DNA of 64,000 bases from Falsiroseomonas oryziterrae (GTDB taxonomy: Bacteria; Pseudomonadota; Alphaproteobacteria; Acetobacterales; Acetobacteraceae). Positions within the stretch are counted from its first letter, which is position 1, and every line of letters begins with the position of its first letter. The translations under genes were made by a program, and so were the position numbers. The DNA is taken from assembly GCF_021864505.1 (NCBI RefSeq), contig NZ_JAKJIB010000001.1, positions 1-64,000 on the forward strand, read 5' to 3'. The notes below the pieces were generated by a model, which saw nothing but the letters and a program-made list of their open reading frames with translations, was not told the origin of the DNA and made no database searches. This document shows, one piece after another, positions 1 to 64,000 of the stretch.

Positions 1-1073
1 CCGCGGGACAGCGGATCGCCGCACCAGCTGGACATCAGGACGCCGGGCCTGAAGGCGCGTGGCGCCGCCGTGCCGAGGCGCGCGGCGATCTCGTCGCGCA
101 GCAGCGCCTCCGCCGCAGCGGCGCCGCCGCGTTCGATGGCGGGCGCGAGGCCCGCGCCGATCCAGGCGCTCGCGATGGGGTGGCCCTGCGGCCAGAAGGT
201 GATCGGGACGAGCGCTTCGCCCGGTGCGACCTGGCGGTCGGTGGAAGCATGATCCGGAAGGCCCAGCCGGTCCTCCCCCGAGGCGTGCAGCGCGACCTTG
301 ATCGCGTGGCCGAGAGGCAGGTCGTGCACCGCCTGCTGCACGTCGTGCGGCAAGGGCGGATCGAAGCGGATAGCGCCGGCGGCCAGCAGCGAGGTCGGCA
401 GGGTGCACACCACGGCGCGCGCGCGCAGCGTGCCGAAGTCGCCCTCCGCCACAGCTTCGCGCCCCGACCAGCGCAGGCGCGTGACCGCGGCGCCGCAGGA
501 TATCGGCAGCCCCTCGCCAAGGCGTGCGACAAGCCGGCCCAAGCCGCCCACCGGAAGCCGGTTGCCGCCCGACAGCAATGTCGCGTGGAAATCGCGGAGG
601 CTCATGGCCTCGAGGGGCGCAGCGGCGATGACCGGCCCCTGCCATTCCACGACCGTGGCATCCCAGTCGCCGCCGCGCGGCGCGGCGTCCGCGACCGGAA
701 TGTCCGACCCGGGCGCCGCGGCGCGGGCCGCGATGGCCTGTTCGAAGGCCGCCCAGGCCGCGTCGTAGGCGGCATCCTCGGCAGGGCTGATACGTCGCCC
801 CCCGATGAAGGTGATCTCGCGGCGCGCCGCGTCGCTGTCGACGAGGTGGATGCCGACTTCGCCCGCGAGCGGCACCAGCGGATTCGAGTCCGCCGCATGC
901 AGCCAGGTGGCGCCGAGGTCGAAGGGCACGCCCAGGCTGTGGTCGGTCAGGGCCCGGCCGCCGATCCGTCCACGGGCTTCCAGCACGCGCACGCTGCGCC
1001 CGGCGTCCAGCACGGCCCGCGCCGCGGCGATGCCGGCGGCGCCGGCACCGATCACAAGGATGTCGCAATCCAT
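1..1073 (-). CDS. Flavin-containing amine oxidase (N-terminal part)
   Basis: The gene starts at 1073 and runs off the left edge, leaving about 357 N-terminal residues. It opens with a Rossmann FAD site: GAGAAG at residues 9-14, the VLEARGRIGGR stretch at 30-40 that is the fingerprint of monoamine/polyamine oxidases, and GATWLH at 54-59. By family it should be a soluble flavoenzyme that oxidises an amine to the imine with H2O2 production; the substrate cannot be told from this part. The Bug protein upstream (1121-2113) is on the same strand 47 bp away and might be co-transcribed. It could instead belong to the wider FAD-dependent oxidoreductase group, because the C-terminal substrate-binding part is not visible. 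Confidence 0.85.
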   Translation of the reverse strand, partial: MDCDILVIGAGAAGIAAARAVLDAGRSVRVLEARGRIGGRALTDHSLGVPFDLGATWLHAADSNPLVPLAGEVGIHLVDSDAARREITFIGGRRISPAEDAAYDAAWAAFEQAIAARAAAPGSDIPVADAAPRGGDWDATVVEWQGPVIAAAPLEAMSLRDFHATLLSGGNRLPVGGLGRLVARLGEGLPISCGAAVTRLRWSGREAVAEGDFGTLRARAVVCTLPTSLLAAGAIRFDPPLPHDVQQAVHDLPLGHAIKVALHASGEDRLGLPDHASTDRQVAPGEALVPITFWPQGHPIASAWIGAGLAPAIERGGAAAAEALLRDEIAARLGTAAPRAFRPGVLMSSWCGDPLSR

Positions 1074-1120
1074 GCGCGCGTCACGCCCGGTGCGGGGCGC
1101 GGGTTCGGTTCCGGGCCTCG

Positions 1121-2113
1121 CTACACCGTCAGCCTGGCGCCGGAGATCTCGACGAGGCGGCGCCAGATGGGCGTGTCACGACGGATCAACTCGGACAGCG
1201 CGGCGGGGCTCTCGCTCGTGGTCGGAAGGAAACCCATCTGGCGGAAGCGCTCGACGAAGGCGTGCTCGCGCGCCACGGCCGTGATGGCGGCGAACTGGCG
1301 CTGGACGATCTCCGCCGGGGTGTCCTTCGGCGCCATAAGCGCGTTCCAGGTGGTCACGTCGAGGTCGCCGAGCCCGACGTCGCGGAAGTTGCGCATGCCG
1401 GGCACGCCGGGGATCAGGGGAAACTCGTCGGCCGAGGAGACGGCCAGCGCCCGCAGCCGCCCCTCCGCCACGTGCGGCAGGAGGATCGTCGGCACGTCGA
1501 ACATCATGTCCACCGTGCCGGTCAGCATGTCCTGCAACGCCGGCGCGCCGCCGCGATACGGCACATGCGTCACCTCCGCCCCGCCCATCGCGCCGAGGGC
1601 GGAGATCAGCAGGTGGCTTGTGGTGCCGGCGCCCGAACTGCCGCCGCGCAGCCCACCCGGATTGGCGCGGGCCCAGCGCATCATCGCGGAGAAGTCGGTC
1701 CAGCCGTTGCGCCGCGCGGTCTCGGCGTTCACGACGCAAAGTTGCACGCCGGAGGTGATCTGCGTCACCGGCGTGAAGTCGCGCTGCGGTTCATAGGGGA
1801 TGCGGTCGTAGAGAGTGGGAAAGGCGCAGAGTGCGGATACGCCGATGACGCCGAGCGTGGTGCCATCCGGCGTGCTGCGCGCCACGTTCTCGGCGCCGAG
1901 CATGCCGCCCGCACCAGCCCGGTTGTCCACCACCGCCGTCTGACCGGAAAGATGGGCCGGAAGCCGTTCGGCCAGCAGCCGGCCGATCAGGTCGATGGCG
2001 CCGCCGGGCACGAACGGAACAACGATGCGGAGAGGCCGCGCGGTTCCCTGGGCACGGGCAAGGCCAGGCAGCGCGAGCACGCCGGCGCCAAGCAGCACGT
2101 GACGTCGGAGCAT
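1121..2113 (-). CDS. Bug-family tripartite tricarboxylate transporter solute-binding protein
   Basis: A 330-residue periplasmic binding protein. It begins with a twin-arginine-like signal (MLRR, a hydrophobic run, cleavage probably after LARA at about residue 21), followed by the Bug hallmark RPLRIVVPFVPGGAIDLIGR, where the PGG loop contacts the ligand carboxylate. The DNRAGAGGMLGAENVARS segment near residue 65 is also typical. Family members capture carboxylates or other small acids for TctAB permeases. No TctA or TctB genes lie nearby, so this is one of the many orphan Bug proteins seen in Acetobacteraceae and Burkholderiales. The ligand is unknown. The length is normal for the family. Confidence 0.92.
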   Translation of the reverse strand: MLRRHVLLGAGVLALPGLARAQGTARPLRIVVPFVPGGAIDLIGRLLAERLPAHLSGQTAVVDNRAGAGGMLGAENVARSTPDGTTLGVIGVSALCAFPTLYDRIPYEPQRDFTPVTQITSGVQLCVVNAETARRNGWTDFSAMMRWARANPGGLRGGSSGAGTTSHLLISALGAMGGAEVTHVPYRGGAPALQDMLTGTVDMMFDVPTILLPHVAEGRLRALAVSSADEFPLIPGVPGMRNFRDVGLGDLDVTTWNALMAPKDTPAEIVQRQFAAITAVAREHAFVERFRQMGFLPTTSESPAALSELIRRDTPIWRRLVEISGARLTV

Positions 2114-2184
2114 CGTGATACCTCATCATCTCGTCGGCGCTGCCACTCTGGCGGTGCCCCCACGAGCATTGCAAGCGCCATGCC

Positions 2185-2934
2185 TCAGGCAGGCGGCAGG
2201 CGTTCCAGCACGTGGATGAGAACGGCTGCGGCGACCGAGACATTCAGGCTTTCCACGCGGCCGGAACCCGCCAGCGTCACGCGATGCGCGCAGGCCGCGA
2301 CCGCGGCCGGCGTCGGCCCGACCTCCTCGTTGCCGAGCAGCAACGCGAATGGCTTGCCGCGCGGCAGAGCCTCGGGCGTGACGCCGCCCTGCGGAACGGC
2401 CGCGACGGTCGTGAAGCGGGGCGCCATGGCGCGCAGCGCGACGGCAAGGTTCGGCACGCGATGCAGCGAGAGATGTTCCAGCCCGCCTTCCGACGTCCGG
2501 TAGGCCGCGTCCGACAGGCCCGCCTGGCGCGGATCGCCCGAGAGGAGCAGGCCGCTGCAGCCGAAGAAGGCGGCGGAGCGCGCGATGGCGCCGAGGTTGT
2601 GCGGGTTCCCCACGGCGTCGAGCACCGGCAGCACGCGCGCCTGCAGCAGTTCCGCCGGGAATGGGGCACCCAGTTCCGGCACCTCGCGCGGAATCGCAAC
2701 GGCGACGATGCCGCCGTGATGGGCGCTGCCCGCGATCCGGGCGAGTTCGTCGGGCGGCACCTCGCGATAGGGCCTGCGCGTCGCGGCCATCAGCTTGCAG
2801 AGTGGCCCGGCCTCGCGGCGCCGGGCAGCGACGTAGAACAGCCGCAGGACAGCGTCCGGGCGCTTCGCAAACAGCGCCGCAACGGCGGATACGCCTGCGA
2901 TCCGATCCGTCTCGGTCTGGCGCGCGCCGCTCAT
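2185..2934 (-). CDS. TrmH-family (SpoU/SPOUT) RNA 2'-O-methyltransferase
   Basis: A 249-residue protein that should transfer a methyl group from SAM to a ribose 2'-OH in tRNA or rRNA. The N-terminal part (about 1-95) resembles the SpoU substrate-binding domain. The C-terminal knot carries motif 1 NPHNLGAIAR at 110-119, motif 2 LLLGNEEVGPT near 195 and motif 3 ESLNVSVAAAVLIH near 228. The start at 2934 was chosen because MSGARQTETDR begins there and its ATGA overlaps the stop of the upstream Ldh-family gene by four bases, so the two are translationally coupled. The open frame continues further upstream, but inside that neighbour. The target nucleotide cannot be inferred. Confidence 0.9.
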   Translation of the reverse strand: MSGARQTETDRIAGVSAVAALFAKRPDAVLRLFYVAARRREAGPLCKLMAATRRPYREVPPDELARIAGSAHHGGIVAVAIPREVPELGAPFPAELLQARVLPVLDAVGNPHNLGAIARSAAFFGCSGLLLSGDPRQAGLSDAAYRTSEGGLEHLSLHRVPNLAVALRAMAPRFTTVAAVPQGGVTPEALPRGKPFALLLGNEEVGPTPAAVAACAHRVTLAGSGRVESLNVSVAAAVLIHVLERLPPA

Positions 2935-3929
2935 GCCATGTCGCGCAAGCTGCGCAGAAGGGCGTCCGGCACGTCGATGCCATCGCGCATCGCGCGGGAT
3001 GCCAACTCGGCGCGGCGGCTGCCGGGAAGCCGCACATCCGGATCGGCGAGCATCGCCTCGATCAGCGTCTCGACGCGGTCGAAGAAGCGGTCGCGACCGG
3101 CGAGCGCGCCGGGATCCACGGCCAGGAGCGCGTGACCCAGCGCGGGCCGGTTGCCCGCCTCCTCGAAGAAGCTGTCGGCCTCGAACCCGAAGGCGGCGCC
3201 CGTCAGTGCGCAGCACAGCAGTTCCACCACGAGGGCTAGCAGCGCGCCCTTCGTCCCTCCCGCCGCGAGCATGGCGCCGGCAAGCGCGGCCTTGGCGTCC
3301 GTGGTGGGATTGCCCTCCGCGTCGATGGCCCAGCCGGGCGGGATGGGGCGGCCTTCCTTCGCGGCGAGCATGATCTTCCCGCGCGCCACCTCGCTCAGCG
3401 CCATGTCCACGACCAGCGGTCCGGCGTCGCGGCGCGGGAAGGCGGCGGCGATCGGGTTCGTGCCCATCAGGGCCCGGCGTCCACCCGGCACCGGCATGGC
3501 GGCCGGCGAGTTCGTGAAGGCGAGTGCGACAAGCCCGCGCCGTGCGAGCGCGGCGACCGGCAACCCCATCGCGCCCGCGTGATGGCTGTTGGTCACGCCG
3601 ACGAAGGCGACACCATGCGTGGCGGCGCGCAGCGCGGCCTCCTCGACGGCGAGGGCAAGCGCGGGATAGGCGAGCCCGTGCCGCGCATCGACGAGCGCGG
3701 CGCCACCGCGGGATGCGGCAATCCACGGCTCGGCCGTGCCGTCGGCCCGGCCGTTCCGCAGGAAACCGGCGTATTGCGGCACGCGCGAGAGGCCATGCCC
3801 CGATTGCCCCTCCGCCTCCCCCGCCACGAGTGCGACGGCCGTCAGCGAGGCCATCTGCGGGTTGGCGCCGGCAGCCAGCAGCGCGTCGCGCGCGAGCGCC
3901 TCGGCTTCCGCCAGGCTCACTCTAGGCAT
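2931..3929 (-). CDS. Ldh-family oxidoreductase (malate/L-lactate/L-sulfolactate dehydrogenase type)
   Basis: A 332-residue NAD(P)-dependent dehydrogenase of the archaeal-type MDH/LDH2 fold, unrelated to classical Rossmann lactate dehydrogenases. Visible hallmarks are SGHGLSRVP near residue 43, GVTNSHHAGAMG near 112 with the conserved His pair, the nucleotide-site segment MGTNPIAAAFP near 150, and GGTKGALLALVVELL near 220. Members reduce or oxidise 2-hydroxy acids such as malate, lactate, sulfolactate, ureidoglycolate or 2,3-diketogulonate; sequence alone does not settle the substrate. It overlaps the downstream methyltransferase start by 4 bp, which implies co-expression rather than a shared pathway. 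Confidence 0.9.
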   Translation of the reverse strand: MPRVSLAEAEALARDALLAAGANPQMASLTAVALVAGEAEGQSGHGLSRVPQYAGFLRNGRADGTAEPWIAASRGGAALVDARHGLAYPALALAVEEAALRAATHGVAFVGVTNSHHAGAMGLPVAALARRGLVALAFTNSPAAMPVPGGRRALMGTNPIAAAFPRRDAGPLVVDMALSEVARGKIMLAAKEGRPIPPGWAIDAEGNPTTDAKAALAGAMLAAGGTKGALLALVVELLCCALTGAAFGFEADSFFEEAGNRPALGHALLAVDPGALAGRDRFFDRVETLIEAMLADPDVRLPGSRRAELASRAMRDGIDVPDALLRSLRDMA

Positions 3930-4137
3930 CTGGGCGGATCTGCGCCTCGGTGACCAGCGTGGCCCGGCGGTCCGTCTCGTCGCGCACGAAGCACGCCGAG
4001 CCTGTGGCGTCCCCGCCCGGGGCCTGGGAGCCGGCGTCGCGGGGCCGGCGAATGACGTCAGCGTCCTGCATCGCAGTCGTGATATCGCGCCCGAGGCGTG
4101 CCAACAACGGCATGGGTGCCGCGGACTGGCCGAACAC
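3922..4137 (-). CDS. Possible small hypothetical protein upstream of the Ldh-family gene
   Basis: A 71-residue open frame that starts at a GTG and stops with TAG inside the first codons of the Ldh-family gene, an 8-bp overlap of the kind seen in operons. Most codons end in G or C, as in the surrounding real genes. I recognise no domain; the sequence is polar, with a short DADVIRRPRDAG stretch and no membrane segment. It may be a genuine small gene or a chance frame in GC-rich DNA, so it is offered only as a candidate. Confidence 0.22.
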   Translation of the reverse strand: MFGQSAAPMPLLARLGRDITTAMQDADVIRRPRDAGSQAPGGDATGSACFVRDETDRRATLVTEAQIRPDA

Positions 4138-5411
4138 AGCCGCCGCTGACGCTCAGCGCGCCGCCGCGGTCAGCCCGCCAGATGGACACCGCACTATGCA
4201 GCGTGGGATTCGATCGGGACATGCGGCCTGCCCGTGGGCGTGCCCCACGAGCGGCTGCGTTGCGAGAAGCAGTGTCGCGCGACGACGCAACTTCGGATGG
4301 TTCCTGCGACGCGTTCCTACAGGACGTGTGGCGCCCCTTCGGTGCAGGGGGCAAAGCGGGCGCGGCGCACGCGACCACCTGTCAGCACACGGAAACGCTC
4401 AGCTCGGCGATCCAGCAGGGCATGGCTCCGTGCCGTTCATCGGATCGCAGTGATCACGACGGCTCCTGCGTCAAGCGCATCAACATGCCGAGACGCAGGC
4501 CACCGCAGTTCCCCTGCGCGAACCTCGACCTCCGGCGGAGATCAGGTCGGCGGCAGTAGCGCTGCGTAAGCCGCTGCCGCGGCGAGGAGAGTGGCTGCGG
4601 AGATGATTGCCAGGCGGAACATGGGCGCCCTCATTCTTGCTTTTTGCGGGGGGGTCAGAGGCTGCGGGGACAGCCGCGATCGACGCTGATCGACCGCATC
4701 GCCACGATAACAAATTCCATCGTCTCGCCAAGCCGATTCTATCGATCACGAAACGGCGAGTGACACGGTAACCCTTTCAACTCATTCGTGAAATTAGCGT
4801 CCAAGGCGTCTCATTTTGCGAGCAGCGCGTCTTGCGGTTGAGTGTGTGGCGAACCGTGTTCCGATGCGGGTTTCCCGAGCCCTCATCGCACGTATTCCGT
4901 GCTGCGGAGGAGCCAGCGCGTCGCGCATCGCGACGCCGGTTGAACGATGCAGGAAATTGCTCGCGCGAGCCGGGTCGAGAAGCCTTCGTCACGTCGGCAT
5001 GCGCGATTGCATTGCCATTGAGGCATGCCATCCCAGCGCAATTCCCGACTCCCTACACTTGCCCGAGGCCTCTTCGTCCTTGCACGCCCGACGCGCGTCA
5101 AAAAAATCGCACGACCGCAGCGTTCTGATCCGCCGCCCTCTTCATCACCCTATGCCGCCTTACCGTGGCACGTTCCGCTTCGATCACACGCTCGCTCGGC
5201 TGCGGCGACGCGTCGGCAGCTCCGTGGAGAGGATCTGCGCCGGCAGTGGCCCCTTCGAGGCCAACCCGCTCCCGCATGCCGCGATGCTCTCCCAAGCGAT
5301 GCCGTCGGAGCAGTGGCGCTCGGGCGTCATGAGGCGGGCCGCGCCGCGCCCCTTCAATCGTGTGCGCAGCCATGCTTTGAAGAGTGCAGACACCTGATCG
5401 GGGCGAGACGA
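4138..5411. other. Gene-poor interval of about 1.3 kb
   Basis: No open frame here has a recognisable domain or consistent high-GC third positions. Between about 4640 and 4830 the DNA is clearly richer in A and T than the rest of the window. I see no tRNA, insertion-sequence ends or strong terminator hairpins. It holds one candidate 26-residue membrane peptide (4542-4622) and must also contain the promoter of the aminotransferase gene that starts at 5412. Confidence 0.5.
4542..4622 (-). CDS. Candidate 26-residue single-span membrane peptide
   Basis: The frame reads MFRLAIISAATLLAAAAAYA followed by ALLPPT and a stop: a basic N-end, about 18 hydrophobic residues, then a short tail, i.e. one membrane span or an uncleaved signal-like helix. 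A GAGG sits 7 nt before this ATG. An in-frame ATG four codons upstream (4634) would add MRAP. The AT-richer DNA immediately upstream could hold a promoter. No homology is claimed. Confidence 0.25.
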   Translation of the reverse strand: MFRLAIISAATLLAAAAAYAALLPPT

Positions 5412-6278
5412 ATGGCCGGCGTCTACTGGTATGGCGGCGAGTGGACCTCGGAGGAACCGAAGCTCACCGGGCCGATGGACCACGCCTTCTGGTTGGGATC
5501 GGTCATCTTCGACGGCGGGCGCAGCATCAAGGGCGTTGCACCGGATCTCGACCGCCACTCCGCGCGCTGCGTCGAGAGCGCTCGCAAGATGCTCATGAAG
5601 CCGACGAAGACGGCCGAGGAGATCGAAGCCCTGTGCCGCGAGGGCATCCGCCGGATGGGCCCCGACGCGACGCTCTACATCCGGCCGATGTTCTTCGTCC
5701 GAAAGGGCCTCGGCGCGGCCCGGCCGGATCCCGACAGCACCGATTTCGTGCTGGCGATCTACGACAGCCCGCTGCCGGGCTTCGCCGGCTTCTCGGCCTG
5801 TCTTGCGCCGTTCCGGCGCCCCGCGCCCGACATGGCGCCGACGGACGCGAAGGCATCGTGCCTCTACCCGAACGGCGCGCGGGCAACCGCCTGGGCCGCG
5901 GAACGGGGGTTCGACAACGCCGTGATCTGCGACGCGCTCGGCAACGTGGCGGAGTTCGCGAGCGCGAACCTGATGTTCGCCAAGGATGGCGTCGTGGTGA
6001 CGCCTGCGGTCAACGGCACATTCCTGAACGGCATCACCCGCCAGCGTGTGCTCGCCCTGCTGCGCGGCGCGGGGGTCCCCGTCGAGGAACGCGCGGTGAA
6101 GCCGGACGAGTTGGACACCGCCGACGAGATCTTCTCGACGGGCAACTACGCGAAGGTGCAGCCCTGCACGAACTACAACGGACGCGCGCTGCAGCCGGGC
6201 CCGCTCGCGCGGCAAGCACGCGAGCTCTACTTCACCTGGGCGGAGGCGCATTGGCGCATCCTGCCCAAGGCCGCCTGA
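5412..6278 (+). CDS. Class IV aminotransferase, branched-chain aminotransferase-like
   Basis: A 288-residue fold-type IV PLP enzyme. The likely Schiff-base lysine is K147 in the DAKASCLYPNG segment, the position of the catalytic Lys in BCAT. GNVAEFASANLMFAKDG at about 177-193 supplies the conserved Glu that contacts the pyridine nitrogen, and NGTFLNGITRQRVLALL near 207 is the phosphate-binding turn. The expected reaction is transamination of Leu/Ile/Val or of another amino or keto acid. D-amino-acid or (R)-selective transaminases share this fold and cannot be excluded. Start 5412 (MAGVYWYGGEW) was chosen because the frame upstream has no domain and family members begin with a similar short strand. 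It stands alone between convergent and divergent neighbours. Confidence 0.88.
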   Translation: MAGVYWYGGEWTSEEPKLTGPMDHAFWLGSVIFDGGRSIKGVAPDLDRHSARCVESARKMLMKPTKTAEEIEALCREGIRRMGPDATLYIRPMFFVRKGLGAARPDPDSTDFVLAIYDSPLPGFAGFSACLAPFRRPAPDMAPTDAKASCLYPNGARATAWAAERGFDNAVICDALGNVAEFASANLMFAKDGVVVTPAVNGTFLNGITRQRVLALLRGAGVPVEERAVKPDELDTADEIFSTGNYAKVQPCTNYNGRALQPGPLARQARELYFTWAEAHWRILPKAA

Positions 6279-6279
6279 C

Positions 6280-7182
6280 TCACGCGCGCAGCAGTTCCTC
6301 CACCATCGCACGCGTCGGCGTCGCGCCGTCGCGGGCGCGGAGCGCGCCGGCGGCCGAGGCGAAGCGCATCACGGCCTCGATCGGCTGCCCTTCGGCAATC
6401 GCCAAGGCGTATGCGCCATGGAAAACGTCGCCGGCGCCGGTGGTGTTCGTCGCCTGAACGCGGAAGGCAGGCGTGCGGCGCGGCGTCGGATCATCCGCCG
6501 TCATCCACAACGTGCCCTTCTCCCCCTGGGTGACGGCAGCGACCCTGCAACCGGCTGCGAGCGCCTTCCGCAACGCCTCGGCGGGCTTCAGGCCTGGCGC
6601 GTAGTTGCCGAGGCCAGGCACGGAGAACACCGCGTGGTCCACCCGCGGGATCAGGTCGAGCAGGATCCTTGTCTCCGTCTTCTCGCCATCGATGACCGTC
6701 GGCACGCCCTTCGCCCGAGCGCGGTCCAGAACGCTCGCCGCGCCTTCGGGCCAGCGCGGGTCGCACAGGACGCACTGCGCGGATTCGATCAGGTGCAGAG
6801 GCAGCCAGGCGGGATCGGTGCCGAGATTCTCGCCACGGTAGCTGTAGATGCTCCGCTCGCCCTGCGGGTCGACCAGCACGGCCGAGACGGGCGTGCGCCC
6901 GCCGGGCGCCATGTGACAGTGGGAAACGTCCACGCCCTGCTCGGCGAGAGCCGCCAGTAGCGGCCTGCCGTTCAGGTCGTCCCCCACCCGTCCCCAGAAG
7001 ATGCAGTTGCCGCCGAGGCGGGAGACGGCGATGGAAGCATTGGCTGCCAGCCCGCCGGCTCCGAGCGCATAGCTCCGCGCCCGGTTCTTGGATGGCGGCT
7101 GGACGATGTCGTCCACATGGAAGGTATGGTCCATGACGACGCTGCCGAGGCAGACGATGACGGGGCGGAGATCCGGAGCCAT
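6280..7182 (-). CDS. PfkB-family carbohydrate kinase (ribokinase-like)
   Basis: A 300-residue sugar or nucleoside kinase. The first PfkB signature is the GAGGLAANASIAVSRLGG block near residue 43. The second is NTTGAGDVFHGAYALAI near 243, with the catalytic Asp in GAGD and the GAG anion hole. An ADP/ATP-binding TQGEKGTLW stretch lies near 218. Family substrates include ribose, fructose, KDG, adenosine and inosine; none can be chosen here. The ATG at 7182 shares the CATG tetranucleotide with the start codon of the divergent pseudouridine synthase gene, so both promoters must lie inside the opposite coding sequence. The stop is 2 bp from the end of the convergent aminotransferase gene. Confidence 0.88.
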   Translation of the reverse strand: MAPDLRPVIVCLGSVVMDHTFHVDDIVQPPSKNRARSYALGAGGLAANASIAVSRLGGNCIFWGRVGDDLNGRPLLAALAEQGVDVSHCHMAPGGRTPVSAVLVDPQGERSIYSYRGENLGTDPAWLPLHLIESAQCVLCDPRWPEGAASVLDRARAKGVPTVIDGEKTETRILLDLIPRVDHAVFSVPGLGNYAPGLKPAEALRKALAAGCRVAAVTQGEKGTLWMTADDPTPRRTPAFRVQATNTTGAGDVFHGAYALAIAEGQPIEAVMRFASAAGALRARDGATPTRAMVEELLRA

Positions 7183-7903
7183 GCGTCGCAGGGTGCCCGC
7201 AGCCGCCGGGCCGCGCAAAGGAAGTCTCGCGCCGGGCCGCGCGCATGAGGCGCCGCTGCCCGATTGGCTGAAGGCGCGGATCCTGCACATGGACGCCGAG
7301 GTCCTCGTGCTGGACAAGCCGACGGGTCTTGCGGTCTCGGCCCGCAGCGGCCCCAGCCTCGACGCCTGGCTTCCCGCCCTGCGGCTCGGCAAGCGGCGCG
7401 ACCCGCAGCCGGCGCACCGGCTCGACGCCGACACGGCCGGGTGCCTCGTGCTCGGCCGGACCGCGCCGATGCTCGCACGGCTGCATGGGCTTTTTGCGGA
7501 GCGCCGGGTCGAGAAGCTGTACTGGGCGGTCGTGCGCGGCGCCCCCAAGGCAGAGGCCGGCGTGATCGAGGCGCCGCTGCGCAAGGTCAGCAGCGCCGCG
7601 CGCGGCTGGCGGATGGAAACACATGACGCAGGCGATCCCGCCCGCACGGCATGGCGCGTGCTGGGCCGCGGGAGCGGATTGGCCCTCCTGGAGTTGCGAC
7701 CGGAGACCGGCCGGACGCACCAGTTGCGCGTGCACTGCGCGCATCTCGGCACGCCGATCCTGGGCGATGCGATGTATGGCGGCGGCAGCGGTCCGCTGCA
7801 CCTGCTCGCGCGGCAAGTCGGCCTGCCCGACCTCTCGATCAGCGTGGTCGCGCCGGTTCCGGAGCACATGCGCCCGGCCGTGGACGGCCTCAGCGCACCC
7901 TGA
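7181..7903 (+). CDS. RluA-family RNA pseudouridine synthase
   Basis: A 240-residue enzyme that isomerises uridine to pseudouridine in rRNA or tRNA. The catalytic motif HRLDADTAGCLVLGR places the nucleophile at Asp82. Further family signs are VLVLDKPTGLAVSA at about 41-54, EKLYWAVVRGAP near 115, and the RPETGRTHQLRVHCAHLG stretch near 180. No S4 domain precedes the catalytic domain, so it is of the short single-domain type. Start 7181 (MRRRVPAAAG) is the first ATG giving a plausible N-end; a later ATG at 7290 would remove part of the fold. It overlaps the 3' end of the convergent pbpC by 14 bp. Confidence 0.9.
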   Translation: MRRRVPAAAGPRKGSLAPGRAHEAPLPDWLKARILHMDAEVLVLDKPTGLAVSARSGPSLDAWLPALRLGKRRDPQPAHRLDADTAGCLVLGRTAPMLARLHGLFAERRVEKLYWAVVRGAPKAEAGVIEAPLRKVSSAARGWRMETHDAGDPARTAWRVLGRGSGLALLELRPETGRTHQLRVHCAHLGTPILGDAMYGGGSGPLHLLARQVGLPDLSISVVAPVPEHMRPAVDGLSAP

Positions 7904-9848
7904 GCTCCGCACGGGCGGCCACGCCGTCCGCGTCCAGCACCGTGATGCGGTAGAAGCCTGGACCGGGCGGCGTCCAGGCCGCCTCGCGCCGCGCCCGCTC
8001 GACCTCGAGCGGTCGGCCGTCCACCAGGAAGCTGAGTGGCCGGCGCCCGCCGGCGGCGCGAATCGTCACCGGGCCGCCCTCCGTCAGAAGGGCGCCAGGC
8101 ATCGGGAAGAGAAGCCGCAGCCGATCGGTGCTTTCGGCCGGCTGTGTCGGCGCGGCGCGAACCAGGGCGGGCTCGCGCGGCGCAGCCGGCAGCAGGGCGA
8201 AGCTCCGCGCCAGCACGGGAAGCGCGAGCGCGCGGCCGGTCGCGCCGGGCAGCGGCGTGCCGTCGGGCCGACCGATCCAGACGCCCGCGACGTGCCGCGC
8301 ATCCAGGCCGAAGGCCCAGGCGTCGCGCCCGGCCCAGCTGGTGCCGGTCTTCCAGGCCACGCCCGCCCGCCCGCCGGCCGGGAAGGGCTGCACGAGCAAG
8401 GCAGCGGCCTGGGAAGCAGCGCGTGGCGCGAGCACGGGTTGCCGTTCGATCTCACCGGGCACGACGAGAAGCGGAGCGGCCCGGCCTGCATCGCCCAGCA
8501 TCGCGTAGAGCGAGACCATGCTGCGCAACGTCATCCCGGCGCCACCGAGCGCCAGCGGGAGAGACGGCTCGGCGCCCGCCGGCAGGCGCGGCGGCGTGCC
8601 GGCCGCCTTCAGGAAACCAGCGAAGCGCAGCGCGCCAAGCTCGTTCAGCAGGGCCACGGCGGGCAGGTTGAGCGACTGGCGCAGCGCATCGGCGGCGGTG
8701 ATCCGGCCCGCGAAGGAACGGTCGAAATTCTCCGGCGCATAGCCGCCGAATCGGAGCGGCAGGTCCGCCAGAACGCTATCCGGCCGCACGATCCCCTCCT
8801 CGAAGGCCAGGGCATAGATGAAGGGCTTGAGCGCCGACCCCGGCGAACGCACGGCCCGCGTGAGGTCGAGAGACCCGGCGCGGGGGATGTCCCCGAAGGC
8901 GCCGCCGACAAGCGCCCGGACCTGGCGCGTCTCCGTCTCCGCGATGACGAGGGCGAGGGCGGCACGATCGGGCAGCGCGCGCACCGCGTCCTCCGCCAGG
9001 CGCTCGGCGGCACGCTGGAGGTCGCGGTCGAGTGTCGTCGTGATCCGGCTTCCGGGCGTGGCGCCGCGCGCGAGATCGCGCGCGAGGTGCGGGGCAAGGC
9101 GCGGCATCGGCTGCCGCTGCCGCGGCACGTCGGTCACCAGCGCGGCCGCCCGCTCCTGCGGATTCACGTCACCCGCGCCGACCGCCCGCGAAAGCAGGAC
9201 GGAGTCCCTGGCGTAGCGGGCGGCGACGGCGTGGCGGTCGGGCCGCAACGCCTCGGGGCGGCGGGCGAGTGCGACGAGCAGGGCGGACTCGGCGGCGTCC
9301 AGGGTCGCAGGCGCCCGGCCGAACCAGGCCAGCGAGCCGGCCCGCAGCCCTTCGAGGTTGCCGCCCTGCGGCGCCAGGGTCAGCCACATGCCCAGGATCT
9401 CGTCCTTGGAGAAGCGGACCTCGAGCTGCACCGCCCGCAGGATCTCGACCGCCTTGCTGCGCAGGGTCCGAGGTCGCGGATCAAGAAGCCGCGCCACCTG
9501 CATGGTGATGGTCGAGCCGCCCGAGACGACCCGTCCGGCGCGCGCCCATTGCACCGCCGCGCGCGCGAGGGCGAGCGGATCCACGCCCGGGTGCCGACGG
9601 AAACGGCGATCCTCGGCAGCCAGCAGCATGGCGACGAGATGCGGCGGGACATCCGCGGCGTCGGTGCGCAGCCGCCACATGCCTTCCGCGGCCGGCAGCA
9701 CCGACAGCACGCGCCCCTCGCGGTCCAGCACCTCGATGCCGATCGCGCGGTAGCGCGACAGATCCGGCGGCAGCAGCCGGTCGAGCGTCGCTGCCGTCGC
9801 GCCGAGCAGGACGACAAGCAGCAGGGCGATGCCGCAGTGTCGCCGCAT
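7890..9848 (-). CDS. pbpC: Penicillin-binding protein 1C
   Basis: A 652-residue bifunctional class A PBP of the inner membrane that polymerises and may cross-link peptidoglycan. Order: a membrane anchor at about 7-23; the GT51 glycosyltransferase domain with catalytic Glu79 in EDRRFRRHPGVD and GGSTITMQVAR at 110-120; the transpeptidase domain with SxxK at Ser338-Lys341, SLN at 392-394 and KTG at 500-502; and a C-terminal BiPBP-like domain. All catalytic residues are present. The start is 5 bp after the end of the alpha-2-macroglobulin gene, the same pairing as E. coli yfhM-pbpC, which fits an envelope defence or repair function. It is shorter than E. coli PBP1C (about 770 residues). Confidence 0.95.
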   Translation of the reverse strand: MRRHCGIALLLVVLLGATAATLDRLLPPDLSRYRAIGIEVLDREGRVLSVLPAAEGMWRLRTDAADVPPHLVAMLLAAEDRRFRRHPGVDPLALARAAVQWARAGRVVSGGSTITMQVARLLDPRPRTLRSKAVEILRAVQLEVRFSKDEILGMWLTLAPQGGNLEGLRAGSLAWFGRAPATLDAAESALLVALARRPEALRPDRHAVAARYARDSVLLSRAVGAGDVNPQERAAALVTDVPRQRQPMPRLAPHLARDLARGATPGSRITTTLDRDLQRAAERLAEDAVRALPDRAALALVIAETETRQVRALVGGAFGDIPRAGSLDLTRAVRSPGSALKPFIYALAFEEGIVRPDSVLADLPLRFGGYAPENFDRSFAGRITAADALRQSLNLPAVALLNELGALRFAGFLKAAGTPPRLPAGAEPSLPLALGGAGMTLRSMVSLYAMLGDAGRAAPLLVVPGEIERQPVLAPRAASQAAALLVQPFPAGGRAGVAWKTGTSWAGRDAWAFGLDARHVAGVWIGRPDGTPLPGATGRALALPVLARSFALLPAAPREPALVRAAPTQPAESTDRLRLLFPMPGALLTEGGPVTIRAAGGRRPLSFLVDGRPLEVERARREAAWTPPGPGFYRITVLDADGVAARAELRVR

Positions 9849-9853
9849 CGGCG

Positions 9854-12800
9854 TCAGCGCGGCGCCTGGGGACGCGCAGGCGGCGGAGGCGCCGGCGCAG
9901 CGGGCATCGGCTCGCCCTCGGCGTAGACCACGATGCGGCCACTGTTCTGGCGTGCGAAGACACCGGGCCGGTACATGTCCGAAGCCTCCATGCCTGGCAG
10001 TTCGAAACGGCCAGGCGTCACGGCGCGCAGACGAACGGCAAGCCGCGTCAACGGCTCCTGCGGCGTCAACGTCACCGCCGCGGCGAAGCGGTCGTCACGC
10101 GCCGGCTGCGCATCCGGCTCGCTGAGCACGCCGAGCCACGGCATCCCCTGCACCTCCCCTGGCGGCAGCCGCCCGGTGATCTCCCAGCCGGCGGGCAGGC
10201 CTTGCATGACCATCGCCTGATGGCGCTCGTTGGTCAGGGCGCGCACCTCGAGAAGAAGCACGAAGTCGGTGCCTGCGCGCACGCGATCGAGATCGAGCGC
10301 GCTCCCATCCGTCGCGAAGAATCGGCGTGCAACGCGCAGGCCCTGCGCCGCTGCTGGCAAGGGCGAGGTCGGCACGCCCGTGATGGCAACGGCCTGCATG
10401 AGCGACGCTTCGCCACGATTGGTCGCACGCCCCGGCGCGCCCAGCGCCGCGCCGACCACCGGCGACACGGGCAGGTCGCGACCGTCGAGAGTCACGCGCA
10501 CCGGGCGGCCGTCCCGTCCCAGCAGCGTCGCCGCCACGATGGCCCAGGCCTGCTCCTGCGTATTCGCCATGGCGGGGCTGAAGTCGGCGCCAGGGAGCCG
10601 ACCGAGCAAATTCGGCAGCTGGTCCTGCGCGACACCGCTCTCGCGCAGCAACACGGCGATGGCGAGCAGATCGCGCGACACGCTGCCGAAGTCGATCCAG
10701 CCGCTGCGCGCCGTATTGGCCAGTGCGGCGGCGAAGATCTGCTCCGCCCGCGCGCGGTCGCCCGCGCGCGCGAAGGCGGCCGCGAGCTGCGCGCGCGCCA
10801 GTGGCGTCGGCAACGCCTCCACATCCTCCGCCAAGCGGCGTGCAGCGCCCAGGCGGTTGCGGCCTGCCAGGGCCAGCACATGGACGCGATAGGCCAGCAG
10901 CGCGCGCTGCTCGGGATCCCGCGCGTCGCGTTCGAGGCCCTCCTCAGCCGCGCGCAGTGCCTCGTTGAGCGCCGCCTCGGGCACCGCCGCGCCGGCGGCG
11001 CGGGCACGAAGGAGCGCCTCGGTGGCGTACAGGCTGGCCCACTCCTGCACCTGTCCCTCGGCGCTCCAGAAGCCGAAGCGGCCGTCGAAGCGCTGGCGGT
11101 CGAGCACCGAGGTGATCGCCTGGCCGAGCATGGCCGCATCTTCCTGCGCAAGGTCGGGGTTCAGCGGCGCGAAGGCGAGGCCGAGGACACGCGATGCCGC
11201 CTGCTCGAGGCAATCCAGGGGAAAGCGCTTGAGCGCGGCGAGCATGCCGCCGGGGTCGTAGCGGACCGGTGCGCCCCAGGTCGCGCGCGCACTCCAGGTG
11301 CCGGCGATGAAGCGATCCGCGGGCAAAGGCACCGGAGCAGTCTCGTTCGGCGCAAGCGTCCGGATCGCCACCTCCGTCATCGGCGCGCGGGACGAGCGGA
11401 CCGCGATGTGCGTCTCGCGCTCGGTGCTGAACCCGCCCGGCCCCGTGACGGCAAGGCGCAGGACACCCTCGCCCGCCACGGTCGCCCGCAGCGTGGTGGC
11501 CGGCATGGCGCGGGCACCGGTCGCGAGGGTTTGCACGACCCTTGAGGGTCCGGCGATTTCGACGGCGCCAGTGGCCGTGAGCGTGGCGACGATCTCGCCG
11601 GCGGGAAGCTCGATGTTGTGCAGCAGCAGCGGCAGGCGTGCCTCGTCGCCCGGCGCCAGGAAGCGCGGCATCATGGCTTCCGCGACGATCGGCTCGCGCA
11701 CGGTCATGGGCCGGGAGGCCGATCCCACATTCGCGCCGCTCCACGCGACGACCATCAGGCGCAGCTCGCCGGCGAAGTCGGGCAGGTCGAGCGGCACGCG
11801 CGCAACGCCGTCCGGGCCGACCAGCACGACGCCGCTGAACAGCGCAACGAGGCGCTGCGGAATCTCGAGCAGGCCTCCCGCTTCATCGCCACCCTGGCGC
11901 AGCACCGCCGCCTCGCCCTCGGCCGGCGCGATCAGGCGGCCGTAATCGTCGCGGATGTCGACGCCGAGCCGTCGGCGCGCCAGGAAATGCGCAACCGGAT
12001 CGGGTGACCGGAAGCCAGTGATGCGCAGGATGCCCTCGTCCACCGCTGCCAGCGTGAGCATCGCCGGGCCTGGGGGCGCGCCGGCAAGCCGCACGGGGAC
12101 CTCGACGCGCGTGCGCGGCCGCGCGAGGTCGGGGGCGTCGATCGCGACCTCCATGCGGCGCCGTGCGGGATCGAGCCCGATCCAGGCGAGCCCCAGGGCG
12201 CGGGCGGGGCGGCCCGCCGGCGACTGGCCCGCGCGGAACACCGTGACCGCGACATGCGCGCCAGGGCCCCAGGCCGCGTCCACCGGGACCTCGATCTCGG
12301 TTCCTGCCTCGGGGATCTCGACCTCGCGCAGCGACAACACGCGGTCGGTCAGGACGGCGACGCTCGCACGACCGGCGAAGGGCGGCGTCACGCGGATCCG
12401 CGCCGTCTCGCCCGCGCGGTAGTCGCGGCGCTCCGTCGCAAGATCGACGCGATCCGGCACCTCCGGCGAGTCGGCGCCGGCCCAGCCGGAGCGGAAGCGG
12501 TAGGAGGCGATCGCAAGCCCGTTCGGTTCCGTCACCTCGATGCGGTAGCGACCGAAGGGCAGACTGCGCGCAAAGCGCGCGGGCGCGCCGGGGGCGACGC
12601 GGAGCTCCGTGCTGTCGACGGGTTCGTCGCGCCAGACCGTCTCGTAGCGCGCCACGCGCTCGCGGATCACGATCCGCCAGTCGGGTCGCTCGCGCACGAG
12701 ACGCAGGCGAAGATCGGCCTGGATCGCCGCGCCGTCCGGACCGACCGCAGCGATGTCGAAGGCAGCCTCCGCATTCGCATCCACGGCCCCGCCGCCAAAG

Positions 12801-15016
12801 GCCGGGCGGATGGCAAGCAGGGTGCCGGGCGCACGCACGGGGAACGCGAGACGCGTGCCGCTCGGCCGGCCGCCCGGCTCCTCCATCAGGATGCTCAGCT
12901 CCGCACGGAGCGGTCGCGTGGTGTCCGGGACCCGGGGCAGGTTCAGCACGAGCGTGCTGCGCCCCTGTGCGTCGGTCTCCGGGATCGCGATGCCCTGGAG
13001 TTCCGGCGAGAAGCTCTCATCGGCGAGGCCGAAGCGCCAACCGCGCCAGGCTTCGAAAGGCTCGGGCTCGACGACGAGCCGCAGTTCGGCGTTGCCCGTC
13101 AGCCCTGCGCCAGGTGCGCCATAGAGAAAGCGCGTGGCGATCGGAACTTCGAGCGGCTGCCCTGCGATCAGGGGGCCCTGGACGGGCCCGGCGGTCACCT
13201 CCAGACGTTCGGGCACGAACGCGTCCACGCGGAAGGTCACCGTGCCGATGGGCGGCGCATCGGGATCGGCCAGCACGTCGGCGGTCCACATGCCCGCCTG
13301 CGCGCCAGCCGAGAGGCGGATGGGCGTGGTGAAGGCCGCGCCGCCGAGCCGATCCGGCACGCCCTGCCAGAACACCTGGCCGTTCGGCCTGAGGATCCGC
13401 AGGCGCGCCGGAATCTCCGCGGGCTGTCCGGCCGCATCGCGCAGCAGCGCCGAGATCTGCACGGTCTCGCCGGGACGGTAGATGCCGCGATCGAGCCAGA
13501 CGAAGGCGTCGAGCGGCCCCGGCTGCGGCTGTCCCGCCGCGCCGCGGTCTGACAGATCGAAAGCGGCCGTCTCGAGGTCGAGCGCGGCGAAGTCATCGCC
13601 GACGAAGGCGTGCAGCGCCTGTGGGGCGAGCGCCCCCTGGCCGCGCAAGAGGGCGGGGGCGAAGCGCACCAGCCCGTCGCCGTCGGAAGTCGCCTCTGCC
13701 AGGATGTCGTTGTTGCGGGCCAGCAGCGCGACGCGCACGCCCTGGCGCGGCCGGGCATCGGAGAAGCCCCGAACCTGCGCCGCCAGGCCGTTGCCGCGCC
13801 AGGCCGTGACGCCGAGATCAGTGACCATGACGGCCACCGCGGCCTCGGCGTTGAACCGAGCGCGGCTTCCGTCCGCGGGCGCCGCAAGCAGCACGTACAT
13901 GCCGGTCCCGGCTGTGAGCAGCGCGTCCGGCAGCGGCAGAGCCTGCCGAGCCAGCCGGTTCGGCTCGCCTGGGCCGAGCTCCGCCCGGCCTTCCCAGACG
14001 AGGCGTCCGCTGTCCTCGGCGATGCCGGAGGCGAGCCAGCTGTCCATCCGCTCGCCCGGCCGCCAGTCGCGCGTCAAGCCGACAAGATTGCGCTCCGTGA
14101 CCCGCATCAGCCGGAGCGACATCTGCGTGACGTTGACGGTCGCAACCGTCAGGCGTGGCTGCTGACCGCGCGGAAGGATGAAGGTCCGGCTGTCGAAGAT
14201 GATCCGCGGCGCGCGGTTCGGCATCGCGACGTTGACCGCGGTGTCGCGGATGACCCGCAGACCGTCCTCGCCCGGCAGTCCGGCGCGCAGGATCATGCGC
14301 GTCGAGCGGCCCCAAGGCAGACCCGCCACGCAGATCTGGTCGCCTTCCTTCGTGACCGCGAGACCGGGCAGCGGAGGCTCGGCATGGATCCAGTCCCGCG
14401 GCTGCCAATCCGTCCGGCGCGCCGGCGCCGAGGTGAAGACGAGGCAGGCGCGCGCCGGCTCCGCATCCGGCTCCGTCCGAAGCTGGCGCACGAGCAGCCC
14501 GGCAGCACGACGGGCGCTGGCCAGCGCCTCCCGATGACGCGTCTCCTCCGGTGCACGCTGGACGACGGCCTCCAGCGCCTGGATCTGCCAGATCGGCTGG
14601 TCGAGGCGCCGGAGGGCCTCCGCCATCAGAAGCAGCGACGGGATCTCCGGCACGCCGCCCGGAACGAGCATGAAGGCGCGCCAGCTTGCCTGCAGGGCGC
14701 GCGCCGGCTCGGGCGGCGTGCGGCGCAGCTGCGCATCTGCCAGGGCGAGCCAATGATCGGCACTCGCCTGACCGGCTCCGACACGCTCCTCCCAGGCCGC
14801 GGCAGCAGCGCCCCAATCGCCGCGCTGCTGCGCCGCGCGCGCCCGCGTCTCGGCGGCGGTCCGCTGCTGCGGCGTGGCGCCGGCGGGAAAGCGGCGGCTC
14901 AGCTGGGCTTCGTAGGAGAGCGCGTCATTCTCGAGCCCGGGCAGCTCGAAGGCGGTTGCCGGGACGGCGAAGAGTAGGCCGAGAAGGACGAGCAGGAGCG
15001 GAACGAGGCGCGGCAT
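9854..15016 (-). CDS. Bacterial alpha-2-macroglobulin family protein (YfhM-like)
   Basis: About 1720 residues, exported to the periplasm. It starts with a signal peptide, MPRLVPLLLVLLGLLFAVPA, cleaved near TAF. MG1-type and other macroglobulin beta-domains fill the first two thirds, including DAFVWLDRGIYRPGETV, typical of the MG domain after the N-terminal region. The thioester-forming motif CLEQ lies at about residue 1268 (around nt 11201-11213), followed by the alpha/alpha TED domain. By family it traps proteases that enter a damaged envelope, working with PBP1C, whose gene follows 5 bp later. Start 15016 was preferred over an in-frame ATG 11 codons upstream because it gives a clean signal peptide. 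Unlike many paralogues, this copy keeps the reactive Cys and Gln. Confidence 0.93.
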   Translation of the reverse strand: MPRLVPLLLVLLGLLFAVPATAFELPGLENDALSYEAQLSRRFPAGATPQQRTAAETRARAAQQRGDWGAAAAAWEERVGAGQASADHWLALADAQLRRTPPEPARALQASWRAFMLVPGGVPEIPSLLLMAEALRRLDQPIWQIQALEAVVQRAPEETRHREALASARRAAGLLVRQLRTEPDAEPARACLVFTSAPARRTDWQPRDWIHAEPPLPGLAVTKEGDQICVAGLPWGRSTRMILRAGLPGEDGLRVIRDTAVNVAMPNRAPRIIFDSRTFILPRGQQPRLTVATVNVTQMSLRLMRVTERNLVGLTRDWRPGERMDSWLASGIAEDSGRLVWEGRAELGPGEPNRLARQALPLPDALLTAGTGMYVLLAAPADGSRARFNAEAAVAVMVTDLGVTAWRGNGLAAQVRGFSDARPRQGVRVALLARNNDILAEATSDGDGLVRFAPALLRGQGALAPQALHAFVGDDFAALDLETAAFDLSDRGAAGQPQPGPLDAFVWLDRGIYRPGETVQISALLRDAAGQPAEIPARLRILRPNGQVFWQGVPDRLGGAAFTTPIRLSAGAQAGMWTADVLADPDAPPIGTVTFRVDAFVPERLEVTAGPVQGPLIAGQPLEVPIATRFLYGAPGAGLTGNAELRLVVEPEPFEAWRGWRFGLADESFSPELQGIAIPETDAQGRSTLVLNLPRVPDTTRPLRAELSILMEEPGGRPSGTRLAFPVRAPGTLLAIRPAFGGGAVDANAEAAFDIAAVGPDGAAIQADLRLRLVRERPDWRIVIRERVARYETVWRDEPVDSTELRVAPGAPARFARSLPFGRYRIEVTEPNGLAIASYRFRSGWAGADSPEVPDRVDLATERRDYRAGETARIRVTPPFAGRASVAVLTDRVLSLREVEIPEAGTEIEVPVDAAWGPGAHVAVTVFRAGQSPAGRPARALGLAWIGLDPARRRMEVAIDAPDLARPRTRVEVPVRLAGAPPGPAMLTLAAVDEGILRITGFRSPDPVAHFLARRRLGVDIRDDYGRLIAPAEGEAAVLRQGGDEAGGLLEIPQRLVALFSGVVLVGPDGVARVPLDLPDFAGELRLMVVAWSGANVGSASRPMTVREPIVAEAMMPRFLAPGDEARLPLLLHNIELPAGEIVATLTATGAVEIAGPSRVVQTLATGARAMPATTLRATVAGEGVLRLAVTGPGGFSTERETHIAVRSSRAPMTEVAIRTLAPNETAPVPLPADRFIAGTWSARATWGAPVRYDPGGMLAALKRFPLDCLEQAASRVLGLAFAPLNPDLAQEDAAMLGQAITSVLDRQRFDGRFGFWSAEGQVQEWASLYATEALLRARAAGAAVPEAALNEALRAAEEGLERDARDPEQRALLAYRVHVLALAGRNRLGAARRLAEDVEALPTPLARAQLAAAFARAGDRARAEQIFAAALANTARSGWIDFGSVSRDLLAIAVLLRESGVAQDQLPNLLGRLPGADFSPAMANTQEQAWAIVAATLLGRDGRPVRVTLDGRDLPVSPVVGAALGAPGRATNRGEASLMQAVAITGVPTSPLPAAAQGLRVARRFFATDGSALDLDRVRAGTDFVLLLEVRALTNERHQAMVMQGLPAGWEITGRLPPGEVQGMPWLGVLSEPDAQPARDDRFAAAVTLTPQEPLTRLAVRLRAVTPGRFELPGMEASDMYRPGVFARQNSGRIVVYAEGEPMPAAPAPPPPARPQAPR

Positions 15017-15078
15017 GGCGAGATCCCCAAGCGGGGGCGAGCATGCCATGCGCGCATCCGGGCTGCATGGATTCCCCG

Positions 15079-16473
15079 TTACCTGCGATGCCCCGAGACG
15101 CTCGCGCCCACATCCGGTGGCAGGCGCAGGACGGATGGCAGCGAAGCCAGCACCACCGCGCCCGCAATGAGAAAGGCGATGGCGAACTCGCGCGCACCGG
15201 GCGCCGCCGCGCCCGTCAAGGAGGCGGCCGCCGCGAGGCCGACGGAGCCGAGGACGACGCCGAGCGCCTGGCCAAGCTGCTGCATCGTGCCCGACATCGC
15301 CGTCGCGGCAGCCAGCTTCGACTGAGGGACGTCCGCGAAGGACAGCGTCGCGAGCGAGGTGAACTGCAATGCGCGCGTGAGGCCGCCAAGCGCGAGCACG
15401 ACGAAGATCGCAGCCAACGGCCAGGCCGGCGTGAAGGCGGCACAGATCGCGACCCCACCCGCAGCCAGGACGGCGTTCACGCTCAGGACTGTGCGAAAGC
15501 CGTAGCGCATCAAGAGCGGACGGACGAGCGGCTTCATGGTGAAGGCGCCGAGCGCGGTCGCGAAGGTGATCAGGCCGCTCGCGCTGGCGGAGAGGCCAAA
15601 CACGATCTGGAGCTTGAGAGGCAGAAGGAATGGCAACGCCGAGGCGCCGATCCGAAAGAGGCTGCCGCCACCCATTGAGACCCCGAAGCTTTGCAGCCGA
15701 AGTAGCGAAAGGTCCACGGCCGGGCGCGCGGCGCGGCGCGAATGCCGGACGGCCAGGACGCCCGCCAGAATGGCCAGGGTCAGCATCGTCGGCGCAAACC
15801 AGGCAGGCGCGATGTCGCGCCCCGCTGTCTCAAGTCCGGCCATGAGGACAGCCAAGGCGAAGCCCCACAGGCCAAGGCCGAGCGCATCCAGCGGACCAGG
15901 ATCCTGAGGCTCGACGTCCGGGATGAAGCGCCACACCAGCAGCAGTCCGATCACGCCGACGGGGATGTTCAGCCAGAACACCGCGCGCCAGGAGATGGCG
16001 TCGGTCAGCAATCCGCCGATCGGCGGCCCGAGCACCGGACCGAGCAGGCCCGGCATGGTCAGCCACGTCATCGCGGTGACCAGCTCTTCCTTGCGGATGC
16101 GACGAAGCAGGAGGAGACGACCGACCGGCACCATCATGGCGCCGCCAAGGCCCTGGAGGACGCGGGCCGCGACAAGCGAGCCGAGGCCCTGTGCCAGTCC
16201 GACGAGGGCCGAGGCGAGGGTGAAGACCACGATTGCGACCATGAAAACGCGACGCGCACCGAACCGATCCGCCACCCAGCCGGAGACCGGGATGAAGACG
16301 CACAGGGCAACCAGATAGGATGTGATCGCGACCGACAGGTGCACCGGGTCCACTGCGAGGTCGCGCGCCATCGCCGGCAGCGCCGTCGCCACCACGCTTG
16401 CGTCGAGGTTCTGCATGAAGAGCGCGCTGGCGACGATCGCCGCGATGATGCGCGGGTCCTTCGCCTCAGCCAC
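15079..16473 (-). CDS. MFS multidrug exporter, DHA2 (EmrB/QacA) family
   Basis: A 464-residue inner-membrane transporter with about 14 hydrophobic segments. The DHA2 opening NLDASVVATALPAMARDL is near residue 20. Motif A, GWVADRFGARRVF, follows near 66, and motif C, PGLLGPVLGPPIGG, near 143, which marks drug:H+ antiporters. The start is the GTG at 16473, overlapping the stop of the acyl-CoA ligase gene (GTGGCTGA). Reading upstream from it gives no conserved sequence. Coupling to a ligase suggests that the exporter may handle a product of that enzyme or share its regulation. The substrate is unknown. Confidence 0.88.
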   Translation of the reverse strand: MAEAKDPRIIAAIVASALFMQNLDASVVATALPAMARDLAVDPVHLSVAITSYLVALCVFIPVSGWVADRFGARRVFMVAIVVFTLASALVGLAQGLGSLVAARVLQGLGGAMMVPVGRLLLLRRIRKEELVTAMTWLTMPGLLGPVLGPPIGGLLTDAISWRAVFWLNIPVGVIGLLLVWRFIPDVEPQDPGPLDALGLGLWGFALAVLMAGLETAGRDIAPAWFAPTMLTLAILAGVLAVRHSRRAARPAVDLSLLRLQSFGVSMGGGSLFRIGASALPFLLPLKLQIVFGLSASASGLITFATALGAFTMKPLVRPLLMRYGFRTVLSVNAVLAAGGVAICAAFTPAWPLAAIFVVLALGGLTRALQFTSLATLSFADVPQSKLAAATAMSGTMQQLGQALGVVLGSVGLAAAASLTGAAAPGAREFAIAFLIAGAVVLASLPSVLRLPPDVGASVSGHRR

Positions 16474-17965
16474 CGGCCATCTCGCGCAGCCTGGCGCGCT
16501 GGACCTTGCGCCCGTTCGGCCCGTCGACCATTGGGAGTTCCGGCAGCACGACGAGGCGCGACGGCGACTTGAAGGTTGCGAGCTGCGAACGGCAGGCTTC
16601 GAGGACAGCGGACGAATCGAAGCCGGCGCCGGGAACGACGAAGGCCACGGCGCGCCCGTCATGCGCCACGACCTGCGCGGCCGTCACGCCCGGCAGCGCA
16701 AGCAGAAACCCTTCGATCTCCTCGGGCGCGACAAGAAAGCCACCGAGGCGGAGCGCGTCGCCGGCCCTGGTGACGAAGTCGAAGCCGCGCCCGTCGGGAT
16801 GCGCCGTGGCGAGATCGCCGGTCCGGAACCAACCATCCACACCGCGCGCGCGCGCCGTCGCGTCCGGATCGCCGAGATAGGAATCGAAGAGCGATGGTCC
16901 CCGCACCAGCAGTTGGTCGTCCGGGCCGATCGCGAAGGCCGCCGCGTCACTCGCGGGGAGGCCGCCGCCGACCGATGCATGCACGCCGCCAGGATCCTGC
17001 AATGCGAAGAGCGCCTGCGCCTCCGAACTGCCGTAGACGCCGCGTGCGGCGAGGCGCAATCGCGCACTTTCGGCCATCACCCGGTCGGCCTTGCCGTGGA
17101 AGTTGGCGAAGCCCGTGAAGGCCAGGGAGTTGTATGGGCTGCCTGCCACCTCGGCCAGACGCAGCAGGAGATCGTCGCCGCCGACCAGGTGCGTCACGCC
17201 CGTGCGGCGGATCGTCGCATCGGCCTCTGCAGCGTCGAACCGCGCCATCGGCTGGATTACCGCCCCGCCGGCCAGCGCGGCCATCGCGGCCGCGAGGCCG
17301 AAGGTGCCGCAGAGCGGCACGGCCGCAAGGAAACATGCGCCCGGGACGTCGAGGCCTATGCGGGCCGACACCTCCGCAGCATGGGCCGCGATGCTCCGCT
17401 GCCGGTGCAGCACCAGCTTCGGCCTGCCCGTCGTGCCGGATGTGGTGAAGGTGAGGCATTCGGCATCGGGCGTTGCGGCGTCAGGCGCCTCCCGCGCGCT
17501 GTCGAGCTCCGTGAACGGCCGAACCGGGAGATCGAGGAGATTTCCGACGCCAAGCGGGTCAACGCCGATGACCAGCCGCAGCGAGACGCGCTGCGCGGGC
17601 TCGACGGCAGCCAGGATCGCCGCTGCGTCCACGGCTTCGAAATCCCGCGCGACTGCGATCGCTGAGGGGCGTGCACGGGCGAGGAGCGGGCCGATCTCGG
17701 CGCTGCGGAATCGCGTGTTGAGCAGCACCGCGCATGCACCGCGTCGCGCCAGCGCTGCCAGCAGGAGAAGCAGGCCGGGCCCGTTCGGGAGGAAAAGCGC
17801 AACCCTGTCGCCGGGGCCAACCCCCTCCCGCGCCAAGCCTCCGGCGAGCCGCCTGACGGAGGCAGCCATCTCGGCCCAGGTCAGCCCAGGCAGGGCAGCG
17901 GAGTCCGGGCGGCGCGCGGCGGTCGCTTCGAGGAGCTCGGTGATGGTGCCAGGCCAGGACATCAT
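16466..17965 (-). CDS. Class I AMP-forming acyl-CoA synthetase / ligase
   Basis: About 499 residues of the ANL superfamily, which activates a carboxylic acid as acyl-AMP and then passes it to CoA or another thiol. The phosphate-binding loop TTSGTTGRPKLVLH is near residue 183, the adenine-site GVYGSSEAQALF near 325 and the WFRTGDLA hinge near 390. The C-terminal catalytic Lys is in NGRKVQRARL at the end. The start is one of two adjacent ATG codons (17965 or 17962) behind a weak GGG; the longer frame upstream has no conserved residues. It overlaps the MFS exporter start by 8 bp, so the two form a coupled pair. The acid substrate is not predictable. Confidence 0.82.
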   Translation of the reverse strand: MMSWPGTITELLEATAARRPDSAALPGLTWAEMAASVRRLAGGLAREGVGPGDRVALFLPNGPGLLLLLAALARRGACAVLLNTRFRSAEIGPLLARARPSAIAVARDFEAVDAAAILAAVEPAQRVSLRLVIGVDPLGVGNLLDLPVRPFTELDSAREAPDAATPDAECLTFTTSGTTGRPKLVLHRQRSIAAHAAEVSARIGLDVPGACFLAAVPLCGTFGLAAAMAALAGGAVIQPMARFDAAEADATIRRTGVTHLVGGDDLLLRLAEVAGSPYNSLAFTGFANFHGKADRVMAESARLRLAARGVYGSSEAQALFALQDPGGVHASVGGGLPASDAAAFAIGPDDQLLVRGPSLFDSYLGDPDATARARGVDGWFRTGDLATAHPDGRGFDFVTRAGDALRLGGFLVAPEEIEGFLLALPGVTAAQVVAHDGRAVAFVVPGAGFDSSAVLEACRSQLATFKSPSRLVVLPELPMVDGPNGRKVQRARLREMAGG

Positions 17966-18018
17966 CACCCATCTTGGTCCGGCCCCGATGGTGCCGCCAG
18001 ACCGGACGCGACGGGGAG

Positions 18019-19809
18019 CTAGGTCAGAGGCGCGCAGGCCGCTGCGAGCCACGCACGCGTCCTGTCGTCCACCAGAGGTCCGACCTCTCGCAGCACGCGC
18101 GCGTGGTAAGCATCCACCTGCGCGCGCTCGTCCTGCGTCAGCAACCCGACATCGATCAGCGCGCGCTCATAGGGCGCAAGGGTGAGGACTTCGAACTCCA
18201 GGAACGGCTTTCGCTGGCCGGGCTGTTCGGCCGACGGGCGCACCATCAGCAGGTTCTCGATGCGGATTCCGTAGGCGCCAGGCTCGTAGTAGCCCGGCTC
18301 GTCGGACAGGATCATGCCCGGCTTGAGCGGCACCGGTTTCGCGGCACGGCTGATGCCAGCGGGCCCCTCGTGCACCGAGAGGAAGCTGCCGATGCCGTGC
18401 CCGGTGCCGTGGTCGTAGTCGAGGCCAGCCTGCCACAGGGCGCGCCGCGCGATCGCATCCAGGTGCGGCCCCGCGACGCCCTCCGGAAAGCGCGTGGCCG
18501 CCAACGCCAGATGCCCCTGAAGCACACGCGTGAAGCGGGCGCGAAGCTCAGCCGGCGGGTTGCCCGGCCCGGTCCAGAGCGTCCGCGTCACATCGGTGGT
18601 CCCGTCGCGATACTGTGCGCCTGAGTCGAGCAGGAACACCTCGTCGGGGTGGATGGCGCGATCCGTCTCCGGCGTCGCGCGGTAGTGCACGATCGCGCCG
18701 TGCTCCCCTGCGCCCGCAATCGCGGGGAAGCTTTCCGCCACGAAACGCTCACCTTCGGCGCGCAGCGCCAACAGCTGCGACGCAGCCTTCATCTCCGTCA
18801 GCCCTTCGCGGGGCGCTGCCGCGAACCAGGCGAGGAACCGTACCAAAGCGACTGCGTCGCGCCGATGGGCGGCCCGGGCGCCCTCCTGCTCCGTCGGGTT
18901 CTTGCGCGCCCGGGGAAGGCGGCACGGATCCTCAGCAGCCACGACGGTCGCGCCGGCTGCACGCAGCCGACGGGCGAACCAGGCCGGCGTCGCGTCCGGA
19001 TCGAGCCGCAGGGTGCGGCCCGCCATGCCGTCCAGCGCCGCTGCCAGCTCGCCCGGTGGGCGAAGCGTCACCGCGCTGCCCAGATGTGCACGGAGGGCGA
19101 CATCGGCGCGACCGGGGTCGAGGAAAAGTTCGACACGCCCGTCCGACATCAGCAGGGCCTGGGCGAGGAGGAGCGGCGTGTGGACGAGGTCGCGTCCGCG
19201 GATGTTGAGGAGCCATGCGACGGAATGCGGGTCGGCCAGGACAGCTGCATCCTCACCGGCCTTGCGCAGTTCGGCAGCGGCCGCTTCGCGCTTCGCGGCG
19301 GATTCGAGGCCCGCGAAGGCCAGCGGGTGCAGCTCGCCGGGACTGGCCGGCGGCACGGGGCGGTCGGCCCAGACCGCGTCGACCGGATTGGCATCGACCT
19401 GCACGAGTTCGGCGCCGGACGCGGCCAACCGCTCGACGGCGGCTTCCGTGTGGAGCCAGGGATCGTAGCCGATCCGCGCTCCGGCCGGCTCTGCCTTCAG
19501 CGTATCGACGGGCGGCTGCTCGAGAAGATGCCGCAGGGTCCAGAGCGCGCGGTCGGTCTCACGGTCGGCCTGGGTCGTGTAGCGGCCATCCACGAACAGA
19601 AAAGCGCGGTCGCGCAGCACCAACGCGAGTCCTGCGCTTCCGGTGAAGCCGGTAAGCCAGGCCAGCCGCTCTGCCGATGCCGGCACATACTCGCCGAGGA
19701 ATGCGTCGCCGCGCGGGACCAGGAAGCCGTCCAGTCCCAGCCGGCCGACCTGCCCCCGCAACGACGCCAAACGGTCGGAGAAGGGCGGACGCTCGCTCGG
19801 TTGCTTCAT
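18019..19809 (-). CDS. M24 family Xaa-Pro aminopeptidase
   Basis: A 596-residue aminopeptidase P of the long, three-domain type (like eukaryotic APP1): two creatinase-like N-terminal domains (about 10-310) and a C-terminal pita-bread catalytic domain. The dinuclear metal ligands are visible: the two Asp in LLDSGAQYRDGTTDVTRT, His in DHGTGHGIG, Glu in LSDEPGYYEPG and Glu in FLEFEVLTLAP. It should remove the N-terminal residue before proline in the cytoplasm. The start MKQPSERPPF at 19809 fits the family; an ATG 17 codons upstream gives no conserved sequence. It stands alone and is divergent from the DUF1127 gene. Confidence 0.92.
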   Translation of the reverse strand: MKQPSERPPFSDRLASLRGQVGRLGLDGFLVPRGDAFLGEYVPASAERLAWLTGFTGSAGLALVLRDRAFLFVDGRYTTQADRETDRALWTLRHLLEQPPVDTLKAEPAGARIGYDPWLHTEAAVERLAASGAELVQVDANPVDAVWADRPVPPASPGELHPLAFAGLESAAKREAAAAELRKAGEDAAVLADPHSVAWLLNIRGRDLVHTPLLLAQALLMSDGRVELFLDPGRADVALRAHLGSAVTLRPPGELAAALDGMAGRTLRLDPDATPAWFARRLRAAGATVVAAEDPCRLPRARKNPTEQEGARAAHRRDAVALVRFLAWFAAAPREGLTEMKAASQLLALRAEGERFVAESFPAIAGAGEHGAIVHYRATPETDRAIHPDEVFLLDSGAQYRDGTTDVTRTLWTGPGNPPAELRARFTRVLQGHLALAATRFPEGVAGPHLDAIARRALWQAGLDYDHGTGHGIGSFLSVHEGPAGISRAAKPVPLKPGMILSDEPGYYEPGAYGIRIENLLMVRPSAEQPGQRKPFLEFEVLTLAPYERALIDVGLLTQDERAQVDAYHARVLREVGPLVDDRTRAWLAAACAPLT

Positions 19810-19985
19810 CACGGCACCCCCGCCATCAAAGCATGCATCCACAGGAACCAATGCGATCAACGCATGTCTCTGGTGTGGCTTTCGCGCATCGCCTGTGGCC
19901 TGGACGTCCCTATCTTCCGGTCATGCAGCGAAGCCAGTGAGGGGCCATGGGGGCCCGCCGGCGAACGCTGCATAGCGAGAGCATC

Positions 19986-20351
19986 ATGGATCCCCGTCGA
20001 GCCCCGGAACAGAGCGGGCTGTTCCATTCGAAAGCGCCGGCCAGCGCCGAGATCGAGGCGATTCGCCTGGCAGCTGTCCGCAGCCGCGATGCGGCGATCG
20101 CCGACATCCTCCAGAGGGCGGCGCGGCGTGTTGGCGCCGTGTTCTCCGCAGTTGCCGACGCCCTCACCAGTTGGCCCGAGCGACGCGCCACCTACGAGAA
20201 GCTGAAGCGGCTGAACGATCGCGAACTGGCGGACATCGGCCTGACGCGCGGCGACATCGCCCGGGTCTTCGAGCCTGATTTCCAGCTGCCTGTCGGCCGC
20301 GCCGCCAACGGCAACGAGGCCGCCGCGCAGGCCCGTGCCAAGGCTGCCTAG
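19986..20351 (+). CDS. DUF1127 domain protein with long N-terminal part
   Basis: A 121-residue small protein. Residues about 60-95 (WPERRATYEKLKRLNDRELA, then DIGLTRGDIARVFEPDF) are a clear DUF1127 domain, the arginine-rich YjiS-like helix pair. In alphaproteobacteria members have been linked to RNA binding and stress or phosphate responses. Most members are 45-75 residues, so the roughly 58-residue N-terminal stretch (MDPRRAPEQSGLFHSKAPAS onward, helical, alanine-rich) and the Ala-rich tail are extra. The ATG at 19986 follows GCGAGAG; an earlier in-frame ATG at 19947 lacks a good site. A strong terminator follows 64 bp after the stop, so this is a monocistronic unit. Confidence 0.82.
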   Translation: MDPRRAPEQSGLFHSKAPASAEIEAIRLAAVRSRDAAIADILQRAARRVGAVFSAVADALTSWPERRATYEKLKRLNDRELADIGLTRGDIARVFEPDFQLPVGRAANGNEAAAQARAKAA

Positions 20352-20414
20352 AACAGAACAACTCACGCCTCACTCCGCGGGGTCACCCCCCCTCTCAGCG
20401 CCCCGCGGACGCAC

Positions 20415-20459
20415 GGGGCCGGCACCTTCCCCTCTCCCGGTGCCGGCCCCGTTCTTCTT
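20415..20459 (+). terminator. Rho-independent terminator of the DUF1127 gene
   Basis: A perfect 12-bp stem, GGGGCCGGCACC pairing with GGTGCCGGCCCC (20415-20426 with 20439-20450), with a 12-nt pyrimidine-rich loop, followed by GTTCTTCTT. The T-rich side lies on the plus strand only, so it ends the DUF1127 transcript and not prmA, which comes from the other side. Confidence 0.85.
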
Positions 20460-20487
20460 GCAGCCGCGCCTTGCGGCGCACATCGAT

Positions 20488-21411
20488 CTACGCCGGCTTG
20501 CGTAGCACCAGCGTCGTCCAAGGCCCCACCGGCAAGGCACGTTCGAGCCGGAGTCCCTGGCGACGATGTGCCGCGAGCACCATGCGCGCCTGCGTTCCGA
20601 GCAAGCCGGCGAGGATCGCCGTGCCCCCCGGCGCAAGGGCGGTCGCTAGTTCACGCGCCATCGCACACAGCGGGCGCGCCAGAATGTTCGCGAAAACTAA
20701 GTCGTAAGGTCGGCCGCGCCGGACATGTCGCTCGGCCCAGCCATCGGCCAGCCGCGCACGGACGCGGTCGCCGAGGCCGTTCATGCGCGCGTTCTGCTCA
20801 GCGACGCGAACACTCCAGGGTTCAATGTCCGTGGCCAGCACCCTGCAGCGCAGTCGCTTCACAGCTGCCATGGCGAGAATGCCGGAGCCGGTGCCGAGAT
20901 CGAGCACACGCCGTCTTGGCCGACCGTCGCGGGCGATCCGCGCCAAGGCGACAAGGCAACCGCGGGTCGAGGCGTGCTCGCCCGAGCCGAATGCAATCCC
21001 GGCGTCCAGTACAAGCACGATCCGGCCATAGGTGCGGCGCGGCGCGACATGGGTCGGCCGGATCAGGAAGTCGCCGCCAATCTCCTGCTCGCCGAACGCC
21101 GCAACCGTGCGTGCGAGCCACCCTTCGGCCTCCACGGCCGCCGCCTGCAGTTGCGGGTGCTCCATGCCGGTCATCGCGGCTGCCAAGGCCAAGGCGCCGG
21201 CCAGTTCGTCATCACCGGCACCACGCGACCGCACGCCCTCGACGCGCCACGTGTCCGTGGCTTCGTCGCGGAACAGCGAAACGGAACGACAGACGGTCTG
21301 CAGGGCGGCCTCGAAGGTCGGAACGGCCTCCTCGGGCAGGGCGTCCAGCCAGATGGTCTCAAGGGGATCGGCGCGCCGGTCGCGCTTTGCCGAATAGACG
21401 TCGCGCGGCAT
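20488..21411 (-). CDS. prmA: Ribosomal protein L11 methyltransferase
   Basis: A 307-residue cytoplasmic SAM-dependent enzyme that trimethylates lysines and the N-terminus of ribosomal protein L11. A substrate-recognition domain occupies the N-terminal third. The methyltransferase domain shows motif I VLDLGTGSGILAMAA near residue 165 and the PrmA-diagnostic FANILARPL near 237. DAGIAFGSGEHASTRGCL, just before motif I, is also characteristic. Its ATG overlaps the uvrD stop by one base (TGATG), making it the last gene of the pentapeptide-uvrD-prmA set. The length is normal. Confidence 0.93.
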   Translation of the reverse strand: MPRDVYSAKRDRRADPLETIWLDALPEEAVPTFEAALQTVCRSVSLFRDEATDTWRVEGVRSRGAGDDELAGALALAAAMTGMEHPQLQAAAVEAEGWLARTVAAFGEQEIGGDFLIRPTHVAPRRTYGRIVLVLDAGIAFGSGEHASTRGCLVALARIARDGRPRRRVLDLGTGSGILAMAAVKRLRCRVLATDIEPWSVRVAEQNARMNGLGDRVRARLADGWAERHVRRGRPYDLVFANILARPLCAMARELATALAPGGTAILAGLLGTQARMVLAAHRRQGLRLERALPVGPWTTLVLRKPA

Positions 21412-23627
21412 CAGACCTCGCTTGCCCGGCGAACGAAGCGGTCGAGCACGCGCTTCGTATCCGCCTTGTCAAAGGCGACTTCCAGGCGGTCGTCGTCCAC
21501 GGCGGTGACGGTGCCGTAGCCGAACTTGTCGTGGAAGACGCGCTCGCCTCGCGCGAAGCCCGTCTCCTGGGCGGGGCGCTCCTTCACCTCCCAGGATCCG
21601 GCCTCGATCACGCGGGGGCGGCGGGCGAGCAGCCCACCGCCGGAGAAGACGGAGGCCACGTCAGCCGCACGGTTCGCTCGGCCGGTTCCACCTTCCCGAA
21701 GGATCATGTCCTCCGGCAGTTCGTCCAGGAAGCGAGAGGGGATCGCAGGCGACCAGTTGCCGTAGATGCGCCGGTTCGCAGCATGGCTGATGATCGCCCG
21801 CCTGCGGGCCCGCGTGATGCCGACATAGGCGAGCCGCCGCTCCTCCTCCAGCGCCTTCTCGCCGCCCTCGTCCAGACTGCGCTGCGACGGAAAGAGGCCT
21901 TCCTCCCAGCCCGGCAGAAAGACAGTGTCGAACTCCAGGCCTTTCGCGGCGTGCAGCGTCATGAGCTGCACGCGCTCGGCCTCGGTGTTCTCATCGTTCT
22001 CCATGACCAGCGCCACGTGATCCAGGAAGCCAGCGAGTGTCTGGAACTCGCCCATGGCGCGCAGCAATTCCTTGAGGTTCTCAAGTCGGCCCTGGGCCTC
22101 AGCGTTGTTCTTCGTCGCTTCCGCCTGCCACATCGCCGTGTAGCCGCTCTCGTCGAGAAGGGTCGCGGCGGCGACGACGTGGCCGTCCTTCTCGTTCGCC
22201 TGCCGCCATCGCGCGAAGCCTTGCATCAACTCGCGGATTGCGGAGCGCGGCTTCGGCTTCAGCGAATCTCCCTCCACTATCCGTTCGGCGGCGGTCGCCA
22301 AGGGCACGCGTTCGGCCCGCGCCCGCTCATGCAGCGCGCGCATTCCCGAATCGCCAAGCCCGCGCTTGGGCACGTTCACGATGCGCTCGAAGGCGAGGTC
22401 GTCCGCCGGTTGGTGCAGCACGCGTAGATAGGCCAGCGCATCGCGGACCTCCTGACGTTCATAGAACTTCAGCCCTCCCACGACGCGATACGGTACGCCG
22501 AGGACAATCAACCGCTCTTCGAAGCTGCGCGTCTGGAACCCTGCCCGGATCAGGATCGCGATCTGGCTCAGCGGATGCCCGACGCGCCGCGCAGCTTCGA
22601 TCCGCTCGCCCACCATCCGCGCTTCCTCCTCGCTGTCCCACAGCGAGACGACGCGCACCTTTTCCCCATCCGCATCATGGCGCCCGGGGCGCAGCGTCTT
22701 GCCCAGCCGCCCCGTGTTCCGCGCGATCAAGCCGCTCGCGGCGCCCAGGATGGGGCGGGTCGAGCGGTAATTCGACTCCAGGCGCACCACGCTCGCGCCC
22801 CGGAAATCCTTCTCGAAGCGGAGGATGTTCTCGATCTCAGCGCCGCGCCAGGAGTAGATCGACTGGTCGTCATCGCCGACACAGCAGATGTTCTGCGGCT
22901 CGGGCTCGGGGCGCTGCGCCAAGAGGCGCAGCCAGAGATACTGCACCAGGTTGGTGTCCTGGTACTCGTCCACCAGGATGTAGCGGAAGCTCCGGTGATA
23001 TCCCGCCAGAACGTCGGGGTGCGTGCGCAAGATCTCCGTCACGTGCAGCAGCAGGTCGCCGAAGTCCGCCGTGTTCAGCGCACGTAGCCGATCCTGGTAG
23101 TCGGCATACAGCGCGCGAGCACGACCGCCGGCATAGTCCGTGTCTTCAGCCGGCGTCACGCGGCCAGGCGTCAGGCCGCGGTCCTTCCATCGCTGGATCT
23201 GCGCCATCAGGCCCTGCGCTGGCCAGCGCTTCAGGTCGACCGCCGCGGCCTCCATCACCTGCTTGAGGAGGCGCAACTGGTCGTCGGCATCGAGAATTGT
23301 GAAGGAGGAGGTGAGGCCGACGAGCTCCGCGTGCCGGCGCAGCATCCGCGCGCAGAGTGCGTGGAAAGTGCCGAGCCAGAGACCTTCGACGGGCCGCCCG
23401 AGAATGCCGGCGATGCGTTCCCGCATCTCGCGCGCGGCCTTGTTCGTGAAGGTCACGGCGAGGACCTCCCAAGGCCGTGCCCGCCCGCTGACAAGGATGT
23501 GTGCAAAGCGCGTCGTCAGCACCCGGGTCTTGCCAGTGCCGGCTCCGGCAAGGACGAGCAGCGGCCCGTCCAGCGTCTCCACCGCCTCGCGCTGTTCAGG
23601 GTTGAGCGCCTCGAGGTAGCTGCTCAT
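21411..23627 (-). CDS. uvrD: ATP-dependent DNA helicase UvrD/PcrA
   Basis: A 738-residue SF1A 3'-5' helicase for nucleotide-excision and mismatch repair and for removing stalled RNA polymerase or RecA. Motifs in order: Q motif LNPEQREAVE at the start, Walker A AGAGTGKTRVL near 32, motif Ia VTFTNKAAREM, DEExQ-type YILVDEYQDTN near 220, motif III DDQSIYSWRGA near 255, motif IV VRLESNYRST, motif V LMTLHAAKGLEF near 565 and motif VI ITRARRRAIISHA. The C-terminal segment after 650 includes a Tudor-like GERVFHDKFGYGTV, which binds RNA polymerase in PcrA and UvrD. Its start overlaps the pentapeptide gene stop (ATGA), so it is coupled to that gene. Confidence 0.95.
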   Translation of the reverse strand: MSSYLEALNPEQREAVETLDGPLLVLAGAGTGKTRVLTTRFAHILVSGRARPWEVLAVTFTNKAAREMRERIAGILGRPVEGLWLGTFHALCARMLRRHAELVGLTSSFTILDADDQLRLLKQVMEAAAVDLKRWPAQGLMAQIQRWKDRGLTPGRVTPAEDTDYAGGRARALYADYQDRLRALNTADFGDLLLHVTEILRTHPDVLAGYHRSFRYILVDEYQDTNLVQYLWLRLLAQRPEPEPQNICCVGDDDQSIYSWRGAEIENILRFEKDFRGASVVRLESNYRSTRPILGAASGLIARNTGRLGKTLRPGRHDADGEKVRVVSLWDSEEEARMVGERIEAARRVGHPLSQIAILIRAGFQTRSFEERLIVLGVPYRVVGGLKFYERQEVRDALAYLRVLHQPADDLAFERIVNVPKRGLGDSGMRALHERARAERVPLATAAERIVEGDSLKPKPRSAIRELMQGFARWRQANEKDGHVVAAATLLDESGYTAMWQAEATKNNAEAQGRLENLKELLRAMGEFQTLAGFLDHVALVMENDENTEAERVQLMTLHAAKGLEFDTVFLPGWEEGLFPSQRSLDEGGEKALEEERRLAYVGITRARRRAIISHAANRRIYGNWSPAIPSRFLDELPEDMILREGGTGRANRAADVASVFSGGGLLARRPRVIEAGSWEVKERPAQETGFARGERVFHDKFGYGTVTAVDDDRLEVAFDKADTKRVLDRFVRRASEV

Positions 23628-24121
23628 TGGCAGGTGCCGACACTCCCGACGGCACAGATGCGCTGCCCATCGTTCCAGCGTGCGCCGTCAAGTATCGCGC
23701 CGGAAAAGTCGGCGCCCGTCAGCACGGCTCCGGTCAGGTCCGCGCCCGTCAGGTCGGCGCGGAACAGCCGGGCCCGGCGGAGATCGGCTCCCTTGAGAAT
23801 CGCTCCGCGCAGGATCGCACGGGTGAAGTCGACCTCGCGCAGCGTTGCCTCCTGCAGCACGGCACCTTCGAGGTCCGCCGAGACGAAACGTGCATCCGTC
23901 GCGTCGGCGCCCGCCATCTTCGCGCCGGTCAGCCGCGCTCGCTGGAAGGAGGCGTCGCGCAGATGCGCTCGCGTCAGGTCCGCCCCCGACAGGTCACGGC
24001 CATCGAGAAGGCAGCGTCGCCACGTGACCTCCGGTGCAGGCGGGTCGGTGCAGGCGGCGAGCGCCGGCTGGGCGATGAGCGCCACCAGCAGGGCGAGGGC
24101 AAGTTGGGAGTGACGGGGCAC
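23624..24121 (-). CDS. Exported pentapeptide-repeat protein
   Basis: About 165 residues. A signal peptide (PRHSQLALALLVALIAQPAL, cleavage near ALA-AC) is followed by roughly 22 A(D/N)LxX pentapeptide units forming a right-handed beta-helix, then a short tail with two Cys residues (RICAVGSVGTCQ). The GTG start at 24121 was chosen because it yields the clean signal peptide; an upstream ATG at 24175 would place 18 charged residues before it. The mature protein should be periplasmic, which argues against a gyrase-mimic role such as that of Qnr or MfpA. Its stop overlaps the uvrD start (ATGA), so expression is coupled although the functional link is unclear. Confidence 0.82.
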   Translation of the reverse strand: MPRHSQLALALLVALIAQPALAACTDPPAPEVTWRRCLLDGRDLSGADLTRAHLRDASFQRARLTGAKMAGADATDARFVSADLEGAVLQEATLREVDFTRAILRGAILKGADLRRARLFRADLTGADLTGAVLTGADFSGAILDGARWNDGQRICAVGSVGTCQ

Positions 24122-24181
24122 GATGCGGCATATAGAACGGGGGTCGAACACATCCAACCGTCTCCGCAACGCCACCTCGCC

Positions 24182-25129
24182 TTGGGCCCGGTCAAATCCT
24201 TCCTCGAATGGTCGGCGCGCAGAGCCGGACTATTGCTTGCGGGCTGCATTTTCGTCGGCGTCGCAGTGCCGCCGCTCGCCGCGCTGTTGCGCGACACGCT
24301 GACGGTCACGGTGGCAGGCCTGATGACGTTGGTCCTGCTCCGGATCGACCTCGTGCAGGTCCTCGGCTATCTGCGCCGCCCGCTGCTGGTCGCGGCGCTG
24401 CTTGTCTGGATCCTCATCGCCTGTCCGCTGATCGTCTTCGCCCTGGTGCAAATGGCGGGCCTCGACGGGCCGCTCGGTGCCGCACTCGTCATCATGGCCA
24501 CTGGCTGCGCGGCGACCTCCTCCCCTGCCTTCGCTCGGCTGGTGGGGCTCGATGCTTCGATATCGCTCGTCGTCGCCGTCGTCTCGACGCTCCTCGTGCC
24601 TTTCACAGCGCCGCCGCTCGCGCTGGGATTGCTCGGCATCGATCTCGCGATCTCGATCTGGGGACTGATGGCGCGCCTAGCCCTGATCGTCGGCCTGCCG
24701 CTGCTGCTCGCGCTCGCCATTCGGCGCGTCGTGCCGGCGGAGCGCCTCGGTGGCTGGTCCGGCATGGTGGACGGCACGGTCGTCCTGCTGCTGGTCATCT
24801 ACGGGATCGGCGTGATGGACGGCCTGCAAGCGAAGCTGCTCCTGGACCCGCTATGGGTCGCGGGTGGGCTTGCGCTCGCCTTCATCGGCAATTTCGGGCT
24901 GAACGCGCTGACGGCTGTTGCGTGCCTCCCGGCCGGCCGGGGCGTCGCGCTCGCCACGGGGCTCCTGAGCGGCAACCGGAACATGGCACTTTACCTGGCG
25001 GTCCTTCCGGCCGCGACGGAACCGCGCATCCTGCTCTTCTTCGCACTCTGCCAGTTCCCGCTCTTCCTGAGCCCATTCCTCCTGCGTCCGCTCTATGGTC
25101 GCCTACGGCACGCCGGCCTGACAGGCTGA
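24182..25129 (+). CDS. BASS-like (bile acid:sodium symporter fold) membrane transporter
   Basis: About 315 residues with nine or ten hydrophobic segments. The LLSGNRNMALYLAVLP stretch near residue 265 matches the conserved GNRN region of the bile acid:Na+ symporter/ACR3 group, and the first half has a paired VIMATGCAATSSPAFARLVG loop near 105, as in the inverted-repeat BASS fold. There is no ATG or GTG near the conserved start: TTG at 24182 (LGPVKSFLEWSARR) is the best initiation codon and is my choice. The substrate is unknown. The gene is divergent from the pentapeptide gene, with only about 60 bp for both promoters. Confidence 0.65.
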   Translation: MGPVKSFLEWSARRAGLLLAGCIFVGVAVPPLAALLRDTLTVTVAGLMTLVLLRIDLVQVLGYLRRPLLVAALLVWILIACPLIVFALVQMAGLDGPLGAALVIMATGCAATSSPAFARLVGLDASISLVVAVVSTLLVPFTAPPLALGLLGIDLAISIWGLMARLALIVGLPLLLALAIRRVVPAERLGGWSGMVDGTVVLLLVIYGIGVMDGLQAKLLLDPLWVAGGLALAFIGNFGLNALTAVACLPAGRGVALATGLLSGNRNMALYLAVLPAATEPRILLFFALCQFPLFLSPFLLRPLYGRLRHAGLTG

Positions 25130-25181
25130 CTCGCGCAGCGCTTGGGGGTTACGCTGCCCCCCGACACGAATGGAGCGACGC

Positions 25182-25631
25182 ATGACGTCTTGGCCTGCCG
25201 CGGCACGTCCTGGCGAGCCGGCTGACCCTGGCCGCCCCTGGCACTGGGTCACTCGGGCAGAGGATGCCGGGTCGCATCCCTTGCCGATCGGCTGGAACCC
25301 GCATCTGCGGCATTGGGTGCTCTGGGACGGAAGCACCATCGGGTCGGAAGAGGCGGCCCGTCGCTTCGCCTACCTGGGACCTTGCCTGACGCCGGCGGAG
25401 ACCGAAGCGGTTGTGGCAGACGCCGTTGCGGCGACCACACCGGCTGCGCCCCCGCCGGAGCGATCCCCGGAACCGCTCCGTGGGCTTGCGGCGCTGGCCG
25501 CCGCAGCGGCGCCGGATCCACCGGCCGCAATGGTATTCCGAAAGGACGCTATCCGCATCCACCTGCTGGTGTTCGCCGGGACGCTGTTCGGGACCCTGTT
25601 CCTGATCGACAAGTTCAACCTGATGCGGTGA
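25182..25631 (+). CDS. Hypothetical tail-anchored protein
   Basis: A 149-residue protein I do not recognise. The first 70 residues hold a compact aromatic segment (WHWVTRAEDAG, then GWNPHLRHWVLWDGSTIG), a Pro/Ala-rich linker follows, and residues about 123-143 (IHLLVFAGTLFGTLFLIDKF) form one hydrophobic helix at the very C-end, suggesting a tail anchor in the inner membrane with the bulk in the cytoplasm. The start at 25182 is preceded by GGAG at good spacing; an ATG four codons earlier lacks this. It lies 52 bp downstream of the BASS-like gene on the same strand. Confidence 0.6.
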   Translation: MTSWPAAARPGEPADPGRPWHWVTRAEDAGSHPLPIGWNPHLRHWVLWDGSTIGSEEAARRFAYLGPCLTPAETEAVVADAVAATTPAAPPPERSPEPLRGLAALAAAAAPDPPAAMVFRKDAIRIHLLVFAGTLFGTLFLIDKFNLMR

Positions 25632-25640
25632 CCCGCCGGT

Positions 25641-26591
25641 TCAGCCGGTTGGAGCGTCTGTCCGCGGGGCGCGCACCCCGAGCAGATGCGCAATCGCATA
25701 AGTCAGGTCAGCACGGTTGAGCGTGTAGAAGTGGAATTCGTCGACGCCGTTGGCCTGCAGGAGTCGCACCTGCTCGGCCGCGACGACCGCGGCGACCATT
25801 CGCCGTGTCTCCGCGTCGTCTTCGAGTCCGTCGAACAGCTTCGCCATCCAGCCAGGCACAGAAGCGCCGCACATCGCGCTGAACTTCTGGACCTGCTTGA
25901 AGTTGGAGACCGGCAGGATGCCCGGCACGATCGGCACGGTGATGCCGGCCGCGGCGCAGCGGTCAATGAAGCGCAGGTAGATGTCGGTGTCGAAGAAGTA
26001 TTGGGTTATAGCGCGGGTCGCCCCCGCATCAATCTTGCGTTTGAGAAAATCGAGATCGGCCGACGCGGACGTCGCGGCCGGATGGGTCTCGGGATATGCG
26101 CCGACGCTGATGTCGAAATCTGCGATGCGCCGCAGCCCGCGGACGAGATCCTCCGCCTGCGCATAGCCGCCAGGATGGGGCGTGTACTCGCTGGCGCCGG
26201 CCGGCGGATCGCCGCGTAACGCGACGATGTGGCGAACGCCGGCCGACAAGTACTCGCGCGCCACTTCGTCAACCTCATCGCGCGTCGCGCCGACGCAGGT
26301 CAGATGCGCCGCCGGGGTGAGTGACGTTTCGCGTGCCAGCCTGGCAACCGTCTCGTGGGTTCGGGCCCTGGTCGAGCCGCCCGCGCCATAGGTGACCGAG
26401 ACGAAACGCGGGGCCAAGGGCTCCAGCCGTCTGATCGATGCCCAGAGTTGCTGCTCGAGTGCCTCATTCTTCGGCGGGAAGAACTCGAACGACAGCTTCG
26501 GAGGCGGCAGTTCCGTGGGCTGTGGCAAGCCGGCCACGCGCGGTCCCGTCAGCCAGCGCTGCAGCGTCCCGGCATTCATCGCGACGTTCAT
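25641..26591 (-). CDS. metF: Methylenetetrahydrofolate reductase
   Basis: A 316-residue FAD-dependent TIM barrel that reduces 5,10-methylene-THF to 5-methyl-THF for methionine synthesis. Diagnostic stretches are SFEFFPPKNEALE near residue 34, with the catalytic Glu, VTYGAGGSTRART near 66, HLTCVGAT near 96, VALRGDPP near 122 and ITQYFFD near 194. The length is that of the bacterial enzyme, which lacks the eukaryotic regulatory domain. The start is preceded by GGAGAACC. No methionine synthase gene adjoins it in this window. A perfect 18-bp palindrome lies 52 bp upstream, between metF and the divergent mlaA. Confidence 0.95.
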   Translation of the reverse strand: MNVAMNAGTLQRWLTGPRVAGLPQPTELPPPKLSFEFFPPKNEALEQQLWASIRRLEPLAPRFVSVTYGAGGSTRARTHETVARLARETSLTPAAHLTCVGATRDEVDEVAREYLSAGVRHIVALRGDPPAGASEYTPHPGGYAQAEDLVRGLRRIADFDISVGAYPETHPAATSASADLDFLKRKIDAGATRAITQYFFDTDIYLRFIDRCAAAGITVPIVPGILPVSNFKQVQKFSAMCGASVPGWMAKLFDGLEDDAETRRMVAAVVAAEQVRLLQANGVDEFHFYTLNRADLTYAIAHLLGVRAPRTDAPTG

Positions 26592-26643
26592 GGTTCTCCC
26601 CCGCGGCGGCGCGATGCCACCGCACGCCCATGCAAGCGCCCGC

Positions 26644-26661
26644 GCGGAACGGCCGTTCCGC
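26644..26661. promoter_or_regulatory. 18-bp perfect palindrome between metF and mlaA
   Basis: GCGGAACGGCCGTTCCGC reads the same on both strands. It lies in the 164-bp divergent region, 52 bp from the metF start and 94 bp from the mlaA start, next to an AT-rich GCATATATAGG at about 26676-26686 that could be a -10 element. It has no loop or T-run, so an operator for a dimeric regulator is more likely than a terminator. The binding protein is unknown. Confidence 0.45.
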
Positions 26662-26755
26662 CGTGGCTGGCGAGCGCATATATAGGGGGCCTGCGGAGCC
26701 CGAAAGCCCCGGGACGCACCGCCCGCCGCCTCGTCTTTGGCACAGGAGAGACTGG

Positions 26756-27559
26756 TTGATCGTTGGTCACCTCCCGCGTTCGGTCCTGGCGCTGGTCTGT
26801 GCGGCCGCTGTGGGCCTTGGCGCTTGCGCGACGCGCCCGGATCCGGCCGACACCGAAGCCGTCGAGGAATTCAGGGCCAACAACGATCCCCTGGAGCCGC
26901 TGAATCGCGGCATGTATTTCGTGAACGAGGGCCTCGATACGTTGGTCATCCGACCCGCCGCCGAAGCCTATCGGATCTTCTTGCCGCCGGAACTCCGCTC
27001 CGGCGTTCGCAACGTCCTCGGAAATCTGCGGACCCCGGTCATCCTGGTGAACGACCTGTTGCAGGGCGAGACGGACCGGGCCGGCGTCACGATCGGGCGT
27101 TTCGTCCTCAACACCACGCTTGGCGTGGGAGGCATCTTCGACGTCGCGACCGGCTTCGGCCTGCCTGGCCACGCAGAGGACTTCGGGCAGACCCTGGCGA
27201 TTTGGGGGGTTTCGGAGGGTCCCTATCTGTTCATCCCGTTTCTCGGGCCGTCCAATCCCCGCGACCTCGTCGGGTTCGGGGTCGATGCAGCCAGCAATCC
27301 CCTGACCTGGATCTCCGGCAACGAGTTCTTCGATGCCGCGACGAACACGCGCATCGTCCTGCAGGGGCTCGATACGCGGGAGGGGCTGATCGAGCCTCTC
27401 GACGCGGTCCGGAACAGTTCGCTCGACCCCTACGCGACGATCCGGAGCGCCTACAGGCAGCGCCGGGCAGCCGAGATCATGAACCGGGACACCGCCGCGC
27501 CAGCAGCGCGAGGCACTGGTTTTGGCGCCGGCACAGGCGGTGCCGGCCAGGCGAGGTGA
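26756..27559 (+). CDS. mlaA: MlaA (VacJ) outer-membrane lipoprotein
   Basis: A 267-residue lipoprotein of the Mla retrograde phospholipid transport system that keeps the outer membrane asymmetric. The start is TTG at 26756, with AGGAG seven bases upstream; it gives a signal ending in the lipobox LGAC (lipidated Cys at about residue 20). The mature part has DPLEPLNRGMYFVNEGLD, VRNVLGNLRTPVILVNDLLQ and GVGGIFDVATGFGLP, all strongly conserved in VacJ. The C-tail is Gly/Ala-rich. mlaC follows 51 bp downstream; mlaD, mlaE and mlaF are not in this window. Confidence 0.93.
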   Translation: MIVGHLPRSVLALVCAAAVGLGACATRPDPADTEAVEEFRANNDPLEPLNRGMYFVNEGLDTLVIRPAAEAYRIFLPPELRSGVRNVLGNLRTPVILVNDLLQGETDRAGVTIGRFVLNTTLGVGGIFDVATGFGLPGHAEDFGQTLAIWGVSEGPYLFIPFLGPSNPRDLVGFGVDAASNPLTWISGNEFFDAATNTRIVLQGLDTREGLIEPLDAVRNSSLDPYATIRSAYRQRRAAEIMNRDTAAPAARGTGFGAGTGGAGQAR

Positions 27560-27610
27560 GCGGCACGCCCATGCAGCTCGATCGCGGCGCCGCAGTTTGA
27601 GGATGTTGTC

Positions 27611-28246
27611 ATGCCGATAATGACCCGTCGCTTCGTGTTGGCTGCCGCATCCGTGGCTGTGACCTGCGCAGCGCGTGGCGCCGCCGCGCAGCAGATCGAT
27701 CTCGGTCGCGCGACCGGCTTCATCCAAGCGACCGGCAACGAGCTCGTCGCCGCCATCAACGCCTCGAACCTGACCGCGGCCGTCCGTCGAGAGCGTGTGG
27801 CACAGATCCTCCGGCGCGCCGTCGATGTCGATGGCGTCGGCCGCTTCATCCTGGGGCGATGGTGGCGTGCCGCGACACCGGAGCAGCAGGCTGAGTACAT
27901 GCAGCTGTTCGAGCAGGTGTTGCTAAGGAACCTGTCCGCCCGGTTTGGAGAGTATCAGGGCGTTCGTTTCTCTCTCGGGCGTACGCAGGCTCGCACCGAA
28001 GAAGATGCTCTGGTCAGCACCATCGTCGAACGACCAAGCACTCCGCCGTTCGGACTTGACTGGCGGGTCGCCGAGATCGGCGGCGCACCGAAGGTCGTGG
28101 ATGTCATCGCAGAGGGAACGAGCCTGCGCCTGACGACACGCAGCGAGTACAGCAGCGTGATCACGCGGAACAACGGCAACGTGGGAGCCCTGCTCGTCGC
28201 GATGCGGCAGCAGATCCAGCAATTGACGCAGCGCGAGGGCGCTTGA
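27611..28246 (+). CDS. mlaC: MlaC/Ttg2D-family periplasmic phospholipid-binding protein
   Basis: A 211-residue protein. MTRRFVLAAASVAVTCA is a twin-arginine-like signal ending at GAAAQ. The mature sequence shows the family pattern: VDVDGVGRFILGRWWRAATP near residue 70, EQQAEYMQLFEQVLLRNL, and a C-terminal strand region with VDVIAEGTSLRLTTRSEYSS near 165. It should ferry phospholipid between MlaA and the inner-membrane MlaFEDB complex. Pairing with mlaA at 51 bp supports the call. HpnM-type hopanoid-locus proteins share this fold, but no hopanoid genes are present here. The initiating Met could be residue 1 or residue 4. Confidence 0.87.
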   Translation: MPIMTRRFVLAAASVAVTCAARGAAAQQIDLGRATGFIQATGNELVAAINASNLTAAVRRERVAQILRRAVDVDGVGRFILGRWWRAATPEQQAEYMQLFEQVLLRNLSARFGEYQGVRFSLGRTQARTEEDALVSTIVERPSTPPFGLDWRVAEIGGAPKVVDVIAEGTSLRLTTRSEYSSVITRNNGNVGALLVAMRQQIQQLTQREGA

Positions 28247-28256
28247 CCACTTGGCG

Positions 28257-28775
28257 CTAGGCGAGGCTCTCGAAAATCAGCATGCGGTGAGACTGGTGTA
28301 GAAACGCTCCGCATTCCTTCATGCCGATGTCGCTCAGCACCGCGCGGGACGCCTGGTTCGTCTCCCGAGCCACAGCAATGATGCGCTTGAGCCCCGCCCG
28401 ATGCCCGAACTCGAGGGCGGCCACCGCTGCCTCCCGCGCGTAACCCTTGCCGCGGCATTCCGGCCACAGGGCGAACCGTAGCGCGACACCGCGGCCGTCG
28501 GGGCGCTCCATCAACCCGCATATGCCCAGGAAGTCGCCAGTCGTCCGCTCGAACACGCTCCAGGTGCCGTAGCCACGGACCAGCCAGAACTCCATGTCGT
28601 CTTCGAGTTCCTCCTTCGTCCGATCGGGACTTCGAACGCCATGGAGCATGAAGCCGAACACGCGTTCGTCGCCCTTGAGCCGGATCAGGTCCGGCAGGTG
28701 CTCCGGCCCGGGCGGGAGCAGCGAGAGACGCGGCGTATGCAGAGTGCGGGGTGCGGAGAGGATCGGTGTCGTCAC
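28257..28775 (-). CDS. GNAT-family N-acetyltransferase (RimJ/RimL type)
   Basis: A 172-residue acetyl-CoA-dependent N-acetyltransferase of the RimJ-like subgroup. It has the opening TLHTPRLSLLPPGPEHL, the acetyl-CoA-binding loop ALWPECRGKGYAREAAVAAL near residue 110, and the NQASRAVLSDIGMKECG segment near 140. The start is the GTG at 28775; the GTGA there overlaps the stop of the upstream unknown gene. The acceptor (protein N-terminus, amino acid or antibiotic) cannot be inferred. Confidence 0.85.
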   Translation of the reverse strand: MTTPILSAPRTLHTPRLSLLPPGPEHLPDLIRLKGDERVFGFMLHGVRSPDRTKEELEDDMEFWLVRGYGTWSVFERTTGDFLGICGLMERPDGRGVALRFALWPECRGKGYAREAAVAALEFGHRAGLKRIIAVARETNQASRAVLSDIGMKECGAFLHQSHRMLIFESLA

Positions 28776-29350
28776 GCAGCGTCCAGGCGGATCGCGTAGC
28801 CGTCCCCCTCCGCGACGAATTCGGCGAAACCCGTGGCGACGCGCGCATCCGGCCGGGCGCGATGGAGCGCCCTGAACAATGAATCCGGACTGCCCGGCGG
28901 CGGCCAGCGCCGCGGCATCGCGCCAACGTCGACCAGGGCGCGCGCGATCACCTGGGCACAATTGCCGCCCACGGCGACGAATCGCGGCGGACGCTCCGCG
29001 ATATCCTCCCAGATCCGCGTGAAGAGCAGGGCGGCCTCGCGCCCGACCTCCACGACACAGAAGGTGGTCGGGCAGCGCCGTGCCCGCGCCTCCGCCGCGA
29101 TCATGTATTCTGGCCGGTCACGGAGCAGCGCCCGCGCATCGCGCACCATGCCGGGCGCGACGATGGCCAGACGCCGGTCACGCCTCGTCCTGGCATAGTA
29201 GCCGACCGGGACGCCGCCCGGCAGGACAGCATCGGCATGGCCGCCCTCATCGGTGCTTCGCACCGTCGGCCCGGCCTTGTACCGGCAGGCGATCCCGACC
29301 TCTCCCGGGCCGACGCGCAGCCACACGGTCGGCGAACGCTCACCAGACAC
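28772..29350 (-). CDS. Hypothetical protein coupled to the GNAT gene
   Basis: A 192-residue protein starting at a GTG (29350). I do not recognise the family. Seen in it: GGHADAVLPGG near residue 40, a CPTTFCVVEVGREAALLFTR stretch near 97, and VGGNCAQVIARALVDVGAMP near 130. An Asn-Cys-Ala that starts a helix, followed by LFRAL, is reminiscent of permuted papain-like cysteine peptidases, in which a His precedes a Cys, but this is only a resemblance. There is no signal peptide. The gene lies 10 bp after the ettA-proximal region and overlaps the GNAT start by 4 bp. Confidence 0.6.
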   Translation of the reverse strand: MSGERSPTVWLRVGPGEVGIACRYKAGPTVRSTDEGGHADAVLPGGVPVGYYARTRRDRRLAIVAPGMVRDARALLRDRPEYMIAAEARARRCPTTFCVVEVGREAALLFTRIWEDIAERPPRFVAVGGNCAQVIARALVDVGAMPRRWPPPGSPDSLFRALHRARPDARVATGFAEFVAEGDGYAIRLDAA

Positions 29351-29360
29351 GCGCGGGAGC

Positions 29361-31040
<1,680 letters not shown>

Positions 31041-31199
31041 GGAGCGGGACTTCCGGGCGTGTGGGGAGAGGCGCGGGTTCTATCGTGCTGTGTGGCGCGA
31101 GGCCAGACGCGACGTCGGCCTCCCGCCGTCGCGGCGCGTCCGCCGGAGGGCTGCCGGCTGGAGGAGCGGACGCAACGGGGACGCGGGCGAGCGCCGGAA

Positions 31200-31273
31200 T
31201 GGGCCCGGAGGGACTCGAACCCCCAACCAAGCCGTTATGAGCGGCCAGCTCTAACCGATTGAGCTACAGGCCC
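31200..31273 (-). tRNA. ileX: tRNA-Ile2 (anticodon CAU, lysidine-modified)
   Basis: The 74-nt cloverleaf reads GGGCCTG at the 5' acceptor strand, GCTC...GAGC in the D arm, an anticodon loop CTCATAA (anticodon CAT), GGGTTCGAGTC in the T arm and CGGGCCC before discriminator A. CCA is not encoded. CAU may mean initiator Met, elongator Met or Ile2. The acceptor pairs C4-G69 and C5-G68 are the positive determinants for the lysidine synthetase TilS, whereas E. coli elongator tRNA-Met has U4 and A5, so Ile2 is favoured. It lies between ettA and ppa. Confidence 0.85.
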
Positions 31274-31282
31274 GGAGAGCCA

Positions 31283-31302
31283 CTGATCGCCAAAGCGATC
31301 AG
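31283..31302. repeat. Hairpin between ppa and the tRNA gene
   Basis: CTGATCGC and GCGATCAG form a perfect 8-bp stem around a CAAA loop. It lies 26 bp beyond the ppa stop and 9 bp before the tRNA 5' end. No T-run follows on either strand, so it may be a weak terminator or a processing hairpin rather than a classical terminator. Confidence 0.4.
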
Positions 31303-31328
31303 CCGATGCAAGCCCGGCGCTGGCCGGA

Positions 31329-31862
31329 TCAGCCGGCCGCCTTCGCCCGCGCGATGGCTTCGGCGACATAGGCCTTCGCCTGCGCCGCATCGCCCCACCC
31401 AAGTATCTTCACCCACTTCCCAAGCTCCAGGTCTTTGTAATGGGCAAAGAAATGCTGGATCTGGTCGATCGTGATTTGCGGCAGGTGCGTGTATTCCGTG
31501 ACTTTCTCGTAGCGCTTCGTCAGCTTCGGCGACGGCACGGCAATGATCTTCTCGTCGTGCCCACCGTCATCCTCCATCAGCAGAACGCCCACCGGCCGGA
31601 CGTTGATGACGGCACCCGGCGCGATGGGTCGGGTGTTGGCCACGAGCACGTCGAGCGGGTCGCCGTCCCCGCACAAGGTGTGGGGAACGAAGCCGTAGTT
31701 CCCCGGATAGCGCATCGGGGTGTGCAGGAAGCGGTCGACGAAGAGCGTCCCGGATGCCTTGTCCATCTCGTACTTGATCGGCTCGCCGCCGACCCCGACC
31801 TCGACGATGACATTCACGTCCTCAGGCGGGTTGTTGCCGATGGGGATATGCTCGATGCGCAT
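31329..31862 (-). CDS. ppa: Inorganic pyrophosphatase, family I
   Basis: A 177-residue soluble enzyme hydrolysing PPi to two Pi, pulling biosynthetic reactions forward. The active-site signature is DGDPLDVLV near residue 66, with the three Asp that bind Mg2+. [19 protein letters not shown] at the start, [10 protein letters not shown] near 55 and EKIIAVPSP near 105 complete the family pattern. The length matches the E. coli hexameric enzyme (175). Start [11 protein letters not shown] at 31862. It is divergent from the membrane pyrophosphatase hppA, with 253 bp between them. Confidence 0.96.
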
Positions 31863-32115
31863 GGGGCGCGGGGGCTCCTTCCGACGGGTGGGAGCATCAA
31901 CCACAAAACGGGGCCCGCCGCGAGAGGCGCGCGCCGCCTCGAGGGGGCGGTACCGGCCAGGACTTTTCCACTTTGGGTGGCGTTGCCAGCCAGGGTGCCT
32001 TCGCGCAAGGTTCTGATGGGCCCGCAGGCCGGGCCGGCCCGAGTGAGCGCGCCCCCATCGCGCCCCGTGGCCGGCTGACTGTCGGCTCCAGGGAGACATG
32101 AGGGGGTAAGCGGCC
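31863..32115. promoter_or_regulatory. Divergent promoter region of ppa and hppA
   Basis: A 253-bp region holding both promoters. It contains an AT-richer GGACTTTTCCACTTTGGG at about 31961-31978 and, just before hppA, GGGAG followed by ATGAGGGGGTAA (32098-32109), a three-codon frame overlapping the ribosome-binding site of hppA. No clear -35/-10 pair could be assigned. Confidence 0.35.
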
Positions 32116-34251
32116 TTGATAACAATATCGGTGCTTCTGATCATCGTGCTGGGGGCGCTCTCGATCGCCTACGGCGTGAAGACGTCCAAGGAGATCATGG
32201 CGCTCGACGCCGGCTCCGACCGAATGCAGGAGATCGCGAAGGCGATTCAGGAAGGCGCATCGGCCTACCTCAAGCGCCAGTACACCACCATCGGCATCGT
32301 GGGCGCCGTGCTCTTCGTGCTGATCCTGGTGGCCTTCGGCTTCGGCGGGCACGCCTTCGCGGTGGCAATCGGCTTCCTGATCGGCGCGGTGCTGTCGGGG
32401 GCAGCAGGCTTCATCGGCATGAACGTCTCGGTGCGCGCCAATGTCCGCACCGCCCAGGCGGCGACACAGTCGCTCGCGCAGGGCCTCGACGTGGCGTTCA
32501 AGTCGGGCGCCATCACGGGCATGCTGGTCGCGGGCCTCGCGCTGCTCTCGATCGCTGTCTACTTCCTCATCCTGGTGCCGATCGGCGGCGCGGCGCCCAA
32601 CAGCCGCCTGGTGATCGACGCACTCGTGGCGCTCGGCTTCGGCGCTTCGCTGATCTCGATCTTCGCCCGTCTCGGCGGCGGCATCTTCACCAAGGGTGCG
32701 GACGTCGGCGGCGACATGGTCGGCAAGGTCGAGGCCGGCATCCCCGAGGACGACCCCCGCAACCCGGCCACCATCGCCGACAACGTGGGCGACAATGTCG
32801 GCGACTGTGCGGGCATGGCGGCGGACCTGTTCGAGACCTACGCGGTGACCATGGTCGCCACCATGGTCCTGGCGGCGATCAGCTTCGGGGCAGAGGCGCG
32901 GGTCGCCGCGATGCTCTTCCCGCTGGCGATCGGCGCGGTCTGCGTCGTGACCTCGATCGCGGGCACCTACTTCGTGAAGCTGCCTGCCAACAACTCGATC
33001 ATGGGCGCCATGTATCGCGGCTTCGTGGTCACCGGCGCGCTCTCGCTCGCTGCGCTGCTGCCGCTCTCCTACCTGGTGTTCGGTACCGGGACGGTGACCG
33101 CGGGCGGGCACAGCTTCGGCGCCTTCAGCCTGTTTCTCTGCGGCGCGGTCGGGCTCGCGGTGACCGCGGCGATCGTCTGGGTGACGGAATACTACACCGG
33201 CACCGACTACCGCCCCGTGCGCGCGATCGCCGAAGCCTCGCAGACCGGCCACGGCACCAACGTGATCCGCGGCCTCGCGGTGTCGATGGAATCGACCGCG
33301 CTGCCGGCGCTGATCATCATTGCCGGCGTGCTGTCCTCTTACGGCCTTGCGGGGCTGTACGGCATCGCCATTGCGACGACGACGATGCTGGCACTCGCAG
33401 GCATGGTCGTGGCTCTCGACGCCTTCGGCCCGGTCACCGACAATGCCGGCGGCATCGCCGAGATGGCCGGCCTCCCGAAGGAGGTCCGCGTCTCGACCGA
33501 TGCGCTGGACGCGGTTGGCAACACCACCAAGGCGGTGACCAAGGGCTATGCGATCGGCTCGGCGGGCCTCGGCGCGCTGGTGCTCTTCGCGGCCTATACG
33601 CAGGACCTCAGCTATTTCATCGCCAACCCCGCCAGCTACCCCTACTTCGCAGGGCTTGGTGAGCTGACGTTCAGCCTGTCGAACCCCTACGTCGTGGTCG
33701 GCCTGCTGTTCGGCGGCCTGCTGCCCTATCTCTTCGGCGGCATGTCGATGACCGCGGTCGGCCGCGCGGCCTTCGCGGTCGTCGAGGAGGTGCGGCGCCA
33801 GTTCCGCGAGAAGCCGGGCATCATGACGGGCGCGGACAAGCCGGATTACGGCCGGGCGGTCGACATGCTCACCAAGGCGGCGATCAAGGAGATGATCATC
33901 CCTTCGCTGCTGCCGGTGCTGAGCCCGATCGTCGTGTTCCTGGTGATCCTGCTGATCGGCGGCAAGGCCGCGGCCTTCTCGGCGCTCGGTGCGATGCTGC
34001 TCGGCGTGATCGTCACCGGCTTCTTTGTCGCGGTCTCGATGACGACCGGCGGCGGCGCCTGGGACAACGCCAAGAAATACATCGAGGAGGGCAACTATGG
34101 CGGCAAGGGCAGCGAGGCCCACAAGGCCGCCGTCACCGGCGACACGGTCGGCGACCCCTACAAGGATACGGCCGGTCCCGCGGTGAACCCGATGATCAAG
34201 ATCACCAACATCGTGGCCCTTCTCCTGTTGGCGATCCTCGCCCACAGCTGA
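32116..34251 (+). CDS. hppA: Membrane H+-translocating pyrophosphatase, K+-independent type
   Basis: A 711-residue integral membrane enzyme with about 15-16 spans that couples PPi hydrolysis to H+ export. The PPi site is [20 protein letters not shown] near residue 197 and [17 protein letters not shown] near 222. [10 protein letters not shown] near 470 has Lys where K+-dependent enzymes have Ala, which identifies the K+-insensitive subfamily, as in Rhodospirillum rubrum. The start is TTG at 32116 behind AGGGGG; there is no better ATG. A strong terminator follows 23 bp after the stop. Confidence 0.95.
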
Positions 34252-34274
34252 GGCTCACGGCACTGGCGTCGAGC

Positions 34275-34304
34275 GGGCCGGCGGAGCGATCCGCCGGCCC
34301 TTTT
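34275..34304 (+). terminator. Rho-independent terminator of hppA
   Basis: GGGCCGGCGGA and TCCGCCGGCCC form a perfect 11-bp stem around GCGA, followed by TTTTCG. It lies between the convergent hppA and lipoprotein genes. The T-run is only on the hppA side. Confidence 0.9.
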
Positions 34305-34312
34305 CGTCTCCG

Positions 34313-35068
34313 CTACCCGGCGACGCCGAGCAGCATCAGCCGCCGCAACTCGCTTTCCTGCGCACGCAGCAGCCTTGCTGCCTCGCTCTGCGAGAGGACG
34401 CTGGTATTGGCAGCCATCCAGGCATGGCCGGCCGCGACACGCTCGAGCGCGGCCCGCCGAGCGTCCTCCGCGGGCCGCTGGCGGTCCAGTTCCGCGCGCC
34501 TGGCCGCCACCAGGTCCTGGAGCGCCGCTCGTTGCTGCGGCGTTGCGTTGCGAGGCAGTGCCGGCGCCTCGATGGCCGGCTGCGGAGCCTCGGCCAGCAG
34601 CGCCGAAGACTGGCGCTGCAAGGCCGCGACGGCAGCCTGGAGATGCGGGTCGCCCAGTTGAATCGCAGTGCGGAGATAGGGAGCGCGTGTGTTGCGCCGC
34701 GCCGTGTAGCCCATGATCTCGCCGAGATTCGTGAGCGCCGCGGCGCCTTCCGGGTCGAAGGGCTGGACCTTCTCGGCAAGCGCCGTCAGCGGGTTCTCGC
34801 GCTGCCGCGGCCAGCCGTCGTCGGCGAGATAGGCCAGCAGCCCAAGCCAGGAGGCGATGCCTTCGTTCAGCGCCTGCACCGCGCCCGCTCGCCCCTCGGC
34901 GGTGACGGGCGCCGGGGGTGGAGGGAGGAGAGCGGGGTCGGACGCGACACGGCTCGCCTGCAACGGCAGGACCGCTTCCCGCGCCTGCGACGACCAGTCG
35001 CGCACTGCCGAGTAGTCCGGCGAACAGCCGGCAAGCAGTGCGGCACCGACGATCAAAGCACTCCGCAT
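34313..35068 (-). CDS. Hypothetical lipoprotein
   Basis: A 251-residue protein. MRSALIVGAALLAGC is a short lipoprotein signal with lipobox LAGC (Cys at residue 15). After a Pro-rich stretch (ALLPPPPAPV, near 50) the rest is mostly alpha-helical, rich in Ala, Arg and Glu, with a coiled-coil-like region from about 150 to 250. I recognise no domain. Asp follows two residues after the lipidated Cys rather than directly (C-S-P-D), so outer-membrane sorting is possible. A GGGGGG tract precedes the start at proper spacing; an upstream ATG at 35086 lacks this. Confidence 0.7.
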   Translation of the reverse strand: MRSALIVGAALLAGCSPDYSAVRDWSSQAREAVLPLQASRVASDPALLPPPPAPVTAEGRAGAVQALNEGIASWLGLLAYLADDGWPRQRENPLTALAEKVQPFDPEGAAALTNLGEIMGYTARRNTRAPYLRTAIQLGDPHLQAAVAALQRQSSALLAEAPQPAIEAPALPRNATPQQRAALQDLVAARRAELDRQRPAEDARRAALERVAAGHAWMAANTSVLSQSEAARLLRAQESELRRLMLLGVAG

Positions 35069-35131
35069 CCTGACCCCCCTCTCCACGCTCCCCAGTCTAG
35101 GAGCGCCGAGGCCGGAACGGAAACCGCCCGC

Positions 35132-35704
35132 TCAGATCCGCAGCCGGTCGGGAATACGCAGGCCGAGCCGCTGCGGCACCGGCCAGACCTCCCGAACCGT
35201 GCGCAGCACCCGGAAGCCGGCCGCGATGTAGTTCGGCAAGGCGCGCGGATGGTCAGCCGTGCAGGTGTTCACCGTCACGACCGAGGGGCGATCGACCCAG
35301 GCGGTATCCACGGCGTGGCGCAGCAGGCCGCGCCCCAAGCCCTGGCCGATCACGTGCGGCATCAGGCCGAAGTAGGAGAGGTTGACGCCCCCGTCGCCGC
35401 CGCGCCGCTCCAGTTCGTAGAAGCCTGCGGGCTCGCCGTCCCGGTATAGGACGTGGATGGAGACGTCCGGCCGGGCGAGCAGACCTGCGATCTCGTCGTC
35501 CGGGACGGTGCGGCGCAGCCACCAGACCCAATCCCGCCCCACCGTATCGTAGAGATAGCGGTAGAACGGAACCGAGCAGCGGGAGACCCGCACCACAGCC
35601 GAGCCGTCGGGGAGCGCCGGCGCCGCATCGCCGGGTGGCGCATCCATCCGGAGGAAGGTCACCTCAACGGCGATACGTGTGACCGGTTCGCGCGCCGCGC
35701 TCAT
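35132..35704 (-). CDS. GNAT-family N-acetyltransferase
   Basis: A 190-residue acetyltransferase. The acetyl-CoA-binding motif is [20 protein letters not shown] near residue 115, and [19 protein letters not shown] near 146 is the motif B region. Other stretches ([16 protein letters not shown] near 50; [11 protein letters not shown] near 92) match an uncharacterised alphaproteobacterial GNAT group. The substrate is unknown. It lies 7 bp beyond the rpoD stop on the same strand and could be transcribed with it. Confidence 0.85.
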
Positions 35705-35711
35705 GGGCCGG

Positions 35712-37631
<1,920 letters not shown>

Positions 37632-37736
37632 GCCTGACCCTGCTCCGTCGTCCTGCCGGCGCTCCGTTCCGGCTTTCGCCGGCACGCCGCCTTCCGGGCC
37701 GCCATCACCCCGCCGGTGATGCAAAGGCCCCCTACT

Positions 37737-39641
37737 TTATGGGGTGCTCCTGGGGTGTCCCCCAGGCCGATCCCCGTTGCCGGCCCCGCCCGGCGGCTCG
37801 TCTTCGTCCTCGCCCCACTCGCCGCGCCGCAGGGCGGCGATGGCGGCCTGCAACCTGACGAGGCGACGCTGCGCCCGCTCCTGCTCGCCGGCATCGTTGC
37901 TCTCGGTCCAGGCGCGCCGGGCGGCGGCCTGATCGTCCAGCAGCTCCGCCTCGCCACGCAGCAGGGCGAAGAAGTGCCACCACCCGTCCAGCGCCTCCTT
38001 GGGCTGAGCGTCCGGCCGGGCCGCGAACGGAAGGGATGGGTCGCGGAGCAACGCCGCCGCCGCCTCCCCCAGGCCAACCTTGGCGAGGTGGTCCATGAGC
38101 CCAGCCGAGTCAAGCGCGTGTCCCTGTGCCAGCCATGCGAGAACGGCGCTCCGGCACTGCGCGGCGAGCCCCGCGCCAAGGTCAAGGCCCGCCAGGCTCT
38201 CCTCGACCTCCGTCAGCAGCCAGGGGTGGCGGAGCGTGATGGCCATCAGAGCCGCGCCCTGCGCCATTCGCGTTCTTTCCGATGTAATCGCCGGGCGCGG
38301 AACATTCATTGGGCGCCTTGGTTGAAGAGCCGAGTGCCCGGAGTTCCGAGCACCTGACCCTCGTGAGCCTGGACGTCCCGAGTTCCAGCGGCTCAGTAAC
38401 TCTTCGCGTAATGCATCAGCAAGAGATCGGTCTGTAATGAGCCTCGAAAAGCGAAATATTTCGCTCTTCTGTTTGCCGCGCGCGGTCACACCGGCTCCAG
38501 GTGCCGCCTCCTGTATAAGCCCCCAAAGCACGTCTTCAATCTTACGTGGAGCTTTGAGCAACGCCTCGAACGCGCGTGACCCGCCCTTCAACAGCAGGGT
38601 GTCGGGGTCTTCCCCGTTTGGGAGCGTCACAAATCTCAACGTCCGTTCAACGGTCACCAGCGGCAGCGCCGTCTCGGCGGCCCGCGCCGCAGCCCGTGCG
38701 CCGGCCGCGTCGCCGTCGAAGCACAGCACGGGCTCCGGCGTCAGGCGCCAGAGTTCCTCCAGCTGTTCCGCGGTCAGGGCCGTGCCGAGCGGCGCCACCG
38801 CCCCGGTGAAACCGGCCTGGTGCAGGGCGATGACGTCCATGTAGCCCTCGACCGCGACGACGGTACCACCGCGGAATGCGCCTTCCTTGGCGAGGTCCAG
38901 CGCGTAGAGGCTGCTGCGCTTCTTGAAGAGCACCGTCTCCGGGCCGTTCACGTATTTCGGCACGCCGTCGCCGAGGACCCGGCCGCCGAAGCTGATCATC
39001 CGGCCGCGCCGGTCGCGGATCGGGAACATGACGCGGTTGAAGAAGAGGTCCGTGAAGCCCTCGCTCCGGCCTTCGCCGTCGCCCTCCCGGGCGCGGATGA
39101 GGCCGGCTTCGGCAAGCTGCTCCTGCGTGATGCCCTCGGCCTTCAGGTCCGCGGCGATCGCGCCACGGCCGCCACCGGACCAGCCCAGACCGAAGCCGGC
39201 GATCGTCGCATCCGACAGCCCGCGGCGCTTGAGATAGGCAAGGCCATCCGCCCCCTCCGGCAGCCGCAGCCGCCGCTGGAAAGCGGCACAGGCCGCTTCG
39301 AGCACGCCATGCAGGTCGCGCGCCCGCTTTTCGCGCGCGGCCGCTTCGGGCGTCGGCTTCGGCACCTCGAGGCCGGCCTCCGCCGCCAGGCGCTCCACCG
39401 CCTCGGGGAAGGACGCGCCTTCGGCACGCATGACGAAGGTGATCGCGTCGCCATGCGCGCCGCAGCCGAAGCAATGGAAATGGTCGTCGTAGACGTAGAA
39501 GGACGGTGTCTTCTCGCCGTGGAAGGGACAGCAGGCCTTCCAGTTCCGGCCGGACCGGGTGAGCCGCGTCTTGCGGCCGATCAGGCCCGGCAGCGGGGTC
39601 CGGAGCCGCAGTTCGTCGAGGAAGGCGGGGGGCAGCGCCAT
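37737..39641 (-). CDS. dnaG: DNA primase
   Basis: A 634-residue enzyme that makes RNA primers at the replication fork. It has a zinc-ribbon CCPFH...CFGCGAHGD at about 37-64, the RNA-polymerase basic domain, and a TOPRIM fold with EGYMDVIALHQAG near 265 and CFDGDAAG near 309. A C-terminal DnaB-binding region spans about 450-600. The stretch of about nt 38260-38660 (roughly residues 328-460), including the linker after TOPRIM, uses codons unlike the rest of the gene: many A/T-ending codons with ATA, TTA and AGA. The reading frame and domain order are intact. It ends 105 bp before rpoD. Confidence 0.96.
   Translation of the reverse strand: MALPPAFLDELRLRTPLPGLIGRKTRLTRSGRNWKACCPFHGEKTPSFYVYDDHFHCFGCGAHGDAITFVMRAEGASFPEAVERLAAEAGLEVPKPTPEAAAREKRARDLHGVLEAACAAFQRRLRLPEGADGLAYLKRRGLSDATIAGFGLGWSGGGRGAIAADLKAEGITQEQLAEAGLIRAREGDGEGRSEGFTDLFFNRVMFPIRDRRGRMISFGGRVLGDGVPKYVNGPETVLFKKRSSLYALDLAKEGAFRGGTVVAVEGYMDVIALHQAGFTGAVAPLGTALTAEQLEELWRLTPEPVLCFDGDAAGARAAARAAETALPLVTVERTLRFVTLPNGEDPDTLLLKGGSRAFEALLKAPRKIEDVLWGLIQEAAPGAGVTARGKQKSEIFRFSRLITDRSLADALREELLSRWNSGRPGSRGSGARNSGHSALQPRRPMNVPRPAITSERTRMAQGAALMAITLRHPWLLTEVEESLAGLDLGAGLAAQCRSAVLAWLAQGHALDSAGLMDHLAKVGLGEAAAALLRDPSLPFAARPDAQPKEALDGWWHFFALLRGEAELLDDQAAARRAWTESNDAGEQERAQRRLVRLQAAIAALRRGEWGEDEDEPPGGAGNGDRPGGHPRSTP
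38450..38465. repeat. 16-bp perfect palindrome inside dnaG
   Basis: AGCGAAATATTTCGCT lies in the AT-richer part of dnaG, about 820 bp upstream of the rpoD start. Its AT-rich core could be part of an internal promoter, a regulator site or a DnaA-independent binding site, or it could be coincidence. Confidence 0.35.
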
Positions 39642-39712
39642 GCGCGACGGCCCTCAGCGCCCGGGACGGGACGCGGCCGAAGGGACGGTCGCGCTGGCAA
39701 AGCCCTGCCGCG

Positions 39713-40174
39713 TCACGCCCCCAGCCTGGCCTTCACAAGCGGGTTCGCCCGGGACATGTCGAGCGCCGGGCCGTGCTTCTTCAGCACGGCCATGACCTTG
39801 CCCATGTCCTTGACGCTGGACGCCCCGGCTTCGGCGATGGCGGCGTCGACGGCGGCAGCGATCGCGGCCTCGTCCATCTGCTGCGGCAGGAACGACTCGA
39901 TCACCGCGATTTCGGCCAGTTCCTTGTCCACCAGTTCCTGCCGGCCGCCCTGGCGATAGAGTTCGACGCTTTCCCGCCGGGACTTCACCATGCTGCGGAG
40001 CATGGCCACCACCTGATCGTCCGGCACCTTGTCCACGCCCGAGGGCCTGGCGGCGATGTCGACCTCCTTTAGCTTGGCGATGATCATTCGGACGGTGGAG
40101 GTCCTCGCCGCATCCTTGGCGAGCATCGCCTCCTTCATCGCGGCATTGAATCGGGCGCGCAGGTCGTCGGCCAT
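39713..40174 (-). CDS. GatB/YqeY-domain protein
   Basis: A 153-residue YqeY-type protein, homologous to the tail domain of the GatB amidotransferase subunit and thought to touch tRNA; its cellular role is unsettled. The sequence begins LRARFNAAMKEAMLAKDAAR and ends with the conserved GKVMAVLKKHG and VKARLGA. It precedes dnaG by 71 bp on the same strand; yqeY-dnaG-rpoD is a common gene order. It is divergent from carA, with 172 bp between the starts. Confidence 0.9.
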   Translation of the reverse strand: MADDLRARFNAAMKEAMLAKDAARTSTVRMIIAKLKEVDIAARPSGVDKVPDDQVVAMLRSMVKSRRESVELYRQGGRQELVDKELAEIAVIESFLPQQMDEAAIAAAVDAAIAEAGASSVKDMGKVMAVLKKHGPALDMSRANPLVKARLGA

Positions 40175-40281
40175 GGCCGGGTGTCTCCTTCAGGCCTGAT
40201 CTAGCCGCTCGGGCGCACCGGCCCAACCCTCCGGCGCAGAACCGCAGCCTAGACCGAGGACGCCGCGGACCGACCACGCCC

Positions 40282-40333
40282 GGGAAATTCTCTCCCAACC
40301 CATCATCGCGCTGGACCCGGGAAGTTTTTTCCC
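40282..40333. promoter_or_regulatory. Two tandem 15-bp dyads upstream of carA
   Basis: GGGAAATTCTCTCCC (40282-40296) and GGGAAGTTTTTTCCC (40319-40333) match at 12 of 15 positions and share the dyad form GGGAA-N5-YTCCC. They lie 37 bp apart start to start. The second ends 13 bp before the carA ATG, and they are the only AT-containing elements in an otherwise GC-rich leader. They look like paired operators for a dimeric regulator; the HTH-like domain at the head of CarA is the obvious local candidate, by inference only. Confidence 0.6.
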
Positions 40334-40346
40334 ACATATCGAGGCC

Positions 40347-41717
40347 ATGCGAACGGTGGAAGACATCATCGGCCTCCTCGGGGGGCCTGAGGCGGCAGCG
40401 GGTCGCCTCGGGGTCGGCACGGAAGCCCTGCGGAAGTGGCGCCAGGCCCGTACCATTCCCGCAAAGCACTGGCCTGAGGTCATCGCCGCCACCGGCCTGT
40501 CGCTGAGCGACCTCCCGCGTAGCGAATCCCGCAAGATCACGACGGAGTCTCCCGTGCCCGACCACGCAACCCCCGAAGGAGCGACCGCGGCCCTCGTCCT
40601 CGCAGATGGCAGCGTGCTCTGGGGGCGCGGCTTCGGGGCGCATGCGACGACGGTCGCCGAGATCTGCTTCAACACATCGATGACGGGCTACCAGGAGGTG
40701 CTCACGGATCCCTCCTACGCCGGGCAGACCATCTGCTTCACCTTCCCCCATATCGGGAACGTCGGCGCCAACCCCGAGGACATCGAGGCGACAGCCCCGG
40801 CCGCCCGTGGGCTCATCGTCAAGCAGGACGTCACCGCCCCGTCGAACTGGCGCGCCACGCGGCACCTCGACGATTGGCTGAAGTCGTACGGCGTGCCGGG
40901 GATCGCGGGCGTGGATACGCGCGCGCTCACGGCACGGATCCGCGACGGCGGCGCGCCGAACGGCGTGCTGTGCTTCCCGGCCGACGGCCGCTTCGACCTG
41001 CCGGCCCTGCAGCGCGAGGCGCAGGCATGGCCTGGGCTGGAGGGGATGGACCTCGCGAAGGAGGTCTCGACCCGGCAGACCTACGACTGGAGCGAGACCA
41101 CCTGGACGATCGGCGAGGGCTACGGACGGCAGACCTCGCCACGCTTCAAGGTGGTCGCGGTGGACTACGGCGCGAAGCGCAACATCCTGCGCTGCCTTGC
41201 CGCGGCGGGCTGCGACGTGACGGTAGTGCCGGCCACCGCGACGACGGAGGACATCCTGCGCCACCGGCCGGATGGCGTGTTCCTGTCAAACGGGCCGGGC
41301 GATCCTGCGGCGACGGGCAAGTACGCAGTGCCTGTCATCCAGGGCGTGCTGGCCGCCAGCGTGCCGACCTTCGGCATCTGCCTCGGCCACCAGTTGCTGG
41401 CGCTGGCCCTCGGCGCGAAGACCTACAAGCTCGACCGCGGTCATCGCGGCGCGAACCAGCCGGTCAAGGATCTGAAGACCGGCAAGGTCGAGATCACCAG
41501 CCAGAACCATGGCTTCGCGGTCGACGAGACGAGCCTGCCGGTGGGCGTCGAGGTGACCCACCGCAGTCTCTTCGACGGCTCGAACGAGGGTATCGCCAGC
41601 ACGAAGCTGCCGGCCTTCTCGGTGCAGTACCACCCGGAAGCCTCGCCTGGGCCGACGGACAGCCACTACCTGTTCCAGCGCTTCGTCGACCTCATCGAAC
41701 AGCAGAAGCGCGCCTGA
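40347..41717 (+). CDS. carA: Carbamoyl-phosphate synthase small subunit with N-terminal HTH-like domain
   Basis: A 456-residue frame. Residues 1-60 (for example EAAAGRLGVGTEALRKWRQA and RTIPAKHWPEVIAATGL) look like a small Cro/YdaS-type helix-turn-helix. From about residue 75 the protein is ordinary CarA, supplying ammonia from glutamine to CarB for pyrimidine and arginine synthesis: NTSMTGYQEVLTDPSYAGQ near 112, nucleophile Cys345 in FGICLGHQLL, and QYHPEASPGPTDSHYLF at the end. GTG at 40554 (residue 70), with GGAG six bases upstream, would give a 387-residue product of normal length with the nucleophile at 276, so two isoforms are possible. The upstream ATG at 40347 has only a close GAGG. 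There is no stop codon between the two parts. Confidence 0.9.
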   Translation: MRTVEDIIGLLGGPEAAAGRLGVGTEALRKWRQARTIPAKHWPEVIAATGLSLSDLPRSESRKITTESPVPDHATPEGATAALVLADGSVLWGRGFGAHATTVAEICFNTSMTGYQEVLTDPSYAGQTICFTFPHIGNVGANPEDIEATAPAARGLIVKQDVTAPSNWRATRHLDDWLKSYGVPGIAGVDTRALTARIRDGGAPNGVLCFPADGRFDLPALQREAQAWPGLEGMDLAKEVSTRQTYDWSETTWTIGEGYGRQTSPRFKVVAVDYGAKRNILRCLAAAGCDVTVVPATATTEDILRHRPDGVFLSNGPGDPAATGKYAVPVIQGVLAASVPTFGICLGHQLLALALGAKTYKLDRGHRGANQPVKDLKTGKVEITSQNHGFAVDETSLPVGVEVTHRSLFDGSNEGIASTKLPAFSVQYHPEASPGPTDSHYLFQRFVDLIEQQKRA

Positions 41718-41724
41718 GGGGCCC

Positions 41725-42357
41725 ATGCCCTCCGCCGAGACGCTTCTCGTCTTCGCCGCGCTCTCGCTCGGCCTGGCGGTCACGCCAGGGCCGAACATGC
41801 TCTATCTGGTCAGCCGCGCCCTGGCGCAGGGCACCTCGGCCGGCATGATCTCGTTGGTCGGCTGCCAGGCGGGCTCGCTCGCCATCATGCTCTGCGCAGC
41901 CGCCGGAATCACCGCCGCGCTGCTGGCCGTTCCCTATGCCTGGGACGTGCTGCGCCTCGGCGGTGCCGCCTATCTGCTCTACCTCGCTTGGCAGTGCGTG
42001 AAGCCGAGCGGCCAACCGCTCTTCGCCGCGCGCAAGCTGCCGCAGGAGCCTGCCGCGCGGCTGTTCGGCGTCGGCTTCGCGACCGCGGCGCTCAATCCCA
42101 AGGTTGCGCTCTTCTACATGGCGGTCCTGCCGCCCTTCCTCGACCCCGAGCGCGGCAGCCTGTTTCTCCAGGCGGCGATCCTGGGCGCCACGCAGATCCT
42201 TGTCTGTACGCTCTGGGATGCCGTCCTGGTCTGGGGGGCGGCAGGGACGGCGAAGTTCCTCTCGACCAAGCCCGTCTGGATGGCGGTCCAGCGCTGGGTG
42301 CTCGGCGTCGCACTCGCCTTGCTTGCGGTGAAGCTCGCGACGGAGGCGCGCTCCTGA
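41725..42357 (+). CDS. LysE/RhtB-family amino acid exporter
   Basis: A 210-residue inner-membrane protein with six hydrophobic segments. The family opening LSLGLAVTPGPNMLYLVSRA is near residue 14 and FGVGFATAALNPKVALFYMA near 113, both diagnostic of LysE/RhtB translocators. Members export basic or neutral amino acids, homoserine lactones or analogues. It starts 7 bp after the carA stop and overlaps the next gene by one base (TGATG), so it is translated as part of the car operon. Export of arginine or a pathway intermediate is a tempting but untested guess. Confidence 0.9.
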   Translation: MPSAETLLVFAALSLGLAVTPGPNMLYLVSRALAQGTSAGMISLVGCQAGSLAIMLCAAAGITAALLAVPYAWDVLRLGGAAYLLYLAWQCVKPSGQPLFAARKLPQEPAARLFGVGFATAALNPKVALFYMAVLPPFLDPERGSLFLQAAILGATQILVCTLWDAVLVWGAAGTAKFLSTKPVWMAVQRWVLGVALALLAVKLATEARS

Positions 42358-42617
42358 TGGAATTCGCGATGGGCCTCTTTGCGCTGGCCTATTCGGGCCT
42401 GGTGCTCTTCGTCCTGGCGGGCTCGCTGCGGAAGATGTTCCCACCCATGCGGGCGGCGATGACGGCCTTCGTGATCTCGAGCGTCGTGCATGGCGCGACG
42501 ACGCTGCTGATGGGCGAGCACGCCGCCTGGGCCTTTGCCTTCTGGGGAATCCCCCATCTCCTCATCCTGCCCGCACTGCTGTGGACGGCGCGGCGGCAGA
42601 ACTCGACCGGAGCCTGA
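42357..42617 (+). CDS. Small three-span membrane protein in the car operon
   Basis: An 86-residue protein with about three hydrophobic helices: [20 protein letters not shown], then [19 protein letters not shown], then [19 protein letters not shown]. It ends in a polar tail. I recognise no family. Its ATG overlaps the LysE-type gene stop, and its own stop is one base from the carB ATG, so it is tightly embedded in the operon and likely expressed with it. It could be a partner of the exporter. Initiation could also occur at the ATG four codons later. Confidence 0.75.
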
Positions 42618-42618
42618 C

Positions 42619-45855
<3,237 letters not shown>

Positions 45856-45861
45856 GACAGT

Positions 45862-45894
45862 GGGCGGCGGTGAGGGGGCCACCCTCCGCCGCCC
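45862..45894 (+). terminator. Hairpin after carB
   Basis: GGGCGGCGG (45862-45870) pairs with CCGCCGCCC (45886-45894), with further pairing inside, followed by TATCTCGTTTT. The T-run starts a few bases late, so termination may be partial and greA may be reached by read-through. Confidence 0.45.
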
Positions 45895-45973
45895 TATCTC
45901 GTTTTCCCCCGCCGGTTTCCCAGTGCTTCAATTCGATTCGACCCTGGCGGGCCGTCTGAAGGAAGGACGTGAC

Positions 45974-46447
45974 GTGCAGAAGTTCCCCATGACCGCGGAG
46001 GGTCTCGCACGCCTCCAGGAGGAACTCCGGCAGTTGAAGGCCGAGGAGCGCCCCGCCGTGATCCGAGCGATCGCCGAGGCACGCGCCCATGGCGACCTCT
46101 CGGAGAATGCCGAGTACCACGCGGCGCGCGAGCGTCAGTCCTTCATCGAAGGCCGGATTGCGGAACTCGAGGCGATCGTTCCGTCCGTCGAGGTGATCGA
46201 CACGACCAAGATGTCGGGCGACCAGGTGCGCTTCGGCGCGCATGTCACCGTCGTGGACGAGGAGACGGAAGACGAGAAGACCTACCGCATCGTCGGCGCC
46301 TTCGAAGCCGACATGAAGGCGGGCTCCATCTCCATCTCGTCGCCCTTGGCGAAGGCCCTGATCGGCAAGAAGGTCGGCGACAGCGTCGAGGTGCCCGCGC
46401 CGGGCGGTTCCCGCGTCTATGAGATCGCGGCGGTCCGCTTCAGCTGA
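45974..46447 (+). CDS. greA: Transcription elongation factor GreA
   Basis: A 157-residue factor that rescues backtracked RNA polymerase by stimulating transcript cleavage. It has an N-terminal coiled coil with the acidic tip [14 protein letters not shown] near residue 40, and a C-terminal FKBP-like domain with [20 protein letters not shown] near 122. The GTG start at 45974 gives [19 protein letters not shown], the usual N-terminus of alphaproteobacterial GreA, and has GGAAGGA at good distance. An in-frame ATG five codons later would remove conserved residues. It is 118 bp downstream of carB, a frequent alphaproteobacterial neighbour. Confidence 0.95.
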
Positions 46448-46518
46448 ACGCCGCTGACAAAGCTCGTGGCGTCGCAGCAGCGCGACCATCCATCGTCTGG
46501 TTGAAGGATCCGACAGCG

Positions 46519-47769
46519 ATGTCCCCGCTGCGCGGCCACGCGGCCGCAACCGAACCGGCGGCAATGCCGCATGTGACGCTGGCCGATATCAGGGCGGCAG
46601 CTGTCCGCATCCGCGGCTCGGTGTTGCGTACGCCCACGATCCGCTGCGACGCCCTGTCACGCTCGACCGGCGCGACGATCGTCCTGAAGCTCGACAACCT
46701 GCAGGCGACCGGCGCCTTCAAGGAGCGGGGCGCGGCCAATCGCATCGCGCTGCTGACAGCGCGCGAACGCGCAGCCGGCGTCATCGCGATGTCCGCCGGC
46801 AACCATGCGCAGGCCGTTGCTCGCCATGCCGCCCTGGCCGGCATCGGGGCCACCATCGTCATGCCGAAGTTCACGCCAGCCACCAAGGTGACGCGAACGG
46901 AGGGCTGGGGTGCGAAGGTCGTGCTGCACGGCGAGACCCTCGCCGAGGCGGCTGCCCACGCACATGAACTCGCCCTCCGCGACGGGCTGACATTCATCCA
47001 CCCCTACGACGATCTCGGCGTGATCGCCGGCCAGGGGACCGCGGCACTCGAACTTCTGGAGGACGCACCCGAGGTCGACACCTTGTCTGTTCCGGTCGGC
47101 GGCGGCGGCTTGCTGACCGGCTGCGCCGCCGCCGCCCTCGAACTGAAGCCGGGACTGCGCGTGTTCGGCGTAGAGGTCGAGGGCTATCCCGCGATGGCGC
47201 AGCGCCTGCAGGGCCAGACGGTCGCTGTCGGTGGCCCGACGATCGCCGAAGGCATCGCTGTGCGCGATGTCGGCGAACTCCCGTTCGCGTGGTTGAAGCA
47301 GCATGGCATCGAGGTGCTCGTCGTGCCGGAGCGCGCGGTGGAGGAGGCGATCGCGCTCCTGGCCGAGGGTGCCAAGGTGGTGGCCGAGGGCGCGGGGGCT
47401 GCAGGCCTCGCCGCCGTTCTCGCGCATCCTGAGAGGTTCGCAGGCCGCACCGTGGGCATTCCGATCTGCGGCGGGAACATCGATGCGCGGGTGCTCTCCA
47501 ACGTGCTGCTGCGCCAGTTGCTCCGCGATGGACGCATCCTTCGCCTGCACCTCGACATCCCGGACCGCCCGGGCGTGCTGGCCGACATCGCAACCCGAGT
47601 CGCGGCTGCCGGCGGCAACGTCATCGAGGTGAATCACCAGCGACTGTTCGCCGCACCATCGGTGCAGTCCGCAGAACTCGAACTCATGGTCGAGGTGCGT
47701 GACGCCCAGCAGGGCGCTGCCATCGTCGCCGCGCTGCAGGCGGGCAACTACGTCGTCCGGCGCGGATAG
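46519..47769 (+). CDS. ilvA: Threonine ammonia-lyase (dehydratase) with ACT domain
   Basis: A 416-residue PLP enzyme converting threonine to 2-oxobutanoate. The PLP lysine is K68 in TGAFKERGA. AMSAGNHAQAVARHAA near 94 is the phosphate-side loop and SVPVGGGGLLTGCA near 192 the glycine-rich cofactor loop. The C-terminal ACT domain (about 335-416, LHLDIPDRPGVLADIATRVA) is single and of the biodegradative/TdcB-long type rather than the double domain of E. coli IlvA. GAAGGA precedes the ATG at 46519; later ATG codons (46564) are possible. An Lrp/AsnC regulator lies tail-to-tail 67 bp away. Confidence 0.92.
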   Translation: MSPLRGHAAATEPAAMPHVTLADIRAAAVRIRGSVLRTPTIRCDALSRSTGATIVLKLDNLQATGAFKERGAANRIALLTARERAAGVIAMSAGNHAQAVARHAALAGIGATIVMPKFTPATKVTRTEGWGAKVVLHGETLAEAAAHAHELALRDGLTFIHPYDDLGVIAGQGTAALELLEDAPEVDTLSVPVGGGGLLTGCAAAALELKPGLRVFGVEVEGYPAMAQRLQGQTVAVGGPTIAEGIAVRDVGELPFAWLKQHGIEVLVVPERAVEEAIALLAEGAKVVAEGAGAAGLAAVLAHPERFAGRTVGIPICGGNIDARVLSNVLLRQLLRDGRILRLHLDIPDRPGVLADIATRVAAAGGNVIEVNHQRLFAAPSVQSAELELMVEVRDAQQGAAIVAALQAGNYVVRRG

Positions 47770-47836
47770 GTGGCAGCCGCCGGCACGCGTCACGATCCGC
47801 CCACAGGACCGCGGGTGGGTCGCACGCGCGAGCGGA

Positions 47837-48331
47837 TCAGGCCGGAACCGCTTCCCGATCCACCGGAACCCCCGAGAGGTCGCGCGCCGTTCGGATCGTT
47901 GGCATGGTCTGCACGCGTAGCACGTGAGGGGCTTCCGTGAGCTTGGCCGTCAGCGCGTTCTCGTGCTGCGTGTCTTTCGCGACAAGCCGCAGGAGGAAGT
48001 CGCCGCCGCCGCGGATCATGTGGCACTCGCGGACTTCAGGCCAGGAGGTCACCATGCGCTCGAACGCAGAGAGAACGACCTCCTTCTGCGTCTCCAGGCC
48101 GACGATGGCGAAGAACGAGATCTGCCAGCCGAGAGCCTGAGCGTTGAGATCGGCGTGGTAGCCGCGGATGATCCCTTGCTCCTCGAGGCGACGCACGCGC
48201 CGCAAGCAAGGCGGGGCAGAAAGCCCCACACGGCGCGCCAATTCCACATTCGTCATGCGTCCGTCAGCCTGAAGTTCCGCCAGGATCTGGCGATCGACGG
48301 CGTCCAGATCCGGCTCGGCGACACGACGCAT
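47837..48331 (-). CDS. Lrp/AsnC-family transcriptional regulator
   Basis: A 164-residue regulator. The N-terminal winged-HTH is LDAVDRQILAELQADGRMTN and VELARRVGLSAPPCLRRVRR (about 9-55); the C-terminal RAM/ligand domain has GWQISFFAIVGLETQKE and the GGGDFLLRLVAKD stretch near 110. It is a typical amino-acid-responsive octamer-former. Start 48331 has AAGG upstream; a longer frame begins at 48394 without conserved sequence. It is divergent from trxB and convergent with ilvA, which makes control of ilvA or of an unlinked amino-acid gene plausible. Confidence 0.92.
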   Translation of the reverse strand: MRRVAEPDLDAVDRQILAELQADGRMTNVELARRVGLSAPPCLRRVRRLEEQGIIRGYHADLNAQALGWQISFFAIVGLETQKEVVLSAFERMVTSWPEVRECHMIRGGGDFLLRLVAKDTQHENALTAKLTEAPHVLRVQTMPTIRTARDLSGVPVDREAVPA

Positions 48332-48494
48332 GGGCAGCCCTTCTTCTCGCGGCGACGCTGCCGCCTCATCTGGGTTTAGATTACGTATTTGCAAGCATTA
48401 CCACGTGGCATCCGACATGTCAGCACGAATCGGTTGAGGCGGCCGCCGATCCCGCCGATATGGATGAGGCCCCCCAGTTGAACATGGATGCCCC

Positions 48495-49475
48495 GTGGCC
48501 GAGACGCGTCGTACCAAGCTTCTTGTTATCGGTGCCGGACCGGCCGGCTACACCGCGGCAATCTACGCCGCACGAGCCAGCCTCGCACCGCTCGTGGTTG
48601 CCGGCCTGCAGCCTGGTGGCCAGTTGACAATCACCACGGATGTGGAAAATTTTCCTGGGTTTGCCGCCGCCGTCCAGGGTCCTTGGCTGATGGACCAGAT
48701 GCGTGCCCAGGCGGAGCACGTGGGCGCGGAAATCGTCCATGACGTGATTGTCGACGTCGACCTCGCGCAACGCCCGTTCCGCGCACGCGGCGACTCCGGG
48801 CAGGTTTTCCTGGCCGATTCGCTCGTGATCGCCACAGGCGCGCAGGCCCGCTGGCTGGGCGTCAAGGGCGAGAAGGAACTCTCCGGCTTTGGCGTCTCGG
48901 CTTGCGCCACCTGCGACGGGTTCTTCTTCCGCGGCAAGGATGTCGCTGTCATCGGGGGCGGCAACAGCGCGACCGAGGAGGCGCTGTATCTGTCCAACCT
49001 GGCCCGGCATGTCACGCTGGTGCACCGCCGGGATACGCTGCGGTCCGAGCGCATCCTGCAGGAGCGTCTGCGCGCCAAGCCGAATGTATCCTTTGTCTGG
49101 GACAGCGTGGTCGAAGAAATTCTCGCGGACTCTTCGGGCAGATTGCCAGTAGCCCGCGGTCTCGCGCTACGGAACGTGAAGACTGGCGAACGATCGGAAC
49201 TGCCATTTCAAGGCATTTTCGTTGCTATCGGACACGATCCCGCGACAGCACTGTTCAAGGGCAAGCTGGAAATGGACAGCGACGGCTACATCGTGACTGA
49301 AGCCGGGACGACGCGAACGTCAGTGGCCGGCGTCTTCGCCGCTGGCGATGTGCAGGATCGGGTTTACCGGCAGGCGGTCACGGCAGCGGGGACAGGCTGC
49401 ATGGCTGCGCTTGATGCGGAGAAATTCCTCGCGCACATGCCCCTTGAAGCTGCAGCCATCGGGTCGTGGAACTGA
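48495..49475 (+). CDS. trxB: Thioredoxin reductase
   Basis: A 326-residue FAD/NADPH disulfide reductase. It has the FAD motif GAGPAGYTAAIYAARA at 13-28, PGGQLTITTDVENFPGF at 40-56, redox-active Cys137-Ala-Thr-Cys140 in the SACATCDGFF segment, an NADPH motif GGGNSATEEALYLSNLA near 155 and TSVAGVFAAGDVQD near 280. It reduces thioredoxin in the cytoplasm. The start is GTG at 48495; nearby ATG codons are out of frame. A LysR gene follows 85 bp downstream, a common alphaproteobacterial pair. Confidence 0.95.
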   Translation: MAETRRTKLLVIGAGPAGYTAAIYAARASLAPLVVAGLQPGGQLTITTDVENFPGFAAAVQGPWLMDQMRAQAEHVGAEIVHDVIVDVDLAQRPFRARGDSGQVFLADSLVIATGAQARWLGVKGEKELSGFGVSACATCDGFFFRGKDVAVIGGGNSATEEALYLSNLARHVTLVHRRDTLRSERILQERLRAKPNVSFVWDSVVEEILADSSGRLPVARGLALRNVKTGERSELPFQGIFVAIGHDPATALFKGKLEMDSDGYIVTEAGTTRTSVAGVFAAGDVQDRVYRQAVTAAGTGCMAALDAEKFLAHMPLEAAAIGSWN

Positions 49476-49560
49476 CCCTTGGCGCAAACATCACCTAGGC
49501 AGGCGCCCCGCACGCGTGGCAGCCTAACGGCAACGGAGAGCTGAGGGAGACGCCGCGGTA

Positions 49561-50466
49561 ATGCCGCTCGACTGGGACAAGCTTCGTGTGTTCCACGCCG
49601 TGGCGGAGGCTGGCTCCTTCACCCATGCCGGCGAAACGCTGAACCTGAGCCAATCGGCTGTATCGCGGCAGATCCAGGCTCTGGAGGAAGCTCTGGCGGT
49701 GCCTCTGTTCCATCGGCACGCGCGCGGGCTGATCCTGACGGAGCAGGGCGAGACGCTGAACCGTGCGGTGCGTGAAGTCTTCGCTAAGCTCGCGATGACC
49801 GAGGCGCTGCTGACCGAAAGTCGCGAGAAGCCGACGGGACGGCTCAAGGTCACGACCACCACGGGATTTGGCAGCATCTGGCTGGCGCCGAGGCTGCACC
49901 GCTTTCTGAACCTCCATCCGGATGTGACGCTCACCGTGCTGCTGGATGACGCGGACCTCGATCTCGCGATGCGTGAGGCCGACGTCGCGATCAGGATGCA
50001 TCCGCCGCGGCAGCCGGACCTGATCCAGCGGAACCTCGGCAGCTTCTCGTGGAAGGTGTGCGGCGCCCCCGACTACCTGAAGCGCCACGGCATCCCCCAG
50101 CGCGCCGAGGATCTCGATGCGCATCGCATGATCGTCTACGGCGACTACCGTCCGCCGGTCGAAAGCGTGAACTGGCTCGCCGAGGCAGGTCGCCGCCCGG
50201 GCGCCCCGCGTCGGGCAGTGCTCGAAATGAACTCGTTGCCGGGAATCCTGCAGGCGGTCCGCAGCGGGCTCGGGATCGGCGCGCTCCCGGACTACATGGG
50301 GGAGGAGTTGGACGGACTGGTACAGATCCTGCCAGATCTGAAGGCCCCGCGGATCGAGGCTTACTTCGTCTACCCCGAGGAATTGCGCCACTCGAAGCGC
50401 GTAGCGGTGTTCCGTGACTTCCTCGTCGCGGAGTTGGCAGGGCCGAGCCGGATCGCGGCACAGTAG
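49561..50466 (+). CDS. LysR-family transcriptional regulator
   Basis: A 301-residue regulator. The HTH is DKLRVFHAVAEAGSFTHAGE and TLNLSQSAVSRQIQALEE (6-44); the co-inducer domain begins at about 90 (GRLKVTTTTGFGSIWLAPRL). The GlyA/VbrA-like LDDADLDLAMREADVAIRM region near 130 and SLPGILQAVRSGLGIGALPD near 222 are typical of LysR effector-binding folds. The effector is unknown. The position just downstream of trxB on the same strand suggests oxidative or thiol-linked control, but LysR genes usually regulate divergent targets and none is adjacent. Confidence 0.9.
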   Translation: MPLDWDKLRVFHAVAEAGSFTHAGETLNLSQSAVSRQIQALEEALAVPLFHRHARGLILTEQGETLNRAVREVFAKLAMTEALLTESREKPTGRLKVTTTTGFGSIWLAPRLHRFLNLHPDVTLTVLLDDADLDLAMREADVAIRMHPPRQPDLIQRNLGSFSWKVCGAPDYLKRHGIPQRAEDLDAHRMIVYGDYRPPVESVNWLAEAGRRPGAPRRAVLEMNSLPGILQAVRSGLGIGALPDYMGEELDGLVQILPDLKAPRIEAYFVYPEELRHSKRVAVFRDFLVAELAGPSRIAAQ

Positions 50467-50772
50467 GCACCCCGAACCTCCCACCAGCCATGCGCGCATG
50501 TGAATCTAGCATAGCGGATCGACGTTTTTGTCGAATGCCGCATGGCTGCTTCGGACCTAAGTAAGTCTTCGTCTCGACCCTCATGTCGGGACAGGGTCAT
50601 TCGGCCCCGGGCCGAACCCCTTCGTCTCCCAGACGTGAAGCCTCCCTGTTTGACTTGGCCTGCTAACCCCCTGGGTTAGCGGGCCTTTTCTTTGCCCCCA
50701 AGCGAGGCGGCGAGACCAGCTTCGCGGTGGCTTGCCGCAGCGTTAGCGCGTGGCGGCAGGTCCAGGCCAAGT
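50467..50772 (+). ncRNA. Intergenic stretch with a possible small RNA
   Basis: About 300 bp without a protein-coding frame. It holds a GACG-TTTTT-GTC hairpin around 50531-50543, a perfect TTCGGCCC-C-GGGCCGAA palindrome around 50600-50616, and ends in a strong terminator at 50658-50693, nearly 200 bp beyond the lysR stop. Such a distance and several hairpins could mean a short independent RNA or just a long 3' untranslated region. I see no match to tmRNA, 6S or 4.5S RNA. Confidence 0.28.
50658..50693 (+). terminator. Rho-independent terminator between lysR and ccmB
   Basis: GCCTGCTAACCC pairs with GGGTTAGCGGGC (one G-U) around a 3-nt loop, followed by CTTTTCTTT. It is plus-strand oriented, so it terminates lysR or a small RNA. 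Confidence 0.85.
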
Positions 50773-51432
50773 TCAGTCGGCGCGTAGGGCAAACGCGGCG
50801 GCGAGAGGCGCGACAGGCGCCGCAACGGCGACGAGCGCTCCCAGCAGGAGCAGGTAGGGACGGGCCGACAGGTCGGCAGCCGCGGCCTCGATCGCCGCCG
50901 CCCCGAAGATCACGGCCGGAATGGCCAGCGGAAGGACAAGCAACGGCAGCAGCACGCCCCCACGCCTCGCGCCGAGCGTCAGGGCGGCACCCGCTGTCCC
51001 GAACAGCGACAGAACCGCCGTCGCAAGGCCGAGCGCGATCAAGGCGGTGCCCCATGCCTCGACCGGAAGATTGAGCATCGCAGCAGCAATAGGGGTTGCG
51101 GCCAGAAGGGGCAGGCCGGTCGTCACCCAATGCCCAAGCGCCTTCGATGTGACCAAGGCGGCAGGCGGCAATCCGGACAGCAGCAACTGCTCGAGCGACC
51201 CGTCCTCGGCTTCCGCACCGAACAGCCGGTCCAGCGGCAGGAGTGCCGCGAGAAGGGCGGCGGCCAGAAGCGCACCGGGCGCGATCCGTGCCAAGGCCTC
51301 GGGCGCCGGCCCGACCCCGAACGGGAACAGGGCGCAGACCAGCACGAAGAACATGACGGCTGCCAGCGTGTCCGCCGGATGGCGCATCGCCAGCCGCACC
51401 TCTCGCAGAAAGACGGCAGCGAACGCCTTCAA
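50773..51432 (-). CDS. ccmB: Heme exporter permease CcmB
   Basis: A 219-residue inner-membrane protein with six spans. It begins with the family stretch FLREVRLAMRHPADTLAAVM and has EDGSLEQLLLSGLPPAALVTSKALGHW around 75-103, the conserved cytoplasmic loop. With CcmA it forms the ABC unit that releases holo-CcmE during cytochrome c maturation. The start is TTG at 51432, whose TTGA overlaps the ccmA stop. ccmC and later ccm genes are not adjacent here; the strand downstream is followed by intergenic DNA. Confidence 0.93.
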   Translation of the reverse strand: MKAFAAVFLREVRLAMRHPADTLAAVMFFVLVCALFPFGVGPAPEALARIAPGALLAAALLAALLPLDRLFGAEAEDGSLEQLLLSGLPPAALVTSKALGHWVTTGLPLLAATPIAAAMLNLPVEAWGTALIALGLATAVLSLFGTAGAALTLGARRGGVLLPLLVLPLAIPAVIFGAAAIEAAAADLSARPYLLLLGALVAVAAPVAPLAAAFALRAD

Positions 51433-52037
51433 AGTCGCAGTTCCTCCGCATCGGGCAGCGGGAGTGGCAGGTGGGTGGCGGCAAGGACGATTCCGCCTCC
51501 GCGCCGATGGGCCGCAAGCAAGGCCCCGAGCCGCTCGACCGACGCCGCGTCGAGCCCCACCGTCGGCTCGTCAAGCAACCAGAGCGCCGCCGGGGCAAGA
51601 GCGAGTCGCGCCAGGGCCAGGCGCCGCTTCTGGCCCGATGAGAGAACGCGCACCGGCAGATCGGCCAGGTCGGCCAACCCGAGCGCGGCGAGCGCCGGTG
51701 TCACCTCTCCGCCCCAAAGCCTCGCGTAGAAGTCCAGGTTCTCTCGCGCCGTCAGCGACGGCTTCAGCGCATCGCCATGGCTCAGGTATCGCAAGCGCCG
51801 GGCATGCGCGGGCAGGTCCGACATGGCGTCCTCGCCATTCCAGGCAAGTCGTCCCTCGACCGGCCTGATCAGCCCCGCGACAAGCCGAAGCAGCGAGGAC
51901 TTGCCGGCCCCATTCGGCCCGGTCAGCAGCAGCGCGCCCCCCGTCGCCACGGAGAAGGAGAGCCCGGCGAAAACGGCCCGCTCCCCGCGCCAGCATGCGA
52001 GGTCCGTTCCCTCCAGCATCGGTGCGTGACTGCCCAT
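51429..52037 (-). CDS. ccmA: Heme exporter ATP-binding protein CcmA
   Basis: A 202-residue ABC ATPase with Walker [19 protein letters not shown] near 38, signature [17 protein letters not shown] near 130 (SSGQ, as in CcmA) and Walker [13 protein letters not shown] near 152. It partners CcmB in cytochrome c biogenesis. The start could be MGSHAP at 52037 or MLEGTDL six codons later. It is coupled to ccmB by overlapping codons and divergent from acnA, an arrangement common in alphaproteobacteria. Confidence 0.93.
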
Positions 52038-52219
52038 ACCCCCCGCGGCGGCGCCCCCTGGCCTGCCCTTCCGCCATGTGGTTTAAGCCGCATGCTGCGG
52101 TCGCGAAAGCGGCGCGGCGAAATCGCGCCGCAGGCGGCGGAAGGCACCCCTCTGTTAGGGGGCGCAACCGGCTGTGGCGCCCAACAAAAGCCCCTTGGGC
52201 GACACGGGGATCCCGGACC

Positions 52220-54916
<2,697 letters not shown>

Positions 54917-54923
54917 CTCCCCA

Positions 54924-54944
54924 CGACGTTGCTTCGCAACGTCG
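54924..54944. repeat. Hairpin after acnA
   Basis: CGACGTTGC and GCAACGTCG form a perfect 9-bp stem with loop TTC, 8 bp after the acnA stop. No T-run follows, so it may stabilise the mRNA end or act as a Rho-dependent stop rather than an intrinsic terminator. Confidence 0.5.
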
Positions 54945-55075
54945 CACGAGGAAGCCAGGCGACGAGCACCGCGAGCTTGGTGCGTTGTGCGAGTTGTGAG
55001 GGGCGCGGTCCGCGAAGGCTGCGCCCCTTCGCTTCCCTGCGCTGAACCTTCACATGCGCGGGCCGTTCCAGCGGC

Positions 55076-56041
55076 GTGCGCGTCGCCGTCGTGCTCAACA
55101 GTTCCGCCGGATCCCTGCTCGGCCGCCACGCGGCCGAGGACGAGGTCGCGCGTCACCTCGAAGCCGCGAGGCTCGAAGCGATCCACGTCCCCGACCATCC
55201 GGACGGGCTCATCTCGCGGCTCGATGATGCGATCGCGCATGGCGCCGATGCCGTGGTGGTGGGCGGCGGGGACGGCACCATCGCCGCCGCGGCCGCGAAA
55301 CTGATCGGCACCGAGACCGCTCTCGGTATCCTCCCGCTCGGCACGATGAACATGCTGGCCAAGGACCTCGGAATCCCGCTCGAACTCGGGAAGGCGGCCG
55401 AGGCGCTGGCGCATGGCACGATCCGGGCCATCGACGTCGCCGAGGTGAACGGTCACGTCTACCTCTGCAATTCGGTGATCGGCTCCCCCTCCTGGCTCGG
55501 CCGTCATCGCGAGCGCCAGCGCGGCAAGGCAAGCCTGCGTACCCGTGCGGCCTTCGCGATCGCCAACATCCGCGGGGCATGGCGGCACCGGCCGATGCGA
55601 CTCCACATCGAGTTCGACGGAGCCAGGCGCGCCGTGCGGCTCTGGACACGAGCCATGGCCGTCGCAAACAACCGCTATGCGGAAGGCTTCGGACTCATCA
55701 TGGTTCGGCCGCGCCTAGATGCCGGCGAGCTCACGCTCTACGTCGTACGGCGCTACGGGCTGTGGTGGTGGGTGCGGCTTCTGGTCGGCATGTTCCTCGG
55801 CACCTGGCGCGGCGCACAACTCGTGCACGAGCGGACCGCCCGCGAAGTGACAATCCGCTCGCCGCGCAAGGCCCTGCGCGTCATGAGCGACGGAGAGGCG
55901 CAGATCCTGTCGCCCCCACTGGTCTATCGCATCCATCCTGGGGCGCTGCGGGTCATCGTGCCGCGTCCATCCGAAGCCACGGAAGCCCCGGCAGAGACGC
56001 AGCCGGTCGACCGTTTACCCGTCGGGCCGCCCTCCGGTTGA
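55076..56041 (+). CDS. Diacylglycerol kinase-type lipid kinase (DAGK catalytic domain)
   Basis: 321 residues. The catalytic domain includes LNSSAGSLLG near residue 7, VVVGGGDGTIAAAAAKL near 62 (nucleotide-binding GGGDGT) and LGILPLGTMNMLAKDLGIPL near 83. The second lobe ends with EAQILSPPLVYRIHPGALRV. It should phosphorylate a lipid such as diacylglycerol, or a sphingoid or phosphatidylinositol derivative (YegS/BmrU type). The GTG start at 55076 sits on the first conserved strand VRVAVVLNSS. The metallophosphoesterase gene overlaps its stop by four bases. Confidence 0.88.
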   Translation: MRVAVVLNSSAGSLLGRHAAEDEVARHLEAARLEAIHVPDHPDGLISRLDDAIAHGADAVVVGGGDGTIAAAAAKLIGTETALGILPLGTMNMLAKDLGIPLELGKAAEALAHGTIRAIDVAEVNGHVYLCNSVIGSPSWLGRHRERQRGKASLRTRAAFAIANIRGAWRHRPMRLHIEFDGARRAVRLWTRAMAVANNRYAEGFGLIMVRPRLDAGELTLYVVRRYGLWWWVRLLVGMFLGTWRGAQLVHERTAREVTIRSPRKALRVMSDGEAQILSPPLVYRIHPGALRVIVPRPSEATEAPAETQPVDRLPVGPPSG

Positions 56042-56796
56042 CCGTCATCGCCCACCTCTCCGATCTTCATTTCGGCGCCGAGGATCCCGCGGTGGTGGAG
56101 GCCCTGGCCGACGATGTAGCGCGCGCGAGGCCCGATCTCGTCGTCGTCTCCGGCGACCTGACGCAGCGGGCACGGCATCGCGAGTTCCATGCTGCGATCC
56201 AGTTCCTGCGGTCGCTGCCGGCACCCGTCCTTGCGGTTCCCGGCAACCATGACGTGACGGCGTTCGACGTCCTTGAACGGTTCAGCGATCCCTGGGGCCG
56301 CTGGCAGCGTCACGTCGCTTCGGACACCGAGCCGGTCTGGACCGACGCCGAGGTGGCCGTGGTCGGACTCAACACAGCGCGGCGCGGCGGTCTCTATCTG
56401 AACTGGGCGCGCGGCCGCGTGGGCGCGGATCGGCTCGCGCGGCTCGAGACGCGGCTCACGTGTCTGCCGGACACGCTGTTCCGGATCGTCGTCGCGCATC
56501 ATCCCTTCGCCGCCCCCGTCCTGCGGCCGGATGCGCGCCTCGTCGGCGGTGCCGCGGCCGCCCTCGAGGTCTTCGCGCGGCATGATGTGCAGATGGTGCT
56601 GACCGGGCATCTTCACCTGCCGGACATCGCGCCGGTTCCTGGCGCCAGGATGATGCTCGTGCAGGCCTCGACCGCGACCTCGCACCGGCTCCGGGGCGCG
56701 TCCAACGCCTGGCACAGGATCAGCGTGCGCGAGGGCGTCGCCGCGATCGCATCCCGCTACTGGGACGGTGCAGGTTGGCGAGACGTCGAGACCTGA
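56038..56796 (+). CDS. Calcineurin-like metallophosphoesterase
   Basis: A 252-residue dinuclear metal phosphoesterase. Its five motifs are HLSDLHFG at about 6-13, VVSGDLTQR near 38, PGNHD near 74, AHHPF near 155 and GHLHLPD near 198. Such enzymes cleave phosphodiesters of nucleotides, lipids or cyclic nucleotides (the CpdA and UDP-diacylglucosamine hydrolase groups are relatives). The start TTG at 56038 shares TTGA with the lipid-kinase stop, so the two are coupled, suggesting linked lipid phosphate metabolism. No ATG or GTG lies near the first motif. Confidence 0.87.
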   Translation: MTVIAHLSDLHFGAEDPAVVEALADDVARARPDLVVVSGDLTQRARHREFHAAIQFLRSLPAPVLAVPGNHDVTAFDVLERFSDPWGRWQRHVASDTEPVWTDAEVAVVGLNTARRGGLYLNWARGRVGADRLARLETRLTCLPDTLFRIVVAHHPFAAPVLRPDARLVGGAAAALEVFARHDVQMVLTGHLHLPDIAPVPGARMMLVQASTATSHRLRGASNAWHRISVREGVAAIASRYWDGAGWRDVET

Positions 56797-56861
56797 GCCG
56801 CCGCAGGCACCGGGTTACTTCGCGCGACGCGCTGCGCGCTGCCTTGTCGCCCGGGCCGACC

Positions 56862-58004
56862 CTAGTGCCGCAAGGCGCGCCCGAGCGCGAGGATCGCCGG
56901 CACGGCCGCGGCGCACAGCGCGGCCATCACCCAATAGCCGCCGCCACCGAAGGCGGCGTAGAGTGGTCCGGCAGCGAGCGTCAGCACGCCGATCGAGAGG
57001 CCGCCACCGAGCGACGCCTGCAAGGCCTGCGCCGTGCCGGCCTGCGCCGGCGGCACCACGCGCGCGAGGATCATCATGGCTGCCAGATGCTGCGCGCCGA
57101 ATGTTCCCGCGTGCAGGATCTGAAGGGCGAAGAGCGCGATCGGATCCGTCGTGACCGCGATGAAGGCCCAGCGGAGCACGCCCGCCATGGCCGCGATGAG
57201 CGACAGTCGCACTGCCCCGAGCCGGGCGACGATGCCGCGCCCCCACACGAAGAGCGCGATCTCGGCGATCACCCCCACGGACCAGAGCGCTCCGATGAGC
57301 CCCGCCCCGAGACCTGCTGCCTGCCAGTGCAAGGTCCCGAACGCATAGTAGAAGGCGTGGCTGCCTTGCACGAGCGCACTCACCAGGATGAGCCAACGCA
57401 ACGCCGGAACCTTCAGCGGCGCGAGCAGGCCGGCTGCCCCGGACGCGGTGGATCGCCCGCGTGACGCCTCGGGCGCCGGCAGCGACACCGCCGCCAGGGC
57501 CGTGGCTGCGAGCCCCGCCATGATCAATGGAAGGGCTGCGGCGGGGCCGGCCCAGGCCACGGCCTGGCCGGCGAGAAGCGATGCCACGATGAAGGCGACG
57601 GAACCGGCGGCGCGCACGCGACCGTAGTCGAAGGGCGTTCGCCGAATGGCGGCGAGTGTCAGCGCATCGGTCAGCGGCATGACCGGGGCAAGCGCCACGC
57701 TCATCAGTGCATAGGTGAGCAGCATCGCCAGGAAGCCGGCGGCGACCAGAAATCCGCCGCAGCACAGGGCCGCAGTCGCTGCCGCGAGCGCCAGCACGGC
57801 GCGCGGCGCGGCAAGCGTATCCGCCAGCCTGCCGCCCATGGGGCCGGCGAGCAGCCGAAGCGCCGATCCCGTCGCCAGCACGATGCCGACCTCCGCGGCG
57901 TCCAGGCCCTGCGCGGCAAGAACCGCTGGCAGGAAGGGCAGAATCACGCCAAAGGCGAAGAACTGCGTGGCATAGACCAGGGCGTGATGGCTCGCGGGGG
58001 TCAC
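56862..58004 (-). CDS. MFS transporter, 3-phenylpropionate permease-like (HcaT type)
   Basis: A 380-residue protein with 12 hydrophobic segments. It opens HALVYATQFFAFGVILPFLP and has the motif A-like GPMGGRLADTLAAPRAVLAL near 54, the MFS_1_like/HcaT layout, and GSHAFYYAFGTLHWQAAGLG near 213, matching the conserved loop of that subgroup. Transport of 3-phenylpropionate or another small substrate is only inferred. Initiation is at GTG 58004. It is convergent with the phosphoesterase and divergent from the helicase gene, with 142 bp between the starts. Confidence 0.8.
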   Translation of the reverse strand: MTPASHHALVYATQFFAFGVILPFLPAVLAAQGLDAAEVGIVLATGSALRLLAGPMGGRLADTLAAPRAVLALAAATAALCCGGFLVAAGFLAMLLTYALMSVALAPVMPLTDALTLAAIRRTPFDYGRVRAAGSVAFIVASLLAGQAVAWAGPAAALPLIMAGLAATALAAVSLPAPEASRGRSTASGAAGLLAPLKVPALRWLILVSALVQGSHAFYYAFGTLHWQAAGLGAGLIGALWSVGVIAEIALFVWGRGIVARLGAVRLSLIAAMAGVLRWAFIAVTTDPIALFALQILHAGTFGAQHLAAMMILARVVPPAQAGTAQALQASLGGGLSIGVLTLAAGPLYAAFGGGGYWVMAALCAAAVPAILALGRALRH

Positions 58005-58146
58005 ACGCCCAGGCTGCCGCGCGTCGTGCTCCCCGCCAAGGCCATCAATCGCGCCGGACGCGCCCAGGCAGCACTGTTGCCAAGCGAGCGTCGCCGTGCG
58101 ACGGGTCCCGGCATCTGCTTCCTACGGACTGGTCCCCCGCCCCCTC

Positions 58147-61134
58147 ATGTCCGACCGTCAGATGTTCCCCGCCCGGGTCCGCGCCGTCCTCGGTCCCACC
58201 AACACGGGCAAGACACATCTCGCCATCACGCGCATGCTCGCGCACGCCTCGGGCGTGATCGGCTTCCCGTTGCGGCTTCTCGCACGCGAAAACTACGATC
58301 GCATGGTGGCGGTGAAGGGCGAGCGGCACGTCGCGCTGATCACCGGCGAGGAGAAGATCGTGCCGCCGGAGGCGAAGTGGTTCGCCTGCACGGTGGAGGC
58401 GATGCCGCTCGATCGCCGGACCGAGTTCGTCGCGGTCGACGAGATCCAGCTTTGCGCCGATCCCGATCGGGGGCACGTCTTCACCGACCGCCTGCTGAAC
58501 GCGCGCGGACTCGTCGAAACCATGTTCCTCGGCGCCGCGACGATCCGGCCGCTGCTGCAGCGCCTCGTGCCGACTGCCGAGATCGAGACGAGGCCGCGCC
58601 TGTCGCAGTTGACCCATGCCGGTCTTGCGAAGCTCACGCGCCTGCCGCCCCGCTCCGCGATCGTCGCCTTCAGCGCGACCGAGGTCTACGCGATCGCGGA
58701 AGCGGTGCGGCGCCGGCGCGGCGGATGCGCGGTGGTGATGGGCCGCCTGTCGCCGCGCACGCGCAATGCCCAGGTGGCGCTCTACCAGAACCGCGAAGTC
58801 GACTTCCTCGTGGCCACCGACGCGATCGGCATGGGCCTCAACATGGATGTCGACCATGTCGCCTTCGCGGCGCTCCAGAAATTCGACGGCCATCAGATGC
58901 GGGGCCTGACGGCACAGGAGGCAGCCCAGATCGCGGGGCGGGCCGGACGCGGCATGCGCGACGGAAGCTTCGGCACGACCGCCGATTGCCCACCGCTGCC
59001 GGACGAACTCGCCAAGCAGATCGAGAACCACGAGTTCGACCCGCTGCAGCAACTCGCCTGGCGCAATGCGGATCTGGACTTCACCAGCGTCGACGCGCTG
59101 CTCGCGTCGCTCGCCGCGCCACCGCCCATGCCTGGTCTCTCGAAGGGCAACGACGCGGTCGACCACATCACGCTGCACGCCTTGTCGCGCGAGAGCGAGG
59201 TCCGCGACCTCGCCCAGGGTCGTGCCCGGGTACGGCTGCTCTGGGAGGCGTGCCAGGTTCCCGATTTCAGGAAGATTGCCGACGACAGCCACACGCGGCT
59301 CTGCGGCCGGATCTTCGGCCATCTCGCCAAGGATGGAACCCTGCCGGATGACTGGGTCACGGCGTCCATCGCGGCGCTCGACAATGTCGAGGGCGACCTC
59401 GACACGCTGATGGCCCGGCTCGCCAACATCCGGATCTGGTCCTACGTCGCCGCCCGCGCCGATTGGCTCGCGGACGCCGCCTCTCGCCAGGCGCAGGCGC
59501 GCAAGGCGGAGGACAACGTGTCCGACGCGCTGCATGAGCGGCTCCTGGCGCGCTTCGTGGATCGGCGCGCCGCGCATCTCATCCGTCGCCTGGACGAGGA
59601 CGACGCCAACCTGCTCTCCGCCGTGACCCGGCAGGGCGAGGTCGTCGTGGAAGGCCATACGGTCGGCCGTGTGCGGGGCTTCCACTTCGAGCCCGACCCG
59701 GATGCCACGAAGGAAGAGGAAAGGCGGCTTGTCCTCCGGGCCGCGCGGCGCGCCCTGCGCGAGGAGATGCCCCGACGCCTGGCCTCGCTCGAGACCGCTA
59801 AGGACGAGGCCTTCAGCCTGACGCCGCAGCATCGCGTCCTCTGGGACGGCGCGGAGATCGCCCGCCTCCGACCGGGCCCGGAGCCGCTCAAGCCGCATAT
59901 CGACCCGATCGCGAGCGAGTTCCTCGACAATGCGCAGCGCGAGCGTGTGCGACTGCGGCTGGCGGCGTGGCTCGAAGGCCTGGTGAAACGTGAACTCGGT
60001 CCGCTGTCGGTTGTCGAAGCCAAGGCGGCGGAGGACAACAGCCTGCGGGGCCCCGCCTACAGGCTGCGAGAAGGCATGGGCCTGGTGCCCGGCGCGACGG
60101 AACGCGACGTGCCGGCGGAACTCCGCTCCCGCCTGAAGGCGATCGGTATCCGGGCCGGTCGCTACGCGCTCTACCTGCCCGAAGTCCTGAAGCCCCGCGC
60201 GATGACGCTGCGCGCCCAGTTCTGGGCCCTGCGTCACCATCTGCCGACGCCGGCGCTTCCGAACCCGGGTCTCGTCTCTGTCACCTTGCCGGAGACGCCG
60301 CAGCCGCCGCCCGACGATCCGCAGGCGCCGCGTCCGCCGGAGAGCTGGCCGCCGGGATTTGCGGCCGCCATGGGTTGGCTCCAGGCGGGTCATGTCCTGC
60401 TGCGCCTCGATGTCGTCGAGCGGATCGCGGGCGAGCTCGGCTATCTCACCCGCCGTGCGCCCGCGCCGGTGCCCGAGGGCTTGGCCTCCCGCCTCGGTCT
60501 GAAGGGCGACACGCTGCCCATCGTGCTGGAGGCCATGGGCTTCCGGTTGATCCCCGCCGAGACGCTGGCCGAGGACCAGTTCGGGCCGCCCGCACCGGCG
60601 CGGATCGGCGTCGCGCGCCCGGAACGCGTGCAGCGCCCGCCACGTACGGAGCGCGCGCCGCAGCAGCAGCGGCCGGAGCAGCCCGACCGCGGCCCGCGCT
60701 GGGATCCGAGCATCATGTTCGGGCCGCCCATCCCCCGGGACCTGCGCCCCGCGCGGCCGGATCGCGGCCCGCGACGCGAGCATCGCGGCGACAACCAGCA
60801 TGCCGACCGGCCGCGCCAGGACGGGCCGCGTCCCGACACGTCAAGACGGGAGACCCCCGAGGGCCCTGCCGCGCAGCGCGAGGCCCGGCCTGACCGGCAC
60901 AGGGACCAGAGAGACGACCAGCGCCCGGATAGGCGGCGGTCCGACCGGCCGCGCCAGGACGGACCGCTGCCCAACGGGCCGCGGCGCGACGATCGCGGGC
61001 CGCGTCCCGATCGTCCGCGCTTCGAGGGTCCGCGACGCGACCGTGAGGAGCGCGCCCCGCGGGAATACGCCTCCGGCCCGAAGGTCGACTCGCCCTTCGC
61101 CGTGCTTGCGCAACTGAAGCTCAAGAAGGACTGA
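58147..61134 (+). CDS. SUV3-like DExH RNA helicase with RP/RD-rich tail
   Basis: A 995-residue relative of mitochondrial SUV3, an RNA/DNA helicase that works with exonucleases in RNA decay. Walker A is GPTNTGKTHLA near 16 and the DEIQ box is FVAVDEIQLC near 97. SATEVY near 177, DAIGMGLNMDVDHV near 223 and QIAGRAGRGMRDG near 262 complete the helicase core. A large middle part (300-800) matches the SUV3 C-terminal region. Residues about 840-980 are a low-complexity tail dominated by Arg, Pro, Asp and Gly, probably disordered and RNA-binding. The ATG at 58147 was chosen; upstream in-frame codons are unconserved. An S4 RNA-binding gene follows after one base. Confidence 0.92.
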   Translation: MSDRQMFPARVRAVLGPTNTGKTHLAITRMLAHASGVIGFPLRLLARENYDRMVAVKGERHVALITGEEKIVPPEAKWFACTVEAMPLDRRTEFVAVDEIQLCADPDRGHVFTDRLLNARGLVETMFLGAATIRPLLQRLVPTAEIETRPRLSQLTHAGLAKLTRLPPRSAIVAFSATEVYAIAEAVRRRRGGCAVVMGRLSPRTRNAQVALYQNREVDFLVATDAIGMGLNMDVDHVAFAALQKFDGHQMRGLTAQEAAQIAGRAGRGMRDGSFGTTADCPPLPDELAKQIENHEFDPLQQLAWRNADLDFTSVDALLASLAAPPPMPGLSKGNDAVDHITLHALSRESEVRDLAQGRARVRLLWEACQVPDFRKIADDSHTRLCGRIFGHLAKDGTLPDDWVTASIAALDNVEGDLDTLMARLANIRIWSYVAARADWLADAASRQAQARKAEDNVSDALHERLLARFVDRRAAHLIRRLDEDDANLLSAVTRQGEVVVEGHTVGRVRGFHFEPDPDATKEEERRLVLRAARRALREEMPRRLASLETAKDEAFSLTPQHRVLWDGAEIARLRPGPEPLKPHIDPIASEFLDNAQRERVRLRLAAWLEGLVKRELGPLSVVEAKAAEDNSLRGPAYRLREGMGLVPGATERDVPAELRSRLKAIGIRAGRYALYLPEVLKPRAMTLRAQFWALRHHLPTPALPNPGLVSVTLPETPQPPPDDPQAPRPPESWPPGFAAAMGWLQAGHVLLRLDVVERIAGELGYLTRRAPAPVPEGLASRLGLKGDTLPIVLEAMGFRLIPAETLAEDQFGPPAPARIGVARPERVQRPPRTERAPQQQRPEQPDRGPRWDPSIMFGPPIPRDLRPARPDRGPRREHRGDNQHADRPRQDGPRPDTSRRETPEGPAAQREARPDRHRDQRDDQRPDRRRSDRPRQDGPLPNGPRRDDRGPRPDRPRFEGPRRDREERAPREYASGPKVDSPFAVLAQLKLKKD

Positions 61135-61135
61135 G

Positions 61136-61426
61136 GTGGAGGCCGAGGCCGGTCCCGACTGGCAACGGCTGGATGTCTGGCTCTGGTGCGCGCGCCTCGC
61201 GAAGACGCGCGGCGAATGCGCCCGCCTCGTCGCCGGCGGCGCGGTGCGGCTGAACCGCCAGCCCACCGACAAGGCTCATGCGAGACTGCGCGTCGGCGAC
61301 GTTCTGACGCTCGCCGTCCATGGCCGTGTCCAGGTATGGCGGGTGCAGAGATTGGCGTTGCGCCGCGGACCGCCGGCGGAGGCGCGGCTGCTCTACGAGG
61401 ACCTCGCTCCGCAGGACGGACCGTGA
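61136..61426 (+). CDS. S4-domain RNA-binding protein (HslR-like)
   Basis: A 96-residue protein. The S4 motif RLDVWLWCARLAKTRGECAR and LVAGGAVRLNRQPTDKAHAR occupies residues about 11-50, followed by LRVGDVLTLAV. HslR in E. coli rescues stalled 50S subunits carrying peptidyl-tRNA; a similar role is possible. The start is GTG at 61136, one base after the helicase stop, so it is translated with the helicase gene, fitting an RNA-handling pair. Confidence 0.9.
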   Translation: MEAEAGPDWQRLDVWLWCARLAKTRGECARLVAGGAVRLNRQPTDKAHARLRVGDVLTLAVHGRVQVWRVQRLALRRGPPAEARLLYEDLAPQDGP

Positions 61427-61436
61427 TCGGCACCGG

Positions 61437-61931
61437 TCAGTCGGCCCGCCGCCCGTCGCACTCGGGCTCCGTCTCGAGGACAGATTCGTGCAGCGAGCCG
61501 ATCTCCGCCACCGGCCGGCCGGTGGCATCGAGTTGGAAGAAACCCCAGGCCATGTCTCGAACCTCCGGCTCCAACTCACCCGGATCGGACAGCAGGCAGC
61601 AGATCGCGCAGAGAAGCTCGCGCTGCATATGGCGGACCACGGTGGTCAGGTCGTCTTCGGACACGCCGAGGGCCCTTATCCGGTCTAGCGCAGCGAGGGT
61701 GGGTTCCCCGCCGGGGCCGGGGTGAGCCCACAGCGCCTCTACCCAGGCCGGCCCGTTCCGCCCGACAAGCTGCTTCCACGCCTGCCGCAGGAAGAGGAAC
61801 CGCGCGAGTTGCGGAATGCCTTCGCGACGCTTCGATTGCGCCCAGGTGGCCGGCTCGCGCGCGCCAAGCTTGCTGAAGAGATCCGGAGCCGCCGCGGCGG
61901 CAGGAGCGGCTTGCCTTGTGCGGCGCGGCAG
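61437..61931 (-). CDS. Hypothetical protein, probable CTG start
   Basis: A 164-residue reading frame opposite the S4-fdxA gap that has no ATG, GTG or TTG over its first 90 codons. The translation is protein-like: [20 protein letters not shown] near 43, VEALWAHPG near 75, [20 protein letters not shown] near 100 and [20 protein letters not shown] near 130. Third positions are almost all G or C. CTG at 61931 lies nine bases after AGGAG; upstream is an in-frame TAG at 61944-61946. A shorter form from GTG 61664 would lose the well-formed N-terminal half. I recognise no family. It is divergent from fdxA. Confidence 0.62.
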
Positions 61932-61984
61932 GCCAATCCTCTCCTACCGGGGCGGGGCTTTTCCGCGCCGGGCCGGAGGCTGCA

Positions 61985-62317
61985 GTGACCTACGTCGTCA
62001 CCGAGAACTGCATCAAGTGCAAGTATATGGATTGCGTAGAAGTCTGTCCGGTGGATTGCTTCTATGTCGGCGAGAACATGCTCGTCATCCATCCTGACGA
62101 GTGCATCGATTGCGGGGTTTGTGAGCCCGAGTGCCCGGCGGAGGCGATTGTGCCCGATTCCGACGACAAGGCGTCCGCTTGGGTCGAGCTGAACCGCACC
62201 TACTCGACCCAGTGGCCAAATATCACCCGCAAGGGCGAGGCGCCGGCAGATGCCGACGACTGGAAGGACAAGCCAGGCAAGCGCGACCTCTTCAGTCCAG
62301 AGCCCGGCACGCCGTAG
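61985..62317 (+). CDS. fdxA: 7Fe-8S ferredoxin FdxA
   Basis: A 110-residue electron carrier. [20 protein letters not shown] near 8 holds the ligands of one cluster and [18 protein letters not shown] near 38 those of the other, in the Azotobacter-type 7Fe ferredoxin pattern; the C-terminal extension ([20 protein letters not shown]) is also typical. The start GTG at 61985 has GGAG at good spacing. A TATAAT-containing region lies beyond its stop, before carD. Neighbours match the common helicase/S4/fdxA/carD order. Confidence 0.95.
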
Positions 62318-62389
62318 AAACGAGGCTCAGGGCGGGATGGGCGCGTTCCCTCTAATTCACCCGGGGTGGTAACTGGCTGATTTTCAGGT

Positions 62390-62395
62390 TATAAT
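62390..62395 (+). promoter_or_regulatory. Probable -10 element of the carD promoter
   Basis: A perfect TATAAT in an AT-rich island within otherwise GC-rich DNA, 168 bp before the carD start. No matching -35 was found at 16-18 bp. It would give a 5' leader of about 160 nt. Confidence 0.5.
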
Positions 62396-62562
62396 TTTGT
62401 TGGGATTGGAAACGGACAGGGGACGTGGAACGCGTTCGGGGTCCGATCCGCTTGTCTGTGGGATCATGCCGGCTCGGGCCCGGCCCCCGGGACGGCGGGG
62501 CCAATCCCTGCGACTAAGCCCAGGGTCGCGGAATCCCGGGTGCGCGGATAGCGGGTAGCGTG

Positions 62563-63933
62563 ATGAAGGCAACCGCCCAGTCGAAGAGCGCCCAGGCCAA
62601 GGGCCGGACGACCAAGCCGGTGCGGGCGGCTGCGCCGAAGAAGGCGGCGAAGGGCGCAGCCAAGTCCGTGGCTTCAGCACGACCAGCCAAGAAGCCCGCA
62701 CAGAAGGCGGCCACAAAGCCGAAGGCGGCCACCGCCCCGCGGCGTGGAGCATCGTCGGCGGGCGGGAAGCGCGTCACCAAGGCAATCGTCAAGGCGCCCG
62801 CGAAGTCGGTTCGCAAGTCCGCCACGAATAAGGCGAGCGCCGCCAAGACCAAGACAAGCAAGCCGTCGACCGGGACGGGCGCAGCGCGAAGGGCCGTTGC
62901 GCGGCCGACCGCGGCATCGAAGCCCAAGAGCGCTTCGCGCGCCAAGGCAGCTGCGCGCAGCCCGTCGTCCGTCAAGCCCAAGGCGGCCAACGCGGCGGCG
63001 CCCAAGGCGTCCGGGCCGAAGAAGTCCGCACCGGCCAAGGCAGCGCCGCCGAAGTCGTCGCCGACCCCGACCAAGTCGGCCGCGAAGCCGGATGCCGTCG
63101 CGGCAGAACCCGCAAGCGCGGCGCCTTCGGCCCCGCTCACGGCGGCGCAGCCGGAGGCTGCGAAGACCAAGGGCGTGGCCGAGCCGCCGCCGCCGCCCGC
63201 TCGGAGCTCCCCGTCAGTGGCCCCGCCCGCGCCCAAAGCCATGGCCATGGCGGCGCCGCGTCCCGCCCCGGTGCAGTCAGCACCGCCGGCGGCCCCGGCG
63301 CAACCGAGCCCGCCGGTGCCGCGCCCGCCCTCGCTGTCGCGGCCCAGCTTCCCGTCTCGCGCTCCGGGCATGATGGGGCTCCGCCAAGGTGCTCCACCCG
63401 GGCCCGATGCGACAGCGCCAGCACCGGCAAAGCCGAAGGGGCCACCGGTCGAGTTCAAGTCCGGCGACTACGTCGTCTATCCGACGCATGGCGTTGGGCA
63501 GGTGCAAGGCATCGAGGACATGCCTGTCGCCGGCTTTTCGCTGAAGGTGATCATCGTCACCTTCGAAGAGAACCGGATGACGCTGCGAGTCCCGGTCAAC
63601 AAGGCAGCATCATCGGGACTGCGAAAGCTCGCCAGCGAAGCGCTGATGAACGAAGCGCTCGACGTCCTCCGCGGACGCGCCCGCATCAAGCGCACCATGT
63701 GGTCCAGGCGGGCCCAGGAGTACGAGCAGAAGATCAACTCGGGCGATCCGCTCGCCATCGCGGAGGTCGTGCGCGATCTGCACCGCAACGCCGGTCAGCC
63801 CGACCAGTCCTTCTCCGAGCGGCAGATCTACGAGCAGGCGCTGGACCGCCTTGCGGCGGAGCTCGCGGCGATCGATCGCACCGACAAGGCCACTGCCGCG
63901 GAGAAGCTGCAGGGCGTTCTGAAGTCAGGTTGA
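62563..63933 (+). CDS. carD: CarD-family transcription factor with long H1-like N-terminal extension
   Basis: A 456-residue protein. The last 160 residues are CarD: an RNA-polymerase-interacting Tudor-like domain (FKSGDYVVYPTHGVGQVQGI near 298) and a C-terminal helical DNA-binding part (MWSRRAQEYEQKINSGDPLA near 385; FSERQIYEQALDRLAAELA). It stabilises open complexes at promoters, notably rRNA. Alphaproteobacterial CarD proteins are usually about 170 residues. Here residues 1-295 are low-complexity Lys/Ala/Pro/Ser with repeats of AAKPK and PAK type, like histone H1 or HMGA tails. The start could be GTG 62560 or the ATG at 62563. An internal ATG at 63370 could give a tail-less short form. Confidence 0.9.
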   Translation: MKATAQSKSAQAKGRTTKPVRAAAPKKAAKGAAKSVASARPAKKPAQKAATKPKAATAPRRGASSAGGKRVTKAIVKAPAKSVRKSATNKASAAKTKTSKPSTGTGAARRAVARPTAASKPKSASRAKAAARSPSSVKPKAANAAAPKASGPKKSAPAKAAPPKSSPTPTKSAAKPDAVAAEPASAAPSAPLTAAQPEAAKTKGVAEPPPPPARSSPSVAPPAPKAMAMAAPRPAPVQSAPPAAPAQPSPPVPRPPSLSRPSFPSRAPGMMGLRQGAPPGPDATAPAPAKPKGPPVEFKSGDYVVYPTHGVGQVQGIEDMPVAGFSLKVIIVTFEENRMTLRVPVNKAASSGLRKLASEALMNEALDVLRGRARIKRTMWSRRAQEYEQKINSGDPLAIAEVVRDLHRNAGQPDQSFSERQIYEQALDRLAAELAAIDRTDKATAAEKLQGVLKSG

Positions 63934-64000
63934 GCGCGGGCACCTGCCCGCCCCCGGGACTCATCGCGCCGCACCTCCGGCGGCTCGAGGCCGAGGCGAT
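63930..64000 (+). CDS. Possible start of CysD (sulfate adenylyltransferase subunit 2)
   Basis: A frame opening at TTG 63930, overlapping the carD stop (TTGA), reads on to the window edge. The last residues, APHLRRLEAEA, resemble the CysD N-terminus (HLxxLEAEAI). Only about 23 codons are visible, so the identification is tentative. Confidence 0.3.
   Translation, partial: MSAGTCPPPGLIAPHLRRLEAEA

What the first reader, a model, noticed from the sequence alone, without database searches (positions are those of the whole stretch)
61437..61931. A protein-like gene opposite fdxA appears to start at CTG
The minus strand has 164 codons of plausible sequence with consistent G/C third positions, but no ATG, GTG or TTG for the first 90 codons. 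CTG 61931 follows AGGAG by nine bases. Standard gene callers would truncate it to 75 residues from GTG 61664 or miss it. Either the rare start codon is real or a frameshift has removed the original start.
Basis: seen in the sequence. Interest (0 to 1): 0.5.

Follow-up and report, generated by a model that had tools for sequence, protein, structure and literature searches.

The report
Immunity-like gene that lost its start

Summary
The open frame is real. Minus strand 61437-61931 has 164 codons with no ATG, GTG or TTG before GTG 61664, and CTG 61931 has AGGAG nine bases upstream. Its body is a genuine protein: homologues align from about residue 17 to the end. One sits directly behind an RHS/HINT/AHH nuclease-toxin gene and another directly before an Imm63 immunity gene, so it is most likely an immunity protein, here without a detectable AHH toxin in the genome. 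In a sister genus the gene lies at the same place, between the S4-domain gene and fdxA, and can begin at an ordinary ATG. In the window, codons 1-7, including the CTG, overlap a fixed-spacing box (CTTG-N17-GGCCA, 61910-61935) found upstream of fdxA in 12 of 13 same-genus loci that lack the gene. So the CTG region is fdxA upstream DNA; the gene's own start and leader, about 70 bp by comparison, are missing. Whether CTG now works as a weak substitute or the gene is dying cannot be decided from sequence; I favour a start-less, poorly or not translated gene. A modest finding.

The parts
61437..61883 (-). Conserved body of the immunity-like gene (from about residue 17 to the stop codon)
   Evidence: Homologues match from residues 13-17 to 156-160 and align to the C terminus; codon-position bias
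61884..61909 (-). Unassigned GC-rich stretch (Ala/Pro codons, residues 8-16) where the breakpoint must lie; holds a 14-bp palindrome 61888-61901
   Evidence: Does not align well with the starts of the G481, L002 or L003 homologues; palindrome; breakpoint inferred
61910..61935 (+). fdxA upstream box CTTG-N17-GGCCA, probably the fdxA promoter; overlaps codons 1-7 of the proposed CTG frame, the CTG included
   Evidence: Same box at fixed internal spacing in 12 of 13 same-genus fdxA loci without the gene (alignment); promoter role inferred
61929..61931 (-). CTG codon proposed as start
61941..61945 (-). AGGAG, Shine-Dalgarno-like, nine bases before CTG; not shared by gene-less relatives
61662..61664 (-). 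First ordinary start codon in frame (GTG), would give 75 aa
61136..61426 (+). S4-domain gene, tail to tail with the immunity-like gene
   Evidence: Pfam PF01479 E 8.1e-11
61985..62317 (+). fdxA, ferredoxin
   Evidence: NCBIfam NF045490 E 2.9e-50

Best explanation
This is the body of an immunity-like gene that lies tail to tail with the S4-domain gene and head to head with fdxA, and that has lost its own start codon and leader. The break joined the body, at about 61884-61909, to the upstream edge of the fdxA promoter region, whose sequence happens to stay open in this frame. CTG 61931 and codons 1-7 are therefore fdxA upstream DNA, not the old start. Family function (inferred): the protein neutralises an AHH-type nuclease toxin carried by an RHS/HINT polymorphic toxin; here it would be an orphan immunity gene. 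Translation now is expected to be absent or very weak (from CTG, perhaps ATT 61937).
For: Box CTTG-N17-GGCCA in the window (61910-61935) and in 12 of 13 same-genus fdxA loci fetched; none of the 14 other genomes of the genus that were searched has the gene. G481, in another genus of the family, has the homologue at the same site and orientation with an ATG nine residues before the conserved Phe; DNA collinear with the window at 71% over 738 aligned positions from the S4 gene into the homologue. Between that ATG and a CTTGTC read by eye as the box lie about 75 bp in G481; between the matching codon and the box in the window, 5 bp. L002 and L003 homologues begin with ATG 13 residues before the Phe. 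Function: the L002 homologue starts 5 bp after an RHS/PT-HINT/AHH gene; the G1171 homologue is followed by an Imm63 gene; the L003 homologue lies among HEAT, ankyrin-thioredoxin and TPR genes. CUG starts work at 0.86% of AUG and make up 0.024% of bacterial starts, as quoted in passages of PMC11497404.
Against: The body is intact over 147 codons with no stop, and differences from G481 pile up at codon position 3 (35, 28, 58 of 145 codons), so any loss is recent or expression persists. AGGAG-like sites at this distance precede only 2.9% of CTGs. G481 does not match the box pattern itself. Only two of seven homologues outside the window show a toxin or a named immunity gene next door; G783 and G340 sit among ordinary genes. 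The window's genome is a fragmented assembly (735 contigs), one genome for the species.
Confidence: 0.6

Rival explanations
1. The gene lost its old start but now truly begins at CTG 61931, with AGGAG as ribosome site; a short stretch of fdxA upstream DNA has become the N terminus (start-codon capture).
For: AGGAG at nine bases, a distance and motif class seen for 73 of 2484 CTGs; intact frame and purifying pattern; a promoter-like site on the minus strand at 62050-62022 inside fdxA, 1 found against a mean of 0.1 in shuffles.
Against: CUG is about 1% as efficient as AUG in the work quoted by PMC11497404; AGGAG is not conserved; the minus-strand promoter-like site lies in fdxA coding sequence; none of the homologues examined needs a CTG.
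Confidence: 0.2
2. The assembly is wrong: about 70 bp with the real start were dropped or misjoined in this 735-contig assembly.
For: The matching stretch of G481 holds a 24-bp perfect palindrome, a kind of sequence that assemblies and polymerases can drop (general knowledge); single genome for the species.
Against: Box, its spacing to fdxA and the body are each clean in the sequence; no reads available to test it.
Confidence: 0.12
3. A single-base frameshift near 61880-61930 hides an ordinary start, for example TTG 61936, which has AGGAG four bases upstream in another frame.
For: TTG 61936 exists in a neighbouring frame.
Against: That TTG too lies at the edge of the fdxA box that gene-less relatives share, so it would not be the old start.
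Confidence: 0.05
4. Only the 75-residue C-terminal part from GTG 61664 is made.
For: It is the first ordinary start in frame.
Against: It would lose the most conserved block ([18 protein letters not shown], residues 37-54).
Confidence: 0.03

Closest known systems
Immunity proteins of AHH-type polymorphic toxins (Imm11, Imm20, Imm23, Imm24, Imm43, Imm-ank in PMC3482391; passages read)
   Same: One homologue is encoded directly behind an AHH toxin; small stand-alone protein; patchy distribution; one homologue beside another immunity gene
   Different: No match to any Pfam or NCBIfam family, so it is not filed under those Imm families
Orphan immunity genes (PMC10539506 and PMC12247911; start of abstract seen in the listing)
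   Same: No AHH toxin detected in the window's genome at E 0.01
   Different: Not in an immunity island here; sits alone between housekeeping genes and lacks an ordinary start codon
Bacterial genes with CUG start codons (passages of PMC11497404)
   Same: In-frame CTG with an upstream AGGAG
   Different: The CTG region is fdxA upstream DNA shared with relatives that lack the gene

Membership tests
Polymorphic-toxin immunity protein | Encoded directly downstream of its toxin gene | tested here: inconclusive
   True for the L002 homologue (5 bp behind RHS/PT-HINT/AHH); not for the window gene, whose neighbours are S4 and fdxA
Polymorphic-toxin immunity protein | Neighbourhood of other immunity genes where no toxin is present | tested here: inconclusive
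   True for G1171 (Imm63, E 4.2e-21); suggestive for L003 (HEAT, ankyrin, TPR); not for the window, G481, G783 or G340
Named Imm family of Pfam or NCBIfam | Profile match above cut-off | tested here: not met
   no family for the window protein (0 hits at E up to 1) and no significant one for its homologues
Polymorphic-toxin immunity protein | Binds and neutralises the toxin | not testable with these tools
   Needs co-expression or binding assay
CUG-initiated gene | Start position conserved in homologues as part of the gene | tested here: not met
   Homologues have ATG/GTG in frame; the CTG region is shared instead with gene-less relatives as fdxA upstream DNA
CUG-initiated gene | Initiation measured at the CUG | not testable with these tools
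   Needs reporter, ribosome profiling or N-terminal proteomics

The most novel reading that the evidence does not exclude
The deletion did not kill the gene: it captured a CTG and an AGGAG from the back of the fdxA promoter region, so an immunity protein is now made at low level from a rare start codon inside a promoter shared with an iron-sulphur gene, in a family of AHH immunity proteins that no Pfam or NCBIfam model covers.
Probability: 0.2. Interest if true: 0.5.

Novelty: new member of a known kind. Interest (0 to 1): 0.27.

Why it matters
It shows how an apparent rare start codon can come from a neighbour's promoter region after the true start is lost, a trap for gene callers and for lists of CUG starts. 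It also points to a small family, without a Pfam or NCBIfam model, that is probably immunity to AHH nuclease toxins. If the CTG did work, it would be a natural test case for how a gene regains a start codon.

Tried and rejected
One-off recent insertion: the distance from the end of the S4 match to fdxA, 562 bp in the window against 88-172 bp in the 12 same-genus loci with both genes, first suggested it; G481 at the same site spoke against it. Transfer of the whole S4-gene-fdxA block between the window and G481: a tree of S4+fdxA DNA, 30 rows, puts the window with gene-less genus mates and G481 with gene-less G482, so no block transfer is seen; an ancestral gene with many losses and separate gains at one site remain undecided. 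Structure: the AlphaFold model of A1 (3 sequences) had mean pLDDT 45 and was not used for a fold search. Solved-structure sequences: 3 weak hits, best E 0.5, taken as chance. PADLOC: one weak hit of one homologue (E 0.019); PHROGs: one weak hit (E 0.27); both dropped. Phages and viral contigs: none. Matches dropped from the homologue count: G038/L004 (E 5.7e-5, residues 5-51, two stops inside, against a frame that looks to me like recF; not found again with A3) and G584/L041 (E 1.9e-4, inside a 1155-aa frame, not examined). G340 is kept as a weak, partial homologue (E 7.3e-5).

Full report
Observation. The minus-strand frame 61437-61931 exists as described: 164 codons from CTG 61931, 168 from the preceding stop, first ordinary start GTG 61664 giving 75 aa. 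AGGAG (61945-61941) precedes CTG by nine bases. Among all CTGs of the window on both strands, 73 of 2484 have a comparable 5-mer at a comparable distance. GC at codon positions 1, 2, 3 is 0.74, 0.50, 0.83 for residues 18-164, like its neighbours; residues 1-9 (0.78, 0.78, 0.67) and 10-17 (1.0, 0.88, 0.62) do not show this.

Neighbours. On the plus strand lie a helicase-like gene (name by eye, no search), an S4-domain gene (61136-61426; PF01479) and fdxA (61985-62317; NF045490). The gene is tail to tail with S4 (10 bp apart) and head to head with fdxA.

Homologues. The window protein matches no Pfam or NCBIfam model at E up to 1. One scan of genome contigs found two relatives: L002 (record titled Brevundimonas sp. 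MAG, 50%) and L003 (Planctomycetota MAG, 45%). A plasmid search with the L002 protein found one record of 72,556, Streptomyces canus NZ_CP108710.1, 35%. Whole-genome searches at E 0.001, the window's genome included in all but: relatives, 59 genomes: own, plus one judged spurious; phylum, 398: own and weak G340; order, 299: own, G481, weak G584; family, 397: own, G481, G783; genus of G481, 35: G481 only; class, 385: own and G1171; order of G1171, 43: itself only. These sets overlap. None of the 14 other genomes of the window's genus has it. The family is therefore rare and patchy. In the 5-row alignment, 27 columns are invariant, from F19 to P156.

Function. The L002 homologue (ATG 2968) follows by 5 bp a 909-aa ORF with RHS repeats, PT-HINT (E 9e-24) and a C-terminal AHH nuclease domain (PF14412, E 1.3e-11): the usual place of a cognate immunity gene. 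The G1171 homologue is followed by an Imm63 gene (E 4.2e-21). The L003 homologue lies in a row of HEAT-repeat, ankyrin-thioredoxin and TPR genes; ankyrin and HEAT proteins are listed among immunity proteins, ankyrin with Tox-AHH, in passages of PMC3482391. Against: the G783 and G340 homologues lie beside ordinary genes (RidA-like and pyridine-nucleotide oxidoreductase; DUF2306 and DnaJ), and the window and G481 genes beside S4 and fdxA. AHH was searched in seven genomes: found in 2 of 7, L002's genome and G783; in G783 it is on another contig than the homologue. The window's genome has none at E 0.01 (one E 0.255 match below the cut-off). I infer an orphan AHH immunity protein, probability about 0.6.

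The start. G481 has the homologue at the same site, tail to tail with S4 (about 4 bp) and opposite fdxA. DNA from the S4 gene into the homologue is collinear at 71%. In G481 an ATG stands nine residues before the conserved Phe (an ATG 21 codons further up is also in frame); L002 and L003 start 13 residues before it. The matching window codons (6-10) are AGG CAA GCC GCT CCT. Upstream of fdxA, a box CTTG-N17-GGCCA occurs in the window (61910-61935) and in 12 of 13 same-genus fdxA loci fetched; the exception is L010, and the genus member G014 gave no fdxA locus. An ungapped 40-base comparison places the window segment at that box in L006, L008 and L017 (27-29 of 40 against a shuffled maximum of 24); in the ten other genus loci it does not clearly exceed shuffles (20-24 of 40 against maxima of 23-26), so for those the evidence is the box alone. 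G481 does not match the box pattern; a CTTGTC about 102 bp before its fdxA is my reading by eye. On that reading 75 bp separate ATG and box in G481 but 5 bp in the window, so about 70 bp with start and leader are missing. CTG 61931 lies inside the box.

Locus history. Of 30 S4 loci of the family, 21 reach fdxA downstream and 9 do not. In 17 of the 21 the distance from the end of the S4 match to fdxA is 64-198 bp; the other four are the window (562), G481 (650), and G601 and G581 (761, 774), whose gap holds a different plus-strand gene that looks to me like a YbaK-type deacylase (no family search run). So this junction accepts genes. The S4+fdxA tree separates the window from G481.

State of the gene. 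Between window and G481, differences at codon positions 1, 2, 3 are 35, 28, 58 of 145 codons. Of 73 positions where L002 and L003 agree, the window alone departs at 8, G481 alone at 4, both at 13. This shows past constraint on the protein and no clear decay; the loss of the start, if real, is recent or harmless. CUG starts work at 0.86% of AUG and make up 0.024% of bacterial starts, as quoted in PMC11497404 (passages).

Verdict. Shown: frame, homology of the body, overlap of codons 1-7 with an fdxA upstream box shared by gene-less relatives, ordinary ATG in the same-site homologue. Inferred: loss of about 70 bp, promoter role of the box, immunity function, weak or absent translation.

Noticed in passing
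L054, L056 (G601, G581), between S4 and fdxA: A different gene, on the plus strand and YbaK-like to the eye, occupies the same S4-fdxA gap in two genomes of genus g4.
   Followed up: partly
L003, about 2931-2960 and 3499-3527: A repeated GC-rich motif stands between genes of the planctomycete row of HEAT, ankyrin-thioredoxin, homologue and TPR genes; could be cassette boundaries.
   Followed up: no
L082 (G783 C60) 1465-3180 minus: An AHH-domain protein with a long Pro/Ala-rich N part, followed by an unrelated 222-aa gene that is presumably its own immunity gene.
   Followed up: partly
window 62050-62022 minus: Promoter-like site antisense within fdxA pointing at the gene (CGGACA, 17, TATACT); 1 found against 0.1 in shuffles.
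   Followed up: no
window 61888-61901; L040 1435-1458: Perfect palindromes of 14 bp (window) and 24 bp (G481) near the gene start.
   Followed up: no
L041 (G584): Weak match to the family profile inside a 1155-aa frame (E 1.9e-4).
   Followed up: no
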